Shown here in pieces: positions 1-64,000 of a stretch of 64,000 nucleotides of DNA. Positions within the stretch are counted from its first letter, which is position 1. Each line of letters starts with the position of its first letter. Position numbers and translations under genes: made by a program. The notes below the pieces were generated by a model. That model searched no databases, was not told the origin of the DNA, and was given only the letters and a program-made list of their open reading frames with translations. Location: assembly GCF_001697185.1 (NCBI RefSeq), contig NZ_CP014224.1, forward strand, positions 3,332,501-3,396,500, read 5' to 3'. Source of the DNA: Wenyingzhuangia fucanilytica (lineage in GTDB: Bacteria > Bacteroidota > Bacteroidia > Flavobacteriales > Flavobacteriaceae).

Positions 1-151
1 TACCGGTGGAGTCATAGAAGGAGATACATTACAAAAAACAGGAGAAGAACTTTTAGAATATGTGATTAAAGTAGCTAGTGGAGAAAAAACCAAAGCTATG
101 CAATTAGGACAAAACGATTTTATTCCTTGGAAAAGAGGAATGTCATTATAA
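1..151 (+). CDS. UxaA-type sugar-acid dehydratase, C-terminal fragment (5' end outside window)
   Basis: Only the last 49 codons are present, in the frame that starts at base 2 and ends with TAA at 149-151. The peptide contains [16 protein letters not shown] and ends WKRGMSL. This resembles the C-terminus of the altronate/galactarate dehydratase (UxaA/GarD) family, where a 'SGE.TK.E..G..' segment precedes a short tail. Those enzymes dehydrate sugar acids to 2-keto-3-deoxy acids. The next gene begins 11 bases later, so this is one operon with the SDR, hydrolase and lactate-type dehydrogenase. In Campylobacter jejuni a UxaA-like protein is encoded in the L-fucose cluster, so an L-fuconate or L-rhamnonate dehydratase role is a reasonable inference. 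The active site lies outside the window, so substrate cannot be judged. Confidence 0.7.
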
Positions 152-162
152 AATAAATAAAC

Positions 163-945
163 ATGTCAGTATTTAATTTAACAGGAAAATGTGCTGTAGT
201 TACCGGTGGAGGTAGCGGAATTGGTGAAGCTATTTCTAAAGCTTTGGCTGGAGCAGGAGCTTTGGTAAATATTTTAGATTTAACTACAGAAGGAGCTCAA
301 AGAGTTGCTGATGAAATTATTGCTAAAGGAGGAAAGGCAATAGTACATCAAGCAAATGTTGTAGATCACGAAGGGGTTAAAAATATCATCAAAAAGATTA
401 ATGACAATCAGCCTATCAATATCTTAATCAACAATGCAGGAATTGCACATGTTGGTAATGTAGAGGCATGTGGACCAGATGATTTAGATAAGTTATACAA
501 TGTAAATATTAAAGGAGTTTATAATGCTTTACATGCCGTAATTCCTTTTATGAAAGAAAATGGTGGTGGGGCTATTGTTAACATGGCATCTATTGCTTCT
601 TCTGTAGGTCTGTTCGATCGTTTTGCGTATTCTATGACCAAAGGAGCCGTATTAACCATGACGTATTCTATTGCTAAAGATTATGTAAAAGATGGAATTC
701 GTTGTAACTGTATCTCTCCAGCTAGAGTACATACTCCTTTTGTAGATGGGTTTATTTCTAAAAACTACCCAGGACAAGAAGCAGAAATGTTTGAAAAATT
801 ATCGGCAACACAACCAATAGGTAGAATGGCTAAACCAGAAGAAATTGGAAATTTAGCCCTATATTTAGTTTCTGATGAGGCTTCTTTCCTTACAGGAACA
901 GATTACCCAATTGATGGTGGATTTATAAAATTGAACGGAAAATAA
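163..945 (+). CDS. SDR-family 2-keto-3-deoxy-L-fuconate (or -rhamnonate) dehydrogenase, probable
   Basis: A 260-residue classical short-chain dehydrogenase. It has the cofactor loop TGGGSGIG at 14-21, NNAG at 90-93, and the catalytic Ser143, Tyr156 (YSMTK) and Lys160; the length is normal for the family. The start ATG lies 11 bases after the preceding dehydratase stop, and the hydrolase gene follows 15 bases downstream. The family alone does not fix the substrate. The neighbours do: a UxaA-type dehydratase upstream and an FAH-family hydrolase downstream are the partners of the enzyme that oxidises 2-keto-3-deoxy-L-fuconate (or the rhamnonate epimer) to the 2,4-diketo acid in the non-phosphorylating pathway. 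It could also be a sugar dehydrogenase acting on free fucose. The family assignment is certain and the substrate is inferred. Confidence 0.85.
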   Translation: MSVFNLTGKCAVVTGGGSGIGEAISKALAGAGALVNILDLTTEGAQRVADEIIAKGGKAIVHQANVVDHEGVKNIIKKINDNQPINILINNAGIAHVGNVEACGPDDLDKLYNVNIKGVYNALHAVIPFMKENGGGAIVNMASIASSVGLFDRFAYSMTKGAVLTMTYSIAKDYVKDGIRCNCISPARVHTPFVDGFISKNYPGQEAEMFEKLSATQPIGRMAKPEEIGNLALYLVSDEASFLTGTDYPIDGGFIKLNGK

Positions 946-960
946 TAAAATATAATTAAG

Positions 961-1821
961 ATGAAATTAATAAGATTTGGAGCAGAAGGTGCTGAAAAGC
1001 CAGGAGTAATTACTGCATCAGGAAAAAAAGTAGATGTTTCTGCTTTTGGACAAGATTATAACGAAGAATTTTTTGGAGGAGATGGAATAGAGCGTTTAGC
1101 AGCTTGGTTAAAAGATAACGAAGCTTCTTGCCCAGAAATTTCTGATGATGTTCGTTTAGGAGCACCGTTAAAAAGACCATCTAAAATAGTTTGTGTAGGG
1201 TTAAACTACGCTAAACACGCAGCAGAAACTGGAGCAGCGGTTCCTACAGAACCAGTATTGTTCTTTAAATCTACTTCAGCATTAATTGGACCTAATGATG
1301 ATGTTGTGATTCCTAGAAACTCAGAAAAAACTGACTGGGAAGTTGAGTTAGCCATAGTTATTGGTAAAAAAGCTTCTTATGTTGAGTTAGAAGATGCAGA
1401 AGATCACATTGCAGGTTATGTATTACACAACGATATTTCTGAAAGAGCTTTTCAATTAGAAAGAGGAACACAATGGTGTAAAGGAAAAGGAAACGATACA
1501 TTTGCTCCTATAGGACCTTTTATTGCTACTAAAGATGAAATTAAAGATCCTAACAATTTAGAGCTTTGGTTAGAGTTAAACGGAAAACGTATTCAACACT
1601 CTAACACAAACGACTTTATTTTTAATGTACAAGAAGTGGTTTCTTACATTAGCCAATTTATGACTTTATTACCAGGAGATGTTATTTCAACAGGAACTCC
1701 AGCAGGTGTAGGATTAGGGTTTAATCCTCCTGTATATTTAAAGCCAGGTGACGTAATGGAATTAGGGATTGAAGGATTAGGAACTTCTAGACAAGTTGCC
1801 AAAGCCTATACAAAAGCTTAA
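961..1821 (+). CDS. Fumarylacetoacetate-hydrolase-family 2,4-diketo-3-deoxy-L-fuconate/rhamnonate hydrolase, probable
   Basis: 286 residues with a small N-terminal domain (1-70) and a C-terminal FAH fold. The core starts at CVGLNYAKHAAE (78-89). Metal ligands Glu127 and Glu129 (DWEVEL) and Asp158 (HNDIS) are present, and the conserved STGTPAGVG lies at 243-251. Enzymes of this subgroup cleave 2,4-diketo-3-deoxy sugar acids to pyruvate and L-lactate, or act as acylpyruvases. The position between the SDR and an FMN lactate-type dehydrogenase supports the first role: the SDR makes its substrate and the next enzyme consumes its lactate product. The gene is spaced 15 and 27 bases from its neighbours, so it is very likely co-transcribed with them. 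Fucose and rhamnose cannot be told apart from this sequence. Confidence 0.85.
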   Translation: MKLIRFGAEGAEKPGVITASGKKVDVSAFGQDYNEEFFGGDGIERLAAWLKDNEASCPEISDDVRLGAPLKRPSKIVCVGLNYAKHAAETGAAVPTEPVLFFKSTSALIGPNDDVVIPRNSEKTDWEVELAIVIGKKASYVELEDAEDHIAGYVLHNDISERAFQLERGTQWCKGKGNDTFAPIGPFIATKDEIKDPNNLELWLELNGKRIQHSNTNDFIFNVQEVVSYISQFMTLLPGDVISTGTPAGVGLGFNPPVYLKPGDVMELGIEGLGTSRQVAKAYTKA

Positions 1822-1848
1822 TAGCGTTTATAAAAACTTATTTTTAAG

Positions 1849-2997
1849 ATGGAAATAAAAATCAATACCAAGTATCCTTCTATGGATGACTTAAGAAAAA
1901 GAGCAATGGTAAAAATGCCAAAATTTGCTTTTGAGTATTTAGATGGAGGATGTAATGAAGATATCAATTTAGATAAAAACAGAACGGATCTTCAAAAAAT
2001 AGAGTTGATGCCTCAGTATTTATCAAAGTTTGATAAATCTAGTATGGAAACTGAGTTGTTTGGAAAAACATATTCAGCTCCTTTTGGTATTGCACCAGTT
2101 GGTTTGCAAGGATTAATGTGGCCTAATGCTCCAGAAATTTTAGCAAAAGCAGCTAAAGATCATAATGTTCCTTTTATTTTAAGTACGGTAACTACTACTA
2201 GTATAGAGCGTATTTCTGAAATTACTGAAGGTGATTTTTGGTTTCAATTATATCATCCAACAGCAGAAGATGTAAAAAGAGATGTAATAGACAGAGCTGA
2301 AAAAGCAGGTTGTGATGTGTTGGTCATTTTAGCTGATGTACCTACGTTTGGTGTAAGACCAAGAGATACTCGTAATGGATTAGGAATGCCACCAAGAATG
2401 ACATTAAAAAACATTATAGAAGTATTAAAGCATCCTCATTGGGCAGCACTAACATTAAAACATGGTCAGCCTAATTTTGAAACGATGGCTAAATACATGC
2501 CTAAGGGAATGAATTTACAGCAATTAGCTCAGTTTATGGATGCCACTTTTACAGGTAGATTAAACGAAGAAAGAATTGCTTCTATTCGTGAACAATGGAA
2601 AGGTAAATTAGTAATCAAAGGAGTAGTAAGCGAAGAAGATACAGAGAAAGCAATTAAGTTAGGAGTAGATGGATTAATTGTTTCTAACCACGGAGGACGT
2701 CAGTTAGATGCTGGTCAATCTTCAATTGTTCCTATGACTAATTTGGCTGAAAAGTATGGAGATCAAATTAAAATTATGGTAGACTCTGGTTTACGTGGAG
2801 GTCCAGATATTGCTAGAGCTATGGCTAGTGGAGCAGAATTCACTTTTATGGGTCGTAGTTTTATGTACGGTGTAGGGGCTTTAGGTAAAGAAGGAGGAAA
2901 TCATACTATTTCTTTAATGAAGCGTGAATTACAACAAGTAATGGAGCAAATTTGCTGTCAACATACAGGGGCTTTTAAACCTCATTTAATTAAGTAA
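1849..2997 (+). CDS. FMN-dependent alpha-hydroxy-acid dehydrogenase (L-lactate dehydrogenase-like)
   Basis: 382 residues forming one FMN_dh TIM barrel. The catalytic His281 and its arginine lie in SNHGGRQLD (279-287). The phosphate-binding strands DSGLRGGPD (312-320) and GRSFMYG (335-341) are intact, and the N-terminal PFGIAPVGLQGL (78-89) is typical. The family includes LldD-type L-lactate dehydrogenases, glycolate oxidases and mandelate dehydrogenases. Here it is the last gene of a deoxysugar-acid operon whose hydrolase should release L-lactate, so oxidation of L-lactate to pyruvate is the natural reading. No transmembrane segment is evident; LldD enzymes are peripheral membrane proteins. 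A strong terminator follows the stop codon. Confidence 0.85.
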   Translation: MEIKINTKYPSMDDLRKRAMVKMPKFAFEYLDGGCNEDINLDKNRTDLQKIELMPQYLSKFDKSSMETELFGKTYSAPFGIAPVGLQGLMWPNAPEILAKAAKDHNVPFILSTVTTTSIERISEITEGDFWFQLYHPTAEDVKRDVIDRAEKAGCDVLVILADVPTFGVRPRDTRNGLGMPPRMTLKNIIEVLKHPHWAALTLKHGQPNFETMAKYMPKGMNLQQLAQFMDATFTGRLNEERIASIREQWKGKLVIKGVVSEEDTEKAIKLGVDGLIVSNHGGRQLDAGQSSIVPMTNLAEKYGDQIKIMVDSGLRGGPDIARAMASGAEFTFMGRSFMYGVGALGKEGGNHTISLMKRELQQVMEQICCQHTGAFKPHLIK

Positions 2998-3003
2998 TAA
3001 ACT

Positions 3004-3042
3004 AAAAAAAACCTCAGCAAAATGCTGAGGTTTTTTGTTTTT
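3004..3042. terminator. Bidirectional rho-independent terminator after the sugar-acid operon
   Basis: The stem pairs 3011-3019 (ACCTCAGCA) with 3023-3031 (TGCTGAGGT) around a 3-base AAA loop. It is flanked by an A-run on the left and a T-run on the right, so it can stop the plus-strand operon and also the minus-strand ssb gene that converges on it. Confidence 0.9.
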
Positions 3043-3054
3043 AATAACTGTGGG

Positions 3055-3390
3055 TTATTTGTTACCCAACATCATTAGTTCGTTAACCACAATTTTAGTG
3101 GTGTATCTCTTGTTTCCTTCTTTGTCTTCCCAGCTATCGTTGGTTATTTTTCCTTCTATGGCAATTTGACTTCCTTTGTCTAAATACTTTTCTACAATAT
3201 CTGCGGTTTTGTTCCAACAAACTAAATTGTGCCATTGTGTATCTGTAACACGTTCTCCTTGATTGTTGTAATAAGTGTCTGTGGTAGCTATAGAAAAATT
3301 AGCTACTTTTTTGTCTTTTCCAAAAGTCTTAATTACAGGTGTTCCTCCTAAGTTTCCAATTAACTGTACTTTGTTTCTTAAATTATTCAT
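3055..3390 (-). CDS. ssb: Single-stranded DNA-binding protein, short form
   Basis: 111 residues that are almost entirely one SSB OB-fold: NKVQLIGNLG near the start, then DTQWHNLVCW and the GSQIAIEGKI strand. Normal bacterial SSBs carry a disordered linker and an acidic DDDIPF-type tail that recruits partner proteins. This protein stops right after the OB-fold at MMLGNK, so the tail is missing. That suggests an accessory SSB (competence, mobile-element or stress type) with the housekeeping gene elsewhere, although short SSBs are common in Bacteroidota. It is monocistronic, ending at the shared terminator at 3004-3042. A weak -7-like CATCTTTG lies 48 bases upstream of the ATG. Confidence 0.9.
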   Translation of the reverse strand: MNNLRNKVQLIGNLGGTPVIKTFGKDKKVANFSIATTDTYYNNQGERVTDTQWHNLVCWNKTADIVEKYLDKGSQIAIEGKITNDSWEDKEGNKRYTTKIVVNELMMLGNK

Positions 3391-3437
3391 AACGTAAATT
3401 TTTAAAGATTAATAATGTTTTTTACTGTTTGATACTG

Positions 3438-3445
3438 CAAAGATG
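3438..3445 (-). promoter_or_regulatory. Probable -7 box of ssb
   Basis: The minus strand reads CATCTTTG, one mismatch from the Bacteroidota -7 consensus TAnnTTTG, 48 bases before the ssb ATG. No clear -33 TTG is seen at the expected distance. Confidence 0.4.
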
Positions 3446-3558
3446 AGGTGACTTAAAACTTTTACTCGGTTGATAAATATTTGCTTTCGTATATAAACGA
3501 TTGTAGTCGTTTACAATCGGTTTTAGTATATTTATAGAATATCATATAATATGAAGCT

Positions 3559-3906
3559 ATGGAAGAAAAATATTGCTTAGAATGTGGAGAAAAAGTTGTT
3601 GGGAGGTCTGATAAAAAATTTTGTAACGATCAGTGTAGAAACGCTTATAACAATAAACTTGAAGTTGGTAATAAGAGTTTGGTAAGAAACATAAACAATG
3701 CCTTAAAAAAGAATTATAAGATATTGTGTGAGTTAAATACTACAGGAAAAACCAAAGTGCATAAAAACACAATGGATGAGAAAGGATTTAATTTTAATCT
3801 ATATACCAATATTTATCAAACCAAAACAGGCAATCAATATTACTATTGTTATGATGAAGGTTATTTGCTTTTAGAAGGAGATTATGTTTTGTTGGTTAAG
3901 AAATAA
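3559..3906 (+). CDS. Small zinc-ribbon protein (DUF2116-like N-terminus), function unknown
   Basis: 115 residues. The N-terminus holds two Cys pairs, CLEC (6-9) and CNDQC (22-26), giving Cx2C-x12-Cx3C, followed by RNAYNNK. This matches the DUF2116-type zinc ribbon found on small cytosolic Bacteroidota proteins. The remainder (about 35-115) is a basic, tyrosine-rich domain I do not recognise, ending YYCYDEGYLLLEGDYVLLVKK-like hydrophobic strands. It is a lone gene, divergent from ssb, and its 3' end overlaps the convergent YjjB-like gene by 11 bases. Nucleic-acid or protein binding is possible from the zinc ribbon, but no function can be assigned. Confidence 0.7.
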   Translation: MEEKYCLECGEKVVGRSDKKFCNDQCRNAYNNKLEVGNKSLVRNINNALKKNYKILCELNTTGKTKVHKNTMDEKGFNFNLYTNIYQTKTGNQYYYCYDEGYLLLEGDYVLLVKK

Positions 3907-4384
3907 TTTTAATTTTTTTGGCAGACGTTTTTCGGGTGATTAACATAGGAAATGAAACTCCTGCGGTTAATGATATGATCACAAAAACGGCAATTGTAGC
4001 ATTGTTAATTGTTTGGTTCAAAACAAGGTCATAAGTTTCGGTACTTATTTCGCTTGTTAGCTCAATAAACCCTAACATGGTTTTATAAGCAAAAGCTCCT
4101 GGAATCATAGGGATTACTGCTGGAATAGAAAATACCAGAGGAGGTGCGTGCTTACCATGAGCAGCAGGAATACTAAGTATTCCAATAAGTGTGGCTCCAA
4201 TTAACGAACCAATAATAATATGCACCCCATAGTGCATAAGAAGTAGTTTTGAAGAACCTCCTACAGCAGCAAGTAAGGCAATAATTATTAAAGTACGTTT
4301 AGGTACATTAAATAAAATAGCAAATCCAATAGCTGCTATGGCTAACCAAAAAGCCATTTCTATAAAGTGTAGTATATCCATCAT
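3896..4384 (-). CDS. yjjB: YjjB-like half of a threonine/serine exporter-family (ThrE) transporter
   Basis: 162 residues and almost entirely hydrophobic, with four to five predicted helices (about 5-25, 29-48, 50-70, 85-105 and 125-150). Size and the PAVIPMIPGAFAYKTMLG segment (about 88-105) match the DUF3815 half of ThrE-type exporters. The ATG directly follows the TAA of the upstream YjjP-like gene (0 bases between), so the two subunits are translationally coupled. In E. coli the YjjP/YjjB pair has been linked to succinate export, and ThrE in Corynebacterium exports threonine and serine. The substrate here is unknown. Confidence 0.8.
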   Translation of the reverse strand: MMDILHFIEMAFWLAIAAIGFAILFNVPKRTLIIIALLAAVGGSSKLLLMHYGVHIIIGSLIGATLIGILSIPAAHGKHAPPLVFSIPAVIPMIPGAFAYKTMLGFIELTSEISTETYDLVLNQTINNATIAVFVIISLTAGVSFPMLITRKTSAKKIKIIS

Positions 4385-5161
4385 TTAGAAATTAAAAATT
4401 AACATGGTTACTAACATTCCTAACGAAATACAGAAAGCAATGACCATGGCATTTGTTCCTCTTACCATTCCGTTCATAATATGTCCATCTAAAATATCAG
4501 AAAAAGAATTGATGAGCGGCACTCCAGGAATCAAAAATAAAACTGCTGTGGCAAAAGCCAAATCAGGATGATTACCTATGCCAAAAAATCGTGCAAAAGA
4601 AGTAATTAAACAAGCGGTAAAAGATGCAAAAACAATACTTAAATATGGATTAAACTTTATACTAAGCGCATAATGTCTAACCAAAAAAGCAATAAAAGTT
4701 GCAACAAAGGTGGTGCATAAATCAATATATTCTCCTCCAAACAATCGGCAAAAACCAGCATCTGCAAAACTTACAAATATCATGGTAATTAGCAATGGAT
4801 AACGATTTAATTTTGTTAATCTGTTAAGCTCTTCTTTAATTTGGTTTAGTTCCCATTTTTCTTCTATCACCTGCCAACTCATTTTACTAATTCCAGATAC
4901 TAAAGTAAAATTGGCTCCGTGAGGTGGTGTTTTTTTAAAACTGTTATATACTTCTTGGGTTTTAAGATCTTTTACCAATACAAAAATGGTTCTTTGTGTG
5001 GTTAAAGTTTCTGTTTCATAACCTAGTCCATCAGCAATACGTTCCATAGTTATTCTTATTCTATTGGTACTTGCTCCAGAAGCCATAAGTAAACATCCAA
5101 TTTCTAATAAACAATCGGCAGTTTCTTGTAAGGGTTTGTTAGGGTGTAAAGGGATATTCAT
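4385..5161 (-). CDS. yjjP: YjjP-like half of a threonine/serine exporter-family (ThrE) transporter (DUF1212)
   Basis: 258 residues. A soluble N-terminal part (about 1-115) carries the DUF1212 signature: LLMASGASTNRI (24-35) and later HGANFTLVSGISKM (about 81-94). About five hydrophobic helices follow, including VLFLIPGVPLINS near 206-218. E. coli YjjP is 256 residues, so the length fits. It pairs with the adjacent YjjB-like subunit and lies 3 bases downstream of the serine-hydrolase gene on the same strand, so the three may be one transcript. Amino-acid or dicarboxylate export is the family role; the exact cargo cannot be read from sequence. Confidence 0.85.
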   Translation of the reverse strand: MNIPLHPNKPLQETADCLLEIGCLLMASGASTNRIRITMERIADGLGYETETLTTQRTIFVLVKDLKTQEVYNSFKKTPPHGANFTLVSGISKMSWQVIEEKWELNQIKEELNRLTKLNRYPLLITMIFVSFADAGFCRLFGGEYIDLCTTFVATFIAFLVRHYALSIKFNPYLSIVFASFTACLITSFARFFGIGNHPDLAFATAVLFLIPGVPLINSFSDILDGHIMNGMVRGTNAMVIAFCISLGMLVTMLIFNF

Positions 5162-5164
5162 AAA

Positions 5165-6523
5165 TTATTGTATGCTTTTGCAAATAGTTTTTAATAAATG
5201 ATCAAACATCGTATAGAACTCTGTTCTGTTTAACTCTGTAACACCAAAACGAACAACTACTAATTCTTTTGATGGAATTACAAAGATACGTTGTCCTTGA
5301 AAACCATCAGCATAAAAACAATCTTTAGGAACATTAGGCATATAATCTCCTTTGTTTAGCCACCAATGTCCTCCGTATTCGTTGTTAGAAGTTTTGTTAG
5401 GTGTTGTAATATAGTTTACCCATTTTTTAGAGACAATTTGTTCTCCGTTCCATATTCCATCATTTAACATTAATTGACCAAATTTAGCCCAATCTCTTGT
5501 GGTAGCCCAACTGTAAGAAGAGGCTACGTAGTTCCCCATAATATCTGTTTCCATCAACATGGAATGCATTCCAATTTTATCTATAAATTCTTGATATGGA
5601 AAATCTAAATATTCTTGGTGAGTATTGAATTGTTTTCTTAATAAGGCTGATAAAATATTACTAGTTCCAGATGAATAGTTAAAAACAGTTTCTGCTGGGG
5701 AGGTTTGTTTTTTTGATAGCGGTCTTTTTGTTAAATCATTGTCTTTAAATAACATCTTTGTAACATCGCATATGGTTGAATAGTTTTCTTCCCATTCTAA
5801 ACCGCTTTCCATTCTTAGTAATTGGCTAGTAGTAATGTTTTTTCTATCATCTTTTAACCAATCAGAAAAAGCAGTAATTGGTTGGTTAATATCAAAATCA
5901 CCGTCTTTTTCTAGTATACCAAAACAAGTGGTTAATAAACTTTTGGTAATAGACCAACCTTGTAATAATGAGTTTTTATCAAAGCCATCAGCATATTTTT
6001 CGGCAATAATTTGTCCTTTATAAAGTACTATTAAAGAACGGGTGTTTTTGGGTTTGTTTTTATAATCACCTACAAAAGAATTGTTGATTACATTGTTTAA
6101 TAATTGATAATCAACATTATTAAAAATGGTGTCTTTAGCAGGTAAATTTCCATAAGGATATGGAAGAGGAATAGAGGTTAAGTTTCTATTAGGTTTTAAA
6201 TAATCATCTGTTAAAACAGTATCTTTATTTACCAATATAGCTCCAATACCATCTCTATACACAGCTTTTTCTTTGGCAAATCCCCATACATTAGAGGTGG
6301 CTATTTTTTCTTTGAGGTTAATTTTACTGTTTGCTAATTTAATTAGCGGACTACTATTGTCGGTTTTATTTGTGTAATCCTCAGATCGGTTAGCAATAAA
6401 AAAACTACTAGCTAAATTTTTTGCAGCAAAACCTGAAATTAATTTTAGTTTAGGAGCGTTATAAAAAATGATAATTAGGACGATGAATAATGAGGTAAAG
6501 CCTATCATTTTAAGGGTTTTCAT
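5165..6523 (-). CDS. Membrane-anchored or exported serine hydrolase (class C beta-lactamase/6-aminohexanoate-dimer-hydrolase family)
   Basis: 452 residues. One hydrophobic N-terminal segment (about 7-22) serves as a signal anchor or signal peptide. The beta-lactamase-fold catalytic SxxK is SITK at 191-194, followed by the Tyr motif YSSGTSN beginning at Tyr283 and a late GHWWLN...YADGFQGQ region that takes the place of the KTG strand. These residues fit penicillin-recognising serine esterases/amidases rather than a true beta-lactamase. It is divergent from sufS and lies 3 bases upstream of the YjjP-like gene. The substrate is unknown; a periplasmic peptidase, esterase or amide hydrolase is most likely. 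Confidence 0.75.
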   Translation of the reverse strand: MKTLKMIGFTSLFIVLIIIFYNAPKLKLISGFAAKNLASSFFIANRSEDYTNKTDNSSPLIKLANSKINLKEKIATSNVWGFAKEKAVYRDGIGAILVNKDTVLTDDYLKPNRNLTSIPLPYPYGNLPAKDTIFNNVDYQLLNNVINNSFVGDYKNKPKNTRSLIVLYKGQIIAEKYADGFDKNSLLQGWSITKSLLTTCFGILEKDGDFDINQPITAFSDWLKDDRKNITTSQLLRMESGLEWEENYSTICDVTKMLFKDNDLTKRPLSKKQTSPAETVFNYSSGTSNILSALLRKQFNTHQEYLDFPYQEFIDKIGMHSMLMETDIMGNYVASSYSWATTRDWAKFGQLMLNDGIWNGEQIVSKKWVNYITTPNKTSNNEYGGHWWLNKGDYMPNVPKDCFYADGFQGQRIFVIPSKELVVVRFGVTELNRTEFYTMFDHLLKTICKSIQ

Positions 6524-6617
6524 AGAGAATGTTTAGTTTACTACAAGTTAGTAATTTTTTAGGATTAAACTTTAAAAAGAGTTTGGTTAAGCTTTTTAGA
6601 TTTTGAGCTTAAAGAAG

Positions 6618-6625
6618 TACCTTTG
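6618..6625 (+). promoter_or_regulatory. -7 box of sufS (TACCTTTG)
   Basis: An exact match to TAnnTTTG, 18 bases before the ATG at 6644. Its last three bases (TTG, 6623-6625) are in frame with sufS and could be mistaken for a start codon. The predicted mRNA would begin around 6631, giving a very short leader. Confidence 0.6.
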
Positions 6626-6643
6626 TCACAAAGATTTATATCG

Positions 6644-7858
6644 ATGATTCATATAGAAAAAGTAAGAGCAGATTTTCCCATTTTAAATCAACAAGTAAAC
6701 GGAAAACCTTTAGTGTATTTTGATAATGCAGCTACAAGTCAAAAACCACAAGTGGTGATAGATGCGATTACTAATTATTATAGCACCATAAACTCTAATG
6801 TTCACAGAGGGGTACATACTTTAAGTCAGCTAGCTACCGATGAGTTTGAGGCTACAAGAAAAAAGTTAAAAGCACATTTTAATCCTAAACATGAGCACGA
6901 AATTATTTTTACTCGTGGAACAACGGAGTCTATTAATTTGGTGGCTACAACTTTAACATCATTGGTAAAAAGTACTGATGAAATTATTATTTCTGCATTA
7001 GAGCATCACTCTAATATTGTGCCTTGGCAAATGTTGTGCGAAAGAACTGGAGCTACTTTAAAAGTAATTCCAATGAACGATGAAGGAGAGTTGCTAATGG
7101 ATGTATATGATGAATTGTTGACTGAAAATACAAGAATAGTAGCAGTTAATCATATTTCTAATGCTTTAGGAACCATAAATCCAGTAGAAGAAATTATAGA
7201 AAAAGCGCATAAAGTTGGTGCTTGGGTGTTGATAGATGGAGCACAATCTACTCCACACATGAAGGTTGATTTACAAGCGTTAAATTGTGATTTTTATACT
7301 TGTTCTGCTCATAAAATGTTTGGACCTACGGGTATAGGATTTTTATATGGTAAAGAAGCTGTTTTAAATGAGCTGCCACCTTACCATGGAGGAGGAGAAA
7401 TGATTAAAGATTGTACGTTTGAAAAAACTACTTATGCAGAATTGCCTCATAAGTTCGAAGCAGGTACTCCAAATATTGCAGATGTAATTGCCTTTGGAAC
7501 AGCTATAGATTATATCAATAGCATTGGAATAGAGAATATTGAAGCAGCCGAACATGATTTGCTGATTTATGGAACAGAGCAATTGAGCAAAATTCCAGGA
7601 TTAAAAATTTATGGAACAGCAAAAAATAAAGCAAGTGTTATTTCTTTTAACATTGGAGATATACACCCTTTTGATATTGGTACTATAGTAGATAAATTAG
7701 GAGTTGCGGTTAGAACAGGTCATCATTGTACACAACCAATTATGGCACGTTTTAATATTCCGGGAACCATAAGAGCTTCTTTTGCATTTTACAATACCAA
7801 AGAAGAAATAGATATTTTAGTAGCAGCTTTACAAAGAGCAGCAACAATGCTTTCTTAA
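6644..7858 (+). CDS. sufS: Cysteine desulfurase SufS
   Basis: 404 residues from the ATG at 6644; the frame stays open back to a TTG at 6623, but that TTG lies inside the -7 promoter box. The enzyme takes sulfur from cysteine for Fe-S cluster assembly. It is a class V PLP enzyme: the cofactor lysine is Lys224 (CSAHKMFGPTG) and the catalytic cysteine is Cys362 (RTGHHCTQP), with the RxGHHC context typical of the SufS group rather than IscS. The other suf genes are not adjacent; the neighbours are a serine hydrolase (divergent) and a DUF1569 gene 17 bases downstream. In many Bacteroidota sufS sits with sufBCD, so this copy is either detached from that operon or a second one. Confidence 0.92.
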   Translation: MIHIEKVRADFPILNQQVNGKPLVYFDNAATSQKPQVVIDAITNYYSTINSNVHRGVHTLSQLATDEFEATRKKLKAHFNPKHEHEIIFTRGTTESINLVATTLTSLVKSTDEIIISALEHHSNIVPWQMLCERTGATLKVIPMNDEGELLMDVYDELLTENTRIVAVNHISNALGTINPVEEIIEKAHKVGAWVLIDGAQSTPHMKVDLQALNCDFYTCSAHKMFGPTGIGFLYGKEAVLNELPPYHGGGEMIKDCTFEKTTYAELPHKFEAGTPNIADVIAFGTAIDYINSIGIENIEAAEHDLLIYGTEQLSKIPGLKIYGTAKNKASVISFNIGDIHPFDIGTIVDKLGVAVRTGHHCTQPIMARFNIPGTIRASFAFYNTKEEIDILVAALQRAATMLS

Positions 7859-7875
7859 ACTCATTTTAATTAATC

Positions 7876-8334
7876 ATGTCTTATCCATTTATTTTTGATG
7901 CAGATACTTTAGAGCAAAATAAAGTTCGTTTAGATGCTTTAACTAGTAGTACTCAACCTTTATGGGGAAAAATGAATGTGGCTCAAATGTTAGCTCATTT
8001 AAATGTTTCTTATGATGTTGCTCAAGGAAAAAATAGGGTAAAGTTAAACCCTGTGATGCGTTTTTTCTTAAAAACGTTTATTAAAAAAGGAGTGGTTGGA
8101 GACAAACCTTATCCTAAAAACGGAAGAACTGCTCCGTATTTTTTAATAGTTGATGAAAGAAATTTTGAAGCTGAGAAAAAGAAGTTATTAGAAAATATGC
8201 GATGGGTTTTTGATAAAGGAGAAACTTTTTTTGAGGGAAGACCAACAGAATCTTTTGGTAAATTAACAGCAAAAGAGTGGAGTAATTTATTTCAAAAACA
8301 TTTAGATCACCACTTTAAGCAATTTGGTGTGTAA
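7876..8334 (+). CDS. DUF1569 (DinB-like) protein
   Basis: 152 residues. The LWGKMNVAQMLAHLNVSYD stretch (about 39-57) is characteristic of DUF1569, a DinB/YfiT-like four-helix-bundle family in which conserved histidines are thought to bind a metal. A second conserved block, HLDHHFKQFG, ends the protein. It begins 17 bases after sufS and is probably co-transcribed with it. No function is established for the family; metal-dependent thiol transfer is known only for distant relatives. Confidence 0.75.
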   Translation: MSYPFIFDADTLEQNKVRLDALTSSTQPLWGKMNVAQMLAHLNVSYDVAQGKNRVKLNPVMRFFLKTFIKKGVVGDKPYPKNGRTAPYFLIVDERNFEAEKKKLLENMRWVFDKGETFFEGRPTESFGKLTAKEWSNLFQKHLDHHFKQFGV

Positions 8335-8343
8335 TACAAGATG

Positions 8344-8376
8344 TTCGAGCGGAGTCGAGAACAAGTAATTCGATAC
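8344..8376. repeat. Short intergenic repeat related to the element at 41925-42078
   Basis: The segment reads GTTCGAGCGGAGTCGAGAAC followed by a GTAATTCGATAC half. It resembles the GTCAGTTCGAG...GTATCGAGAAC units at 42005-42056 read on the opposite strand. It lies immediately before the ATG of the MTHFR-like gene and is translated only if the frame is read upstream of the true start. Confidence 0.5.
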
Positions 8377-8382
8377 AAAAAG

Positions 8383-9309
8383 ATGAATTCACAAGAATTA
8401 AAAAAGAAGATAGAGAATAAAGAAGGAGGTTATTTGTTTTACGGATTAACTCCTCCAAAAATATCAACACCAGTTGAAAAAATAGATGGAATTTCTCAAC
8501 GTCAAATAGAGCGAATTAAAAACTTACCTATTGATGGTTTGGTTTTATATGATATTCAAGACGAATCATCTAGAACACACTTGCCAAGACCCTTTCCGTT
8601 TTTACATACTTGGGCTCCAGATGAATATGCAAATCAATATTTACAAGAATTAAACGTTCCTAAAATTATTTATAAGAGTGTAGGGAAATTTACCGAAAGC
8701 TCTTTAAAAGAATGGTTAGTTGCTAATGAAGACACTATTGATTTAACAGTTTTTGTTGGGGCTCCGTCAAAACAACAACAAGTAAATTTATCTTTACAAG
8801 ATGCGTATAAAATTAAAAAAGCATCTAATTCTACCATAAAATTAGGGGGAGTAACTATTCCTGAAAGACATTTTGCTAAAGGAGATGAGCATATACGTTT
8901 GAGTAATAAAATTGGTAGTGGATGTACTTTTTTTATCTCTCAATGTGTGTATAATCTAGACAATGCAAAAAGTTTTTTATCAGATTATCATTATAAAACT
9001 CAAGAAAAAAACATTGCACCTGCACCTATCATTTTTACTTTAACACCTTGTGGGTCTGTAAAGACTTTAGAGTTTACAAAATGGTTGGGGATTGATATTC
9101 CTAGGTGGTTAGAAAATGATTTAACATCTTCTGAAGATATTTTGGCAAAATCTATAGAGGTTTGTAAATACATTGCAAAAGAATTAATCAAGTTTGCAAA
9201 AGAAAAAAATATGCCTATAGGTTTTAATATAGAATCAGTAGCGATTAGAAAAGCAGAGATAGAGGCTTCTATAGAGTTGGTTAAATCTGTAAAGGAAATG
9301 ATGATTTAA
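8383..9309 (+). CDS. Methylenetetrahydrofolate reductase-like TIM-barrel protein
   Basis: 308 residues from the ATG at 8383. The frame extends to 8341, but those codons are an intergenic repeat, so the later ATG is preferred. The MetF-type features are an early GLTPPK strand, the GGVTIPERH segment that matches the PE(R/G)H motif of MTHFR near 165-173, and the following FFISQCVYN strand. Classical MetF motifs at the start (FEFFPP) are replaced by YGLTPP, so this is a divergent member. It may reduce or bind a folate or other one-carbon carrier, but the substrate is unproven. A terminator lies 30 bases downstream. Confidence 0.65.
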   Translation: MNSQELKKKIENKEGGYLFYGLTPPKISTPVEKIDGISQRQIERIKNLPIDGLVLYDIQDESSRTHLPRPFPFLHTWAPDEYANQYLQELNVPKIIYKSVGKFTESSLKEWLVANEDTIDLTVFVGAPSKQQQVNLSLQDAYKIKKASNSTIKLGGVTIPERHFAKGDEHIRLSNKIGSGCTFFISQCVYNLDNAKSFLSDYHYKTQEKNIAPAPIIFTLTPCGSVKTLEFTKWLGIDIPRWLENDLTSSEDILAKSIEVCKYIAKELIKFAKEKNMPIGFNIESVAIRKAEIEASIELVKSVKEMMI

Positions 9310-9335
9310 TTTGCAAATAGATCAATCTAAAACAT

Positions 9336-9373
9336 AAAAAAACCTCATCTAAATTTTAGATGAGGTTTTTTAT
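9336..9373. terminator. Bidirectional terminator between the MTHFR-like gene and asd
   Basis: The arms 9342-9353 (ACCTCATCTAAA) and 9355-9366 (TTTAGATGAGGT) are perfectly complementary, with an A-run before and a T-run after. The hairpin serves the convergent genes on both strands. Confidence 0.9.
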
Positions 9374-9391
9374 TTATAATTAAAAGGTTTG

Positions 9392-10387
9392 TTATCCTAA
9401 TAAACCTTTAGAAATTAAATATTCTGCAATTTGAACAGTGTTTGTTGCAGCTCCTTTACGTAAGTTATCTGCTACTACCCACATGTTTAAAGTGTTTGGT
9501 AAAGATTCATCTCTACGAATACGTCCTACAAAAACTTCATCTTTATCATGAGCTAAAGCTGGCATAGGATAAATGTTGTTTGCCAAATCATCTTGTACAA
9601 TTACTCCTGGAGTTGCTTCTAAAATAGCACGAACCTCAGCCAAATCAAAATCATTAGCAAACTCAACGTTCACAGCTTCAGAGTGACCACCAGCTGTAGG
9701 AATACGTACAGCAGTTGCAGTTACAGCAAAAGAATCATCACCTAAAATTTTCTTAGGCTCTTTTACTAATTTCATTTCCTCTTTAGTGTATCCGTTTTCC
9801 ATGAAAATATCACAGTGTGGAATTGCATTACGGTTAATAGGGTAGTTATACGCCATTTCACCATCAGTAATTCCATTTTGCTCGTTTTCTAATTGTCTAA
9901 CTGCGGCTACTCCTGTTCCAGAAACAGATTGGTAAGTAGAAACAATTAAACGCTTCATTTTATATTTTTTGTGTAATGGAGCTAAAGCCATCACTAACTG
10001 AATAGTCGAACAGTTAGGGTTAGCAATAATTTTATCTTCAGCAGTTAAAACATCTCCGTTGATTTCTGGTACTACTAATTTTTTAGTAGGATCCATTCTC
10101 CATGCAGATGAATTATCAACAACTGTTGTTCCTGCTTCAGCAAATTTTGGAGCCCATTCTAAAGAAGTATCTCCTCCTGCAGAAAACAAAGCTACATCAG
10201 CATTCATTTTTACAGCGTCTTCTAAAGTGACTACAGTATAATTTTTTCCGTTGTATTCTAATTGTTTACCAGCAGAACGAGCCGATGCAACAGGGATTAA
10301 TTCTGTTACAGGAAAGTTTCTTTCTGCTAATACTTTTAACATTACCGTACCTACCATTCCGGTAGCTCCTACTACTGCTACTTTCAT
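9392..10387 (-). CDS. asd: Aspartate-semialdehyde dehydrogenase
   Basis: 331 residues, a typical length. It reduces aspartyl-4-phosphate to aspartate semialdehyde with NADPH, feeding lysine/diaminopimelate, threonine and methionine synthesis in the cytosol. The NADP loop GATGMVG is at 7-13. The nucleophile is Cys126 in NPNCSTIQ (123-130), and the general base is His235 in TAGGHSEAVN. It is monocistronic between the terminator at 9336-9373 and the AraC gene's divergent upstream region. A -7-like CATCTTTG lies 44 bases before the ATG. Confidence 0.97.
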   Translation of the reverse strand: MKVAVVGATGMVGTVMLKVLAERNFPVTELIPVASARSAGKQLEYNGKNYTVVTLEDAVKMNADVALFSAGGDTSLEWAPKFAEAGTTVVDNSSAWRMDPTKKLVVPEINGDVLTAEDKIIANPNCSTIQLVMALAPLHKKYKMKRLIVSTYQSVSGTGVAAVRQLENEQNGITDGEMAYNYPINRNAIPHCDIFMENGYTKEEMKLVKEPKKILGDDSFAVTATAVRIPTAGGHSEAVNVEFANDFDLAEVRAILEATPGVIVQDDLANNIYPMPALAHDKDEVFVGRIRRDESLPNTLNMWVVADNLRKGAATNTVQIAEYLISKGLLG

Positions 10388-10430
10388 ATGATTATCTTTT
10401 TAATTTCTAGTTTTCTGTTTTATAAGACTG

Positions 10431-10438
10431 CAAAGATG
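10431..10438 (-). promoter_or_regulatory. Probable -7 box of asd
   Basis: The minus strand reads CATCTTTGCAG, the same variant seen before ssb and one mismatch from TAnnTTTG. The rest of the 289-base divergent gap to the AraC gene (10388-10676) is AT-rich and shows no other clear element. Confidence 0.45.
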
Positions 10439-10676
10439 CTAAAAATGTGTGTTGTAAAATAGTGCTAAGGTTAAAATATGCACATTTTGTTAAATTTTTA
10501 TCTAATTTATAAGTTTAGCGTAATAATTAAACCCAAATATCTTTTTAACTATTTGTTATATAGGTGTTTGTATGATGTGTTTTTCTGTAGCGTTAATTTT
10601 TATTTTGATACTTTTTTTGCTTTTATTTTGATGTTAAAAACAGATTAGGTAATTTCAATAAAAAATAGACATCGTT

Positions 10677-11537
10677 TTGAAACCAAAATATCTTGACAGG
10701 ACCCCTTCACACAGTAGCTTTAATGTACAAGTAAAAACAGAAAAGCATTTTTTAAAAGTATGGCATTTTCATAAGGAGTTAGAGCTAGATTTTATAAGTT
10801 CTAGTTCGGGAACTTTGTTTGCTGGAGATTATATTGGAAAGTTTTCAGAAGGGAATCTAGTTCTTTTGGGTAAAAACCTACCTCATATGTGGGTAAATAG
10901 CGAAGAGTATTTTGTGGAAGATAGCGATTTAGTGGCAGAGGCTTGTGTGGTTCATTTTACAGAAGAATTTTTAGGAGAAGATTTTTTAAAACAGCCAGAA
11001 ATGGTTGAGATGGAACAATTGTTTATAAAAGCAAGAAGAGGAATTGTTTTTAAAGGAGATACTTCTGTGGTAAATAAAAGAGTTCAGTCTTTAAAAAGAT
11101 ATTCTGGTTTAAGCAGAGTAATAGAGTTGCTTAAAATTTTAAATGTTCTTGCTAAATGGGAAGCCGTAGAGGTGTTATCTAGTCAAGATTTTGTTCAAAG
11201 TTTTTCAGACAACAAGCTTAAAAAGTTAGAAGCAGTTTATGAATATATATACAATCATTTTAATACTGATATTTCGTTAGAGAGAGTTGCTGAGGTTGCT
11301 TGTATGAATCCTTCTGCTTTTAGTAGATATTTTAAAAAAGCACATGGAAAAAACTTTATTAAATACGTAAATGAATTACGTGTTAATTATGCATGTAAAT
11401 TAATTTTAGATAAAAAATACGCCATTATTGATATTTGTTTTGAATGCGGATTTAACAATTTATCTAATTTTAATAGACAGTTTAAGATGATTACCGGATT
11501 TGCCCCATCAAATTATTTAAAAGAATATAAAAAGTAG
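10677..11537 (+). CDS. AraC-family transcriptional regulator with cupin-like sensor domain
   Basis: 286 residues. The N-terminal domain (about 1-130) has the cupin signature WHFHKELEL near residue 30, which in this family binds a small effector. The C-terminus has the two helix-turn-helix motifs of AraC/XylS: SLERVAEVACMNPSAFSRYFKK (first) and the IIDICFECGFNNLSNFNRQFK region (second), ending with the FAPSNYLKEY segment. I use the TTG at 10677 because no ATG or GTG lies nearby in frame and the peptide MKPKYLDRTPSHSSF looks like an authentic start. It faces away from asd and reads toward sdhC, 185 bases upstream. The regulated genes and inducer are not evident from context. Confidence 0.85.
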   Translation: MKPKYLDRTPSHSSFNVQVKTEKHFLKVWHFHKELELDFISSSSGTLFAGDYIGKFSEGNLVLLGKNLPHMWVNSEEYFVEDSDLVAEACVVHFTEEFLGEDFLKQPEMVEMEQLFIKARRGIVFKGDTSVVNKRVQSLKRYSGLSRVIELLKILNVLAKWEAVEVLSSQDFVQSFSDNKLKKLEAVYEYIYNHFNTDISLERVAEVACMNPSAFSRYFKKAHGKNFIKYVNELRVNYACKLILDKKYAIIDICFECGFNNLSNFNRQFKMITGFAPSNYLKEYKK

Positions 11538-11682
11538 GCAAAATACGTAGAAATGACTCTTTTTTACTGTTAAAATTTTTAATCAAATGTGGAGATTTGA
11601 TAATTCTTTAAATTTTAGCTTGTAATCTCTCTAAATAAAGGCTGAAAAAGGTGAATATCACATAATAATAAATCAAATCGTT

Positions 11683-11690
11683 TAAATTTG
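11683..11690 (+). promoter_or_regulatory. -7 box of the sdhCAB operon (TAAATTTG)
   Basis: An exact TAnnTTTG match 32 bases before the sdhC ATG, giving a leader of about 25 bases. No convincing -33 TTG is present. Confidence 0.55.
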
Positions 11691-11722
11691 TTCTCGGTTA
11701 TTAACAATTAATTTTAAAACTA

Positions 11723-12385
11723 ATGAGTGGAGTTTTATCTTCTTCGATAGGAAGGAAAGTGGCAATGGCCGCTTCTGCTTTCTTTTTAATGTTTTTCTTG
11801 TTGCAACATTTTGCAATCAATTTAACATCAATTTTTAGTGCAGATGTGTTTAATGAGTTATCTCATTTTATGGGAACTAATCCTGCAGTTCAGTTTGCGC
11901 TACAACCAATTTTAATTTTTGGGGTTGTTTTTCACTTCGTAATGGGGTTTATTCTAGAAGCTAGAAATAAAGCTGCTCGTAGTGTAAAATACGTAAAAAA
12001 CAATGGTGCTGCCAATTCTACTTGGGTAAGTAGAAACATGATTTATTCAGGTTTGGCAATCTTAGCTTTTATTGTATTGCACTTTATTGATTTTTGGTTT
12101 CCAGAAATCAATCACAAATACATCGCTATGTTACCAGAAGATCCAAACAGATACTATGGTGAATTAGTACACAAGTTTCACAGTCCAATAAGAACTGGAG
12201 CTTATGTAGCGGCGTTTGCATTTTTAGCATTACACTTATTACACGGATTTAAGTCTGCATTCCAATCTAGCGGAATGAGTGCTAAGCGTGCAGCTAAATT
12301 AGAGACTGTATCAAAAATTTATGCAATAGGTATTCCTGTAGGATTTATCATCATTGCTTTGTTTCACCATTTCAATCAACATTAA
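11723..12385 (+). CDS. sdhC: Succinate dehydrogenase/fumarate reductase cytochrome b subunit (diheme type B)
   Basis: 220 residues with five predicted membrane helices (about 15-35, 58-78, 106-126, 158-178 and 198-216). It anchors the SdhAB head and passes electrons to menaquinone. His29, His71, His120 and His171 or His174 sit in separate helices, the pattern expected for the two heme b groups of the Wolinella-type single-subunit anchor. It is the first gene of sdhCAB, with 11 bases to sdhA. No separate SdhD exists, as expected for this type. Confidence 0.93.
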   Translation: MSGVLSSSIGRKVAMAASAFFLMFFLLQHFAINLTSIFSADVFNELSHFMGTNPAVQFALQPILIFGVVFHFVMGFILEARNKAARSVKYVKNNGAANSTWVSRNMIYSGLAILAFIVLHFIDFWFPEINHKYIAMLPEDPNRYYGELVHKFHSPIRTGAYVAAFAFLALHLLHGFKSAFQSSGMSAKRAAKLETVSKIYAIGIPVGFIIIALFHHFNQH

Positions 12386-12396
12386 GACATTAAATT

Positions 12397-14409
12397 ATGG
12401 CATTAGATTCTAAAGTACCTAAAGGTCCTATCGCTGATAAATGGACTAATTATAAAAATCATATCGACTTAGTAAACCCAGCAAACAAACGTAACATTGA
12501 TGTTATTGTTGTGGGAACAGGTTTGGCAGGAGGTTCTGCTGCTGCAACTTTGGCTGAGTTAGGATACAATGTAAAAGCTTTTGCTTATCAAGATTCACCT
12601 CGTAGAGCCCACTCAATTGCAGCTCAAGGAGGAATTAACGCAGCAAAAAACTATCAAGGAGATGGTGATTCTACTTACAGATTATTTTACGATACTGTAA
12701 AAGGAGGAGATTACCGTGCTCGTGAAGCAAACGTATATCGTTTGGCAGAAGTTTCTGCAAATATTATTGACCAATGTGTAGCTCAAGGGGTACCTTTTGC
12801 TCGTGATTACGGAGGTTTGTTAGATAACCGTTCTTTTGGAGGGGTATTAGTATCTCGTACTTTTTACGCTAAAGGACAAACAGGGCAACAATTATTGTTA
12901 GGAGCTTATTCTGCAATGAACCGTCAAATTGGACGTGGAAAAATACAAATGTACAACCGTCACGAAATGATGGATGTGGTATTGGTTGATGGAAAAGCAA
13001 GAGGAATTATTACTCGTAACTTAGTTACTGGAGAAATTGAAAGACATTCTGCTCACGCTGTAGTAATTGCAACTGGAGGTTACGGAAACGTTTTCTTCTT
13101 ATCAACTAACGCAATGGGGTCTAACGTTTCTGCATCATGGAAAATCCATAAAAAAGGAGCGTATTTTGCAAACCCTTGTTACACACAAATTCACCCAACA
13201 TGTATTCCTGTTTCTGGAGATCATCAGTCTAAATTAACGTTGATGTCTGAATCTTTACGTAACGATGGACGTATTTGGGTTCCTGCTAAATTAGAAGATG
13301 CGCAAGCAATTAGAGAAGGGAAGAAAAAACCTACTGATTTATCAGAAGAAGAAAGAGATTACTACTTAGAAAGAAGATATCCTGCATTTGGAAACTTAGT
13401 ACCTCGTGATGTTGCCTCTCGTGCAGCTAAAGAACGTTGTGATGCTGGTTTTGGAGTAAATGCTACAGGAGAAGCTGTTTATTTAGATTTTGCTGATGCA
13501 ATTAAGCGTTACGGAAGAGAGCAAGCTTTAATTCATGGAGATCACAATCCTTCTGCTGAAAAAGTAGATAAATTAGGAAAAGAGGTTGTAAAAGCCAAAT
13601 ATGGGAACTTATTCCAGATGTATGATAAAATTGTAGATGAAGATCCATACAATACACCAATGATGATTTATCCAGCAGTTCACTATACAATGGGTGGTAC
13701 TTGGGTTGATTACAACTTAATGACAACTATTCCTGGATGTTACTGTATTGGAGAGGCTAACTTCTCAGATCACGGAGCTAACCGTTTAGGAGCTTCTGCA
13801 TTAATGCAAGGATTAGCTGATGGTTATTTTGTATTACCATACACTATTGGTGATTACTTATCTAAGGATATTAGAACAGGAAAAATTTCAACAGATTTAC
13901 CTGAGTTTGAAGAAGCAGAAAAATCAGTAAAAGAACAAATTAATTTCTTTGTAAATAATAACGGATCAAAATCTGTAGATCACTTCCACAAACGTTTAGG
14001 TAAAATTATGTGGGATAAAGTAGGAATGGCTCGTAATGCTAAAGGTTTAACAGAGGCAATGACTGAAATTAAAGCTTTACGTGAGGAGTTCTGGAAAGAT
14101 GTTAAAGTACCAGGATCTGCTGATACTTATAACGAAGAATTAGCAAAAGCTGGACGTGTAGCAGATTTCTTAGAATTAGGAGAGTTGTTTGCAAAAGATG
14201 CCTTGGTAAGAGAAGAATCTTGTGGAGGTCACTTCCGTGAAGAATCTGCTGAAACTGAAGGACCACAAGAAGGAGAAGCAAAACGTGATGATGTAAACTT
14301 TGCTTTTGTTTCTGCATGGGAATACAAAGGAGAACCTGCTGACGCAGTCTTACATAAAGAACAATTAGAGTTTAACGATATTGAGTTAAAAACAAGATCA
14401 TATAAATAA
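12397..14409 (+). CDS. sdhA: Succinate dehydrogenase/fumarate reductase flavoprotein subunit
   Basis: 670 residues. This subunit oxidises succinate to fumarate at a covalently bound FAD. The dinucleotide loop [12 protein letters not shown] is at 38-49 and the FAD-linking histidine is His72 in [11 protein letters not shown]. The substrate-binding block HPTCIPVSG and the [11 protein letters not shown] segment follow. The length of about 670 matches the type-B enzymes of Bacteroidota and epsilonproteobacteria, longer than E. coli SdhA. It lies between the cytochrome and iron-sulfur genes with 11- and 8-base gaps. Codon use is regular, as for a highly expressed gene. Confidence 0.97.
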
Positions 14410-14417
14410 GAAAGACC

Positions 14418-15164
14418 ATGGATATGAATTTAAAACTTAAAATCTGGCGACAAAATGGAGCCAATGATGCAGGTAAAATGGTAGACTACAGCATTAGCAA
14501 TGTGTCTCCAGATATGTCTTTCTTAGAAATGTTAGACGTATTAAACGAACAAATTATTAACGAAGGTGGTGAGCCAGTAGCTTTTGATCACGACTGTAGA
14601 GAAGGAATTTGTGGAATGTGTTCTTTGTTTATTAACGGAGAAGCACATGGACCAGATAGAGGAATTACTACATGTCAGTTACACATGAGAAAGTTTAAGG
14701 ATGGAGATACTATTTATATAGAACCTTTCCGTGCTAAAGCATTCCCAGTAATTAAAGATTTAGTGGTAGATCGTGGAGCATTTGATAGAATTCAACACCA
14801 AGGAGGATTTATTTCTGTAAACACTTCTGGTAATACTCAAGATGCAAACTCGTTGCCTATTTCTAAGCATGCTGCTGATGAAGCAATGGATGCTGCAACT
14901 TGTATTGGATGTGGTGCTTGTGTGGCTACTTGTAAAAACTCATCGGCTATGTTATTTGTAGGAGCAAAAGTTTCTCAATATGCATTGTTACCTCAAGGTC
15001 AGGTAGAAGCTGCAGACCGTGTACGTAACATGGTTGCACAAATGGATGCTGAAGGTTTTGGTAACTGTACCAACACTGGAGCATGTGAGGTTGAATGTCC
15101 TAAAGGAATTTCTTTAGATAACATTGCTCGTATGAACCGTGAATTATTTAAAACAATGATCTAA
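14418..15164 (+). CDS. sdhB: Succinate dehydrogenase/fumarate reductase iron-sulfur subunit
   Basis: 248 residues carrying all three clusters. Cys60, Cys65, Cys68 and Cys86 bind the [2Fe-2S]. Cys162, Cys165, Cys168 with Cys227 fit the [4Fe-4S]. Cys172, Cys217 and Cys223 fit the [3Fe-4S]. The [13 protein letters not shown] and [10 protein letters not shown] segments are intact. It links SdhA to the membrane hemes of SdhC. The operon ends at the terminator 21 bases after the stop. Confidence 0.97.
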
Positions 15165-15185
15165 TTTTTTAGATGGTTATTATAT

Positions 15186-15222
15186 AAAATCCCCTTTGAT
15201 ATTTTCAAAGGGGATTTTTATT
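15186..15222 (+). terminator. Terminator of sdhCAB
   Basis: A 14-bp perfect stem, 15186-15199 (AAAATCCCCTTTGA) with 15205-15218, a 5-base loop and a T-rich tail. Confidence 0.92.
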
Positions 15223-15236
15223 TTTAAGAGTAAAAG

Positions 15237-15941
15237 ATGAAAAAAATAGAAGTAGTAGTAGCGCCAGAAATTACATCAAACTATGATGTTAAAGGAAAGT
15301 TGGTGGTAATTATTGATGTTTTTAGAGCTACCACAACAATGGTTACGGCCATGGCCAATGGGGTTAATGAAATTAAAACTTGTTTAGAGGTAGAGGAAGC
15401 TATTGCTTTAAAAGAACAAGGGTATTTGGTAGGAGGTGAGAGAAATGGAGAAAAGGTTAAAGGAATGGATGTTGACAATTCTCCCTTGTCTTTTTTAAAC
15501 GGAAAATACGCAAATAAAAAATTGGCGATTTCAACTACAAATGGAACCAAAGCAGTAGAAGTGTCTTTAGCTGCTAAAGAAATAATTATTGGAACTTTTG
15601 CTAATCTTACTGCGGTGAGTGAATATATTGCTCAATCAGATTTAGATGTTTTGTTGGTTTGTGCAGGTTGGAAAGGAAAAATGAGCACCGAAGATTTTAT
15701 GTTCGCTGGTGCTGTGATAGCAAGTTTGTCAAATGAGTATTGTAATACAGATAGTGCAGATATTGCCAAGAGTTATTTTTTAAAACACGCATTAAATTAC
15801 CAACAAAAACTAGAGGGTTGTGAGCATGCTCTTAGATTAAAAAAACTTAATAAGTTAGGAGATATAGCGTTTTGTGTTCAAAAAGATGTGTTTGCTATCG
15901 TTCCTAAGTTTAACAGTGCATCAAAAACTTTTGTATTATAA
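15237..15941 (+). CDS. 2-phosphosulfolactate phosphatase family protein (ComB-like)
   Basis: 234 residues. The N-terminal strand and loop IIDVFRATTTMVTAMANG (25-42) is the ComB family signature, and STTNGTKA (about 96-103) is a second conserved block. ComB hydrolyses phosphosulfolactate to sulfolactate, in coenzyme M synthesis in methanogens; bacterial homologues occur widely but most have no proven role. It lies just after the sdh terminator and is probably transcribed alone, convergent with TatD. A sulfonate role is only a family-based guess: no ComA or ComC gene is in the window. Confidence 0.75.
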   Translation: MKKIEVVVAPEITSNYDVKGKLVVIIDVFRATTTMVTAMANGVNEIKTCLEVEEAIALKEQGYLVGGERNGEKVKGMDVDNSPLSFLNGKYANKKLAISTTNGTKAVEVSLAAKEIIIGTFANLTAVSEYIAQSDLDVLLVCAGWKGKMSTEDFMFAGAVIASLSNEYCNTDSADIAKSYFLKHALNYQQKLEGCEHALRLKKLNKLGDIAFCVQKDVFAIVPKFNSASKTFVL

Positions 15942-15962
15942 TTAAAGATGATTTTAATTATA
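15937..15962. repeat. AT-only perfect inverted repeat over the comB-like stop codon
   Basis: TATAATTAAA (15937-15946) and TTTAATTATA (15953-15962) are exact reverse complements around a 6-base loop, between two convergent genes. It may be a weak terminator, though it lacks G+C pairs and a T-tail. Confidence 0.5.
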
Positions 15963-15993
15963 GGTTACGTTAGGTTATTGATAATAGAGCTAA

Positions 15994-16761
15994 TTATACT
16001 CCAAAAACATCAATGCTATTTTGCGTAGTAATAGCTGCAATTTCTTCTAAACTTTTTTGATAAATAGTAGCAAGTTTTTCGGCCACATTTACAACGTAGG
16101 CAGACTCGTTTCTTTTTCCTCTAAAAGGAGTGGGTGCTAGGTATGGAGCATCAGTTTCTAGTACAATATGTTCTAAAGGAATCTCGTTTAAAAACTGATC
16201 TATTTTTCCGTTTTTAAAAGTAGCAACTCCACCAATTCCTAGTTTTAAGTTATAACCAATGGCTTTTTTAGCATCTTCTAAAGTTCCGGTAAAGCAATGA
16301 AAAATACCAAATAATTTGTCAGACTTTTCTTCTTCTAAAATCTCGAAAATTTCATTAAAAGCATTTCTACAATGGATGTTTATGGGTAAACCTAATTCTT
16401 TTGCCCATTGTACTTGAGTTTTAAACGCTTCCTTTTGTTGGTTGATATAAGTATCATCCCAGTATAAATCTATACCAATTTCTCCTACAGCTACAAATTT
16501 TCCTGTTTCTAACCACTCACGAGCAATGTTAAGTTCATCTTTATAGTTTTCTTTAATATGAGTAGGATGTACACCCATCATTAAATGAACGTTGTTAGGA
16601 AAGCTTTCGGCTACATCAAACATACTTTGGGTGTAATTTGAATCAACAGCGGGGATAAACAATCGACTTACACCAGATTTAATAGCGCGTTGAATCATTT
16701 CATTTCTATCTTCATCAAATTGTTCGCTGTTTAAGTGTGTGTGTGTGTCTGTAAAAATCAT
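15994..16761 (-). CDS. TatD-family metal-dependent hydrolase (probable DNase)
   Basis: 255 residues, an amidohydrolase-type TIM barrel. Metal ligands are His7 and His9 in THTH, with GEIGIDLYW, INIHCRN, HCFTG and the terminal LETDAPYLAP blocks in the expected order. TatD proteins are 3'-5' exonucleases on DNA and RNA, or D-aminoacyl-tRNA deacylases in some organisms. It follows the CLC gene by 6 bases on the same strand, so the two are co-transcribed, probably without functional linkage. Confidence 0.9.
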   Translation of the reverse strand: MIFTDTHTHLNSEQFDEDRNEMIQRAIKSGVSRLFIPAVDSNYTQSMFDVAESFPNNVHLMMGVHPTHIKENYKDELNIAREWLETGKFVAVGEIGIDLYWDDTYINQQKEAFKTQVQWAKELGLPINIHCRNAFNEIFEILEEEKSDKLFGIFHCFTGTLEDAKKAIGYNLKLGIGGVATFKNGKIDQFLNEIPLEHIVLETDAPYLAPTPFRGKRNESAYVVNVAEKLATIYQKSLEEIAAITTQNSIDVFGV

Positions 16762-16767
16762 ATTGTT

Positions 16768-18060
16768 TTATTCTCGATGAATTTCATTAATTCTTGTTCC
16801 TTCTTCCTTAGAATACTTATCAGTCTTAGCAACGCCAACAATTTGAGAAGTATAAATTCCTGTGTGGCCAGAAAATATATAAGCCGTTACACAGGCAATG
16901 GCTATGTATACACCACCTTCCATACCAAATAACTCTATTCCCATTAAAGTACAAGCAATTGGTGTGTTGGTAGCTCCAGAAAAAACTGCTACAAATCCCA
17001 TTCCTGCTAATAAACTAATAGGCAAGGGAACAAACATAGAAAGTGCGCTACCCAAAGTTGCTCCAATAAAAAACAAAGGGGTTACTTCTCCACCTTTAAA
17101 ACCAAAGGCAATACAAAAAGTGGTTAGGATAATTTTTATAGCAAAGTCGTAAGTGTTCATTGTAGTGTTAAACGATTCTAAAATGGTTGGAATTCCCAAA
17201 CCAATATATTTAGTACCAATAAAATAAATTAAAACAGCCATTGCAGTTCCACCAATAACTGGACGTAAAGGAGGGTATTTAATATATTTTGAAAATTGAC
17301 TAAAGAATTTTACTCCTTTAGAAAAAAATGTACTTACAATACCAAATAAGATTCCTGCAAAAATGCACCAAAAAAAGTTTAAGGTATTTAATTTAGGAAC
17401 CGCATCAATATGGTAATGTGTATGGGGTACGTGTAAGTAATGTGAAACTTCTCTAGAGACATAATTAGAGACTACAGCCACCAACAAACAAGGTAAAATA
17501 GCATTGTATTTTATCTTTCCAATTAATAAAACTTCTAAGGCAAATACAGCTCCAGCTAATGGAGTTCCAAACAATCCGGCAAAACCACTACTAATTCCCA
17601 TTAGTATAATAATGCGTCTGTCGTGCTTATTCATTTTAAACCAACCAGAAAACTGATCGGCAATAGCTCCTCCAATTTGTACTGCAGTACCCTCTCGACC
17701 TACCGAAGCTCCAAATAAATGTGAAACCACCGTTCCTAAAAAAATTAGCGGTGCCATTTTAAAAGGAATGATATCTTTTGGGGTGTTTAGCTCTTCTAAA
17801 AGTTGATTATTTCCCTTGGCTACAGATTGTCCGTAATAATGGTATAAAAGCCCTACAAATAAGCCTCCAATAGGTAATAGCCATATAATGACTTTGTGTG
17901 CTTCTCGGTAATTAGTAGACCAGTTTAAAGAGACTAATAAAGCTGCCGATGCAATACCCACCAATGTACCAATAACCAACGAAAAGCCTAACCATTTTAT
18001 AAACTCTTTAGTGATGGATGGATAATCAGAAATGGAATATTGTTTACGAAAGCCGTTCAT
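16768..18060 (-). CDS. CLC-family anion antiporter, fluoride (CLC-F)-like
   Basis: 430 residues with the multi-helix CLC fold. The gating-glutamate motif reads GREGTAVQ at 121-128 (Glu123), where chloride-type CLCs have GREGP. The selectivity motif GSGIP is replaced by a GNNQLLEEL segment (83-91), so the chloride-coordinating serine position holds Asn. GREGT together with a G(N/M)N substitution is the pattern described for the CLC-F fluoride/proton antiporters. FKGGEVTPLFFIGATLG marks the second half of the fold. It starts 5 bases after the upstream barrel gene and leads into TatD. No fluoride riboswitch lies directly upstream. Chloride transport remains possible. Confidence 0.8.
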   Translation of the reverse strand: MNGFRKQYSISDYPSITKEFIKWLGFSLVIGTLVGIASAALLVSLNWSTNYREAHKVIIWLLPIGGLFVGLLYHYYGQSVAKGNNQLLEELNTPKDIIPFKMAPLIFLGTVVSHLFGASVGREGTAVQIGGAIADQFSGWFKMNKHDRRIIILMGISSGFAGLFGTPLAGAVFALEVLLIGKIKYNAILPCLLVAVVSNYVSREVSHYLHVPHTHYHIDAVPKLNTLNFFWCIFAGILFGIVSTFFSKGVKFFSQFSKYIKYPPLRPVIGGTAMAVLIYFIGTKYIGLGIPTILESFNTTMNTYDFAIKIILTTFCIAFGFKGGEVTPLFFIGATLGSALSMFVPLPISLLAGMGFVAVFSGATNTPIACTLMGIELFGMEGGVYIAIACVTAYIFSGHTGIYTSQIVGVAKTDKYSKEEGTRINEIHRE

Positions 18061-18065
18061 GTTTT

Positions 18066-18563
18066 TTAGAATTGTTTACCTACGCTAATTCCAAATCTTG
18101 GAACAAATTGCCTAGAAACACTTGAGTTAAATAAATTTCTACCCACTCCAGCGTTGATTTCAAAAACATATCCATTTCTAGATACATGTTTTGCTCCAGC
18201 CCCTAAGCCTAGGGCAAAATCAGTGTAGTTTTTGGTGTCTCCAAATTCATCAGCTTTGGTTTCTGCAAAATTTAAGGATCCAAACAATTCTCCAAAGACA
18301 TCAAATCCTCCAGTATCTGTTAAAAATTGACGGAAATACGGGGTGATTTGAAAATCTTCATTATATCTAAAATTGTTGCTTTTAGGTTCAAAATTAATAA
18401 AAACCGAAAGCCCCATTGATGCTTCATCATTTAATTGATGTTCATAAGAAACATCTAAAGTTCTTAAGACTAAAATATCTAAAAGGTCAACTTTAATTTC
18501 GCTGTTTTGTGCCGTAATGTTTAGTGTACTCAACAAAACAAACAGAAATAATACTTTTTTCAT
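18066..18563 (-). CDS. Small outer-membrane beta-barrel protein, function unknown
   Basis: 165 residues from the ATG at 18563. The frame runs to a TTG at 18584, but that TTG lies inside a -7 promoter box. The true N-terminus MKKVLFLFVLLSTLNITAQ is a clear signal peptide with an Ala-Gln cleavage site. Alternating amphipathic strands follow, with DFALGLGAGAKHVSRNGYVFE and a final FGISVGKQF ending in an aromatic residue, typical of an eight-strand outer-membrane barrel. It overlaps no neighbour and is 5 bases upstream of the CLC gene. Function is unknown. Confidence 0.7.
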   Translation of the reverse strand: MKKVLFLFVLLSTLNITAQNSEIKVDLLDILVLRTLDVSYEHQLNDEASMGLSVFINFEPKSNNFRYNEDFQITPYFRQFLTDTGGFDVFGELFGSLNFAETKADEFGDTKNYTDFALGLGAGAKHVSRNGYVFEINAGVGRNLFNSSVSRQFVPRFGISVGKQF

Positions 18564-18581
18564 GGGTAAAATTTTATAGTT

Positions 18582-18589
18582 CAAAAATA
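18582..18589 (-). promoter_or_regulatory. -7 box (TATTTTTG) for the barrel-CLC-tatD transcript
   Basis: An exact TAnnTTTG on the minus strand, 18 bases before the ATG at 18563. Its TTG creates a false upstream start. Confidence 0.55.
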
Positions 18590-18619
18590 GGGCATTTTTA
18601 CGAGGTCGCCTAATTCCTT

Positions 18620-21600
18620 TTAAAAGTTAGCTCTTAATTGTACGCTACCAGTGTGTATAGCATTACTAGCTGTATTTTTTCTTCCGCTGTAGCTAACACT
18701 AAGGTCTAATAATTGGGTTAGTTTTTTTTGTATAATTAAAGACCAAGTGTAGTTTCTGTTGGGCTGTAAACCTTCTAAAATTCTATATGATGCCGGAGTG
18801 TTAACAGGGCCGTTATATTTGTTTTCAATCATGTTTACATTGGCAATTACAGAACCTTTTTTTGGATTGTTATAATTATATTCTAAACCAAAATCATGAC
18901 TTTTTAACGATTCTAATCCAATATTGTTGTGTTCATTTCTAAAAGTATAATTGGTTTTTAAAGTAGAAAACTCATCTTTTAAGTAACTAATGGAGGGATT
19001 AATTTTTTTAGATAGAATATTAAAATTTCTACTATTAAAACCTGTACTGGTATTGTTATTGGTTTCTGTGTTTGCGGTGGTGGCAATAATCCAAGAACTT
19101 AAAATATTGTGTTGAAAATTAAGTTCGTGCATGTTTTGAGTAGCGGTTTGAAAATCACTACTGATGTTTTGAGTGTTTTTGTTGTTTTGAAACGTATAGG
19201 TGGTGCTGTAGTTTTGTAATCCCCTATTAAAAAACAAACTAGTTCTCATGTTTTGTTGCAATCCAATTACATCATCATTTTTGATGTCAAAAGGGTTGAT
19301 GTTAAATTTTTTGCCATCTTTTAACTGGTCTTTATTGATTAAAATACTAGACTGATTAGAAAAGTGAGATAGAACTTTTAGCCATTTAGAATCATTGTTT
19401 TTAAATTGGATAAAATTGATAAATACAGATTGACTCAGTTTTGCTTTTTGTGTAGCTACTCTGTTAATGTTTGGCAATACTACTCGTAAATAATTAGCTT
19501 GATCTGCAAATTGCGCTACTTCAAACTCATCAAAATCTTTAATTCCGTTGTTGTTTAAATCACCTAAATAAGTGTAATATCCTTGTCCTGGTTCCACTTC
19601 TATATAGGTAAAGTTTTGTTGAGGTGTACTTCCAGATGTAGTTTCGTAAACAGTTGCCCAACGTAAAATATTCTTAAAAAATTGTTGAGTATATTGTGCT
19701 CGTCCGTTAAAAACATCAATGTCATCTGTGTAAAAATGTTTTACTTTTCGGTAGTTGATAAACGTTTTTAATGAGGTTTGTTCTGTTTTAATTAATTGAC
19801 TTTCTATGGAGTAATTTTTTGCATTTTGAACTTTTACAGATTGATTTGTTCTTACACTGTCTATTTGTGTAATGTCAAAACCAAATTTAGAATAGACTTT
19901 GGTAGAATCTCCAACTCCAAGAACCAATCCTGTTTTTATCAGCTTTTGATTGTTGAGGTTTAAAGTATTTGTTTGGGTGTTTTTTTGTTGATTGTCTTCA
20001 AAATTAAATAAACCAGTTACCCATGCTTTTTTTAGTTGATATTTTAAAGTAGATAAATTTCTAATAAAATATCCTTGTTCGTTATTATTGCTGCTTTTTA
20101 AATAACTATTTTGAGTGTTTAAAATGGCTTTACCAAAAGTATTATAAGAGTTTAGCCCTGTTTTATAACCTGTAAAAATGTCTCCTAATTTTAAGTAATC
20201 AGTATTTAAGGTGATTTTATGTTGATTAGATTTTTTGGTAACCAAAGCATTTCTAATATAGGTTTGATTTCCTAAAAAGTTAGGCGTTAAATTCACATCA
20301 ATATTCCAATCTCTGTTAAATTCGGCATTGTACAAACCTTCTACATTGTTAAAGTTTTTTTGCACAAAATCTAAATCAAATAAATTGTTTGTGTTCCAAT
20401 CTCCATCGCTTATTTGTTGTTGCCAAGTTAAGGTAGTAGCCAATCCGTGGTTTTGATGGTCATCTTTTGATGAAAATAAATTACGATCGTTATTACTATA
20501 AGCAATCTCAGAATTGATAAAAGATTTATTATTGATTTGATAAGCTGCTTTTACTACCGCCATTTGTAGTTTTGTAGGAGCAATTAATAATATTACTGGA
20601 GAGTAATCTCCTAAGTTTGTTCCCACATATTCATAAATAGTTCCTGTGGCAGTGGTTTGGCTAATACTATAATCTCCATTATTTGTTCCTACATAGCTAA
20701 ATTGCACATTGTATAAAGTTGCATTTTCATCATTACTAAAAACAAAAATATCTTGTCCGTTTGTGGAGGTTTTTTCATACTGAACTCTATTTTCATCATA
20801 TTCAGTGCTTACTGCACTATTAGCAATCATTTGAGATGGATCGTTTCCGGCTTGTTGTAAAACTAGTTTTTGTTCATCACTTAAATTTTGTTGTAAAGGT
20901 TGATTTTTAACATCGTTTTCATTGTAAAAATATGTTCCAATGGTAAACTTTTCATTTTGATAAGTGACACCATCATGGGTTACAAAACGGTTGTAGTTTC
21001 TGTCGCTGTACTGAAAATCAATAATAATTCTTTGCGAGGAATTGATGGGGAAAGTAGGGGTGAAAGTAATCTCGGCAGTGTTGTAATCAATAGTATAATC
21101 GTGTTGCTCACCTCTTTTTAAAGTAATTCCGTTTACGTAAATAACTTCGCTACCAGAAATTACCACAATATTTTGTTCTCCATTTGCTCCATATAATTTA
21201 TAAGGCCCTTGGTTTCCTTCTACAGCGCTAATGTTTTGTGTGGTAAACTTTCCTTTAACCAAAGCTCCAGAAGCAGTGATGAATGTTTTTTGCTCTCCAT
21301 CATCTAATGTAACATCAATTTTGGCTCCGTTAATTTTTTTGGTAAAAGCCATAAAATAACTATCCTGATTTGTTAAATCAACATCTCCAGCTTTAATGTT
21401 CCAAGTATCTGTAAAAAGTTCTATAAAAACCCTGTCAAACTCATTAATACTTTGTGATATTCCGTTTTCTTGAATAGGTAAATTAGAGTCTTTTATACTG
21501 GCTCTAATTTTTAAGTTTTCTGATAAATTCCCCGTGATTTGTAAATCTAATCCAGAGTTTAATACAGAACCCTGATTGTTACCTACTGTAATTCCTCTAG

Positions 21601-22015
21601 TGATATTACCATAAGTATTTAAATCTCCAAAAAAATCGTTTTTATTAAAGCTTTTACCTAAAGAAAAGGTGCTTGCCGAAGGTGTGGCTTTTGGAATAAT
21701 TAAATTTTTGTCAAACGGACTATAAGTTTGTGTTAAAAACGATGGATAATTAAAGTAGCTAACTTTTAGTTGTTGAGGTGTTTTATTATAAAAATAAAGC
21801 TGTCCTTTTTGTGGATTAAAATAATATTGGGTTGATGGAATAATATTTCCATCGGTATCTTTTACTTCAAAATTTACAGGACTAATAGCAACATTTTCTA
21901 GAACAATGGTGTCTTGACTAGTGGTGATGTTTTTGCTCACACGATTTTTGTTTACTATTTGCCCAAAAGAGCTATAGCATAGGAGATATAAGAAAATAAA
22001 TTTGAATACTTTCAT
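18620..22015 (-). CDS. Large outer-membrane beta-barrel protein, function unknown
   Basis: 1131 residues. The signal peptide MKVFKFIFLYLLCYSSFGQ is followed by a beta-rich exported region and a long C-terminal part rich in Asn, Gln and Tyr with alternating strands, ending VQLRANF (terminal Phe, as in outer-membrane barrels). A segment near 813-826 reads DLNNNGIKDFDEFE, a calcium-binding EF-hand/dockerin-like loop. I do not recognise a characterised family. Size and layout suggest a large surface-exposed barrel without a TonB-plug signature. It lies between polyprenyl synthase and the small barrel gene on the same strand. Confidence 0.65.
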   Translation of the reverse strand: MKVFKFIFLYLLCYSSFGQIVNKNRVSKNITTSQDTIVLENVAISPVNFEVKDTDGNIIPSTQYYFNPQKGQLYFYNKTPQQLKVSYFNYPSFLTQTYSPFDKNLIIPKATPSASTFSLGKSFNKNDFFGDLNTYGNITRGITVGNNQGSVLNSGLDLQITGNLSENLKIRASIKDSNLPIQENGISQSINEFDRVFIELFTDTWNIKAGDVDLTNQDSYFMAFTKKINGAKIDVTLDDGEQKTFITASGALVKGKFTTQNISAVEGNQGPYKLYGANGEQNIVVISGSEVIYVNGITLKRGEQHDYTIDYNTAEITFTPTFPINSSQRIIIDFQYSDRNYNRFVTHDGVTYQNEKFTIGTYFYNENDVKNQPLQQNLSDEQKLVLQQAGNDPSQMIANSAVSTEYDENRVQYEKTSTNGQDIFVFSNDENATLYNVQFSYVGTNNGDYSISQTTATGTIYEYVGTNLGDYSPVILLIAPTKLQMAVVKAAYQINNKSFINSEIAYSNNDRNLFSSKDDHQNHGLATTLTWQQQISDGDWNTNNLFDLDFVQKNFNNVEGLYNAEFNRDWNIDVNLTPNFLGNQTYIRNALVTKKSNQHKITLNTDYLKLGDIFTGYKTGLNSYNTFGKAILNTQNSYLKSSNNNEQGYFIRNLSTLKYQLKKAWVTGLFNFEDNQQKNTQTNTLNLNNQKLIKTGLVLGVGDSTKVYSKFGFDITQIDSVRTNQSVKVQNAKNYSIESQLIKTEQTSLKTFINYRKVKHFYTDDIDVFNGRAQYTQQFFKNILRWATVYETTSGSTPQQNFTYIEVEPGQGYYTYLGDLNNNGIKDFDEFEVAQFADQANYLRVVLPNINRVATQKAKLSQSVFINFIQFKNNDSKWLKVLSHFSNQSSILINKDQLKDGKKFNINPFDIKNDDVIGLQQNMRTSLFFNRGLQNYSTTYTFQNNKNTQNISSDFQTATQNMHELNFQHNILSSWIIATTANTETNNNTSTGFNSRNFNILSKKINPSISYLKDEFSTLKTNYTFRNEHNNIGLESLKSHDFGLEYNYNNPKKGSVIANVNMIENKYNGPVNTPASYRILEGLQPNRNYTWSLIIQKKLTQLLDLSVSYSGRKNTASNAIHTGSVQLRANF

Positions 22016-22095
22016 TAATTAACAAACGTGTGTAGAACTAATTTAGTGAACTATTTGTCAAAAAACGATTTTGAAAAAAAGAGATAAAAAAAAGC

Positions 22096-23073
22096 TTATT
22101 TTTTACGCTCCACAACGTAATCTATCATGGTTAATAAAGATGCTTTGTATTCAGTATCTGGATAAGTGTTTAAAATATCCAAAGCTTTGTTTTTGTAATC
22201 GTGCATTCTCTCGGTGGTATATGCTAAACCATTGTGGTCTTTTACAAACTGAATAACTTCTTTTACTCTTTTTTTATCAGTGTTATGGTTTTTAACAGAG
22301 TTAATCAACCATTTACGGTCTTTATCACTACAGTTGTTTAGGGTGTGAATTAAAGGCAAAGTCATTTTTTGTTCTTTAATATCAATTCCCGTAGGTTTTC
22401 CTATTTGTTCATCGGAGTAATCAAACAAGTCGTCTTTTATTTGGAAAGCAATACCAATATACTCTCCAAACAAACGCATTTTATCAACCTCTTCTTTGTT
22501 AGCACCAACAGATGCTGCTCCAATTCCACAACAAGCAGAAATTAAAGTAGCTGTTTTTTGTCTGATAATTTCAAAATAAACTTCTTCTGTAATATCTAAA
22601 CGTCTGGCTTTTTCTATTTGTAATAATTCTCCTTCACTCATTTCTCGCACTGCGATAGAAATCAGTTTTAGAATATCAAAATCATCATTATCTATACTTA
22701 ATAACAATCCTTTAGAAAGTAAAAAATCACCTACTAAAACAGCAATTTTATTTTTCCAAAGTGCATTTATAGAAAAGAATCCTCTACGTTTATTACTGTC
22801 ATCTACCACATCATCATGCACCAAAGTTGCGGTGTGTATAAGTTCTATAACAGCAGCACCTCTATAAGTTCTCTCGTTAAAATTTCCGTTAGAAACCATT
22901 TTAGCAACAAGAAAAACAAACATAGGTCGCATTTGTTTTCCTTTCCTACGAACAATATAGTGGGTAATACGATTTAACAACGGTACCTTGGTTGCCATGG
23001 CTTCTTTGAATTTGTTTTCAAAGGCAGCCATTTCTTGGTATATAGGTTGTTGAATGCGTTCTGTTATTTTCAT
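22096..23073 (-). CDS. Polyprenyl (probably octaprenyl-type) diphosphate synthase
   Basis: 325 residues. It condenses isopentenyl diphosphate onto an allylic primer to make a long isoprenoid, most likely the menaquinone side chain. The first aspartate-rich motif is DDVVD (87-91) in LVHDDVVDDSNKRRG and the second is DDLFD (214-218). GKQMRP (45-50) binds IPP. The residues before the first motif (HTATLVHDD) are small, which permits long products. It is on the same strand as purE and the 1131-residue barrel protein, with 43 bases to purE. Confidence 0.93.
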   Translation of the reverse strand: MKITERIQQPIYQEMAAFENKFKEAMATKVPLLNRITHYIVRRKGKQMRPMFVFLVAKMVSNGNFNERTYRGAAVIELIHTATLVHDDVVDDSNKRRGFFSINALWKNKIAVLVGDFLLSKGLLLSIDNDDFDILKLISIAVREMSEGELLQIEKARRLDITEEVYFEIIRQKTATLISACCGIGAASVGANKEEVDKMRLFGEYIGIAFQIKDDLFDYSDEQIGKPTGIDIKEQKMTLPLIHTLNNCSDKDRKWLINSVKNHNTDKKRVKEVIQFVKDHNGLAYTTERMHDYKNKALDILNTYPDTEYKASLLTMIDYVVERKK

Positions 23074-23116
23074 TCCGTAAGGATGCGTTGTTGTGGTGTA
23101 AACTTATGAAAAAGTT

Positions 23117-23614
23117 TTATTTTTCTTGTTGAGATGTTTTTACTCTTTCGGCTGCTTCTATAACTTTAGATTTTAACCCTTCTTTATAAGCTACAATACT
23201 ATCTAAAACAGTACTGTTAGTAGCTCCAATAATTTGAGCAGCTAAAATACCAGCATTTTTTGCACCATTTAAAGCAACTGTTGCCACAGGAACTCCCCCT
23301 GGCATTTGTAGTATAGATAATACAGAATCCCAACCATCAATAGAGTTGCTAGATTTTACAGGTACACCAATAACAGGTAATGGGCTCATAGAGGCTACCA
23401 TTCCTGGTAAATGAGCAGCACCACCAGCTCCTGCAATAATTACAGAAACACCTCTTTTATGTGCATTGGTAGAAAAATCGAATAATTTTTCTGGAGTTCT
23501 GTGAGCAGATACAATATCTACTTCTGTTTCAATTTCAAATTCTTTTAAAATATCAATGGCTTGTTGCATTACTGGTAAATCTGAATCAGATCCCATGACG
23601 ATGGCTACTTTCAT
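23117..23614 (-). CDS. purE: N5-carboxyaminoimidazole ribonucleotide mutase PurE
   Basis: 165 residues, class I PurE length. It converts N5-CAIR to CAIR in purine synthesis. GSDSD at 8-12 and SAHRTPE (about 40-46) form the active site, with the AGAGGAAHLPGM loop. It pairs with purK 174 bases upstream on the same strand. Unlike most operons, the two are separated by an AT-rich spacer of degenerate repeats (23615-23788), so PurE may have its own transcript. Confidence 0.96.
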   Translation of the reverse strand: MKVAIVMGSDSDLPVMQQAIDILKEFEIETEVDIVSAHRTPEKLFDFSTNAHKRGVSVIIAGAGGAAHLPGMVASMSPLPVIGVPVKSSNSIDGWDSVLSILQMPGGVPVATVALNGAKNAGILAAQIIGATNSTVLDSIVAYKEGLKSKVIEAAERVKTSQQEK

Positions 23615-23639
23615 TATCTTTATTTTTTAGTAAAAGGAT

Positions 23640-23785
23640 AAAGAGTAGAAGGAAAAAGGTATTTGCTTGTAGGCTAAAAGTCTTTGTCCTTTTTTCTTTA
23701 TGTCTTTATAACTGAATTGTTTATTTATAATTATAAAAGGTGATTTATATGATAAAATCCTTTGACCTTTTACGAATTGTCTTTT
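23640..23785. repeat. Degenerate tandem AT-rich repeat spacer between purE and purK
   Basis: The spacer consists of repeated variants of 'CTTTTGTCCTTTT/CTTTTGACTT/AAAAGGATAAAG' with no coding potential. An inverted pair TAAAAGGT/ACCTTTTA brackets 25 bases in the middle. Similar text-like tandem spacers occur at 26028, 36793 and 48599. Confidence 0.5.
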
Positions 23786-23788
23786 GAC

Positions 23789-24937
23789 TTATTTTGATAT
23801 TACTTTAACAGTGTTTTTTACCAATTCTGCTGTTTTACGAGCAATGTTGATGTCTTTATTTACAATGGTTACATGTCCCATTTTACGGAAAGGTTTGGTT
23901 GTTTTTTTACCGTAAATATGTGGAGTAACTCCATCTATTTTTAAAATTTCGGTAATGTTTTCATATACTACATCACCTGTGTATCCTTCGGCTCCAACTA
24001 AGTTAACCATAATTCCGGCCAATTTACTATCGGTATTTCCTAAAGGTAAATTTAGAATAGTTCTTAAATGTTGTTCAAACTGACTGGTGTGAGATGCTTC
24101 AATACTATAATGTCCACTATTGTGTGTTCTTGGAGCAACTTCGTTAATAATAATGTCGTCATTTTCTGTTTGAAACATTTCCACTGCTAATAATCCTACA
24201 TGTTTAAAAGCATTGGCAACATCCATTGCTACTCTACGAGCTTTGGCAGCAACTTCATCGCTAATACGAGCAGGGCAAATAACATATTCTACTTGATTTG
24301 CTTCTGGGTGAAATTCCATTTCTACAACTGGATAAGTTTTTACTTTTCCATCGGCATTTCTAGCAACAATAACTGCTAATTCGTTTTTAAAAGGAATTAA
24401 CTCCTCGGTAATACACTCGGTATCTGGTAAATTGTTGATATCATCTGTAGAACGAACAATTTTTACACCCATTCCATCATATCCAAATTGAGCAGATTTC
24501 CATACAAAAGGGAATTCAGTCAAATTAGCTTCTTTTAATTCGGCTAAAGAATTAAAACGCAGATGAGGAGAAGTAGGAATGTTTTTCGCTTTGTAAAAGT
24601 CTTTTTGTTTTCCTTTGTGTTGAATGGTTTCTATCACACTAGGTTGCGGATATACTTTTACACCTTCTTCTTCAAGTTTGTAAAGTGCTTTTATATTAAC
24701 GTGTTCTATTTCTATAGTTAATACATCTACCTTTTTACCAAAACGATATACGTCGTTGTAATCAAGTAGGTTACCTATAAAAAATTCGTTACAGTAAGGT
24801 GCGCAAGGTGCGTCTTTAGAGCTGTCTAAAATACAGGTATGAACATCAAATTTTTGAGTTTCTGCTAAAAGCATACGCCCTAATTGTCCTCCGCCAAGAA
24901 CCCCTAATTTAAAGTCAGAAGAAAAATAATTTTCCAT
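23789..24937 (-). CDS. purK: N5-carboxyaminoimidazole ribonucleotide synthetase PurK
   Basis: 382 residues, ATP-grasp fold. It carboxylates AIR with bicarbonate and ATP, supplying PurE. The N-terminal LGVLGGGQLGRML (11-23) and the ATP-grasp EVAPRTHNSGHY block near residue 280 are diagnostic. The ATG at 24937 follows a TACTTTTG -7 box by 17 bases. Confidence 0.96.
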   Translation of the reverse strand: MENYFSSDFKLGVLGGGQLGRMLLAETQKFDVHTCILDSSKDAPCAPYCNEFFIGNLLDYNDVYRFGKKVDVLTIEIEHVNIKALYKLEEEGVKVYPQPSVIETIQHKGKQKDFYKAKNIPTSPHLRFNSLAELKEANLTEFPFVWKSAQFGYDGMGVKIVRSTDDINNLPDTECITEELIPFKNELAVIVARNADGKVKTYPVVEMEFHPEANQVEYVICPARISDEVAAKARRVAMDVANAFKHVGLLAVEMFQTENDDIIINEVAPRTHNSGHYSIEASHTSQFEQHLRTILNLPLGNTDSKLAGIMVNLVGAEGYTGDVVYENITEILKIDGVTPHIYGKKTTKPFRKMGHVTIVNKDINIARKTAELVKNTVKVISK

Positions 24938-24954
24938 GGAATAATATTTGGTCG

Positions 24955-24962
24955 CAAAAGTA
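24955..24962 (-). promoter_or_regulatory. -7 box of purK (TACTTTTG)
   Basis: An exact TAnnTTTG match on the minus strand, 17 bases before the ATG. Confidence 0.6.
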
Positions 24963-24984
24963 CGAATAATGAAGGAATTTCTGT

Positions 24985-25428
24985 TTAAAAATTGGTGATT
25001 CTCACAACGCCCCCTTCAAGATAAGCATTGTACTCTCTTAAATAATATTGAGTTTCTCCAATAGTGACTCCAGTTTTATATTGAGTAAACCTAATATCGT
25101 CATTAGCACAACCTGCACAAGACATTTCTCCGGTGGCTTCATCAACTTGCATAGGAATGTTACATTCACTAGGTTTTACATAAGGACAACCTAAATCAAA
25201 AGCCCTAAAAGTATTGTTTCCATCAATATTAAAAACAATAATTCCTTGATAACCATGTCCAGTTTCTATGGTAAATTGACCTACAAGACTTATGAAATCT
25301 GCATTAACATGAAAATTAACATTTACATGAGGAACCAAAGTGTTTTGTTGATTAAAATTGTTTTTAACACAAGCGGTTAAAAGTAGTAAACAACCTAGTA
25401 AAATTACTTTTTTAGCTAAGGGTATCAT
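24985..25428 (-). CDS. Lipoprotein with Cys-only Rieske-like fold, function unknown
   Basis: 147 residues from the ATG at 25428; the longer frame to 25476 starts at TTG and adds a non-signal prefix. The lipobox is LLTAC with Cys20. The mature part has the spacing of a Rieske domain: FDLGCPY (Cys81), a second cysteine at Cys89, then SCAGCANDDIRF (Cys104 and Cys107) and a KTG turn before the last strands. In Rieske proteins two histidines complete the cluster; here they are absent and all four candidate ligands are Cys. It could hold a different cluster, a metal, or two disulfides. It is divergent from greA and downstream of nothing recognisable. Confidence 0.5.
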   Translation of the reverse strand: MIPLAKKVILLGCLLLLTACVKNNFNQQNTLVPHVNVNFHVNADFISLVGQFTIETGHGYQGIIVFNIDGNNTFRAFDLGCPYVKPSECNIPMQVDEATGEMSCAGCANDDIRFTQYKTGVTIGETQYYLREYNAYLEGGVVRITNF

Positions 25429-25485
25429 ATTTAAAATAATTATGTAGTAAAGATACAGCAATTTTTTAGCTTCCAATTATTTCTA

Positions 25486-25493
25486 TATATTTG
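25486..25493 (+). promoter_or_regulatory. -7 box of greA (TATATTTG)
   Basis: An exact TAnnTTTG match 54 bases before the greA ATG. Confidence 0.5.
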
Positions 25494-25547
25494 TGTATGT
25501 CTCATTTCCAAATGGTAATGAGATTTTTTTGTTAAAATATAAAGACG

Positions 25548-26021
25548 ATGAGTGAAGTATCATACTATTCTGAAGAAGGATTTAAGAAATTAAAAGAAGA
25601 ATTAGAATTTTTAGAGCAAACAGAACGCCCTAGAGTTTCTAACGAAATTGCTGAGGCTAGGGATAAGGGAGATTTAAGTGAGAATGCTGAATATCATGCT
25701 GCAAAGGAAGAACAATCTTTATTAGAACTAAAAATAGCAAAGTTAAAAAATGTAGTTGCCAATGCTCGTATTTTAGATGAATCGCAAATAGATACTTCTA
25801 AAATATTAGTTCATTCTAAGGTGAAAATTAAGAATGTAGCTAATGGAATGGAGTTTAATTATACGTTGGTGGCAGATTCTGAAACGGATATTAAAAACGG
25901 AAAATTATCTGTAAATTCTCCTATTGGTAAAGGATTGCTAGGACATAAGCAAGGAGAGATAGCCGAAATTCAAGCTCCAAATGGGGTGATGAAATTTGAA
26001 ATTGTAGAGATTTCTAGGTAG
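25548..26021 (+). CDS. greA: Transcription elongation factor GreA
   Basis: 157 residues. An N-terminal coiled coil (about 1-75) carries the acidic tip GDLSENAEYHAAKEEQ, which reaches the RNA polymerase active site to stimulate cleavage of backtracked RNA. The C-terminal globular domain ends in the SPIGKGLLGHKQGE block. The length is standard. A repeat-like spacer and the HIT gene follow on the same strand. Confidence 0.96.
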   Translation: MSEVSYYSEEGFKKLKEELEFLEQTERPRVSNEIAEARDKGDLSENAEYHAAKEEQSLLELKIAKLKNVVANARILDESQIDTSKILVHSKVKIKNVANGMEFNYTLVADSETDIKNGKLSVNSPIGKGLLGHKQGEIAEIQAPNGVMKFEIVEISR

Positions 26022-26027
26022 TTTTTT

Positions 26028-26065
26028 AGTACTGAGTACAAAGTAATGAGTGTTTAGTCATTAAT
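26028..26065. repeat. Degenerate short tandem intergenic repeat
   Basis: GTACTGAGTACAAAGTAATGAGTGTTTAG in the greA-HIT spacer resembles the reverse complement of the segment at 36793-36827 (GTATCGAGTACTAAGTATTGAGTATTGAG) and is built from GTAnnGAGTA units. Confidence 0.45.
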
Positions 26066-26087
26066 TATTTACAATAAACCATTAAAA

Positions 26088-26474
26088 ATGAGCATTTTTA
26101 CCAAAATAATTAACGGAGAAATTCCAAGTTATAAAATAGCAGAAAACGAAGATTTTTTTGTGTTTTTAGACATCAACCCAAATGCTGCGGGGCACACTTT
26201 AGTAGTGCCTAAAAAAGAGGTTAATAAAGTTTTTGATTTGGATGATGAATTATACACCAAATTGTTTCAATATTCTAAAACTATTGCAACTGCTATAGAA
26301 AAAGCAGTGCCTTGTAAAAGAGTGGGGATGTCTGTAATTGGTTTAGAAGTACCACATGTACATGTGCATTTAATTCCGCTAAACCAAATGGCTGATGCTA
26401 CTTTTGGTAAAAAGGAAAAATTAACAGAAGCTGAGTTTAAAGCTTTGGCAGGAAAAATTGCGAGTTATTTGTAA
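26088..26474 (+). CDS. HIT-family nucleotide hydrolase/transferase
   Basis: 128 residues. The histidine triad is His90, His92 and His94 in PHVHVHLIP, preceded by the LDINPNAAGHTLVVPK block (28-42). HIT proteins hydrolyse nucleotidyl phosphoramidates such as AMP-lysine; the exact substrate here is unknown. It follows greA by 66 bases and ends at a terminator, so the two may be one unit. Confidence 0.93.
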   Translation: MSIFTKIINGEIPSYKIAENEDFFVFLDINPNAAGHTLVVPKKEVNKVFDLDDELYTKLFQYSKTIATAIEKAVPCKRVGMSVIGLEVPHVHVHLIPLNQMADATFGKKEKLTEAEFKALAGKIASYL

Positions 26475-26497
26475 GCACAGTTTTGATAAAATTTTAA

Positions 26498-26532
26498 ACC
26501 CCCCATCATAAATTTATGATGGGGGTCTTGTT
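26498..26532 (+). terminator. Terminator after the HIT gene
   Basis: ACCCCCCATCATAAAT (26498-26513) pairs with the following TTTATGATGGGGGT (to 26526), then a T-rich tail. Confidence 0.85.
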
Positions 26533-26547
26533 TTATGCCTGATCTAA

Positions 26548-26576
26548 TATACTGTGCTTTACAGTAGCACTGTATA
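26548..26576. repeat. Imperfect palindrome in the HIT-histidine-kinase gap
   Basis: TATACTGTGCT (26548-26558) and AGCACTGTATA (26566-26576) are reverse complements with one mismatch around a 7-base loop. Nothing else recognisable lies between 26533 and the kinase stop at 26668. Confidence 0.5.
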
Positions 26577-26667
26577 TTCTCCCTATAGGAATTCTTTTGC
26601 TGTTAATTTCAACGGAGTTTCCTTCAATAGATCGTGCTTTTTAAAGAGGGTATTGTTAAATTATAAT

Positions 26668-27813
26668 TTACTTAGGAATATTTATCTGAAAAGTACTTCC
26701 GGTATGTTGTTGAGATTGTTTTACAAATACTTTTCCGTTGTGGTATTTATTGATAATTCTTTTGGTTAATGATAATCCTAAGCCCCAACCTCTAGTTTTG
26801 GTGGTAAAACCAGGTTCAAATATTTTTTTATGTAGGTTTTTAGGAATTCCTTTTCCAGTATCGGTGATTAATATTTTAATTCCAGAATTGCTGTCAATCA
26901 ATTGGATATCAATATTTCCTTTGCCTTGCATGGCATCAATGGCATTTTTAATAATATTTTCCAGTACCCAACCAAACAGATCTTTGTTTAGCATAATTTT
27001 AACTTCCTCTAATGGTTTATTGTAGTTAAAAACAATGTTTTTAGAAGTACGAATTTTAAAATATGCAATGGTATCTTCTATGATGTCAGAAGGATTGTGA
27101 AGCTCAAGCGTAGGTTTAGATCCTATTTTAGAAAAACGATTGGCAATAATGTTTAAATGCTCTACATCTTTTTCAATTTCATTTACATAACTAGGATTTA
27201 TATTTTCTGCACGTAAAATTTCTACCCAACCTAATAAAGAGGATAGAGGTGTTCCTATTTGATGCGCAGTTTCTTTGGCCATTCCACTCCATAATTTATT
27301 TTTTTCAGAAACAGCAGAGGCGTTAAAAACAGTATAAATAATGGCTAAAAAAACAATAAAAATAAGAATCAATGCCAAAGGATAAAACCTTAGCTTGTTA
27401 AGTATTTCGGAATAAGAATAATAAATGTATTGGTTTTTAGTTTCCGAAATATTAATTTCTATAGGAGGATGAAGAGCTTTCATCTCCTTAAGTTTTTTAC
27501 TTAAAACCTGTGTTTTTTCTTCGGTTTCGTAGCTAATGTTTTGGTCTAAAAGAATGTTGTCTTTATCATCTGTTACAATCATAGGTATAGAGACATTGTT
27601 CTCTATTATTTTAACCAGTAAACTAATATCATCATCTGGTTTTGCTTTGTTAAATTGAAAATAGGCATCAGCTAAAATTTCCATTTTAACAATTTCTTGT
27701 CGTTGAAATTCTTTAAAAAATTGATAAGTATTCCATAAAATAATACCCACAATACCCAATGCTAATAAAAGCAGTATTTTTTTAGCTTTAATAATACGAA
27801 GAATAGTATTCAT
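26668..27813 (-). CDS. Membrane sensor histidine kinase
   Basis: 381 residues. TM1 (about 12-30) and TM2 (about 144-164) bracket a periplasmic loop of some 110 residues that would sense an unknown signal. The H-box is ETAHQIGTPLSSL with phospho-acceptor His184. The ATPase has the N-box NIIKNAIDAM, the DTGKGIP G1 box and GWGLGLSLTKR. There is no HAMP domain. No response-regulator gene is adjacent, so it is an orphan here. It is followed by a methyltransferase gene 4 bases upstream in transcript order, which puts it last in the mutS-direction gene run. Confidence 0.92.
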   Translation of the reverse strand: MNTILRIIKAKKILLLLALGIVGIILWNTYQFFKEFQRQEIVKMEILADAYFQFNKAKPDDDISLLVKIIENNVSIPMIVTDDKDNILLDQNISYETEEKTQVLSKKLKEMKALHPPIEINISETKNQYIYYSYSEILNKLRFYPLALILIFIVFLAIIYTVFNASAVSEKNKLWSGMAKETAHQIGTPLSSLLGWVEILRAENINPSYVNEIEKDVEHLNIIANRFSKIGSKPTLELHNPSDIIEDTIAYFKIRTSKNIVFNYNKPLEEVKIMLNKDLFGWVLENIIKNAIDAMQGKGNIDIQLIDSNSGIKILITDTGKGIPKNLHKKIFEPGFTTKTRGWGLGLSLTKRIINKYHNGKVFVKQSQQHTGSTFQINIPK

Positions 27814-27817
27814 TCAG

Positions 27818-28279
27818 TTATAAATTTATAGGAGTTTTAGCTCCTCTATCATACATAATAATACTGCCTGCAACAGCAACATTTAAACTAAGGGTAGATT
27901 TAAATTTTACTAGAAAATGAGATTTCTCTATGGCTTCATTTGATAAACCATGATCTTCAGCACCTAATAAATATACACATCTTTTTGGATGTTGAAAAGT
28001 TTCTAAAGGAACTGCTTTGTCATCTAATTCAACCCCAACCAACACAGCACTTTTGGGTAAATGCTTATAAAATTCTTCAAAACTATCATAATGGAAATAG
28101 GGCATTGCTCCCACAGCTTTGTGTGTATCGCAAGCTTGTTTGGAATATCTATTTCCAATAGTGTATATAAAACTTGCTCCCATATTTTGAGCAGACCTCC
28201 ATAAAACTCCTAAGTTTTCTGGAGTTTTTCCATTGTAAATTCCAATACCAAAATAGCCCTGTTCTAAATTATTAACCAT
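27818..28279 (-). CDS. SPOUT (TrmH/SpoU)-family RNA methyltransferase
   Basis: 153 residues, a compact SPOUT domain. Motif 1 is in KTPENLGVLWRSAQ (about 19-32), motif 2 is YLLGAEDHGLS and motif 3 is SLNVAVAGSIIMYDR near the end. It methylates a ribose in tRNA or rRNA using AdoMet; the length is near that of tRNA methyltransferases such as TrmL. Its first 8 bases overlap the end of the TRIC-type gene. The target RNA is unknown. Confidence 0.88.
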   Translation of the reverse strand: MVNNLEQGYFGIGIYNGKTPENLGVLWRSAQNMGASFIYTIGNRYSKQACDTHKAVGAMPYFHYDSFEEFYKHLPKSAVLVGVELDDKAVPLETFQHPKRCVYLLGAEDHGLSNEAIEKSHFLVKFKSTLSLNVAVAGSIIMYDRGAKTPINL

Positions 28280-28895
28280 GTTTAAGTTTGTCTTTATAAA
28301 TTGATGGGAGAGAAATATTAAAGAATACAGCTGTTAAACGTATGATAATGATAAATAGTATAGGAGCAATTTGTAAATAAGGATTTGGAACTTCTAATTT
28401 CATCAAAAATAAATATAAAAATCCTCCCAAGATACTTGCGGTAGCATAGATTTCTTTTTTGAATACTACCGGAATTCTATTTACAACTACATCTCTTAAA
28501 ACACCTCCAAAGACTCCGGTGACGGTTCCAAGTAAAATGCAAATGGATGAACTTAAATCGGCTTCTAAACCTATTTGAACTCCTGTTATAGAGAACAGCC
28601 CTAAACCTAAAGCATCGTAGAAAAAAATGGGTTTTGAGAAAAAATTCATTTTAGATTTAAAAATCATGGCTACGGTTGCTCCGGTAATTACTGCATAAAT
28701 AATAGAGTTGTTGTACAGCCAAAAAACTTGTCTGTCTATAAGAATATCTCTTAGAGTTCCGCCACCTACGGCAGTAATAAAGGCAACAATTAAAACGCCA
28801 AAAGGATCTAACCTTTTTTTCATGGCGATTAAAGCTCCCGAAACAGCAAAAACAAAAGAACCAGAGATGTTGATGTATTCTATAATAGTATCCAT
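28272..28895 (-). CDS. TRIC/UPF0126-type cation channel membrane protein (YicG-like)
   Basis: 207 residues with about seven membrane helices in two repeats: FAVSGALIAMKKRLDPFGV (about 17-35) with GGGTLRDIL (about 44-52), and later GVFGGVLRDVV (about 129-139). The duplicated Gly-rich turn is the UPF0126/trimeric intracellular cation channel signature. It is 2 bases after mutS and overlaps the methyltransferase by 8 bases, so the mutS, TRIC, methyltransferase and kinase genes are one operon. The ion is unknown, probably K+ or another monovalent cation. Confidence 0.87.
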   Translation of the reverse strand: MDTIIEYINISGSFVFAVSGALIAMKKRLDPFGVLIVAFITAVGGGTLRDILIDRQVFWLYNNSIIYAVITGATVAMIFKSKMNFFSKPIFFYDALGLGLFSITGVQIGLEADLSSSICILLGTVTGVFGGVLRDVVVNRIPVVFKKEIYATASILGGFLYLFLMKLEVPNPYLQIAPILFIIIIRLTAVFFNISLPSIYKDKLKHG

Positions 28896-28897
28896 AA

Positions 28898-31510
28898 TTA
28901 CTTACCTGTTAACATTCTTTTGATTTCGTTTAATTTCATCAATGCTTCTACTGGAGTAAGATTATCGATATTGGTGGCTAAAATTTCTTCCTTAATATCT
29001 TCTAATAGAGGATCGTCTAATTGGAAAAAACTTAGTTGATAATCATCTTCTTTTCCTACAGATTCAATTTTGGCTTTGTTGTTTTCTAAACCGTGACTTT
29101 TTTCTAGTTGAGTTAACATTTTATTGGCTCTGTGAATTACAGCTTGAGGCATTCCGGCTAACTTGGCTACATGAATACCAAAACTGTGTTCGCTTCCTCC
29201 GGCAGTTAATTTACGTAAGAAAATAACTTTATCTTTTAACTCTTTTACAGATACGTTAAAGTTTTTAACACGAGTAAAGGTACTTGCCATATCATTTAGT
29301 TCGTGATAATGTGTGGCAAATAATGTTTTTGCCTGGCTAGGATGCTCGTGTAAATATTCTGCAATGGCCCAAGCAATAGAAATTCCATCATAAGTACTAG
29401 TTCCACGTCCAATTTCATCTAACAAAATCAAACTGCGTTCTGATACGTTGTTCAAAATACTAGCAGTTTCATTCATTTCTACCATAAAAGTAGATTCTCC
29501 CATAGAAATATTATCACTGGCTCCTACACGAGTAAATATTTTATCTACTACTCCAATTCTAGCTTGTTGTGCAGGTACGTAACTTCCCATTTGTGCCAAT
29601 AAAACAATCAATGCAGTTTGTCTTAAAATGGCCGATTTACCAGACATGTTTGGTCCGGTAATCATAATAATTTGTTGCTGATTTCTATTTAGATTGATAT
29701 CATTAGCAATATATTCTTCTCCAAAAGCCAATTGTTTTTCAATCACAGGATGACGACCGTTTTTAATTTCAATTTCGGTACTTTCATCAATGGTTGGGCG
29801 AACATAGCTGTTTTGCATGGCCAATGTGGCAAATCCACACAAACAATCTAACTGAGCAACTAAGTTTGCGTTTAACTGAATAGGTTGAATATAATCAATT
29901 AAAAACTGAATTAATTTGCTAAATATTTGTTGTTCTAATTGAGCTATTTTTTCTTCGGCACCTAAAATTTTGGTTTCGTATTCTTTTAACTCTTCGGTAA
30001 TATATCTTTCAGCATTCACCAAAGTTTGTTTTCTAATCCAATCTTCTGGAACCTTGTCTTTATGAGTGTTTCTTACTTCTATATAATATCCAAAAACATT
30101 GTTAAAGGCTATTTTTAATGAAGTAATTCCGGTTCTTTCCGTTTCTCTTTTTACCAGATTGTCTAAATAATCTTTACCAGAGTTAGAAATGTTTCTAAGT
30201 TCGTCAAGTTCTTCAGAAACTCCAGAGGCAATGGCATTTCCTTTGTTAATGCTTACCGGAGCATCGCTCACCAAAATAGTGGCAATTTTTTCTCTTAATA
30301 AAGTACAATCTTGTAACTGTTCACCAATGGCTTTTAGGGTGATATTATCACTTTGTTCAGCAGCTTTTTTTACAGGAATAATAGCATCTAAAGATTGTTT
30401 TAAATAAACTACTTCTCTAGGATTTATTTTTCCTGTAGCCACTTTAGAAATCAATCGTTCAATATCACTAATTTGTTTGATTTGATATTGAGTGGTTTTG
30501 TAAAAATCATCATGATTCATAAAGTAATTTACCACTTCATGTCTTTTGATAATTTGATTGGATTCTTTTAAAGGCAAGGCCAACCAACGTTTTAACAAAC
30601 GTGCTCCCATTGGGGAATTGGTTTGGTCTATAATGCTTAAAAGTGTAACGGCATTTTCGTTGGTAGAATGATATAATTCCAAATTACGAACTGTAAACCT
30701 GTCCATCCAAACATATTCATTTTCGTGAACTCGTTGAATAGCAGTAATGTGATTTAGTTGATTGTGTTGCGTTTCTGATAAATAGTATAAAATAGCTCCA
30801 GAAGAAATAATTCCTTCGGGCAAATTTTCTACACCATATCCTTTTAAAGAATTTACTTTAAAGTGATTTAAAAGACTTTCAGTAGCAAATTCTATTTGAA
30901 AAACCCAATCATCTAAATAAAAAGTATGAAATCTATCTCCAAAAGTTTCGTTAAACAAAACTTTGTTTTTCTTTTCTACTAAAACTTCACTTGGCGAAAA
31001 GTTTTGTAATAATTTATCTATATAAGCAGTATCTCCTTGAGCAGCTAAAAATTCTCCTGTAGAAATATCCAAAAAAGAAACCCCTAAATTTTTCTTTCCA
31101 AAGTGTACAGAAGCTAAAAAGTTATTGTTTTTAGATTGTAAAACCTCATCATTTAAAGCAACTCCCGGAGTTACTAATTCTGTAACACCACGTTTTACAA
31201 TGGTTTTGGTCATTTTAGGGTCTTCTAACTGATCGCAAATAGCCACACGTAATCCAGATTTTACCAGTTTAGGTAAATAAGTGTTTAAGGAATGATGTGG
31301 AAATCCTGCCAATGCAGTTTCAGAATCGCTACCCGCTCCACGTTTGGTTAGGGTAATGTTTAAAACTTTAGCGGCTTTTATGGCATCGGTACCAAAAGTC
31401 TCGTAAAAATCTCCTACTCTAAACAACAACATCGCATCAGGATATTTAGCCTTAATACCGTTGTATTGTTTCATTAAAGGAGTTTCTTTTTTTGCTTTGG
31501 TTTTAGCCAC
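28898..31510 (-). CDS. mutS: DNA mismatch repair protein MutS
   Basis: 870 residues. The mismatch-reading FxE is Phe36-Tyr-Glu38 in [10 protein letters not shown], and the ATPase Walker A is GPNMSGKS near 617-624, with the [12 protein letters not shown] block after it. The start is GTG at 31508-31510; the following residues [16 protein letters not shown] look like a native MutS N-terminus, and no nearby ATG precedes that block. Binding and ATP-driven sliding on mismatches is the established role. MutL is not adjacent. Confidence 0.97.
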
Positions 31511-31629
31511 TAGTATGATTTTTTTTAGATTCTTAGCGAAATTAAATTTTTTAAGGAAAAGGAAGAAAGATAAGTTAAAAAGTTATTAAGGTTCTATTGA
31601 CAATTTCATCAGTTTTAATAGAAATACGC

Positions 31630-31637
31630 TAATTTTG
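31630..31637 (+). promoter_or_regulatory. -7 box (TAATTTTG) of the second SPOUT gene
   Basis: An exact TAnnTTTG match 21 bases before the ATG at 31659. Its TTG (31635-31637) is in frame with the gene and gives a false longer start. Confidence 0.6.
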
Positions 31638-31658
31638 ACACTTCTTAAAATAAAAACG

Positions 31659-32189
31659 ATGCGTAAACTTAAAAACAAAGAATTAAATAGGTTAGATGTT
31701 GAGGCTTTTAAAGCATCAGATAAAACACCTTTAATTGTAGTTTTAGACAATATTAGAAGTTTAAATAATATTGGTTCTGTGTTTAGAACAAGTGATGCAT
31801 TTGTAATTGAGAAAATTTATTTGTGTGGAATTACAGCTACTCCGCCCAACAAAGAAATTCACAAAACAGCTTTGGGAGCTACAGAATCTGTAGATTGGGA
31901 ATATGTAGAAGATACCTTGACTTTGGTTGAAAAATTAAAAGCAGATCAGGTAAAAGTTTGTGCCATTGAACAGGCAGAAAACAGTGTGAAATTACAAGAC
32001 TTTACAGTAGAACCAAATCAGAAATATGCGATTGTGATGGGGAATGAGGTTAAAGGTGTTCAGCAAGAAGTAATTAACCAATCTGATTTTTGTATTGAAA
32101 TTCCACAATACGGAACCAAACACTCTTTAAACATTTCTGTTACTACCGGAATTGTACTTTGGGATTTATTTAAAAAGTTTAAGTTTTAA
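31659..32189 (+). CDS. SPOUT (TrmH)-family RNA methyltransferase
   Basis: 176 residues from the ATG at 31659; the extension to 31635 starts inside a promoter box. Motif 1 is LDNIRSLNNIGSVFRTSD, motif 2 MGNEVKGV and motif 3 the HSLNISVTTGIVLWDLF segment. It is a stand-alone AdoMet RNA 2'-O-methyltransferase. It is divergent from mutS and 32 bases upstream of the GDSL lipoprotein. A paralogue lies at 27818-28279, but the N-termini differ, so they are distinct members. Confidence 0.9.
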   Translation: MRKLKNKELNRLDVEAFKASDKTPLIVVLDNIRSLNNIGSVFRTSDAFVIEKIYLCGITATPPNKEIHKTALGATESVDWEYVEDTLTLVEKLKADQVKVCAIEQAENSVKLQDFTVEPNQKYAIVMGNEVKGVQQEVINQSDFCIEIPQYGTKHSLNISVTTGIVLWDLFKKFKF

Positions 32190-32221
32190 AATCTTTTTGT
32201 TTTTTTTCTCGTATGTAAAAT

Positions 32222-32965
32222 ATGAGGAAATTCTTTTTAATAATATTTGGGGTTTTGTTTTTTGCAATTGGATGCAGTAGTGAATCTATTGCTGCTGAGG
32301 AGGTTGTTTATAACTCTGTAGATAATGAAGATATCACAGTTGATAGCTTAGGTTTAAATGGCAGTTATAAAATATTGTCTTTGGGAGATAGTTATACTAT
32401 TGGACAAAGTGTTTGTAATACTTGTCGTTTTCCAGAGCAATTAAAACAAAAAATATTGAGTGGTTTTTCTGATGTAAAAACTATTGATTTAAAAATTGTA
32501 GCCAGAACAGGGTGGACAACCACAAATCTTTTAAATTCATTATCCTCTCAAGAAATAGGGATGGATTATGATTTTGTGACTTTATTAATAGGAGTAAATA
32601 ATCAATATCAAGGAATATCTTTAGAGGTTTATAAAAAGGAATTTCCAGAATTGGTTGCTAAAGCAATTACTTACGCTAATGGCGATATTAATCATGTAGT
32701 TGTGTTGTCTATTCCAGACTATGCTTATACTCCCTTTGGGCAAGGAGATTCAACTATTTCAGAAGAAATATTGGATTACAATCAATTTGCCAAAAACTAT
32801 TGTGAGGCTAATGGAATTACTTTTTTGAATATTACGGATATTACCCAACAAGGTTTAAATAATCCTGCTTTGGTAGCTAATGATGATTTACACCCGTCTG
32901 CTTTGTCCTATGAAAAATTTGTAAAAAGATTATTGCCTTTGTTTATAGAAAAAATGAAGGACTAA
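32222..32965 (+). CDS. SGNH/GDSL-family esterase lipoprotein
   Basis: 247 residues. The lipobox IGC has Cys18, so the protein is a lipoprotein. Catalytic Ser57 is in LGDSYTIG, the Asn block is GVNN (124-127) and the Asp-His pair is DDLH (221-224). This arrangement is the SGNH hydrolase fold. The substrate is unknown; acetyl, acyl or carbohydrate esters are usual. It is convergent with the anti-sigma gene and overlaps its 3' end by 4 bases. The mature N-terminus is acidic and low-complexity. Confidence 0.82.
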   Translation: MRKFFLIIFGVLFFAIGCSSESIAAEEVVYNSVDNEDITVDSLGLNGSYKILSLGDSYTIGQSVCNTCRFPEQLKQKILSGFSDVKTIDLKIVARTGWTTTNLLNSLSSQEIGMDYDFVTLLIGVNNQYQGISLEVYKKEFPELVAKAITYANGDINHVVVLSIPDYAYTPFGQGDSTISEEILDYNQFAKNYCEANGITFLNITDITQQGLNNPALVANDDLHPSALSYEKFVKRLLPLFIEKMKD

Positions 32966-34281
32966 AATTTATAGTTAACACCTGTAGAAACCCCTAATAA
33001 ATAAGGTTTATTATCTGTGTTGTTAAAAGTTTGTGTTTGCATTTTTAACATAGGTGATAGGTTAAAAAACCACTTATTGCTAAAGTGATACTCTACAGCA
33101 GTTCCTAGGTTAAAACTAAAGTTTACATCGTTTAAGTTAGTAGCTTCTCCGTCTGAATAACTAAAGTTTGGATTTTCAACCTGTAAGTTGTTGGTGGTTA
33201 AAAATAAGCTGCTCAACCCTCCAACCAAATGAAATTGAAGTTTGTTGGTTTCAAACAATTGATAGTTTACTTCAATAGGAATTTCTATATACCCAAAACT
33301 TTGTCTAAGTTGATTGTTACTAGTGTTGTTTTGGACTAGTTCGTTAATCATTTTGTTGTTTGCAACATTACTAATTTCGCTGTTTTTATCAATAGTCGGT
33401 TTACTAATGTTATTGCTAGAGTTTGCAAATGAAGAACTCCTGTTGATACTTGCAATACTGATGTTCTCTGTGGTTTGTGCCAAATCCATTTTATGAATCC
33501 CTGTCTGAACTCTCCACTTTTTAGAAACTTGATAAGCGATTTTTAAACCAAAAGAAATTGAGTTTTCTCCATTTTTTTGAGCATGGTCTAAACGACTATC
33601 AACTGGCGATTTGTTTGAAAGGGTATTGTAGAATAATTCAGAAACTACTGGTGCTATACTCCAGTGTTTTTTAGGATTAGTTGTATTTGGAACTTCCTTT
33701 TTTACTACATCTGCTAAATCTTGTTTTTTAGAAATACTAGCAATAGTTGTAGGTTGTTCAATATTATTTTTAGGGCTATCTGTTTTTGTGTTTTGGTTGG
33801 GTTTTATTATTTCTGCAGTGGCAAAATTATTTTTAATCGCTTTAGGGGTGTTGTTGGTTGTTTTAAAATTATTAGGAGTTGGGATATTATTGTTAGGAGT
33901 TTTGTTTTTATGAATATTGCTACTTAAGTGTTTTTTGTTTTTAGGGGTGTCTGTTTTTGTGTTACTCGCAATATTAGGCAGCGAGTGTTCTTTTGTAGTA
34001 TTTTTATTGGTCAAAATGGTGTCAACATTTTTTTTGTTTTCAATCACTGTTTTTGTCGCCACTTGTGGGTTTACTTCATTAGTGTTGTTGTTAAAAAGAA
34101 AAAATCCAATAACAAACAAAGCAGCAACAGTACCTGAAAACCACCAAATAAAACCTTTCTTAGATTTTTTAGGGCTAGCCATAGATTGTTCAATTTTATT
34201 CCAAACCGCTGGGTTTGGCGTCATTTCCAAATCCTTTAGTTTTTCTTGAAACAATCTTTCTATGTTTTTTGGTTCCTTCAT
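32962..34281 (-). CDS. Probable anti-sigma-like protein with inner-membrane helix and C-terminal outer-membrane-barrel-like domain
   Basis: 439 residues. Residues 1-42 are cytosolic and basic and look like the anti-sigma segment of Bacteroidota (NIERLFQEKLKDLEMTPNP). A helix at about 43-63 crosses the inner membrane. Residues 66-205 are Asn/Thr/Lys-rich low complexity. Residues about 210-439 contain a barrel-like series of strands ending GVNYKF. The gene begins directly after the ECF sigma stop, with 0 bases between, which strongly links them: the N-terminus likely binds the sigma factor while the far domain senses an envelope signal. The regulated genes are not shown. Confidence 0.7.
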   Translation of the reverse strand: MKEPKNIERLFQEKLKDLEMTPNPAVWNKIEQSMASPKKSKKGFIWWFSGTVAALFVIGFFLFNNNTNEVNPQVATKTVIENKKNVDTILTNKNTTKEHSLPNIASNTKTDTPKNKKHLSSNIHKNKTPNNNIPTPNNFKTTNNTPKAIKNNFATAEIIKPNQNTKTDSPKNNIEQPTTIASISKKQDLADVVKKEVPNTTNPKKHWSIAPVVSELFYNTLSNKSPVDSRLDHAQKNGENSISFGLKIAYQVSKKWRVQTGIHKMDLAQTTENISIASINRSSSFANSSNNISKPTIDKNSEISNVANNKMINELVQNNTSNNQLRQSFGYIEIPIEVNYQLFETNKLQFHLVGGLSSLFLTTNNLQVENPNFSYSDGEATNLNDVNFSFNLGTAVEYHFSNKWFFNLSPMLKMQTQTFNNTDNKPYLLGVSTGVNYKF

Positions 34282-34821
34282 TTATATGGAATTCAGATTT
34301 TGTTGCTGATGAGTTTCTAATGTTGTTTTTAAAATCATTTTGGCTCTAGATAAATTAGATTTTGACGTCCCTTCTGATATGGCTAACATTTTAGCAATTT
34401 CTTTATGAGAATAACCATCTAGCACATAAAGGTTAAAAACCAATCTATATCTGTTAGGAAGTTTTTGAATACACGTCAACAATTCGTCAATACTAGTGTT
34501 TTCTTCATCAATTTCTACCTCGGTATCTTCTAGATGTTCTTCGGTTAATAAAGGAAAAACCTTTTCTTTTCTATACTTTTCTAAAGCCGTATTAATCACG
34601 ATTCTTTTCATCCAACCTTCAAAGGAACCTTTGTGTTGGTATTGATCTATTTTTTTTAAAATACTAATAAATCCATCGTGTAAAGTATCTTCTGCTTCTT
34701 CTTGATTGCGCGAATATTTGTAGCAAACTGCATAAAGTTTAGGAGCAAACAACTCATATAGCTTAGATTGCGATTGAGTTTTGTTTTGCTGGCATTCTTT
34801 AATGAGCTTTTTAATATCCAT
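34282..34821 (-). CDS. ECF-type RNA polymerase sigma factor
   Basis: 179 residues. Region 2 contains DTLHDGFISILKK and a KRIVINTALEKYRK helix; region 4 has the GYSHKEIAKMLAISEGTSKSNLSRAK helix-turn-helix. Domain order and length are standard for the ECF/SigW-like family. It is upstream of and coupled to the anti-sigma-like gene. It probably drives an envelope-stress or nutrient regulon. The promoter it recognises is unknown, but a pair of direct repeats with dyad lies upstream at 35295-35453. Confidence 0.93.
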   Translation of the reverse strand: MDIKKLIKECQQNKTQSQSKLYELFAPKLYAVCYKYSRNQEEAEDTLHDGFISILKKIDQYQHKGSFEGWMKRIVINTALEKYRKEKVFPLLTEEHLEDTEVEIDEENTSIDELLTCIQKLPNRYRLVFNLYVLDGYSHKEIAKMLAISEGTSKSNLSRAKMILKTTLETHQQQNLNSI

Positions 34822-34852
34822 ACATTAGATTACGAATGATACTAATTTAGTT

Positions 34853-35278
34853 CTAATTTTGACTAGAATCAATTACTGGTACGGTAAAGGTTTCGTAAAT
34901 GTCATCATCATTTTCGTCTTTACCTTTCCAAATTTTAAAGATATACTCATCTTCTTGAGCAGCAGTTAATTTAAATGTGTAATCTTTGTTAATTACTGGC
35001 CCAGTTGCCGATACATCTTCGTTAACATAAGAAATAACCGCTACAATTCTTTCCTTGTTGTTGTGTTCAAAATACAATTGATAAAAGTTATGTGAACTAT
35101 TTGGTAAGTTATAGTTGATGGTGATATCATACTTTTCATTTAATTCAAAAGAACTTGGTAAAGTAATAGATTCAACAGGTAGGGTATCAAAACGATAGTT
35201 TAAGTTACAGTCATCATCATCTTTTATACATGATGTTAAAAAAAGTGCGAAAATTGAAATAAATAATAAACGTTTCAT
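34853..35278 (-). CDS. Small lipoprotein, function unknown
   Basis: 141 residues from the ATG at 35278; the frame extends upstream to a TTG at 35347, but the peptide MKRLLFISIFALFLTSC is the signal and lipobox (Cys17). A tract of Asp (IKDDDD) follows. The rest is beta-rich, with an Ig-like KYDITINYNLPNSSHNFYQLYF segment, and no catalytic motif. It lies 31 bases upstream of the ECF sigma gene on the same strand, so it may be part of that unit. Position of the start relative to the direct repeat (35295-35338) suggests that repeat is in its leader. Confidence 0.6.
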   Translation of the reverse strand: MKRLLFISIFALFLTSCIKDDDDCNLNYRFDTLPVESITLPSSFELNEKYDITINYNLPNSSHNFYQLYFEHNNKERIVAVISYVNEDVSATGPVINKDYTFKLTAAQEDEYIFKIWKGKDENDDDIYETFTVPVIDSSQN

Positions 35279-35294
35279 AATTTTTTGATTAATG

Positions 35295-35338
35295 GTTTCT
35301 ATTAAATAGATGTTGAACTTTGCGAAAGGTTGCGTTGA
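35295..35338. repeat. Direct repeat copy 1 upstream of the lipoprotein-sigma unit
   Basis: The segment contains GTTTCTATTAAATAGATG and AAAGGTTGCGTTGA, matching copy 2 at 35411-35453 over most of its length. Confidence 0.55.
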
Positions 35339-35410
35339 GGTTGTCAAAAAAAAATAAAAGGTAAACTAGGCTAATAATAAAGGTTAAACGTATCATATCT
35401 TTTTAATTGG

Positions 35411-35453
35411 GGTTTATTAAATAGATGCAATCCTTTATAAAAGGTTGCGTGAC
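35411..35453. repeat. Direct repeat copy 2, with internal dyad
   Basis: GGTTTATTAAATAGATG, then GCAATCCTTT, ATA and AAAGGTTGC form a near-palindrome, followed by GTGA. Copy 1 lies 73 bases away. Confidence 0.55.
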
Positions 35454-35531
35454 AAATTTCTGAAATAAGTATAATTAGAACTATGATTAAAATCATAATC
35501 CTCTGTTTTATAGTGTAATAAAGTTTTTTGC

Positions 35532-36011
35532 TTATTGTTTGGTGTTAATAACCAATGGAATGGTGTAAGTGGAGGTTACAGGAATTCCTCTTTTTTGCGC
35601 AGGATGTATGGCAGGTAAAGATTGGATGATCTTTTGAATTTCTATAGATAAATTAGGGATTTTTATTTTTAAAGAATCTTTAGCAATTATCTTGTTGCAT
35701 AAAAAAACGCCATTTTTATCAATGGTAAAATTAATTTGTAAAGTGTCAGAAATATTTTCTTTACTAATAAATTTTAAATGTTGAACTCGACTACTAATTT
35801 CTTGATGAATGGATTGTTCAAAACAAGTTTTACTTTCTTCAAAATTTAATAAAGCATCGCAGTTTTTAAATTGTGGAAACTGATCTATTTGCGTAAAATC
35901 TATAGCCTCAATTTTTTTAGACTCTCCTTTGCATAGTGCGGAGGTCACCGAACAAATCTTTTCGCAAGAGAAAAGAGTCAAAGCTAAAATAATGGCAATT
36001 AGTTTGTTCAT
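35532..36011 (-). CDS. Lipoprotein with TonB C-terminal-like domain
   Basis: 159 residues. The lipobox is LFSC (Cys16). The mature region has the pattern of a TonB C-terminal domain: FPQFKNCDALL and CFEQSIHQEI with two conserved Cys, LQINFTIDKNGVF, then IIQSLPAIHPAQKRG and a final PLVI strand. Unlike a TonB protein it has no membrane anchor helix or Pro-rich linker, so it is a free periplasmic or outer-membrane lipoprotein. Function is unknown. Separated from the DUF456 gene by 76 bases, divergently. Confidence 0.65.
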   Translation of the reverse strand: MNKLIAIILALTLFSCEKICSVTSALCKGESKKIEAIDFTQIDQFPQFKNCDALLNFEESKTCFEQSIHQEISSRVQHLKFISKENISDTLQINFTIDKNGVFLCNKIIAKDSLKIKIPNLSIEIQKIIQSLPAIHPAQKRGIPVTSTYTIPLVINTKQ

Positions 36012-36031
36012 GTGTATATGCTCGTTAAGTT

Positions 36032-36039
36032 CAAAAATA
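36032..36039 (-). promoter_or_regulatory. -7 box (TATTTTTG) of the TonB-like lipoprotein
   Basis: An exact TAnnTTTG on the minus strand 20 bases before the ATG at 36011, in the same local context as the box at 18582-18589. Confidence 0.5.
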
Positions 36040-36087
36040 CATTTTTTTAAGAAGATTGCTGTATATTGCTTTAAAAGAAAGGCTGTT

Positions 36088-36585
36088 ATGGATTATATAT
36101 TACTGTTTTTTGGTTTTTTTCTGGTTATTGGAGGAATTATAGGTTCTTTTTTACCCGTTGTGCCAGGTCCACCTACAGGTTGGTTGGGTTTGTTGTTGTT
36201 AAATTTAACATCAAAAGTAATAACAGATTGGACTTTTTTAGGAGTTACATTGGCCATTGCCATACTCGTGGTAATTGCCGATTATATAATTCCTGCTTTA
36301 GGTGCTAAAAAGTTTGGTGGTAGTAAATATGGAATTTGGGGTTCAACCATTGGGTTGATTGTAGGATTGCTTTTTACGCCAATAGGAATGATTTTATGTT
36401 TGTTTTTAGGAGCGTTTATAGGGGAGTTAATTCACGATAGTAAAAACATTCAAAAAGCAATTAAAGCCTCTTTAGGTTCAGTAATTGGGTTCTTTTTTTC
36501 TACAGCAATTAAGTTAATTGTAGGGATTGTTTTTTTGGTCTATTTTGTTAAAATAGTCATAGAAAACAAAGCTGCTTTCTTTTAA
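36088..36585 (+). CDS. DUF456 membrane protein
   Basis: 165 residues from the ATG at 36088; the frame upstream of it runs through the TonB-like gene on the other strand and is not real. About four to five helices with GSFLPVVPGPPTGWLG early and GIWGSTIGLIVGLLFTPIG in the middle identify DUF456, a family of small bacterial membrane proteins of unknown role. Monocistronic. Confidence 0.82.
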   Translation: MDYILLFFGFFLVIGGIIGSFLPVVPGPPTGWLGLLLLNLTSKVITDWTFLGVTLAIAILVVIADYIIPALGAKKFGGSKYGIWGSTIGLIVGLLFTPIGMILCLFLGAFIGELIHDSKNIQKAIKASLGSVIGFFFSTAIKLIVGIVFLVYFVKIVIENKAAFF

Positions 36586-36792
36586 TAAAACAGTTGTAAA
36601 TAAAAAAAGCAACCCGTAAAAGGGAAGCTTTCCATTGGTAATTAAACCCTAAAACTACTCTCGTAGTTCTACAACAACAAGGCAAAGGTAGTTTTTTTGA
36701 TGAATTAAGCATAATACCAAGTTGTTTATTTTTAGTAGATTATTATGTATGCTGTTTCAAAATTTGTTTTACCAAATATTCAGCGTTAAATT

Positions 36793-36827
36793 CTCAATAC
36801 TCAATACTTAGTACTCGATACTAAATC
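36793..36827. repeat. Degenerate short tandem repeat upstream of lysS
   Basis: CTCAATACTCAATACTTAGTACTCGATAC in the 294-base gap (36586-36879) is the inverted relative of the repeat at 26028-26065. The rest of the gap holds small inverted repeats such as AACTACTCTCGTAGTT near 36653, but no gene. Confidence 0.45.
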
Positions 36828-36829
36828 AT

Positions 36830-36837
36830 TATCTTTG
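36830..36837 (+). promoter_or_regulatory. -7 box of lysS (TATCTTTG)
   Basis: An exact TAnnTTTG match, with the TATCTTTGCC form common in flavobacteria, 42 bases before the ATG. Confidence 0.65.
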
Positions 36838-36879
36838 CCAGCTAAGAATTAACGCATTATACATTAAATAAGTACCAGC

Positions 36880-38583
36880 ATGCAATTATCAGAACAAGAA
36901 ATTGTAAGAAGAGAAAAGCTTGACAAATTAAGAGCTTTAGGAATTAACCCATATCCAGCGGATTTATTTCCAGTAGATAACTATTCTAAACAAATTAAGG
37001 AAGGATATGAAGAAGGGAAGAAAGTAGTAATTGCTGGACGTTTAATGCGAAAGAAAATTCAAGGAAAAGCTTCGTTTGCAGAGTTACAAGATGCAGAAGG
37101 AAGAATTCAGATTTACTTTAATCGTGATGAAATTTGTACAGGAGAGGACAAAACTTTGTACAACGATGTTTTTAAAAAGTTATTAGACTTAGGAGATTTT
37201 ATTGGAGTAGAAGGAGAGTTGTTTAAAACACAAGTAGGAGAAATTTCTGTAATGGTTCGCGATTTTAAATTGTTGAGTAAAGCGTTAAGACCTTTACCAT
37301 TACCTAAAACCGATGCAGAAGGAAATACCTATGATGAATTTAACGATCCAGAATTGCGTTACCGTCAGCGTTATGCAGATTTAGTGGTAAATCCACATGT
37401 AAAAGAAGTATTTGTAAAGCGTACCAAGCTATTTAACGCTATGCGTAATTTCTTTAACGAAGCAGGATATTTTGAAGTAGAAACTCCAGTGTTGCAACCT
37501 ATTGCAGGAGGAGCATCAGCAAGACCATTTATTACACATCACAATTCTTTAGACATTCCATTGTATATGAGAATTGCAAACGAATTATACCTAAAACGTT
37601 TAATTGTTGGTGGTTTTGATGGAGTGTATGAGTTTTCTAAAAACTTCCGTAACGAAGGAATGGATAGAACTCACAATCCAGAGTTTACGGCTATGGAAAT
37701 ATATGTGGCTTATAAAGATTACAACTGGATGATGGAGTTTACCGAAAACTTGTTAGAGCACTGTGCTATGGCGGTAAACGGAACTACTGATATTGTTTTT
37801 GGAGAACACCAAGTTAGTTTTAAAGCTCCATTTGCTAGAGTAACTATGGCAGATTCTATTAAGCATTTCACAGGTTTTGATATTACTGGTAAAAATGAAG
37901 ATGAGTTAAGAGCTGCTGCTAAAGAAATGGGTATCGAAGTAGATGATACCATGGGGAAAGGAAAGTTAATTGATGAAATGTTTGGAGAAAAATGTGAAGG
38001 AAACTACATTCAACCAACTTTCATTACCGATTATCCAAAAGAAATGTCTCCGTTGTGTAAAGAACACAGAGATAATCCTGAGTTAACAGAGCGTTTTGAG
38101 TTGATGATTTGTGGAAAAGAAGTTGCCAATGCATATTCTGAATTAAACGATCCTATTGACCAAAGAGAACGTTTTGAGGCTCAATTAAAATTAGCAGAAA
38201 GAGGAGATGATGAAGCATCGAACTTTATAGATGAAGATTTCTTACGTGCTTTAGAGTACGGAATGCCTCCAACGTCTGGTTTAGGAATTGGAATGGATCG
38301 TTTGATTATGTATTTAACCAACAATCAATCTATTCAAGAAGTATTGTTCTTCCCTCAAATGAGACCAGAGAAAAAGAAAATTTCAGTAGAATTAACAGAT
38401 AACGAAAAAGCAATTTTAGACATTTTACAAAAAGAAGCTAAAATGGATATTGCAGCGTTAAAGAATGCAGCCGGATTAAGTGGTAAAGGTTGGGACAAAG
38501 GAATGAAAGGTCTTAGCAAGCACAACTTAATTAAAGTTGAGGTTGAAGGAGATGTTAAAAATGTAGTGTTGCAAGAGTTGTAA
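36880..38583 (+). CDS. lysS: Lysyl-tRNA synthetase (class II) with C-terminal extension
   Basis: 567 residues, about 65 longer than the E. coli enzyme. The OB-fold anticodon domain is at about 1-150. Class II motif 2 is in FRNEGMDRTHNPEFT and motif 3 in GLGIGMDRL. After about residue 503 an extra 60-65-residue domain follows (TDNEKAILDILQKEA...). Its helix-rich, winged-helix-like pattern (NAAGLSGKGWDKGMKGL) is not part of the standard LysRS. The extension is on the same frame without any stop, so it is a real fusion. Translation of Lys codons is the established role; the extension's role is unknown. Confidence 0.96.
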   Translation: MQLSEQEIVRREKLDKLRALGINPYPADLFPVDNYSKQIKEGYEEGKKVVIAGRLMRKKIQGKASFAELQDAEGRIQIYFNRDEICTGEDKTLYNDVFKKLLDLGDFIGVEGELFKTQVGEISVMVRDFKLLSKALRPLPLPKTDAEGNTYDEFNDPELRYRQRYADLVVNPHVKEVFVKRTKLFNAMRNFFNEAGYFEVETPVLQPIAGGASARPFITHHNSLDIPLYMRIANELYLKRLIVGGFDGVYEFSKNFRNEGMDRTHNPEFTAMEIYVAYKDYNWMMEFTENLLEHCAMAVNGTTDIVFGEHQVSFKAPFARVTMADSIKHFTGFDITGKNEDELRAAAKEMGIEVDDTMGKGKLIDEMFGEKCEGNYIQPTFITDYPKEMSPLCKEHRDNPELTERFELMICGKEVANAYSELNDPIDQRERFEAQLKLAERGDDEASNFIDEDFLRALEYGMPPTSGLGIGMDRLIMYLTNNQSIQEVLFFPQMRPEKKKISVELTDNEKAILDILQKEAKMDIAALKNAAGLSGKGWDKGMKGLSKHNLIKVEVEGDVKNVVLQEL

Positions 38584-38602
38584 CCAAATCATAATAAATT
38601 AT

Positions 38603-38638
38603 AAAAAGTCCTGTTATTTACTTAGCAGGACTTTTTTT
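38603..38638 (+). terminator. Terminator of lysS
   Basis: AAAAAGTCCTG (38603-38613) pairs with CAGGACTTTTT (38626-38636), followed by T-run. Confidence 0.9.
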
Positions 38639-38736
38639 GTGCTTAAAGAATGTTAACATTTTGTTTAATGAGTATTTAAAATTTGTTGAACCATTACAAG
38701 TGTATTATCTTTAATACATTACAAAAACAAAAATTT

Positions 38737-41334
38737 ATGTTAAAGAAAATATTAAAAGGATTAGCCATTTTTATAGGAGTTATATTTCTGTTGCTGTTAA
38801 TAATTCCTTTTGCCTTTAAAGGAAAAATAACCAAAATAGCCAAAGAACAAATCAATAATAGTATAAATGCTAATGTTGATTTTCAAGATTTATCCATTTC
38901 CTTAATCAGAAATTTTCCAAATGTTTCTGTGGATTTACAAAACTTGTCAGTTATAAACAGAGCTCCTTTTGCTGGAGATACTTTGGCGGCAGTGGGACAT
39001 ACCTACATCAACATCAATTTAAAAAGTTTGATGGGTGATGTGCCTCAAATCAATAGTATAAAATTAGCAGATGCTTATGTGAATGTAAAGGTAAATAAAG
39101 ACAGTATTGCAAATTATGATATTACATTTCCATCCGAAGAAAAAGAAGAAATAGTTGAAGAAGATTCGGCTCCATTCTCTTTAGCTATTCAAGAATATAG
39201 TTTAGAAAATATCAATCTAACTTATGTAGATGAAGTGAGTAATATGAGTGCTAAGGTGGTAAATTTTAATCATAATGGTAGTGGAGATTTATCTCAAAAC
39301 AAAGTTGATTTAGATACACATACAACTGCCGATGCCATTTCTTTTATGATGGATGAGGTAGCTTATTTAAAAGATTTAAAACTAAATTACGATGCAGTTG
39401 TTGGGGTTGATTATGCCAATGATTTAAAACTAATTTTTAAAAATAACATAGCTCAAATTAACGATTTAAACTTGGTTTTTGATGGTGTTTTTGTAATGTT
39501 AAAAGAGGCTTATGATTTAGATTTTACTTTTAAATCAGAGAAATCTGAGTTCAAAAGTTTGTTGTCTTTAATTCCAAATGCATACACCGCAGATTTTCCA
39601 AATGTACAAACTACAGGAGCTCTAGATTTTAGCGGAAAAGTAAAAGGACAATATTCTGATACCACCATTCCTACTTTAGATATTGTGTTAAAAACAGATA
39701 ACGCAAGTTTAAAATATCCAGATTTACCTAACAAAATAGAAAATATAAATGTAAATGCCCAAATAACAAATACCACAGGAATTATGGATGATGTTGTGGT
39801 TGAGGTAAAAAACTTTGGGTTTAAAATTGCCAAAGATGTTTTTGCAGCCAATGCTTTGGTAACCAAACCTATTTCAAACCCAACGGTAAAGGCAACAGTA
39901 AACGGACAGGTAGATTTAGGAAATCTAAAAAACGCCTATCCAATTCCTCCTTTAGATTACGATTTAAAAGGAATAGTAAAAGCCAATATTTCTACAGCTT
40001 TTGATATGAATGCTATTGATAAAGAGCAATACGATAAAATTAAAAGTAGTGGAGATATAGTTTTGCAAGGAGTTTCTGTTGGTTCAGAATATACGCCTAA
40101 GCCTATTTTTGTAAAAAAGGCAGCAATGGTTTTTAATACTCAAAATGTTACTTTAAAAGAGGCAAGTATAACCACTGGAGATTCAGATTTACAGTTTAAT
40201 GGAGCTTTGGATCATGTTTATGGATATGTTTTTTCTGATGGAACCTTAAAAGGAAGGTTAGATGTTACTTCTAATCTTTTTAAAGTGGGAGATTTTTATG
40301 AAAGTGATACTACTACAGTAGCTGTAACTACCGATACTTTGTCAACAGAGCAGTTTAAAATTCCAGAAAACATTAATTTTTATGGAAGTGTATCCGCTAA
40401 AAAGGTGATGTATGATAATATTGAATTGGATAATTTTAAAGGAAAAACAGTTGTAGAAAATCAACGCATTACATTTAAAGATACTCAAGCAAATATGTTT
40501 AAAGGAACTATGTCTATGGATGGATATGTAGATACAAAACCAAATCCGACAGCGTATAATTTTGATATGAAATTAAAGCAATTTGACATTGCAAGTGCCT
40601 TTAATGGAATGGATATGTTGAAAAAAATAGCGCCTATTATTGGAGCGTTCAACGGTCGTTTTGATACGGATTTAGATATAGAAGGAGCTCTAGGAAATGA
40701 TTTTATGCCAGATTTATCTCAGTTAACAGGAGGGGCTTTTGCCAACTTGCAAGTAGATAAAATTGATGCAAGCAAAAATAAGTTTTTGAGTTTGGCAGAA
40801 AATAAAATGAGTTTTTTAGACTTTGATAAAACAGATTTAAAAGATTTAAAAACCAAAGTGACTTTTCAAGATAGCAAGGTAAACGTACAGCCATTTACTT
40901 TAAAATATAAAGATATTCCAATTACTATTGGAGGAAGTCATAGTTTTGACAATCAAATGAATTATGATTTAAAATTAGATTTACCAGCAAAATATTTAGG
41001 AAAGGAAGCTCAAAGTTTGGTAAGCAAATTAAGCGGAGCAGATCAAGAAAACATAAGAATTCCTTTAGATGTTAAGGTTGGTGGAACAATCACCAAACCT
41101 ACAGTAGTACCAGGAATGAAAGACGCAGTAACTGATTTGACTAAAAAAGTAGTTGAGAATGAAAAAAAGAAAGCTACAGATAAAGTAAAAAATGAAGTTT
41201 CTAAAAAAATAGATCAATTCTTAGGAGGGAAAAGCAATAATTCTTCTGATAGTACACAAACAGAAGAAAAAACTACTCAAGAAAAAGCCAAAGACGCCGG
41301 GAAAAAATTATTAAAAGGATTGTTTGGAAAGTAG
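38737..41334 (+). CDS. AsmA-family protein
   Basis: 865 residues from the ATG at 38737; the longer frame starts at TTG 38683. One N-terminal helix (about 8-26) precedes a long beta-rich exported region. The AsmA signature is in the C-terminal part: AFNGMDMLKKIAPIIGAFNGRFDTDLDIEGAL and LDLPAKYLG, with a basic, low-complexity tail (VVENEKKKATDKVKN and a KTTQEKAKDAGKKLL end). AsmA-type proteins bridge the envelope and are implicated in lipid transport to the outer membrane. Likely monocistronic with a hairpin and a terminator downstream. Confidence 0.85.
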   Translation: MLKKILKGLAIFIGVIFLLLLIIPFAFKGKITKIAKEQINNSINANVDFQDLSISLIRNFPNVSVDLQNLSVINRAPFAGDTLAAVGHTYININLKSLMGDVPQINSIKLADAYVNVKVNKDSIANYDITFPSEEKEEIVEEDSAPFSLAIQEYSLENINLTYVDEVSNMSAKVVNFNHNGSGDLSQNKVDLDTHTTADAISFMMDEVAYLKDLKLNYDAVVGVDYANDLKLIFKNNIAQINDLNLVFDGVFVMLKEAYDLDFTFKSEKSEFKSLLSLIPNAYTADFPNVQTTGALDFSGKVKGQYSDTTIPTLDIVLKTDNASLKYPDLPNKIENINVNAQITNTTGIMDDVVVEVKNFGFKIAKDVFAANALVTKPISNPTVKATVNGQVDLGNLKNAYPIPPLDYDLKGIVKANISTAFDMNAIDKEQYDKIKSSGDIVLQGVSVGSEYTPKPIFVKKAAMVFNTQNVTLKEASITTGDSDLQFNGALDHVYGYVFSDGTLKGRLDVTSNLFKVGDFYESDTTTVAVTTDTLSTEQFKIPENINFYGSVSAKKVMYDNIELDNFKGKTVVENQRITFKDTQANMFKGTMSMDGYVDTKPNPTAYNFDMKLKQFDIASAFNGMDMLKKIAPIIGAFNGRFDTDLDIEGALGNDFMPDLSQLTGGAFANLQVDKIDASKNKFLSLAENKMSFLDFDKTDLKDLKTKVTFQDSKVNVQPFTLKYKDIPITIGGSHSFDNQMNYDLKLDLPAKYLGKEAQSLVSKLSGADQENIRIPLDVKVGGTITKPTVVPGMKDAVTDLTKKVVENEKKKATDKVKNEVSKKIDQFLGGKSNNSSDSTQTEEKTTQEKAKDAGKKLLKGLFGK

Positions 41335-41388
41335 GTCTAGGTGATAAAAAAAACAATGAGCTATAAATCACAATCTCGACAGTCTGAA

Positions 41389-41421
41389 TTTATTTAAGAA
41401 CTTCATCAAGTTTTAAATAAA
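41389..41421. repeat. Inverted repeat downstream of the AsmA-like gene
   Basis: TTTATTTAAGAACTT (41389-41403) and AAGTTTTAAATAAA (41408-41421) are reverse complements apart from one extra base; loop CATC. Confidence 0.55.
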
Positions 41422-41442
41422 AGTCAAAATAATGATAACATA

Positions 41443-41470
41443 AAAAAGCGCCCAATTGGGCGCTTTTTGT
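41443..41470. terminator. Terminator shared by the AsmA-like gene and trxA
   Basis: A perfect palindrome AAAAAGCGCCCAA/TTGGGCGCTTTTT, in the gap between convergent genes. A and T runs on both sides make it bidirectional. Confidence 0.9.
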
Positions 41471-41489
41471 TTTGTATAAAATAGAATTC

Positions 41490-41849
41490 TTATTTCTCTA
41501 CTTTTAAAATATCTTTAATCAATTCCTCAAATTGCTGTTTTGGTAATGCTCCTTGAGCCATTTGTGGTTTTTCTCCTTTTGGGCAAAATAATAAAGAAGG
41601 AATTGAACGAATTCCAAAGGCACCAGCCAATTCTTGTTCAGCTTCTGTGTCTACTTTGTAGATATTGATTTTTCCATCGTATTCTTTGCTTAATTCATCT
41701 AATAATGGAGCTAAAGCTTTACAAGGTCCACACCAATCTGCATAAAAATCGATGATTGCAGGAAGTTCTCCAGCAAAATCCCATTCCTGAGATTTTTCAA
41801 AATTAAATACTTTGTCTAAAAAATCTTGTTTGGTTATTGTTTGTACCAT
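41490..41849 (-). CDS. trxA: Thioredoxin
   Basis: 119 residues from the ATG at 41849; the frame open to 41912 starts with TTG and contains a -7 box, so it is not the start. The redox site is WCGPC (39-43, Cys40 and Cys43), in FYADWCGPCKALAPLL. cis-Pro is in IRSIPSLLFC. Cytosolic dithiol reductant. It lies alone between convergent AsmA and the repeat-rich spacer to glnS. Confidence 0.95.
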   Translation of the reverse strand: MVQTITKQDFLDKVFNFEKSQEWDFAGELPAIIDFYADWCGPCKALAPLLDELSKEYDGKINIYKVDTEAEQELAGAFGIRSIPSLLFCPKGEKPQMAQGALPKQQFEELIKDILKVEK

Positions 41850-41875
41850 TCTGTTGTTGTTTTGGGTTTTCTTTT

Positions 41876-41883
41876 CAAATATA
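41876..41883 (-). promoter_or_regulatory. -7 box of trxA (TATATTTG)
   Basis: An exact TAnnTTTG match on the minus strand 26 bases before the ATG at 41849. Confidence 0.55.
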
Positions 41884-41924
41884 TTGTTTACTGAGTCGGT
41901 TATCAGTAACAAAAATTACAAAGC

Positions 41925-42078
41925 CATTTGGTGAGTCATTTCGAGTAAGATTTATTGAAATGGAATGAAAATAAATTTTGTATAGAGAAGTGTATTGTAG
42001 GTTGTTCTCGATACTTGTTTTATCCATTGCATTTCTAAAACAAACTCGAACTGACAAGGATTTTATCAATTCGAGTAT
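41925..42078. repeat. Flavobacterial-type intergenic repeat element between trxA and glnS
   Basis: Within it, TTCTCGATACTTGTTTTATC and AAACTCGAACTGAC (42005-42056) are the mirror of the short element at 8344-8376, and 41937-41946 and 42069-42076 carry TTCGAGT halves. No gene; the trxA and glnS promoters flank it. Confidence 0.5.
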
Positions 42079-42080
42079 TA

Positions 42081-44168
42081 TTATAAAATAGCCTTTTCTA
42101 TAATTTCCTTGATAAAGGGACTTTTTTCATTAGCTAAAATAGCTTCTAATGTTGCTTTGTTGTCTGTTAGCAAGTCATTATTAGCAACTACAATATTAAT
42201 AGCTTCTAACTTAATGGCTCCATTTTTCATGCCTAAAGCCTTGCTAATAAAAGTTTTTTCATCTGCACTATTAACACCTATAAACTTAAGAGTTAACAAT
42301 CCAGCCAATACATCTTTATTGGCAATAGCATCATTTAATTTTGTTGCTAAAATCGCTGGATTTACTTTGTTGGCTAAAGGTTCAATCTCAGTTAAAAGTT
42401 CTGCTCTATCTTCGTTAGAACGTGCTTTTAAATATTTACCAGCTAATGTTATAATAGCATCGTATGAAGCATCATTTTTAGGAGCGGTAGTTTTCTTTTC
42501 TTCTTTGGCCCAAGAATCTGTCAATCCAACAGTTCTGTTAAAAATTAATTTGTCTGATGTACTATCAACATCTGCACAAAAATATCCTTTACGTTGAAAT
42601 TGGAATCTATCTCCAGGTTTAGAGTTTAACAAACTAGGTTCTACTAAAGCCGTAATAACTTCTAAAGAATTTGGGTTGATAAACTGTTTAAAATTGATGT
42701 CTTTATGGCTGTCTGGAGCTTCATCTTTAAACAAACGATCATATAAATTTACTTGAGCTTTTACAGCGTGTTTTTTTGAAACCCAGTGAATGGTTCCTTT
42801 TACTCTACGTTTACTTGCTTCGGTTCCAGAACCTGAACGAGAATCTAAATCAGCAGTACAATGAACTACAGTAATATTTCCGTTTTCGTCTTTTTCTACA
42901 GATTCTGCTTTAATGATATAAGCGTTTTTCAAACGAACTTCACCACCAATTTTAAGTCTAAAGAATTTTTTATTGGCTTGTTCTCTAAAATCTTCTCTTT
43001 CTATAAATAATTCTTTTGCAAAAGGAACTTCTCTTTCTCCAGCAGTTTCATCTTCTGGGTTGTTCTCAGCAATTAAAATTTCTTCTTTATCAGCAGGATA
43101 ATTGTCAATCACTAATTTAATAGGATCTAACACCGCCATCACACGTGGTGCTGTTTTGTTTAATTCATCCTTAATACAGAATTCTAACAAAGCTACATCA
43201 GTTACGTTGTCTCTTTTAGAAATCCCTGCAATTTCACTAAATTTTCTGATAGAATTTGGAGTATATCCTCTACGTCTTAAACCAGAAATAGTAGGCATAC
43301 GAGGATCGTCCCAACCTGCAACAAGGTTTTCTTGTACCAATTGTAACAATTTACGTTTACTCATTACCGTATAACTAATGTTTCTACGAGCAAATTCACG
43401 TTGTTTTGGTTGTATTTTATCAGCATCAGCTACTTGAGCCAAGTACCATTCGTACAAATCTCTATGGCTTTTAAATTCCAAAGTACATAAAGAGTGAGTA
43501 ATGCTTTCTAAATAATCAGATTCACCATGAGTCCAATCGTACATTGGGTATATTACCCAATCATTTCCTGTTCTGTGATGTGCTTTTTTAAGAACACGAT
43601 ACATAATAGGGTCACGCATATGCATGTTATTGTGCTGCATGTCTATTTTGGCACGTAATATAGCTTCTCCTTCTTCAAACTCTCCATTCTTCATTTTTTC
43701 GAACAAAGCCAAGTTTTCTTCAACAGAAGTATTTCTATAAGGTCCTGCCACACCAGGTTCGGTAGGTGTTCCTTTTTGTTTTGCTATTTCTTCAGAAGAT
43801 TGCATATCAACATAAGCATTTCCTGCTTTAATGATTTCAATCGTCCAGTCGTATAATTGTTGAAAATAGTCAGAAGAATATAATTCTTTATCCCATTTAA
43901 AACCTAACCATTGTACATCGCGTTTAATGGCATCTACATACTCCTGCTCTTCTTTGGCAGGGTTGGTATCGTCAAAACGTAAATTTACAGGAGCGTTGTA
44001 CTTTTCTCCCAATCCAAAGTTTAAACAAATAGAAGCGGCATGCCCAATGTGTAAATATCCATTAGGTTCTGGTGGAAAACGGAATCTTAGATTTTTAGGA
44101 TCTAATCCATTTGCCAAATCTTCTTCTATAATTTGTTCTATAAAGTTCAATGATTTTTTATCTACCAT
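42081..44168 (-). CDS. glnS: Glutaminyl-tRNA synthetase with C-terminal YqeY-type domain
   Basis: 695 residues. The class I HIGH motif is HIGH at 40-43 and the KMSKS equivalent is VMSKRKL near 266-272. Residues up to about 550 are a full GlnRS; about 555-695 is a helical tail with EDRAELLTEIEPLANKVNPAILATKLND-like repeats that resembles the YqeY/GatB tail domain. Such fusion is known in Bacteroidota and other phyla. The YqeY part is thought to help tRNA binding. A -7 box (44199-44206) precedes the ATG. Confidence 0.95.
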   Translation of the reverse strand: MVDKKSLNFIEQIIEEDLANGLDPKNLRFRFPPEPNGYLHIGHAASICLNFGLGEKYNAPVNLRFDDTNPAKEEQEYVDAIKRDVQWLGFKWDKELYSSDYFQQLYDWTIEIIKAGNAYVDMQSSEEIAKQKGTPTEPGVAGPYRNTSVEENLALFEKMKNGEFEEGEAILRAKIDMQHNNMHMRDPIMYRVLKKAHHRTGNDWVIYPMYDWTHGESDYLESITHSLCTLEFKSHRDLYEWYLAQVADADKIQPKQREFARRNISYTVMSKRKLLQLVQENLVAGWDDPRMPTISGLRRRGYTPNSIRKFSEIAGISKRDNVTDVALLEFCIKDELNKTAPRVMAVLDPIKLVIDNYPADKEEILIAENNPEDETAGEREVPFAKELFIEREDFREQANKKFFRLKIGGEVRLKNAYIIKAESVEKDENGNITVVHCTADLDSRSGSGTEASKRRVKGTIHWVSKKHAVKAQVNLYDRLFKDEAPDSHKDINFKQFINPNSLEVITALVEPSLLNSKPGDRFQFQRKGYFCADVDSTSDKLIFNRTVGLTDSWAKEEKKTTAPKNDASYDAIITLAGKYLKARSNEDRAELLTEIEPLANKVNPAILATKLNDAIANKDVLAGLLTLKFIGVNSADEKTFISKALGMKNGAIKLEAINIVVANNDLLTDNKATLEAILANEKSPFIKEIIEKAIL

Positions 44169-44198
44169 TTCAACAAAAGTAATCAGTTATTAAGTCTG

Positions 44199-44206
44199 CA
44201 AATTTA
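44199..44206 (-). promoter_or_regulatory. -7 box of glnS (TAAATTTG)
   Basis: An exact TAnnTTTG match on the minus strand, 30 bases before the glnS ATG. Confidence 0.6.
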
Positions 44207-44276
44207 CAGAAAACAGAATGAATAGGATGAAATATACATCTTAAGTTAAAATATGTTATGTTTTGGATATATATGG

Positions 44277-44308
44277 TTGTTTATTGTCAGATTCAAAATG
44301 TATTTTTG
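44277..44308 (+). promoter_or_regulatory. Promoter of the molybdenum-hydroxylase operon
   Basis: TTG at 44277-44279, then 21 bases, then TATTTTTG at 44301-44308, which fits the Bacteroidota TTG / TAnnTTTG pattern. The first gene's ATG is 40 bases further. Confidence 0.65.
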
Positions 44309-44347
44309 GAAATAAGTAGGCGTTTTTATTAATTTTAATTTATCAGG

Positions 44348-44815
44348 ATGAGCATTACACTAATAATTAACAAAAAAAAACACACAGTTGATGTAGATGA
44401 AGACACGCCTTTGCTTTGGGTGTTAAGAGACACATTAAATTTGGTGGGAACCAAGTTTGGTTGTGGAATTGAACAGTGCGGTGCTTGTACGGTACATATA
44501 AATGGAGATGCAATGCGTAGTTGTACGTTACCTGTTTCCTTGTTAAAAAATGCAGAAATTACAACTATAGAAGGGTTGTCTGATGACAATTCTCATCCGG
44601 TACAGGTTGCTTGGAAAGAAATAGATGTACCTCAATGCGGTTACTGTCAATCTGGACAAATTATGACTGCTTCGGCATTGGTAAACAAAAACAATAATCC
44701 TAGCAATGATGAAATAAAACAAGCAATGAAAGGGAATATTTGTAGATGTGCTACTTATAAGAGAATAGAAGAAGCGGTTTATGTGGCGGCAAAATTAACT
44801 CAAGAAAAAGCATAA
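44348..44815 (+). CDS. [2Fe-2S] subunit of an IorA/xanthine-dehydrogenase-like molybdenum hydroxylase
   Basis: 155 residues with two [2Fe-2S] clusters. The plant-type cluster uses Cys39, Cys44, Cys47 and Cys59, and the helical cluster uses Cys97, Cys100, Cys132 and Cys134. It carries electrons from the Mo site of the next gene. There is no signal peptide, as usual for this small subunit, which is co-exported with its Tat-bearing partner. It starts a four-gene operon with the Mo subunit, XdhC and MocA-like genes. Confidence 0.93.
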   Translation: MSITLIINKKKHTVDVDEDTPLLWVLRDTLNLVGTKFGCGIEQCGACTVHINGDAMRSCTLPVSLLKNAEITTIEGLSDDNSHPVQVAWKEIDVPQCGYCQSGQIMTASALVNKNNNPSNDEIKQAMKGNICRCATYKRIEEAVYVAAKLTQEKA

Positions 44816-44818
44816 ATA

Positions 44819-46957
44819 ATGGAAACAAAGTCGTCATTACAAGTTGATAGAAAAACTTTTATCAGAGTATCTGCTTTGGCAGGAGTTGGAATTGTTTTTG
44901 GAGCTAATTTTTTTCAAAGTTGTGAGTCAAAAAAGGAGAAAAAGATAGACTTGTCAAAGCTCAATTACAATGATTTTAATGCATATATAAAAATTTCTAA
45001 CAAAGGAATGGTAACCATATATTCTCCCAACCCTGAAATTGGTCAAGGAGTAAAAACTGCTATGCCTATGATTATTGCAGAAGAGTTAGATGTGCCTTGG
45101 GAACATGTTTTGGTAGCGCAAGCTGATCTAGATCCTAATAATTTTAAAAGACAAGTAGCCGGAGGGAGCCAATCAATTAGAAAATCTTGGATGCCATTGA
45201 GAGAAGTTGGAGCCACTGCCAAACAAATGTTGATAAATGCAGCCGCTATAAAATGGGGTGTAGATGCTTCAGAATGTACAGCTGAAAAAGGGATTATAAA
45301 AAATAAAAAAGGCGATGAATTAGGGTATGGCGATGTGGTTTTAGATGCTGCAAAGCTAGAGGTGCCAACAAAAGTTATACTTAAAGATCCTAAAGATTTT
45401 AAATTGATAGGAAAAGAAAAAAGAAATGTAGATATAGATAAAATTATTTCTGGAGAACCTTTGTTTGGCATGGATTATAAAGAAGATGGAATGCTATATG
45501 CTGCTATTATTCATCCGCCAGCTTTTGGACAAAAATTAATAGATTTTGATGCTAAAGAAGCCAAACAAATAAAAGGAGTAGAAGATGTTGTAGAGGTTGA
45601 TGGAAATATTGCTGTATTGGCTACGAGTACATGGTTGGCTTTTAAAGGAAAAAAAGCAGTAAAAGCAAATTGGAGTACTAACCAAACATTTGATGGAACA
45701 AAGGAGATTGATGAAAAGTTAAACAACCTGTTGACCGAAAATAAAGGGACTTTAGTAAGAGAAGATGGAAGTGTTAAGGAGGGGTTTTTAAACGCAGATA
45801 GTGTGATAGAAAAAACATATGAAGCTCCTTTTTTACCACATAATACTATGGAACCTATGAACTTTTTTGCGCATGTAACTCCAGAAAAAATTCATTTAAG
45901 AGGACCTATACAAGCACCTCAGGATGCAGTGAGGCGTGTAGCAAAAATGTTAAACAGGAAGGAAAGCGATATTACATTAGAAATGTGTAGAATAGGAGGA
46001 GGTTTTGGTAGAAGGCTGTATAATGATTATATCATAGAGGCAGTGTTGATTTCTGAAAAAGTTAAAAAACCTGTAAAACTTGTGTATCAAAGAGAAGATG
46101 ATATGACTGCAGGAATTTATAGACCTCAGGTTAAATATCAGTTTAAAGCAGGGGTTAAAAAAGGTAGATTGGTTGCCTATCAATTAAAAGAAGCAGCAAT
46201 AAATGCTGGTATTAACGAATCTAGAGCTAATTTTTTTCCTGCAGGTTCTGTAGAAAATTACAGAGTAGAAACATCTCCTTTAAAAAGCAGTATTACTACG
46301 GGTGCATGGAGAGCTCCAATTTCTAATTTTTTAGGTTTTGCAGAACAAAGCTTTTTTGATGAATTGGCGGAGGAAATGAACATTGATCCTGTGCAGTTAA
46401 GGTTAGATTTATTAGCAAAAGCAAAGAAAAATAAAAGCAATCGCATGCAATATTCTCCAGAAAGAATGGAAGGGGTAATTAAAGATGTAGTGCAAAAATC
46501 AGGTTGGGGAAAAAAAGAAAATGTTTATCAGGGATTTAGTGCATATTACAGTCATAACAGTCATGTTGCGCAAGTAGCAGAAGTTGAATTGCAAGATGAA
46601 AAACCTGTTGTTACAAAAATTTATTGTGTTGTAGATTGTGGAATTGTGGTGAATCCAATGGGAGCAATAACACAAGCAGAAGGAGGTATTATTGATGGTT
46701 TTGGACATGCTATGTATGGTGAAATGTTAATTGATAAAGGAGTACCTCAGAGTAAAAATTTCCATCAATATAATTTAATTAGAATACACCAAGTACCAAA
46801 AATAGAGGTCAGTTTTGTGAAAAGTAATGAAGCTCCAACAGGTTTAGGGGAACCTACTTTGCCTCCAGTAGCGGCAGCTGTTGCCAATGCTATTAAAGCT
46901 GCTACGGGGGAGCGTATTAGGAAACAACCATTTGTGAATAGTGGAAATATTATTTAA
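44819..46957 (+). CDS. Molybdopterin-binding subunit of an IorB-like aldehyde/xanthine-type hydroxylase, exported
   Basis: 712 residues. The N-terminus has a Tat-like motif DRKTFIRVSALAGVG in which the second Arg is Lys (RK rather than RR), so export by Tat is likely but not textbook. The Mo cofactor loop GGGFGRR is at about 393-399 and the active-site Glu is Glu678 in GLGEPTLPP. Single-chain IorB organisation, with no cytochrome c domain. Substrate unknown: N-heterocycles and aldehydes are known for this group. Three bases after the small subunit. Confidence 0.9.
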   Translation: METKSSLQVDRKTFIRVSALAGVGIVFGANFFQSCESKKEKKIDLSKLNYNDFNAYIKISNKGMVTIYSPNPEIGQGVKTAMPMIIAEELDVPWEHVLVAQADLDPNNFKRQVAGGSQSIRKSWMPLREVGATAKQMLINAAAIKWGVDASECTAEKGIIKNKKGDELGYGDVVLDAAKLEVPTKVILKDPKDFKLIGKEKRNVDIDKIISGEPLFGMDYKEDGMLYAAIIHPPAFGQKLIDFDAKEAKQIKGVEDVVEVDGNIAVLATSTWLAFKGKKAVKANWSTNQTFDGTKEIDEKLNNLLTENKGTLVREDGSVKEGFLNADSVIEKTYEAPFLPHNTMEPMNFFAHVTPEKIHLRGPIQAPQDAVRRVAKMLNRKESDITLEMCRIGGGFGRRLYNDYIIEAVLISEKVKKPVKLVYQREDDMTAGIYRPQVKYQFKAGVKKGRLVAYQLKEAAINAGINESRANFFPAGSVENYRVETSPLKSSITTGAWRAPISNFLGFAEQSFFDELAEEMNIDPVQLRLDLLAKAKKNKSNRMQYSPERMEGVIKDVVQKSGWGKKENVYQGFSAYYSHNSHVAQVAEVELQDEKPVVTKIYCVVDCGIVVNPMGAITQAEGGIIDGFGHAMYGEMLIDKGVPQSKNFHQYNLIRIHQVPKIEVSFVKSNEAPTGLGEPTLPPVAAAVANAIKAATGERIRKQPFVNSGNII

Positions 46958-46971
46958 AAGTCTGTAATAAT

Positions 46972-47985
46972 ATGACCCATGAATTTAAGAAAATAATTGA
47001 GGCTTATGCCAAGGTCTTTGCTTTAGGTAAACAAGCGGTGTTAGCTACATTGGTGGAGGTGAATGGCTCTTCTTATAGAAAGGAAGGAGTGCGTATGTTG
47101 GTGTTAGAAAATAGTGAAACTATAGGGGCTGTTAGTGGTGGTTGTGTAGAAAAAGAAGTGGTGCGGCAAGCACAATCTGTGTTTAAAACAGGGCAATCTA
47201 AATTAATTAGTTACGATGGTAGGTATAGGTTAGGTTGTGAAGGAACACTTTTTCTTTTTCTTGAAAAATTAAGTATTGCAGAGGAGGTGCTGTTTAAAAT
47301 TCAGCAATCATTTATTCGTAGAGCTTCTTTTATTTTAACTACTTTTTATGGAGATGTATCTAGTGTAGGAGGAGGTACAACAATTCAGTTTAATGATGAG
47401 AGATATCCAATTTCTGATGTTCATCAAAAAGTAAATTTACCTCATCTATATAGTCAGACTTTACAACCAGTATTTCAGTTGTATATTATAGGTACAGAGT
47501 ATGATGCTGTTAGTTTAAGTCGGCAAGCATCTTTTTTAGGTTGGGAGGTTATTGTTGTTAATACAACCAAAACGATAAAGTCTACGGATGAGTTTACAGG
47601 AGCTAAAAAAATAATCAATACGCTAGAGAACGAAGATGAAGAATTGTGTATAGATGCTGAAACAGCTGTGGTGTTGATGAATCATAATTATGCAAAAGAC
47701 TTGTTGTTTTTAAAAAAATTAAAAAATTCTAGACCTATTTATATAGGTTTGTTAGGTGCAAAAAAAAGGAGGGAACAGCTGTTAAACACTTTAATAGAGG
47801 AAGATCTAGAGGTTTCCGAAACTTTTTTAGAACTTATCCATGGGCCAACAGGCTTAGACATTGGTGCAGTAACTCCACAAGAAATAGCTGTTTCTATTGT
47901 TTCTGAAATTATTATGATGACCAAAAACAAAGCTTTAACACATTTACAAAGCAATACTGTTTTTAAACTTTGCAGTGTAACATGA
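46972..47985 (+). CDS. XdhC-family molybdenum-cofactor maturation protein
   Basis: 337 residues. N-terminal XdhC/CoxI motif GSSYRKEGVRMLV and GAVSGGCVE; C-terminal Rossmann-like half LYIIGTEYDAVSL and the GPTGLDIGAVTPQEIAVSI end. XdhC proteins bind the cofactor, add the terminal sulfido ligand and deliver it to the hydroxylase. Located 14 bases after the Mo subunit, in line with a dedicated chaperone. Its TGA stop overlaps the next ATG (ATGA). Confidence 0.9.
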   Translation: MTHEFKKIIEAYAKVFALGKQAVLATLVEVNGSSYRKEGVRMLVLENSETIGAVSGGCVEKEVVRQAQSVFKTGQSKLISYDGRYRLGCEGTLFLFLEKLSIAEEVLFKIQQSFIRRASFILTTFYGDVSSVGGGTTIQFNDERYPISDVHQKVNLPHLYSQTLQPVFQLYIIGTEYDAVSLSRQASFLGWEVIVVNTTKTIKSTDEFTGAKKIINTLENEDEELCIDAETAVVLMNHNYAKDLLFLKKLKNSRPIYIGLLGAKKRREQLLNTLIEEDLEVSETFLELIHGPTGLDIGAVTPQEIAVSIVSEIIMMTKNKALTHLQSNTVFKLCSVT

Positions 47986-48587
47986 TCTCATCTACTGCTT
48001 TTTTAATTTTGGCTGCAGGAGGTTCTGCAAGAATGCAAGAACCCAAACAGCTGCTGCCTTTTAAAAATGAGATGTTGTTAACACATACCATTAAACAAGT
48101 ATTAGGGGTTTCTAAGCAACATGTATTTGTGGTGTTAGGGGCAAATTATAAATCCATTTCTAAAACTATTCAAGGTTTTTCTATAGAAGTGTTACAACAT
48201 CTAAAATGGGAAAAAGGAATAGGAAGTTCTATTGCTTTTGGAGTGTCACAAATTCAGAAAAAAAACAAATATCAAAGAATAGTAATAGTGTTGTCAGATC
48301 AGCCTGAGGTTTGTTCAAAAGACCTTGAGCAAGTTTTAGAGAATCACATTATCAATAAAAATAAAATTACAGTAACCGCTTGTTATAATTATACAGGGGT
48401 GCCCGCTGTTTTTGATAAGGATTTTTTTGAAGAGTTAAAAAAATTATCTGATGATACAGGTGCTAAATCCATCATAAAAAGAAATCAATGTCAGGTTTCT
48501 CACTTTAAAATTGATAAAGAAATCTTGGATATAGATACCTCAGATGATTATGATAAAATGTTAAAAAAATTAACTACTCTAGAATAA
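47982..48587 (+). CDS. MobA/MocA-like nucleotidyltransferase, molybdenum-cofactor cytidylyl- or guanylyltransferase
   Basis: 201 residues from the ATG at 47982, overlapping the XdhC stop by ATGA; the frame to TTG 47970 is not needed. LAAGGSARMQEPKQLLPF (early) is the nucleotidyltransferase P-loop-like signature, and VLSDQPEV is the Mg2+-binding Asp region. In this operon it probably attaches CMP to molybdopterin to make the dinucleotide form used by the hydroxylase. MocA and MobA cannot be separated by eye, but MCD is the usual cofactor of xanthine-oxidase-family enzymes. Confidence 0.82.
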   Translation: MISSTAFLILAAGGSARMQEPKQLLPFKNEMLLTHTIKQVLGVSKQHVFVVLGANYKSISKTIQGFSIEVLQHLKWEKGIGSSIAFGVSQIQKKNKYQRIVIVLSDQPEVCSKDLEQVLENHIINKNKITVTACYNYTGVPAVFDKDFFEELKKLSDDTGAKSIIKRNQCQVSHFKIDKEILDIDTSDDYDKMLKKLTTLE

Positions 48588-48598
48588 AGCGGTAAAAA

Positions 48599-48630
48599 TC
48601 ACGAATTATCAGTTATGAATTAGGAATTAA
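48599..48630. repeat. Degenerate tandem AT-rich spacer after the molybdenum operon
   Basis: CACGAATTATCAGTTATGAATTAGGAATTAAAT is built of GAATTA-type units, like the other tandem spacers of this window. Confidence 0.4.
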
Positions 48631-48746
48631 ATACAAAGGTTTATTTTAGCATTTTGTTAAGAATGTGGGTTCATTAGTTATAAAGTTTTGATGAACTATT
48701 TTTAAAACATGTAGTTAAACAAATCAACGATTAAACAATATAAAAA

Positions 48747-49112
48747 ATGGGAATTATTAGAGTACAAAATATTAGAATTTACAGCAATCATGGATGTTTG
48801 CAAGAAGAAGCAAAAATAGGTTCTCATTACCGAGTAGATGTTGAGGTAAAGGTAGGTTTAAAGAAATCTGCTATTTCTGATAAGTTAGCGGATACGGTGA
48901 GTTATGTTGATATCAATGAAATTGTTGAAGAAGAAGTTTTGCAACGTTCAGAATTGTTAGAACATGTGGTAGAGAGAATATTGGTAAGAATGATGAAAGA
49001 AATACCGATGATTAAAAAAGCAAAGGTTGCGCTTTCAAAATTAAACCCACCAATTGGTGGAGATGTGGAATCTGTAACCATAGAAATGACTAAAAAAAGA
49101 AGAGATTTATAA
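48747..49112 (+). CDS. folB: Dihydroneopterin aldolase
   Basis: 121 residues. It cleaves 7,8-dihydroneopterin to 6-hydroxymethyl-dihydropterin in folate synthesis. The N-terminal IRIYSNHGCLQEEAKIG block and the conserved SYVDI segment fit. The length is standard. It is a lone gene 58 bases before tRNA-Cys; other folate genes are not nearby. Confidence 0.93.
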   Translation: MGIIRVQNIRIYSNHGCLQEEAKIGSHYRVDVEVKVGLKKSAISDKLADTVSYVDINEIVEEEVLQRSELLEHVVERILVRMMKEIPMIKKAKVALSKLNPPIGGDVESVTIEMTKKRRDL

Positions 49113-49128
49113 AATATTAAAAAGATTG

Positions 49129-49158
49129 TTGCGAAACACAATATTTTATATAAATTTG
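49129..49158 (+). promoter_or_regulatory. Promoter of tRNA-Cys
   Basis: TTG at 49129-49131, then exactly 19 bases, then TAAATTTG at 49151-49158: a textbook Bacteroidota promoter. The tRNA begins 12 bases downstream. Confidence 0.8.
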
Positions 49159-49170
49159 CATTCGCGTTTT

Positions 49171-49244
49171 GGCCTTGTGGCCGAGTGGCTAGGCAGCGGT
49201 CTGCAAAACCGTCTACAGCGGTTCGAATCCGCTCGAGGCCTCCA
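49171..49244 (+). tRNA. tRNA-Cys (anticodon GCA)
   Basis: Cloverleaf folds fully: acceptor GGCCTTG pairs with CGAGGCC, the anticodon stem GCGGT pairs with ACCGT around the loop CTGCAAA (anticodon GCA at 49202-49204), the T-loop GTTCGAATC is present, and the discriminator is T at 49241, as expected for tRNA-Cys. The CCA end (49242-49244) is encoded. Confidence 0.97.
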
Positions 49245-49248
49245 AAAC

Positions 49249-49281
49249 AAACCCACCAATTTTCATTGGTGGGTTTTTTTA
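49249..49281 (+). terminator. Terminator of tRNA-Cys
   Basis: AAACCCACCAAT (49249-49260) pairs with ATTGGTGGGTTT (49265-49276), loop TTTC, then T-run. The 207 bases from here to the next ATG (49489) contain another AT-rich tandem-like stretch and no gene. Confidence 0.9.
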
Positions 49282-49488
49282 TGCGTAAAACTTTTTAGGT
49301 TTTTAAGCCCCCATCCTGTGGTTTACGCAAATCTCACTTCTATTCCTGTTTTTTAACAGGACAAATTGTTTCATAAAGTCTTAACTTTAAACTTTAAGTC
49401 ATATCAAAAAACATTTTCTTGTTTTTTATAAAGTCAAGTATGTTGGTTTTCAATCTTCTAGTACTTGTTTAATGTGTTAAATAGAAAT

Positions 49489-50283
49489 ATGAATACAATT
49501 ATATTCACAGATTTAGATGGAACTTTTTTAAACCATGACGATTATTCTTTTGAAGCTTCAAAAGAGGCAAGGGAGCGAATTTTAAAAAAACAAATTCCAT
49601 TAATTTTTACAACTAGTAAAACCAAAATAGAAGTTGAGTTGCTGCAAAAAAAAGTGGGGATTCAAGAACCCTTTATTGTAGAAAATGGGGCTGCTCTTTT
49701 TATTCCGAAAGATTACAAAGGATTTGATTTTTCTTTTTTAAAAGAATTTGGAGACTATTATGTATTGCAGCTTGGAGTGAGTTATGAGAAAGTAGTAGCA
49801 TTTTATAATAGTTACAAAACTGAATATGGCATGTTTGGATTTAGTGATATGACGATAGATGATGTGGTAAAACACACAGGTTTACCTCAAGAAAGTGCTA
49901 AGCTTTCTAAACAAAGAGGCTTTACAGAACCTTTTGTTCTTAAAGAGGGAGCTCAAGTAGAAAAGTTAGAAAAAATGGCTTCAGAAAATGGTTTGAAAAT
50001 AACCAAAGGAGGAAGATTTTATCATTTAATAGGAGAAAATCAAGATAAAGGAAAGGCGGTAGAAAAATGTGTTAAAATCTTTGAAGAATGTTATCAAACT
50101 AAAATCAAGTCTATTGGTCTGGGCGATGGTGAAAATGATATTCCGCTATTGGCCAGTGTAGACATCCCTATTGCAATAAAAAATCATGAAGGAAATTATG
50201 TAAATCTACCAACCAATAAATTGCAAAAATCCACATATAAAGGAGCAAAAGGTTGGAACGAAATGATATTAAAAAATGTATAG
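49489..50283 (+). CDS. HAD-family mannosyl/glucosyl-3-phosphoglycerate phosphatase
   Basis: 264 residues from the ATG at 49489; the frame to TTG 49465 is not the start. The nucleophile Asp8 and Asp10 are in FTDLDGT (6-12), the TTSKT motif II follows and the acidic motif is GLGDGENDIPLL. This is the MPGP subfamily of HAD phosphatases, which remove the phosphate from mannosyl- or glucosyl-3-phosphoglycerate. First gene of a four-gene operon; it overlaps the glycerate kinase by 8 bases. The paired glycosyltransferase and GH13 phosphorylase point to glucosyl rather than mannosyl product. Confidence 0.85.
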   Translation: MNTIIFTDLDGTFLNHDDYSFEASKEARERILKKQIPLIFTTSKTKIEVELLQKKVGIQEPFIVENGAALFIPKDYKGFDFSFLKEFGDYYVLQLGVSYEKVVAFYNSYKTEYGMFGFSDMTIDDVVKHTGLPQESAKLSKQRGFTEPFVLKEGAQVEKLEKMASENGLKITKGGRFYHLIGENQDKGKAVEKCVKIFEECYQTKIKSIGLGDGENDIPLLASVDIPIAIKNHEGNYVNLPTNKLQKSTYKGAKGWNEMILKNV

Positions 50284-51427
50284 AAAAGAATTAGAGAACA
50301 TATATTACAAAGCTTTAAACAAGGTAAAAGCAACGTCTTTAATAAAAGATAATCTTTTTATAAAGGATGATGTGTTAACCATTGTTGGAACTGATTATCC
50401 TTTAAAAAACTATGAAAACGTTTTTGTTTTTGGAGTAGGAAAAGCGGCTTATGATATGGCCAAAGAATGTGAAGTTATTTTAGGTGATAAAATTGCAGGC
50501 GGATTGGTGATTTCTACTTCAAAAGGAGAATTAAAATATGCAAAACACTATACATCTACACATCCATTGGTTTCTGAAAAAAGTGTTGAAGCTGCTAGTT
50601 TGTTGATAGATGAAGTATCTAAATTATCAGAGAGAGATTTATTTGTGTTTTTATTATCTGGTGGTGCTTCTGCCATGATAGAAAAACCAATTGATGGTTT
50701 GACTTTGGAGGATTTTACAAAAATATCTTCCTCATTGTTGACGTCTGGAATAGACATCAAAGCATTAAATACGGTAAGGAAATCTATTTCACAAATCAAA
50801 GGTGGAAAGTTGGCCAATCATATAAAAGCAAAAGGAGAGGTTCTAGTGTTGAGTGATGTGATTGGTGATGATTTGCATACTATTGGTTCGGCGCCTATGA
50901 ATAACGGACAATTTCCGCATCATATTATAGGGAACAATGGCATCGCTTTGCAAGAAGCCGAAATTTATATAGAACCCAAAGTTGATTTTACCAAAATTGT
51001 AACCACAACTTTAGAAATGAGTTCAGAAAAGGCAACGCAGTTGATTTGTGATGAAATTAAAAAACACGACAAGCAATACAATAGTTTTTGTTTACTGTTT
51101 GGAGGGGAAACTACTACTGTAGTATTGGGTGATGGTTATGGAGGAAGAAATCAAGAATTGGCATTAAGGCTGTTGATGACTGATTGTATCACACAAAATA
51201 TTTCTTTATTAAGTGCTGGTAGCGATGGAATTGATGGTAGGTCTAACGCAACAGGTGCTTTTGTAGATTACGATATATATAAACAAATAACTAACAAGAA
51301 TATAGAACCCAAAACCTATTTAAAAAATAGTGATAGCAACACGTTTTTTAAAACCTTAGGTTATGATTTTGTAACAGGAATTTCTGGAACAAATGTGATG
51401 GATTTTATAATCGTATTAAAAAAGTAA
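50276..51427 (+). CDS. Glycerate kinase (MOFRL family, class II)
   Basis: 383 residues. FVFLLSGGASAMIEKP marks the active-site loop and AGSDGIDGRSNATGAFVD the C-terminal MOFRL block. This class phosphorylates D-glycerate to 2-phosphoglycerate with ATP. In this operon it would return the glycerate released from glucosylglycerate to glycolysis. Its ATG is within the end of the phosphatase gene (8-base overlap), and the GT gene follows 7 bases after its stop. Confidence 0.9.
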   Translation: MYRKELENIYYKALNKVKATSLIKDNLFIKDDVLTIVGTDYPLKNYENVFVFGVGKAAYDMAKECEVILGDKIAGGLVISTSKGELKYAKHYTSTHPLVSEKSVEAASLLIDEVSKLSERDLFVFLLSGGASAMIEKPIDGLTLEDFTKISSSLLTSGIDIKALNTVRKSISQIKGGKLANHIKAKGEVLVLSDVIGDDLHTIGSAPMNNGQFPHHIIGNNGIALQEAEIYIEPKVDFTKIVTTTLEMSSEKATQLICDEIKKHDKQYNSFCLLFGGETTTVVLGDGYGGRNQELALRLLMTDCITQNISLLSAGSDGIDGRSNATGAFVDYDIYKQITNKNIEPKTYLKNSDSNTFFKTLGYDFVTGISGTNVMDFIIVLKK

Positions 51428-51434
51428 AAAGAAT

Positions 51435-52646
51435 ATGGCAGATTTTTTTCAAAACGGAGTAATTACAACTTTACAAAATTTAGGTGATAGATCTTTAGAA
51501 GATTTAGAAAGAGAACTAGAAGAGTTTAGTGAGAGAAGAGGAATGTTGTTAATGTTGCCAGCTTTGTATTCTGAGTTTGAAACCCCGGCAATGCACAAAA
51601 TTATAGAAGAATTAAAGCATGTAAAATACCTGTATAAAATTATTTTAGGGTTAGATCAAGCCACCGAAGAACAGTTTGAAGAAGTAAAAAAATTAATGTC
51701 GGTTTTGCCTTGTAAGGTAGAAGTACTATGGAACGATGGACCTAAAATAAAAGAGCTTTATGCAGAGTTAACTGCCGAAGGTTTTCCGGGCTTAGAAACT
51801 CCAGGGAAAGGAAGAAATGTTTGGACCATGATTGGTTATGCTTTGGCAGATAAAGATGCTTATGCTTTTGCGCTTCACGATTGTGATATTGTAAATTATA
51901 GTAGAGAAATTCCAGCAAGGTTATTTTATCCTATTGTACATCCTGCTTTAGATTTTGAATTTAACAAAGGGTTTTATTCCAGAGTGACAGATAAATTACA
52001 CGGTAGAGCTACCAGGTTGTTGTATACTCCTTTGGTAAATTCTTTGGCTAAAGTTTATGGAGAAAGTAAGTATTTAGATTATATGGGGAGTTTTAGGTAT
52101 TCATTGTCCGGAGAATTTTCTTTTATAAGATCGTTGGCAAGAGGTATTGGAATCTCACCCACTTGGGGTTTAGAGGTTTCAACTTTAAGTGAGGTTTATA
52201 AAAATACTTCTAACAAAAGAATTTGTCAGACTGAAATAATGGAGAGTTACGAGCATAAACATCAAGATTTAGGAGATCAAATTTCAGGGTCAGGAATTTA
52301 TAAAATGTCTAAAGATATTGCCAAAACTTTGTTTAGGGTATTGGCTCAAGAAGGTGTTGTATTTTCTAGAGCATCCTTTAAAACTTTGTTAGCAACCTAT
52401 TTTCAAGAATCAAGATTTGAGATCTCTAAGTACAATGCTTTAAGCAAGTTAAATGCTTTGGAATATACTAGAGAAAAAGAAATTAAAGCAGTAGAGGCTT
52501 TTCAGAATGCTATTGAAGAAGCCTCTACAGAGTTTTACGAAGATCCAATGGGAACACACTCTCTTTCTTCTTGGATTACAGTAAGATCGGTAATGCCAGA
52601 GTTTTCAGAAAAATTTGTTAAGTACGTTAAAAAAGATAATGAATAG
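51435..52646 (+). CDS. GT81/GpgS-like glucosyl-3-phosphoglycerate synthase, probable
   Basis: 403 residues. A GT-A-type fold with an early LPALYSEFETPAMHKI strand, GKGRNVWTMIGYALA for the nucleotide sugar, and the metal-binding DCDIV (DxD) in ALHDCDIVNY. The pattern fits the GpgS family that joins NDP-glucose to 3-phosphoglycerate, though mannosyl-type enzymes share the fold. The stop is immediately followed by the phosphorylase ATG (0 bases), so coupling is strong. Phosphatase, kinase and phosphorylase neighbours all use glucosylglycerate-related substrates, which is the best argument for this role. Confidence 0.78.
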   Translation: MADFFQNGVITTLQNLGDRSLEDLERELEEFSERRGMLLMLPALYSEFETPAMHKIIEELKHVKYLYKIILGLDQATEEQFEEVKKLMSVLPCKVEVLWNDGPKIKELYAELTAEGFPGLETPGKGRNVWTMIGYALADKDAYAFALHDCDIVNYSREIPARLFYPIVHPALDFEFNKGFYSRVTDKLHGRATRLLYTPLVNSLAKVYGESKYLDYMGSFRYSLSGEFSFIRSLARGIGISPTWGLEVSTLSEVYKNTSNKRICQTEIMESYEHKHQDLGDQISGSGIYKMSKDIAKTLFRVLAQEGVVFSRASFKTLLATYFQESRFEISKYNALSKLNALEYTREKEIKAVEAFQNAIEEASTEFYEDPMGTHSLSSWITVRSVMPEFSEKFVKYVKKDNE

Positions 52647-54365
52647 ATGAGACATATTTCAGACAAAGAACACACCATCAATAAAAGATTACATAAATTA
52701 TATCCGCCAGAAATTGCAGATAGGGCAGTAGATAGCATCATCGATTTGATTTTTAAATACAAATCAAGAATAAAATCTACCCCTTATCAGTTAAGCGAAA
52801 AAGATGTGATTTTAATTACCTACGGAGATCAAGTTAATAAAGATTACGAACCTTCTTTGTTAACTTTAAAAGGTTTTATGGATAAGCATTTAAAAGGAAT
52901 TATCAATTCGGTTCATATTTTACCTTTTTATCCATATTCTTCTGATGATGGATTTTCAGTAGTAAATTATGGAGCTGTAGATCCTAAAATGGGATCATGG
53001 AGAGAAATTGAACAAATTAGTGGAGCGTATAGATTAATGGTTGATGGAGTTATCAATCATATTTCCCAATTTTCAGATTGGTTTAAGGCTTATTTGGCTG
53101 GTGACCCATATTTTCAAGATTTTTTTACAGAAGTAGATCCGTCTATAGATTTAAGCAAAGTAGTGAGGCCAAGAGCCTTGCCCTTGTTAAGTGAATTTGT
53201 AGATGATGCAGGAAAAACAAGGCATGTATGGACTACCTTTAGCAAAGATCAGGTAGATTTAAATTATAAAAGTCATAGAGTTTTAAGAAATGTATTAGAT
53301 GCCCTTTTTTATTATGTAGAAAAAGGAGCTACGCTAATTAGATTAGATGCGATTGCTTTTATATGGAAAGAAATTGGGACAGAGTGTGTGCATTTAGAAC
53401 AAACCCATGAACTGATTCAGCTGATGAGAGAAGTGTTGCACGAAGTAGCACCAGAGGTAATTATCATTACAGAAACCAATGTGCCTCACCACGAAAATGT
53501 TTCTTATTTTGGAAGTGGTGATGATGAAGCACAAATGGTTTATAATTTTGCTTTGCCTCCATTATTGGTACATTCTATTTTAACAGGAAATACCAAAACG
53601 CTAACAGAATGGGGAAAAACATTGACTTTGCCGAGTGATAAAGTCTGTTTCTTTAATTTTACTGCAAGTCATGACGGAATTGGATTAAGACCCATCAAAG
53701 GAATTTTAACAGAAGAAGAGGTTCAAAATTTAGGAGATACGGTAAAATCACACGGAGGTTTGGTGTCTTACAAAACTGATGCGGATGGAAGTCAAAGTCC
53801 ATATGAGCTAAATTGTAGTTATATAGATGCTTTAACACATCCTGATAAAGATGATGAGGTTCGATTTAAAAGAATGTTATTAGCTCAAGCTACTGTTCTT
53901 GCCATGCCCGGAGTTCCAGGAATTTATTTTCATTCCTTAGTAGGGTCAAGAAATTACAAAGATGGTGTAAAGCATTCTGGGGTAAATAGAACCATTAATA
54001 GAGAAAAATATCATATCGATTGGTTAGAAAAAGAATTGGCTACAGAAGGAACTTTGGCTAAAAAAATGTTAGAACGTTATAAAGCATTAATTGCTATTCG
54101 TATTCACGAACCTGCATTTAATCCTTTTGGAAAATTTGAGTTTTTAGAGTTAGGAAATCAACTTTTTGCGGTAGATCAGCATAGTGTAGATAATAAAGAA
54201 AGAATTGTAACCATACATAATTTTTCAGATAAAGAAGTGAGTTGTGAATTGCCAGAGAAAATTTCTTTAACCTTAAAGGATTTATTGGGTTCTAATACAG
54301 AAATTTCAACGAATTCTATCAGTTTAAAACCTTATCAATTAATGTGGTTAAAAGGAGAGTTATAG
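52647..54365 (+). CDS. GH13 subfamily 18 phosphorylase, probably glucosylglycerate phosphorylase
   Basis: 572 residues. TIM-barrel alpha-amylase-family enzyme: nucleophile Asp234 (LIRLDAIAF), acid/base Glu276 (ITETNVPHH), and SHDGIGLRP (341-349) with Asp343 as transition-state stabiliser. Subfamily 18 contains sucrose phosphorylases and the glucosylglycerate phosphorylases (E. coli YcjM has the latter activity). It would convert glucosylglycerate and phosphate to glucose-1-phosphate and glycerate. Last gene of the operon. Sucrose or sucrose-6-phosphate phosphorylase cannot be excluded without assay, but the other genes support glucosylglycerate. Confidence 0.8.
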   Translation: MRHISDKEHTINKRLHKLYPPEIADRAVDSIIDLIFKYKSRIKSTPYQLSEKDVILITYGDQVNKDYEPSLLTLKGFMDKHLKGIINSVHILPFYPYSSDDGFSVVNYGAVDPKMGSWREIEQISGAYRLMVDGVINHISQFSDWFKAYLAGDPYFQDFFTEVDPSIDLSKVVRPRALPLLSEFVDDAGKTRHVWTTFSKDQVDLNYKSHRVLRNVLDALFYYVEKGATLIRLDAIAFIWKEIGTECVHLEQTHELIQLMREVLHEVAPEVIIITETNVPHHENVSYFGSGDDEAQMVYNFALPPLLVHSILTGNTKTLTEWGKTLTLPSDKVCFFNFTASHDGIGLRPIKGILTEEEVQNLGDTVKSHGGLVSYKTDADGSQSPYELNCSYIDALTHPDKDDEVRFKRMLLAQATVLAMPGVPGIYFHSLVGSRNYKDGVKHSGVNRTINREKYHIDWLEKELATEGTLAKKMLERYKALIAIRIHEPAFNPFGKFEFLELGNQLFAVDQHSVDNKERIVTIHNFSDKEVSCELPEKISLTLKDLLGSNTEISTNSISLKPYQLMWLKGEL

Positions 54366-54447
54366 CGCTTATATTGATGTTAAACTTTTTTGAGAAATAA
54401 CATTTCGTTCTAAAGTCATTTTATATCTTTAAATAAAATCTTTAGAA

Positions 54448-55311
54448 ATGACTTTGTACCCAATAGAATCTGGAAACTTTATGCTAGATGGAGGAGCTAT
54501 GTTTGGTGTTGTGCCTAAGGCCATTTGGCAAAGAACCAATCCTGCAGACGCAACAAATAAAATAGATATTGGAATGCGTTGTTTGTTGATAGAGGATGGA
54601 GATCGATTAATTTTAATTGATACCGGTTTAGGAGATAAACAAGATGATAAATTTTTTAGCCATGTAAGTCCTTGGGGCGATTTTACTACAGATCTTTCTT
54701 TAGCAAAATATGGATTTCACAGAGATGATATTACAGATGTTTTTTTAACGCATTTACATTTTGATCATGTAGGTGGGGCTATTCAGTGGAATAAAGACAG
54801 AACTTTTTTAGAACCTGCATTTAAGAATGCAACTTTTTGGTCAAATGCCAATCATTGGCAATGGGCTACTGAGCCTAATCCTAGAGAAAAAGCATCATTT
54901 TTAACAGAGAATATCAATCCTATTCAAGAAAGTGGACAATTAAAATTTGTTTCGATTAGCGGAAATCAGAAAGCGCAGACATCAGAGCTAGGGTTTGGCA
55001 TCTTTTTTGCCGATGGACACACGGAAAAACAAATGATTCCTATGATTCAGTATAAAGGAAAAACAGTTGTTTTTATGGCCGATTTATTACCAACTATTGG
55101 GCATATTCCATTGCCGTATATCATGGGGTACGATACAAGACCTTTGTTGACTATGTCAGAAAAAGAATTATTTTTGAACGAAGCGGCAAAGAACGAATAC
55201 ATTTTGTTTATGCAGCACGACGCTCACAACGAGTTGTGTACAGTTCAGCAAACAGGAAAAGGAATAAGATTAAAAGAAACATATACATTTAACCAGATAT
55301 TTAATTCATGA
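54448..55311 (+). CDS. Metallo-beta-lactamase-fold hydrolase
   Basis: 287 residues. The metal motif HxHxDH is HLHFDH at 102-107, preceded by LIDTGLG (57-63), with further ligands in the middle and FMQHDAHN at the end. No signal peptide, so cytosolic. The family includes lactonases, esterases and other hydrolases. Its TGA overlaps the protease ATG (55308-55311), so the two genes are coupled. Substrate unknown. Confidence 0.85.
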   Translation: MTLYPIESGNFMLDGGAMFGVVPKAIWQRTNPADATNKIDIGMRCLLIEDGDRLILIDTGLGDKQDDKFFSHVSPWGDFTTDLSLAKYGFHRDDITDVFLTHLHFDHVGGAIQWNKDRTFLEPAFKNATFWSNANHWQWATEPNPREKASFLTENINPIQESGQLKFVSISGNQKAQTSELGFGIFFADGHTEKQMIPMIQYKGKTVVFMADLLPTIGHIPLPYIMGYDTRPLLTMSEKELFLNEAAKNEYILFMQHDAHNELCTVQQTGKGIRLKETYTFNQIFNS

Positions 55312-56972
55312 AATTATCAAAGATTATAGTAGTAACAGCAATAGGAGCTTTTTTAGTTAGTTGTAATTCTGTAAAAAGAATTGCAGTGCCAGAAGGAAAA
55401 GATACTTCTGTAATTATTCCAAGCAAACAAGTGTTTACAGAGCAGGATGTGCAAACTTGGTCTCATGCAGATTTGGCTACAGATTCAATTCCAGGAATTA
55501 GTTTGGAAAAAGCATATGAGTTTTTAAAAGATAGAAAAAGTGTACCTGTTATTGTAGCGGTAACAGATTCTGGTAGTGATATTACTCACGAAGATTTGGC
55601 GGCAAAAGTGTGGACAAATCCAAAAGAAATAGCAGGAAATGGTATTGATGATGATAAAAATGGATTTATTGATGATATACATGGATGGAACTTTTTAGGA
55701 TCTACATATGATGAAAATCTAGAATTAACAAGATTGTATCGTCAACAAAAACCATTGTATGAAGGTAAGACAGAGGCAGATTTTAAAAAGGAAAAAGATT
55801 TAAAAAAGTTTAAGGATTTTAAAGCTTTAGAAGAAGATTTTAAAAGCAACTTAGAGCGTGTTAAAAAAGGTCAGGCACAATACATGCAGTATGAGGACAT
55901 GTTAAAAGCTACAGATGTGGCCATGCAAAATTTAACAGGTAAAGAAGATTATACTTTAGAAGATTTAAAAGCAATTACTTCAACTTTTGATTTTGTGAAT
56001 TCTCAAAAGGAGATGGCAATTAAAATATTAGAGTCAGGAAGTTCTGTTGAAGAGCAATTAGAACAATTAGAACCAGCAGTTGATTATTATACCTCTCAAG
56101 TAAACTCGTACTATAACATTAACTTTAACGGAAGAGCTAAGTTAAATGATGATGGGTATTCTATGAAAACCAAAGTATATGGAGATAACAATGTAAAAGA
56201 TCAAGGCGATGATGAAATTCATGGAACACATGTTTCTGGAATTGTTTTGGCAGATAGAAATAATCATTTAGGAGTAAATGGAGTAGTTGATAATGCTTTG
56301 TTAATGGCTGTTCGTGTGGTTCCTAATGGAGATGAATACGATAAAGATGTTGCTTTAGGGATTAGATATGCTGTAGATAACGGAGCAAAAGTAATCAATA
56401 CCAGTTTTGGAAAAGGATACTCTCCAAATGCAGAGTGGGTGTATGATGCTATTAAATATGCAGCAAAAAAAGATGTGTTAATTGTAAATGCCGCAGGGAA
56501 TGATGGTCAGAATATTGATGAAAAGCCTAGTTATCCTAAAGATATAGAAAAAGGGGATAAAGAAGTTTCTGATAACTTCTTAACAGTTGGTGCTGCTACT
56601 CGTTTTTATAATGAAAATTTACCAGCAGATTTTACCAATTATGGAAAAGCAAATGTTGATGTGTTTGCTCCAGGGCATGATATTTATAATACAGTACCAA
56701 ATAATGGTTATAAAAGTTTAAGTGGAACATCAATGGCATCACCCGCTACAGCTGGAGTTGCTGCTTTAATTAGATCTTATTTTCCAGAATTATCAGCAAG
56801 TCAAGTAAAGCATATTATTATGAACTCTGGTACTCTAGTAAATTTAGAGGTATTGCTTCCAAAAGGAGAAGGAAAATTAGTGCCTTTTACAGAGCTGTCT
56901 AAAAGCGGAAGGATTGTAAATGCCTATAATGCTGTTAAAATGGCTGCAGAAATGGTAGCAAAGAAAAAATAA
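55308..56972 (+). CDS. Subtilase (S8) family serine protease, lipoprotein
   Basis: 554 residues. Lipobox LVSC (Cys19) after a signal peptide. The catalytic triad is Asp87 (VAVTDSGSD), His305 (HGTHVSG) and Ser475 (GTSMASPATAG). The Asp-to-His distance is about 218 residues, far above the usual 30-60, because of a charged helical insert at about 140-290 that looks like a coiled coil. The protein is probably surface-anchored or periplasmic. Coupled to the upstream hydrolase by the ATGA overlap; a terminator follows. Confidence 0.88.
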   Translation: MKLSKIIVVTAIGAFLVSCNSVKRIAVPEGKDTSVIIPSKQVFTEQDVQTWSHADLATDSIPGISLEKAYEFLKDRKSVPVIVAVTDSGSDITHEDLAAKVWTNPKEIAGNGIDDDKNGFIDDIHGWNFLGSTYDENLELTRLYRQQKPLYEGKTEADFKKEKDLKKFKDFKALEEDFKSNLERVKKGQAQYMQYEDMLKATDVAMQNLTGKEDYTLEDLKAITSTFDFVNSQKEMAIKILESGSSVEEQLEQLEPAVDYYTSQVNSYYNINFNGRAKLNDDGYSMKTKVYGDNNVKDQGDDEIHGTHVSGIVLADRNNHLGVNGVVDNALLMAVRVVPNGDEYDKDVALGIRYAVDNGAKVINTSFGKGYSPNAEWVYDAIKYAAKKDVLIVNAAGNDGQNIDEKPSYPKDIEKGDKEVSDNFLTVGAATRFYNENLPADFTNYGKANVDVFAPGHDIYNTVPNNGYKSLSGTSMASPATAGVAALIRSYFPELSASQVKHIIMNSGTLVNLEVLLPKGEGKLVPFTELSKSGRIVNAYNAVKMAAEMVAKKK

Positions 56973-56990
56973 AAATTAATTTAAATATTC

Positions 56991-57026
56991 TGCCAGTTTG
57001 TAAGTTTTATAAACTGGCATTTTTTT
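56991..57026 (+). terminator. Terminator of the hydrolase-protease unit
   Basis: TGCCAGTTT (56991-56999) pairs with AAACTGGCA (57011-57019), then a T-run. The M1 peptidase gene begins 7 bases after it. Confidence 0.85.
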
Positions 57027-57032
57027 AGAAAT

Positions 57033-58853
57033 ATGAAAAAAATATTTATTGTTTTAGGGTTGATGTCTGTCACTGTCAATGCTCAATATTGGCAACAAAA
57101 AGCAGATTATAAAATGGATATTGATATGGATGTAGCATCTTATCAATACACAGGTAAGCAGGAAATAAAGTATAAAAATAATTCTCCAGAAACACTAACA
57201 AAGGTTTATTATCATTTATATAATAATGCTTTTCAGCCTGGAAGTGCAATGGATATGAGAGTGCAAAATATACCAGATCCAAACGGGAGGTTGATTGTAA
57301 ATACCGGAACAGAAGAGGCTCCAGTAAATAAAAGCAAAATTTCATTATTGGTTCCAGAAGAGCAAGGATATATTAAAGTAAAGTCTTTAAAACAAAACGG
57401 TAAACCTTTAAAGTATGTTGTAGAAGGAACCATTTTAGAAGTAGAGTTGGCTAAGCCTATAAAGTCTGGTAAAAAGACTGAATTAACAATGGAATTTGTG
57501 GGGCAAGTTCCTTTGCAAGTTCGTAGGTCTGGGAGAGATAATGCAGAAGGAGTAGCTTTGTCTATGACTCAATGGTATCCTAAGTTAGCTGCTTATGATG
57601 ATGAAGGTTGGCATGCAAATCCATACATAGGAGCAGAGTTTTTTGCTGATTGGGGAGATTATGAAGTAAATATCACTATCGATAAAAATTATACTATTGG
57701 GGGTACTGGATATCTACAAAATATTGATGAAATAGGTCATGGATATGAAGACTCAGGAGATAAAGTAGATCAAAAAATAGTTGATGGAAAGTTAACTTGG
57801 CAATTTAAAGCTCCTAATGTTCACGATTTTTCTTGGGCTGCAGATCCAGGTTTTAAGCACTTAAAGCACAAAGTAGCTAATGGACCAGAAGTGCATTTAT
57901 TGTATAAAAGTTCTTTAGCCGAAGACCGAAAAGAGTCTTGGAATAAATTACCAAAAGTAATGGATGAGTTATTTGCTTTTTATCAAGATAGAGTAGGTGA
58001 GTATCCTTATAAGCAGTACAGTGTTATTCAAGGAGGTGATGGAGGAATGGAGTATGCTATGTGTACTTTAATTACTGGAGATAGAGACTATAGAAGTTTG
58101 GTGGGAGTAGTGGCTCACGAATTAGCTCATACTTGGTTTCAGTTTTTGTTAGCAAGTAATGAAACCAAACACGCTTGGCAGGATGAAGGTTTTACTACTT
58201 ACATTTCTACATTGATAGAAAACAAAATTTTTAATGGAGAAAACGAATTTGAAAACGTTTATAAGTCCTATGTGAATTTAGTAGGTTATGGAATTGAACA
58301 ACCATTAACCACCAATGGAGATGAATTTGATTATAGTTTTGGATATGGAGTATCTACCTATAATAAAGGGGCATTGTTTTTGCGTCAGTTAGAATATATT
58401 ATTGGAGAAAAAGCTTTTAATAACACGTTAAAAAAGTATTATAAAGAGTTTGTTTTTAAGCACCCTAAACCTCAAGATTTTATTAGAATTGCTGAAAAAG
58501 AAGCTAATATGGAGTTAGATTGGTATTTTAATCAATGGACTGAAACGACAAAAACTATAGATTACGAAGTTTTCCCATCTATTACAAATCAGGTAAATCT
58601 TCATAACAAAGGAACTATGGCTATGCCTGTTGAGGTTACGGTAATATATGAAGATGATAGTGAGGAGTTGTTTTATATTCCGTTAGCTAGAATGAGAGGG
58701 GAGAAAAAAATAAATGCGACAATATTAAAAGATTGGAATTGGACAAATCCTGTTTATACTTTTCCAGTTACAAAGGCTTTAAAAAAAGTAACGATAGACG
58801 TTGATAATAAAACAGCAGACATTAACAGAAAGAATAATGTTTGGCAAAAATAA
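57033..58853 (+). CDS. M1-family zinc metallopeptidase (aminopeptidase), exported
   Basis: 606 residues with the signal peptide MKKIFIVLGLMSVTVNAQ. The zinc site is HELAH (362-366) with the second Glu at 385 (QDEGFTTY), and the exopeptidase motif GGDGGMEYAM at about 334-343 takes the place of GAMEN. N-terminal beta-sandwich (about 20-210) and a C-terminal helical end near 450-600. It releases N-terminal amino acids from peptides in the periplasm. Standard bacteroidal M1 layout. Confidence 0.92.
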   Translation: MKKIFIVLGLMSVTVNAQYWQQKADYKMDIDMDVASYQYTGKQEIKYKNNSPETLTKVYYHLYNNAFQPGSAMDMRVQNIPDPNGRLIVNTGTEEAPVNKSKISLLVPEEQGYIKVKSLKQNGKPLKYVVEGTILEVELAKPIKSGKKTELTMEFVGQVPLQVRRSGRDNAEGVALSMTQWYPKLAAYDDEGWHANPYIGAEFFADWGDYEVNITIDKNYTIGGTGYLQNIDEIGHGYEDSGDKVDQKIVDGKLTWQFKAPNVHDFSWAADPGFKHLKHKVANGPEVHLLYKSSLAEDRKESWNKLPKVMDELFAFYQDRVGEYPYKQYSVIQGGDGGMEYAMCTLITGDRDYRSLVGVVAHELAHTWFQFLLASNETKHAWQDEGFTTYISTLIENKIFNGENEFENVYKSYVNLVGYGIEQPLTTNGDEFDYSFGYGVSTYNKGALFLRQLEYIIGEKAFNNTLKKYYKEFVFKHPKPQDFIRIAEKEANMELDWYFNQWTETTKTIDYEVFPSITNQVNLHNKGTMAMPVEVTVIYEDDSEELFYIPLARMRGEKKINATILKDWNWTNPVYTFPVTKALKKVTIDVDNKTADINRKNNVWQK

Positions 58854-58883
58854 TAATAGCTATAGGCTAACATAAAAAGAAAT

Positions 58884-59837
58884 ATGCCACAATCTAAAAA
58901 ACTACAAGAGTTACTTGGGATAGATTTACCATTTTTGGTAGCTCCTATGTTTTTGGTTTCTAATACAGCCATGGTTATTGCTGCAATGAATAGAGGTGCA
59001 GCAGGTTGTATTCCGGCACTTAATTACAGAAGAATTCCCGAGTTAAAGCAAGCGATTAGAGAAATGAAAGCTGCTAAAACACCAAATGGTGCATTTGGAA
59101 TTAATATTATTGTCAATCCATCAAATTTAAAATATAGAGAGCAACTTAAGGCTTGTTGTGATGAAGGAGTAGATTTTATTATTACATCTTTAGGAAGTCC
59201 AAGAGAGGTAATAGTAAAAGCCCGAAGAGCAGGTATAAAAGTTTTTTGTGATGTGGTTAATTTAGATCATGCTAAAAAAGCAGAAAAATTAGGTTGTGAT
59301 GCTTTAATAGCTGTGAATAATAGGGCTGGTGGACATAGAGGTGCTCATCCTCCCGAAGTGCTTATTAAAGAATTGGTAGAAAACACAAATCTTCCTGTAA
59401 TTTCTGCTGGAGGTATAGGGTCTAAGGAAGATTTAGACTTGGTTTTATCATACGGAGCGGCGGGAGCCTCAATAGGTAGTCCTTTTATTGCTTCAGAGGA
59501 ATCAACAGTATCAAGGGAGTATAAACAAGCTTGTGTAGATTATGGAGCAGAAGATATTGTAATGACTAAAAAAATATCAGGAACACCTTGTACGGTTATC
59601 AATACACCTTATGTTCAAAAAGTAGGTTTAGATGAAACTTGGTTAGAGAAAAAGCTACATAAATACGAGTTCTTAAAAAAGTGGATTAAGTTATTAAGGT
59701 ACTTAAAAGGAACTCAGGATGTTGTGAATTCAGCGCAAAAAGTAACCTATAAAAATGTTTGGGTGGCAGGACCAAGTATTCAGTATACTTCTAAAATTGA
59801 GCCTATTTCTAAAATAATAGATAGATTTGTAGTCTAA
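58884..59837 (+). CDS. Nitronate monooxygenase/NPD-type FMN flavoprotein
   Basis: 317 residues, one FMN TIM barrel. Early LPFLVAPMFLVSN, the NNRAGGHRGAHP block and GGIGSKEDLDLVLSYGAAGASIGSPF are the family signature. Members oxidise nitronates or reduce enoyl-type substrates. Located 30 bases after the M1 gene on the same strand, but functional linkage is not evident. Substrate unknown. Confidence 0.85.
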   Translation: MPQSKKLQELLGIDLPFLVAPMFLVSNTAMVIAAMNRGAAGCIPALNYRRIPELKQAIREMKAAKTPNGAFGINIIVNPSNLKYREQLKACCDEGVDFIITSLGSPREVIVKARRAGIKVFCDVVNLDHAKKAEKLGCDALIAVNNRAGGHRGAHPPEVLIKELVENTNLPVISAGGIGSKEDLDLVLSYGAAGASIGSPFIASEESTVSREYKQACVDYGAEDIVMTKKISGTPCTVINTPYVQKVGLDETWLEKKLHKYEFLKKWIKLLRYLKGTQDVVNSAQKVTYKNVWVAGPSIQYTSKIEPISKIIDRFVV

Positions 59838-59863
59838 GCACAATGCTATTAAATACAGAACGT

Positions 59864-59871
59864 TATATTTG
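59864..59871 (+). promoter_or_regulatory. -7 box (TATATTTG) of the PorW/SprE-like gene
   Basis: An exact TAnnTTTG match whose last G is also the G of the first in-frame GTG at 59871. The real start is therefore downstream. Confidence 0.55.
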
Positions 59872-59903
59872 TGTTTAGGGGAACTATTATATCTAATCAT
59901 TTA

Positions 59904-62057
59904 GTGAAACACTTTATTTTATTCATATCTATATTCTTTTTAGTCTCGTGTAGTACGAGTAAGGATAGATTTTTAAACAGAAAATTTCATGCTATGGTAA
60001 CCAAGTACAATGTATTGTACAATGGTAAGGTTGCCTATGAAAAGGGGTTAGAAAAAGTAGAAAGTACTTATAATGATGATTTTACTAATGTTTTACCCAT
60101 AGAACCATTTAGTTTTTATGCCGAAGAAAGAGATGATGAGGATACAGAGCCTATTGGTCAATCTGATTTTGAAAGGGCAGAGGAAAAAGCGGTAAAAGCC
60201 ATTCAAAAACACTCTATGTTAATTGATGGTGAAGAAAGAAATTCACAAATTGATGAAGCTTATTTATTATTAGGAAAATCTAGATATTATACCAAAAGAT
60301 TTACTCCTGCTTTAGAATCGTTTGAATATATCATCAAAAATTATCCAAGCGCTAGTTTGATTTACGAAACAGTAGTTTGGAGGGCAAAGAGCAATATTCA
60401 CACAGGAAATGTAAATTTTGGTAAAAAAGCATTACTTAGATTGTTAACGTCATCAAGATTAACAGATGAGGTGAGACAGCAGACGGAGTTAGGAGTGGTG
60501 ATGGCATATGAAAAGACTCCTGATAGCATTGAACAAAGAATTGCACATTTAGAGGCTTCTTTAGAGGCTGTTGATAAAGGGACTATGGCATCTAGAGCAG
60601 CTTTTGTTTTGGGGCAGCTTTATAGAGAAGTTGGAGATATTGAATCTTCTGATGAGTCTTTTGATAGGGTGATAGAAACAAAAAAAGGATTGTATAAATA
60701 TAAATTACAATCTAAGTTAGAAAAAATTAACAATCATATTGAGGATTATAGTACTCAAGAGTTTTTAGATGAGGTAAACCATTTAATCTTTATTAGAAAA
60801 AATAGACCTTACTTAAATAAATTACTCTTTCAAAAAGGGTTGATTTATGAAAATGCAGATTCAATTCAACTTGCTAAAAGTTATTATACTCAATCTATTG
60901 AAAAGTCTGAAAAAGACATTCATCAAAAAATGATTGCATATGAGCAATTAGGGGATATATCATACGGTGAAAAAGAATACAAATCTGCAAAATCTTATTA
61001 CGATAGTTTGATTGATGTTTCTAAAAATGAAAAATCTAATAGAGTAATTCGTATTAAAAGAAAATCTAACAGTTTAGAGAAAATAGTAACTACTATTGAG
61101 GCTGCAAATACCAATGACAGTTTGTTAAAAATTGCAAGTTTTAATGATGCTCAGGCAAACGCTTTTTTTCAAGATTATATTGATGAGCTAAAATTAGCTG
61201 AGAAAAACGAAAGGATAAAGCAATTAAAAGCATTGGCAGCACAAAATAAATTAACCAATAATGCTGGTGCAGATGGTTGGTATTTTTATAATAACAAGGT
61301 AAGGGCAGAGGGGAAAGCAGAGTTTCAAAAAAAATGGAAAGCCTCTAGAAGAGATGGTAATTGGTTTGCTTCTTCATTATTTACTTCAATTGGTTCTGCT
61401 AAAACAGAAACTGAGGCAAAAGATAGTGTTCAATCAACAAGTGTAAATAAGTACGATGTTGTTTATTATACTTCTCAAATTAATAAAGATCCTAAGTTTT
61501 TAGATAGTATTACGCAAATCAGAAATTTAAATTATTACGAGTTAGGAAATGCTTATTACAGTCAGTTAAAAGAAAAAGATTTAGCTATAGAAAAGCTAAA
61601 ACAATTAATAGCCTTTAACCCATCTGATGATTTAAAGATTGGAGCTTATTATAGGTTGTATAAGATTTATAAAGAAACTGGAGATGAGTTAAACGCTAAT
61701 GTATATCAACAAAAATTACAGAAAGAATATCCTAAGTCTTCATTCACAAAATTGGCTACGAATACTGATGATATAGCAGTAGATGATGAAGCAGAAAATG
61801 AATATATTAAATGTTACGAAACCATATATGATTTGTATACATTAAATTCATTTGATGCTGCTTTAGAAGAAATAAATTTAGCAAAAGTTAAATATGCAGA
61901 TACAGATTTAGCGCCAAAGTACGCATTGTTACATGCTTATATTATGGCTAAATTAGAAGGTAAAGAAGTGTTTAAAGAGTTGTTGGCAGAAATCAAATTA
62001 AGATATCCAAATACAGAGGAAGCAAAAAAAGCATTGGAGTTCTTAAATAATAATTAA
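59904..62057 (+). CDS. porW: TPR-repeat lipoprotein of the PorW/SprE family (type IX secretion)
   Basis: 717 residues from the GTG at 59904; the frame opens at 59871, but that GTG is inside the promoter. MKHFILFISIFFLVSC is a signal and lipobox (Cys16). The following SKDRFLNRKFHAMVTKYNVL matches the N-terminus of the PorW/SprE group. Tetratricopeptide-like helices span about 120-380 and the last 150 residues. SprE/PorW is a periplasmic component of the type IX secretion/gliding machine in Bacteroidota. No other por/gld gene is in the window. The SprE of Flavobacterium is longer, so this may be a shorter orthologue. Confidence 0.75.
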   Translation: MKHFILFISIFFLVSCSTSKDRFLNRKFHAMVTKYNVLYNGKVAYEKGLEKVESTYNDDFTNVLPIEPFSFYAEERDDEDTEPIGQSDFERAEEKAVKAIQKHSMLIDGEERNSQIDEAYLLLGKSRYYTKRFTPALESFEYIIKNYPSASLIYETVVWRAKSNIHTGNVNFGKKALLRLLTSSRLTDEVRQQTELGVVMAYEKTPDSIEQRIAHLEASLEAVDKGTMASRAAFVLGQLYREVGDIESSDESFDRVIETKKGLYKYKLQSKLEKINNHIEDYSTQEFLDEVNHLIFIRKNRPYLNKLLFQKGLIYENADSIQLAKSYYTQSIEKSEKDIHQKMIAYEQLGDISYGEKEYKSAKSYYDSLIDVSKNEKSNRVIRIKRKSNSLEKIVTTIEAANTNDSLLKIASFNDAQANAFFQDYIDELKLAEKNERIKQLKALAAQNKLTNNAGADGWYFYNNKVRAEGKAEFQKKWKASRRDGNWFASSLFTSIGSAKTETEAKDSVQSTSVNKYDVVYYTSQINKDPKFLDSITQIRNLNYYELGNAYYSQLKEKDLAIEKLKQLIAFNPSDDLKIGAYYRLYKIYKETGDELNANVYQQKLQKEYPKSSFTKLATNTDDIAVDDEAENEYIKCYETIYDLYTLNSFDAALEEINLAKVKYADTDLAPKYALLHAYIMAKLEGKEVFKELLAEIKLRYPNTEEAKKALEFLNNN

Positions 62058-62062
62058 CTTTG
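62034..62062 (+). promoter_or_regulatory. Promoter of the bactofilin-atp leader genes
   Basis: TTG at 62034-62036, 18 bases, then TAACTTTG at 62055-62062. It lies at the end of the PorW gene and 28 bases before the bactofilin ATG. Confidence 0.6.
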
Positions 62063-62090
62063 AGAAATAACTACTTAAATATTATAGGTT

Positions 62091-62528
62091 ATGTTTAATT
62101 CAGATAAAAAGAAAGCATCTGGGCAACAAGATGATTTGGTTATGGAGAGAAATAGAATTTCAAAGAAAACTACTTTTAAAGGAGAGATAATTTCTCAAGG
62201 AGATTTTAGAATTGACGGAACTATAGAAGGAGAGTTAACAACAACAGGAAAAATTATCATAGGGCCAGACGGAAAGGTTTTTGGTAAGGTTAAGTGTGTT
62301 AATGCCGATATTGAAGGTTTTTTTGACGGACATTTGGAGGTGAAAAACTCACTGTGTTTAAAGCCTACTGCCAAGGTTTCAGGAGAAGTTTATATGGAGA
62401 GTTTAACCGTTGAACCAGGAGCAATTTTTAACGCAAACTGTAAAATGTTAAGCTCAATTAAAGAATTAAATGCAAAAACAATTGAAGCCAAAGAAGAAAG
62501 AAAACAAGACGTTTCGGAAATTTCTTAG
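62091..62528 (+). CDS. Bactofilin (polymer-forming cytoskeletal protein)
   Basis: 145 residues. The central beta-helix domain (about 25-125) contains TTFKGEIISQGDFRIDG and GKIIIGPDGKVFGKVKC repeats typical of the DUF583 bactofilin family. These polymerise into filaments that support cell shape. Acidic/charged tail. Its last 59 bases overlap atpZ in another frame. The gene order bactofilin-atpZ-membrane protein-atpB resembles flavobacterial ATP-synthase loci. Confidence 0.92.
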   Translation: MFNSDKKKASGQQDDLVMERNRISKKTTFKGEIISQGDFRIDGTIEGELTTTGKIIIGPDGKVFGKVKCVNADIEGFFDGHLEVKNSLCLKPTAKVSGEVYMESLTVEPGAIFNANCKMLSSIKELNAKTIEAKEERKQDVSEIS

Positions 62529-62709
62529 ATTTTCAGGAATTGGAGTTCAGTTGGGAGTTATGATGTATATAGCCTCTTTAGGAGGGAGCTATTTTGATAC
62601 TAAATTTTCTTTTGAAAAACCGTGGTTTACATTGTTGTTTATAGTAGTTGCATTAGTAGTGTTTGTACTAATGTTAATGAAACAACTAAACAAACTTAAT
62701 AACGAATAA
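62470..62709 (+). CDS. AtpZ-like small membrane protein of the ATP-synthase locus
   Basis: 79 residues. A Lys-rich N-terminus (KPKKKENKTFRK) and two helices (about 25-46 and 52-73) with GSYFDTKFSFEKPW between them fit the AtpZ/AtpI family, which assists Mg2+ handling or c-ring assembly of F0. The ATG at 62470 lies 59 bases inside bactofilin in a different frame; no later start before the first helix exists except within it. The overlap looks real. Confidence 0.75.
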   Translation: MQKQLKPKKKENKTFRKFLRFSGIGVQLGVMMYIASLGGSYFDTKFSFEKPWFTLLFIVVALVVFVLMLMKQLNKLNNE

Positions 62710-62714
62710 TATTA

Positions 62715-63128
62715 ATGGTTAAAGATCATATAAAGAGTGCTGTTGGTTTACTTGTGTTAAATATTTTAGCATATTTATTACATTATTATTTAATTATTCC
62801 TTCAGTAGAGTTAACATCTATCCCAGTTTTAAACATACAATTGTCTTATTTAATTAATGCAGCAGCATCTATTAGTATGTGTTCTGTAATTTATTTATTA
62901 AAGAAAAGTTTTGAATCTCAAATAGGGTTTATTTTTTTAGGATTAAGCGCTATCAAGATGATTTTATTGTTTGTTTTATTAGATCCTACTAACGAATTAG
63001 GAACTGTAGCTAAGGCAGATGCCCTTGCCTTTTTTGTTCCTTTTGGATTGAATTTAGTGACAGAACTAATTTTTATAGTAAAAATGTTAAAAATTAGCGA
63101 TTTAGCTAAAGAGTTACAGAAAAAATAA
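62715..63128 (+). CDS. Small four-helix membrane protein of the ATP-synthase locus (DUF6168-like)
   Basis: 137 residues with four predicted helices (about 8-27, 44-62, 71-90 and 104-125) and a Lys-rich end. It sits between AtpZ and AtpB, where flavobacterial genomes carry a poorly described AtpI-type protein. I recall this as DUF6168-like, but without a search this is tentative. A role in F0 assembly or regulation is an inference from position. Confidence 0.6.
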   Translation: MVKDHIKSAVGLLVLNILAYLLHYYLIIPSVELTSIPVLNIQLSYLINAAASISMCSVIYLLKKSFESQIGFIFLGLSAIKMILLFVLLDPTNELGTVAKADALAFFVPFGLNLVTELIFIVKMLKISDLAKELQKK

Positions 63129-63186
63129 AGTTTTTGAATTTTCAACAATTCAATGTTAAAAACTAATAGTTTTTTTAAATTATTGT

Positions 63187-63194
63187 TTACATTT
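63187..63194 (+). promoter_or_regulatory. -7 box of atpB (TACATTTG)
   Basis: An exact TAnnTTTG match 49 bases before the atpB start. Confidence 0.5.
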
Positions 63195-63242
63195 GCACAA
63201 ATTTTGAAAACAATCAATATTCACGATAGAATGATAGGAAAA

Positions 63243-64000
63243 TTGAACCTAAAAGTTTTAGTGATGTTAGCGTTAGTATTAACATCATTTACCATGAATG
63301 CAAACGATGATCAGCATCAAACAAATGCTCATCATAATGAAGCAACTCATCAAGAGAATAGTGAACATGCACATACTGCACTTCCACATTCTGAAGAAGA
63401 AGGTTACAATGATGGAGTTAATACCAAAGAAGAGGTAGACGCTTACATTCAACATCACTTAGGTGATACTCACGATTTTGTGTTCTTTTCAGACGAAGCT
63501 ACAGGTCACCACTACGGTTTTTCTTTGCCTGTTATTTTAGTAGATAATGGTTTAAAAGTGTTTATGTCTTCTGAGTTTCACCATGGAGAAAATGTAGTGA
63601 AAAAAGGAGATGCTCATTATAGATTATACCACGGTAAAATTTATAAAACAGATGCTGCAGGAACTATTAAGTATGATGAACACCACCATCCTACAAACGC
63701 AAAGCCATTAGATTTATCTATTACTAAAAACGTATTTTCAATTTTAGTGATTTCCGTTTTAATGTTGTTGTTATTTAGATCATTAGCTAAATCATATAAA
63801 AACGGACCAATTCCAACTGGATTTGCTAGAGTGTTAGAGCCTTTAGTAATTTTTGTTAGAGACGAAATTGCAAAGCCAAATATTGGAGAAAAGAAATACC
63901 GTAAATTTATGGGATTCTTATTAACAGTATTTTTCTTTATATGGATAACAAACTTATTAGGGTTAACTCCATTAGGAATTAATGTAACGGGTAATATTGC
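63243..64000 (+). CDS. atpB: F0F1 ATP synthase subunit a (partial, runs off the window)
   Basis: 252 residues of this gene are present, open to the end of the window. The nearest in-frame stop upstream is at 63234. The start is TTG at 63243, because the peptide MNLKVLVMLALVLTSFTMNA is a convincing signal sequence; the later ATG at 63264 would remove its positive N-region. Residues about 22-55 are unusually His-rich (DDQHQTNAHHNEATHQENSEHAH). The first membrane helix is at about 172-190 (SILVISVLMLLLF). The FARVLEPLVIFVRDEIAKPNIG and GFLLTVFFFIWITNLLG blocks are typical of Bacteroidota AtpB, which have a long exported N-terminus. The proton-channel Arg lies past the window end. Confidence 0.9.
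   Translation, partial: MNLKVLVMLALVLTSFTMNANDDQHQTNAHHNEATHQENSEHAHTALPHSEEEGYNDGVNTKEEVDAYIQHHLGDTHDFVFFSDEATGHHYGFSLPVILVDNGLKVFMSSEFHHGENVVKKGDAHYRLYHGKIYKTDAAGTIKYDEHHHPTNAKPLDLSITKNVFSILVISVLMLLLFRSLAKSYKNGPIPTGFARVLEPLVIFVRDEIAKPNIGEKKYRKFMGFLLTVFFFIWITNLLGLTPLGINVTGNI

Follow-up and report, generated by a model that had tools for sequence, protein, structure and literature searches.

The four genes packed into one tight unit at positions 49489-54365, on the (+) strand of the analysed window (the whole stretch of 64,000 nucleotides from Wenyingzhuangia fucanilytica), most probably form a charge-and-discharge cassette for glucosylglycerate (GGA), a reading to which a probability of roughly 0.87 is given. 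In the proposed cycle, the glucosyl-3-phosphoglycerate synthase (GpgS) would transfer glucose from an NDP-glucose to 3-phosphoglycerate, the phosphatase (GpgP) would strip the phosphate to give GGA, and GGA would build up as a nitrogen-free compatible solute. Flux would then turn the other way when GGA is in surplus, with the glucosylglycerate phosphorylase (GGaP) using phosphate to release glucose 1-phosphate and D-glycerate, and a MOFRL-type kinase phosphorylating the glycerate, so that both halves of GGA would re-enter central metabolism. By precedent from MOFRL kinases, the product would be 2-phosphoglycerate, with 3-phosphoglycerate as the possible alternative. The operon is a well-formed case of a known gene set and not a new system; what is novel seems to be the place, namely its Flavobacteriaceae host.

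According to the reading-frame list, the GpgP-like frame (49489-50283, with its ATG at 49489) overlaps the MOFRL kinase frame (50276-51427) by 8 bases, a 7-base gap precedes the glycosyltransferase frame (GpgS, 51435-52646), and the GH13 frame (GGaP, 52647-54365) follows with a 0-base gap, all four on the (+) strand. This is exactly the packing described by a sequence-only reading of the window, whose four families (MPGP-type phosphatase, MOFRL kinase, GpgS-type transferase and GH13_18 phosphorylase) were also recovered by profiles. Its interpretation held, at sequence level, for the four predicted activities, the GGA product and the logic of synthesis plus recycling, but not for the rarity of the arrangement. 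The GpgP frame extends further if begun at the TTG at 49465. Because four adjacent pathway-matched genes keep their order in many genomes, a chance arrangement is hardly likely. The genes are presumably co-transcribed. A foreign base composition was set aside, the G+C content being 0.327 for the operon vs. 0.324 for the window.

Osmotic or nitrogen control of such a unit may be envisaged, and GGA might mainly be a carbon/phosphate buffer or a nitrogen-starvation store instead of an osmolyte, a use compatible with the cassette and regarded as possible, if rather doubtful; drainage of this store through GGaP and the kinase once carbon is short is put forward just as tentatively. The presence of both arms in a single unit would suit it, as would the opposite shifts of synthesis and recycling transcripts reported for the Prochlorococcus GGA operon (PMC11631117). 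However, an osmolyte role fits the identical genes equally, and the authors of that Prochlorococcus work favour possible external GGA uptake over greater use of a store (PMC11631117).

Concerning the phosphorylase (52647-54365, (+) strand, GH13_18), its score exceeds the cut-off of PF00128, and reaches 225 bits, below the cut-off of 334, for the sucrose phosphorylase model TIGR03852. In the alignment with E. coli YcjM, the catalytic Asp/Glu/Asp triad of GH13 enzymes was found as D234, E276 and D343, where the sequence-only reading had placed it, and the acceptor-site residues N278 and E387 line up as well. As described in PMC7178133, GGaPs are marked by a (T/S)ETN motif at the strand 5 tip together with a conserved Glu in loop A; the protein has both, as T275-E276-T277-N278 and E387. 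The TETN motif and the loop-A Glu were present in all 66 aligned relatives scoring at least 350 bits, the characterised YcjM among them, a count covering neither the five GGaP rows under 350 bits (L102, L106, L108, L124 and L125, each cut by the end of its locus) nor loci fetched afterwards. At the corresponding sites, they were seen in 0 of 20 other Flavobacteriaceae GH13 proteins. The sucrose-type NLDLYQ loop, present in 12 of 20 control GH13 proteins, is absent, and a sucrose phosphorylase identity was rejected since the GGaP marker residues misfit it. Prediction of a glucosylglycerate phosphorylase is thus well supported by its residues. The GGaPs of Meiothermus silvanus, Spirochaeta thermophila and E. 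coli (YcjM) share the (T/S)ETN motif, the loop-A Glu and the triad according to PMC7178133 and PMC8950772, YcjM being the one compared directly. The neighbours of E. coli ycjM are ABC-transporter and glucoside-modifying genes and not gpgS, whereas the GGaP gene of the operon adjoins gpgS; GGaP genes are described as "frequently accompanied" by genes for glycerate kinase, GpgS or GpgP (PMC7178133).

As for the GT81-like transferase (51435-52646, (+) strand), the model NF040724 (GpgS_Meth) matched with an E-value of 3e-95 and 319 bits, the curated cut-off of 700 not being reached. Judging by its name, NF040724 is a model of a narrow group. No Pfam family was matched at an E-value of 0.001, and a profile match to solved GpgS chains gave 1.3e-6, with the GRVT stretch aligned. 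The predicted structure (mean pLDDT of 90.6) has a GT-A fold nearest to solved GpgS, with a DxD motif and a GRxT loop, the latter having a functional role in GpgS. Among the 50 best PDB matches listed, ranks 1-21 are all GpgS, the first mannosyl counterpart (MpgS, 3f1y) comes at rank 22, and ranks 1-47 consist of GpgS, MpgS or unnamed mycobacterial entries. The DxD named by the sequence-only reading is D149-C-D151; all 30 aligned sequences keep H148, D149 and D151 unchanged, and likewise G190, R191 and R194. The protein is best read as a predicted GpgS, on the strength of the NF040724 profile and of a modelled fold that matches solved GpgS best; this fold gives no distinction between a glucosyl and a mannosyl donor.

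The phosphatase (49489-50283, (+) strand, HAD-IIB family) scored 222 bits against TIGR01486 (MPGP subfamily), above the cut-off of 164.75, and missed the MPGP equivalog cut-offs of NF001218 (223 of 362 bits) and TIGR02461 (210 of 244 bits). Thermus MpgP (3ztw) was matched with an E-value of 2.7e-32, the FTDLDGT and GLGDxxND stretches (HAD motifs) being aligned. Both mannosyl and glucosyl substrates are used within the MPGP phosphatase family. The glycerate kinase (50276-51427, (+) strand, MOFRL-type or class II) carries PF13660 (DUF4147, 191 bits) and PF05161 (MOFRL, 110 bits), both above cut-off, and matches the Thermotoga glycerate kinase 2b8n with an E-value of 7.9e-61, while remaining far from the glycerate 2-kinase equivalog cut-offs (188 of 670 bits for NF040791, 170 of 550 for NF041176). 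It is the sole PF13660 match in the genome, and the genome profile search found no PF02595 match anywhere.

The best solved relatives of the phosphatase bear the name MpgP and the MpgS of R. xylanophilus is among the structural neighbours of the transferase, which could point to a mannosylglycerate cassette with an MpgS, a true MpgP and a GH13 enzyme for another glucoside; one protein of the genome also matches the mannose-1-phosphate guanylyltransferase model GMP_PMI, at 300 bits and below the cut-off of 373. Such a cassette is nevertheless very improbable: the best model of the transferase is GpgS, with 21 GpgS chains ahead of the first MpgS, its conserved partner, a glucoside phosphorylase, has the residues of a glycerate site, and related Campylobacterota operons usually have galU in fifth place. 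A galU in that position would suit a glucose cycle, which requires such an enzyme. The GGA cycle, presented in the sequence-only reading as closed, is not so within the operon itself, as the enzyme re-activating glucose 1-phosphate is encoded outside it, many Campylobacterota versions carrying galU. The genome has four PF00483 proteins, including rmlA and glgC above their cut-offs, and no clear GalU was found among the four; the UDPGP family PF01704 had 0 matches, as in every control genome, so that this negative carries no weight.

The distribution was examined in the best 80 of 577 confirmed relatives, so that the counts apply to near relatives, and neighbourhoods were counted as phmmer matches to the four proteins of the window within 4 kb of GpgS. 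All four genes were found within this distance at 13 loci, in one order and on one strand: one in Wenyingzhuangia and 12 in Campylobacterota, the latter being metagenome bins without exception. A second sample gave GpgS in 13 of 298 Campylobacterota genomes, one of them again L067; ten of the 12 further genomes have the four genes in identical order, and GGaP was missing from the region read in the other two (L163 and L166). The orthologous clusters sought by the sequence-only reading thus exist, and the other Wenyingzhuangia genomes carry the same order too. Its statement that these genes are not usually encoded together fails on both counts, and also on a comparable operon in print for Prochlorococcus (PMC11631117), for which reason a uniquely novel four-gene cycle was rejected.

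The Campylobacterota operons compared (n = 22: L054-L057, L059-L064, L067, L077, L155-L162, L164 and L165, from the best 80 of 577 and the second sample) share the genes, order and strand of Wenyingzhuangia, GpgP-GK-GpgS-GGaP(-GalU), with GpgS up to 83% identical and GGaP above 1000 bits in the nearest ones. In some of them (e.g. L054-L056, L155 and L157-L160), the phosphatase and kinase are much more distantly related than GpgS and GGaP. The galU gene directly follows GGaP in 18 of the 22 (11 of 12 scan loci among the best 80 of 577, and 7 of 10 second-sample loci), whereas the flavobacterial unit has none. In most wider GpgS-family loci (best 80 of 577), no MOFRL kinase lies nearby: GpgP-GpgS-GGaP clusters lacking it within 4 kb numbered 29 on the same strand and 10 on opposite strands among the best 80 of 577 loci, mostly in marine Gammaproteobacteria, with two on Alphaproteobacteria plasmids (L040 and L041), and their GpgS is about 45-50% identical to that of Wenyingzhuangia. 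The "glucosylglycerate metabolism operon" of Prochlorococcus NATL2A likewise co-locates GGA synthesis and recycling genes (PMC11631117); it belongs to a different phylum and has a transporter gene immediately adjacent, whereas none was found among the eight proteins scanned at the Wenyingzhuangia locus.

Within Flavobacteriaceae, the operon is rare (5 of 397 genomes). In all five Flavobacteriaceae loci with a close GGaP and no GpgS, GGaP is paired with a sodium:solute symporter and with a glycerate kinase from a different family; a glycerate kinase therefore accompanies GGaP in both designs, and the GGaPs of these other Flavobacteriaceae form a separate clade with uptake-type loci. That the Wenyingzhuangia operon would burn imported GGA through GGaP and the kinase, the transferase and phosphatase being secondary, is very improbable in spite of the transporter-bearing GGaP loci of Flavobacteriaceae, E. 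coli and Meiothermus taiwanensis, for no transporter occurs among the eight proteins scanned from 46972 to 55308, and GpgS is found in 7/7 Wenyingzhuangia genomes, with GpgP in the loci read from them. BCCT transporters, the osmolyte-uptake class searched for, gave 0 matches.

In the GGaP and GpgS trees, nine flavobacterial rows are nested within Campylobacterota, a placement suggesting that the flavobacterial operons received the cassette as one piece from a Campylobacterota-type source. A Campylobacterota-only clade was rejected in both (p-AU of 4e-5 and 9e-4, respectively), for groups picked after viewing a first tree, in "quick" trees that omitted the Psychrobacter plasmid GpgS (L038); in that first tree, L038 fell among Campylobacterota rows, beside L056. 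A single clade joining the flavobacterial operon and the scavenging GGaPs was rejected as well (p-AU of 5e-4, L042, L076, L080, L083 and YcjM being omitted). The kinase and phosphatase trees comprised L044-L072 and a few others, without L077, L135-L137 and L155-L166. An ancestor of the flavobacterial operons would have acquired the cassette whole, and the galU that is fifth in many donor-type operons is absent from the flavobacterial unit.

Upstream, a palindrome able to form an RNA hairpin, CCTGTTTTTTAACAGG, lies at 49345-49360 on the (+) strand, 128 bases before the first ATG, and is a candidate operator or leader element. Its only exact match in the genome is its own site, with one more site at one mismatch. 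The stem and spacer of the hairpin are kept in six aligned upstream regions, and the RNA fold of 49326-49430 has a z of -3.7; among the nine upstream regions compared, the palindrome was unseen in L053 and L046 and degenerate in L137. This conserved hairpin may control the operon. The Bacteroidota -7 motif, TAnnTTTG, occurs at 49151, ahead of a tRNA-Cys gene, and none was found between this tRNA and the operon; sigma-70-like matches were not enriched (20 vs. a shuffle mean of 22.4), and Rfam gave nothing except the tRNA above gathering score in the region scanned. The tRNA-Cys gene also precedes the operon in L044, L045 and L047. Insertion at this tRNA was rejected: it is not a constant neighbour, being absent in L046 and L053, and a script comparing 49161-49290 with 54341-54460 found no common stretch of at least 8 bases, so that there is no sign of tRNA insertion.

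Block transfer by itself is very probable, and much likelier than a switch based on the hairpin. It is unlikely, when taken together, that the cassette is an inter-phylum, block-moving GGA module, galU-less in flavobacteria, in which the leader hairpin (49345-49360) sets synthesis against breakdown; were this so, one transcript would serve a reserve of glucose 1-phosphate and phosphoglycerate that can be switched, rather than a plain osmolyte.

The metabolic function of GGaPs was described in a 2020 review as lacking experimental confirmation (PMC7178133). The operon would provide a small natural model for a solute whose synthesis and consumption are encoded side by side, and a host carrying it as a single operon makes GGaP function directly testable by gene deletion. 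As a whole, a marine group of Flavobacteriaceae, represented by 7/7 genomes of the genus, probably joins the makers of glucosylglycerate, and the family itself would allow presumed makers to be compared with presumed scavengers.

The four head-to-tail genes on the forward strand at 49489-54365 form a real and well-formed unit of a known kind that, as judged from sequence, most likely functions in the synthesis and recycling of glucosylglycerate (GGA). They code for the phosphatase GpgP (49489-50283), a MOFRL glycerate kinase (50276-51427), the glucosyl-3-phosphoglycerate synthase GpgS (51435-52646) and the glucosylglycerate phosphorylase GGaP (52647-54365); the tight packing described in the sequence-only reading (8-base overlap, 7-base gap and 0-base gap, successively) was reproduced from the reading frames. 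A tRNA-Cys gene (49171-49244), accompanied by a terminator-like stem (49249-49276), lies upstream and a metallo-beta-lactamase-fold hydrolase gene (54448-55311) downstream, within a genome consisting of a single contig of 3,427,057 bases. Just 5' of folB and the operon, an apparent molybdenum hydroxylase set was also seen (44348-48587), two subunits of which were recognised by eye and to which XdhC-like and MobA-like proteins (Pfam) belong.

The assignments made earlier for each of the four proteins were supported by sequence. GpgP lies above the cut-off of the MPGP subfamily (TIGR01486, 222 bits), under those of the narrower MPGP equivalog models in the profile comparison, and can be aligned with the Thermus MpgP. 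The second protein, with DUF4147 and MOFRL domains in a Pfam scan, is similar to the Thermotoga glycerate kinase (E 7.9e-61) and is the sole PF13660 match of the genome, where a search found no PF02595 kinase. As for GpgS, for which Pfam gave no match, the GpgS model NF040724 matches it with an E of 3e-95, yet under its curated cut-off. A profile of eight relatives retrieved solved GpgS chains (E 1.3e-6), and the alignment brings their GKG, DxD and GRVT stretches into register. When the predicted structure (mean pLDDT 90.6) was compared with the PDB, GpgS structures took ranks 1-21, and MpgS first appeared at rank 22.

Concerning the fourth, GH13_18-like protein, the review PMC7178133 recognises glucosylglycerate phosphorylases by a (T/S)ETN motif together with a Glu in loop A. 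Both are present (N278 and E387, respectively), as they are in all 66 aligned proteins of at least 350 bits, including the characterised YcjM of E. coli MG1655. Neither was found at those sites in any of 20 control GH13 proteins of Flavobacteriaceae: 12 have an NLDLYQ loop, fitting the sucrose-phosphorylase motif of the same review, eight are of another GH13 type, and the letters ETN occur at other positions in four.

Three side observations concern related proteins. Single frames in a Gallionellales bin (L087:5769-7979) and a Campylobacterota genome (L166:8771-10861) each match both phosphatase and MOFRL kinase, and are apparent natural fusions. The phosphatase of a Pseudoalteromonas megaplasmid (L039:6266-8005) has 580 aa, with no Pfam match at E 0.001 over its first 300. 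At three loci (L065, L066 and L070), GpgS is adjoined by another glycosyltransferase (about 416 aa), which contains the mannosylglycerate-synthase-like domain PF21969 and perhaps adds a further sugar to the solute.

All seven genomes of the genus searched have GpgS, as do 5 of 397 Flavobacteriaceae genomes (3 of 237 genera), including the window's own, which was also the only one of 395 genomes retrieved by an NF040724 search of the phylum; in Wenyingzhuangia sp. 2_MG-2023 (L053), GpgS lies on the minus strand at C200:187882-189090. A named genome collection contained at least 577 GpgS relatives, and layouts were counted in the best 80 loci for genes up to 4 kb from GpgS, with the MOFRL protein as kinase query. 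The complete order GpgP-kinase-GpgS-GGaP on one strand was present in 13 of these 80 loci, one from Wenyingzhuangia and 12 from Campylobacterota bins, which answers the proposed search for orthologous clusters. GpgP-GpgS-GGaP accounted for 29 loci, with 10 more having GGaP on the opposite strand, GpgP-GpgS for 18, and various further layouts, including loci truncated where the contig stops, for 10; a PF02595 query placed a kinase near GpgS in just two (L071 and L095). In a Campylobacterota sample, 13 of 298 genomes had GpgS, one being a scan locus (L067) again, and 10 of the remaining 12 loci carried the ordered set; the last 300 GpgS residues were never identical between any two sample loci. 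At L163 and L166, GpgP, kinase and GpgS are present and GGaP is absent from the 16 kb read. The earlier statement that such a closed cycle is not usually encoded together therefore does not hold.

Among the 397 Flavobacteriaceae genomes, ten encode a close GGaP (at least 47% identity); five of them also have GpgS and five lack it. In all five GpgS-less loci (L048-L052), GGaP lies between a sodium:solute symporter and a PF02595 glycerate kinase, L048 additionally carrying an MGH1-like glycoside hydrolase; these are probable GGA uptake-and-burn loci. Since glycerate kinases of two families accompany GGaP in the two designs, there is good evidence for glycerate as its second product.

The nine flavobacterial operon rows form one group in the GGaP (41 rows) and GpgS (42 rows) trees (SH-aLRT 99 and 93), nested in Campylobacterota near L067, L077, L155 and L156, whose titles, where named, are Halarcobacter and Campylobacteraceae. 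In these quick trees, with groups chosen after viewing a first tree, AU tests rejected a Campylobacterota-only clade (p-AU 4e-5 and 9e-4, respectively); another AU run likewise rejected a single clade of flavobacterial operon and scavenging GGaPs (p-AU 5e-4). Flavobacterial rows also adjoin L067 in the kinase and phosphatase trees, which have fewer rows. The Campylobacterota scan loci are metagenome bins, although the contigs carrying sample loci L155 and L157-L160 measure 2.2 to 3.2 Mb. The simplest reading is that the whole four-gene block was likely transferred. A further sign of mobility is the 41-kb plasmid 1 of Psychrobacter cryohalolentis K5 (L038), with GpgP and a GpgS that is 74% identical to the window's and placed among Campylobacterota rows; neither GGaP nor MOFRL kinase was found in the 12 kb read there. 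Separately, L054-L056, L155 and L157-L160 are mosaics: their GpgS and GGaP closely resemble those of the window, but phosphatase and kinase are much farther away (about 190-260 bits), which would fit a separate history of the front two genes.

GpgS and GpgP would convert NDP-glucose and 3-phosphoglycerate into GGA, from which GGaP and the kinase would yield glucose 1-phosphate and a phosphoglycerate, 2-phosphoglycerate being the product of the MOFRL kinase class. Because simultaneous running of the two arms would burn nucleotide triphosphates, the cycle is expected to be under some control. The palindrome CCTGTTTTTTAACAGG (49345-49360), of which the genome has a single exact copy, lies in a conserved non-coding block (49326-49430) also found 5' of the operon in several same-genus genomes and in G002, and RNA folding gives a hairpin. 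In an alignment of six upstream regions the palindrome is kept, and A/G changes preserve G-U or A-U pairing; in a comparison of nine such regions, two (L053 and L046) lack it and L137 has a degenerate form. It may be an operator or a leader hairpin.

With regard to the sugar donor, 11 of the 12 four-gene Campylobacterota scan loci have a galU-like gene directly after GGaP at the expected distance, as do 7 of the 10 sample loci (the L156 contig, among the other three, stops at that point), and the two proteins checked (L067 and L054) exceed the GalU cut-off. None follows GGaP in the nine flavobacterial operons (L137 being cut inside GGaP). No clear GalU is among the four PF00483 proteins of the window's genome, and a PF01704 search matched neither it nor any control genome. 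Because glgC and rmlA are present, the cell can probably supply ADP-glucose and dTDP-glucose.

According to the review PMC7178133, GGaP genes are often found together with those for glycerate kinase, GpgS or GpgP. Like the window's operon, the Prochlorococcus glucosylglycerate metabolism operon reported in 2024 holds both synthesis and recycling genes; an adjacent transporter gene is a feature of the latter, and in dark-tolerant Prochlorococcus cells its synthesis and recycling transcripts change in opposite directions (PMC11631117). Full-text literature, mostly outside subscription journals, gave no match for glucosylglycerate with Sulfurovum or Arcobacter, nor for glucosyl-3-phosphoglycerate synthase, glycerate kinase and phosphorylase jointly, and passages from a few texts on glucosylglycerate with Bacteroidetes or Flavobacteri- contained no description of the operon. 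Its interest lies in its rarity in Flavobacteriaceae, in its likely transfer as one block and in the opportunity it offers for testing what GGaP does in the cell.
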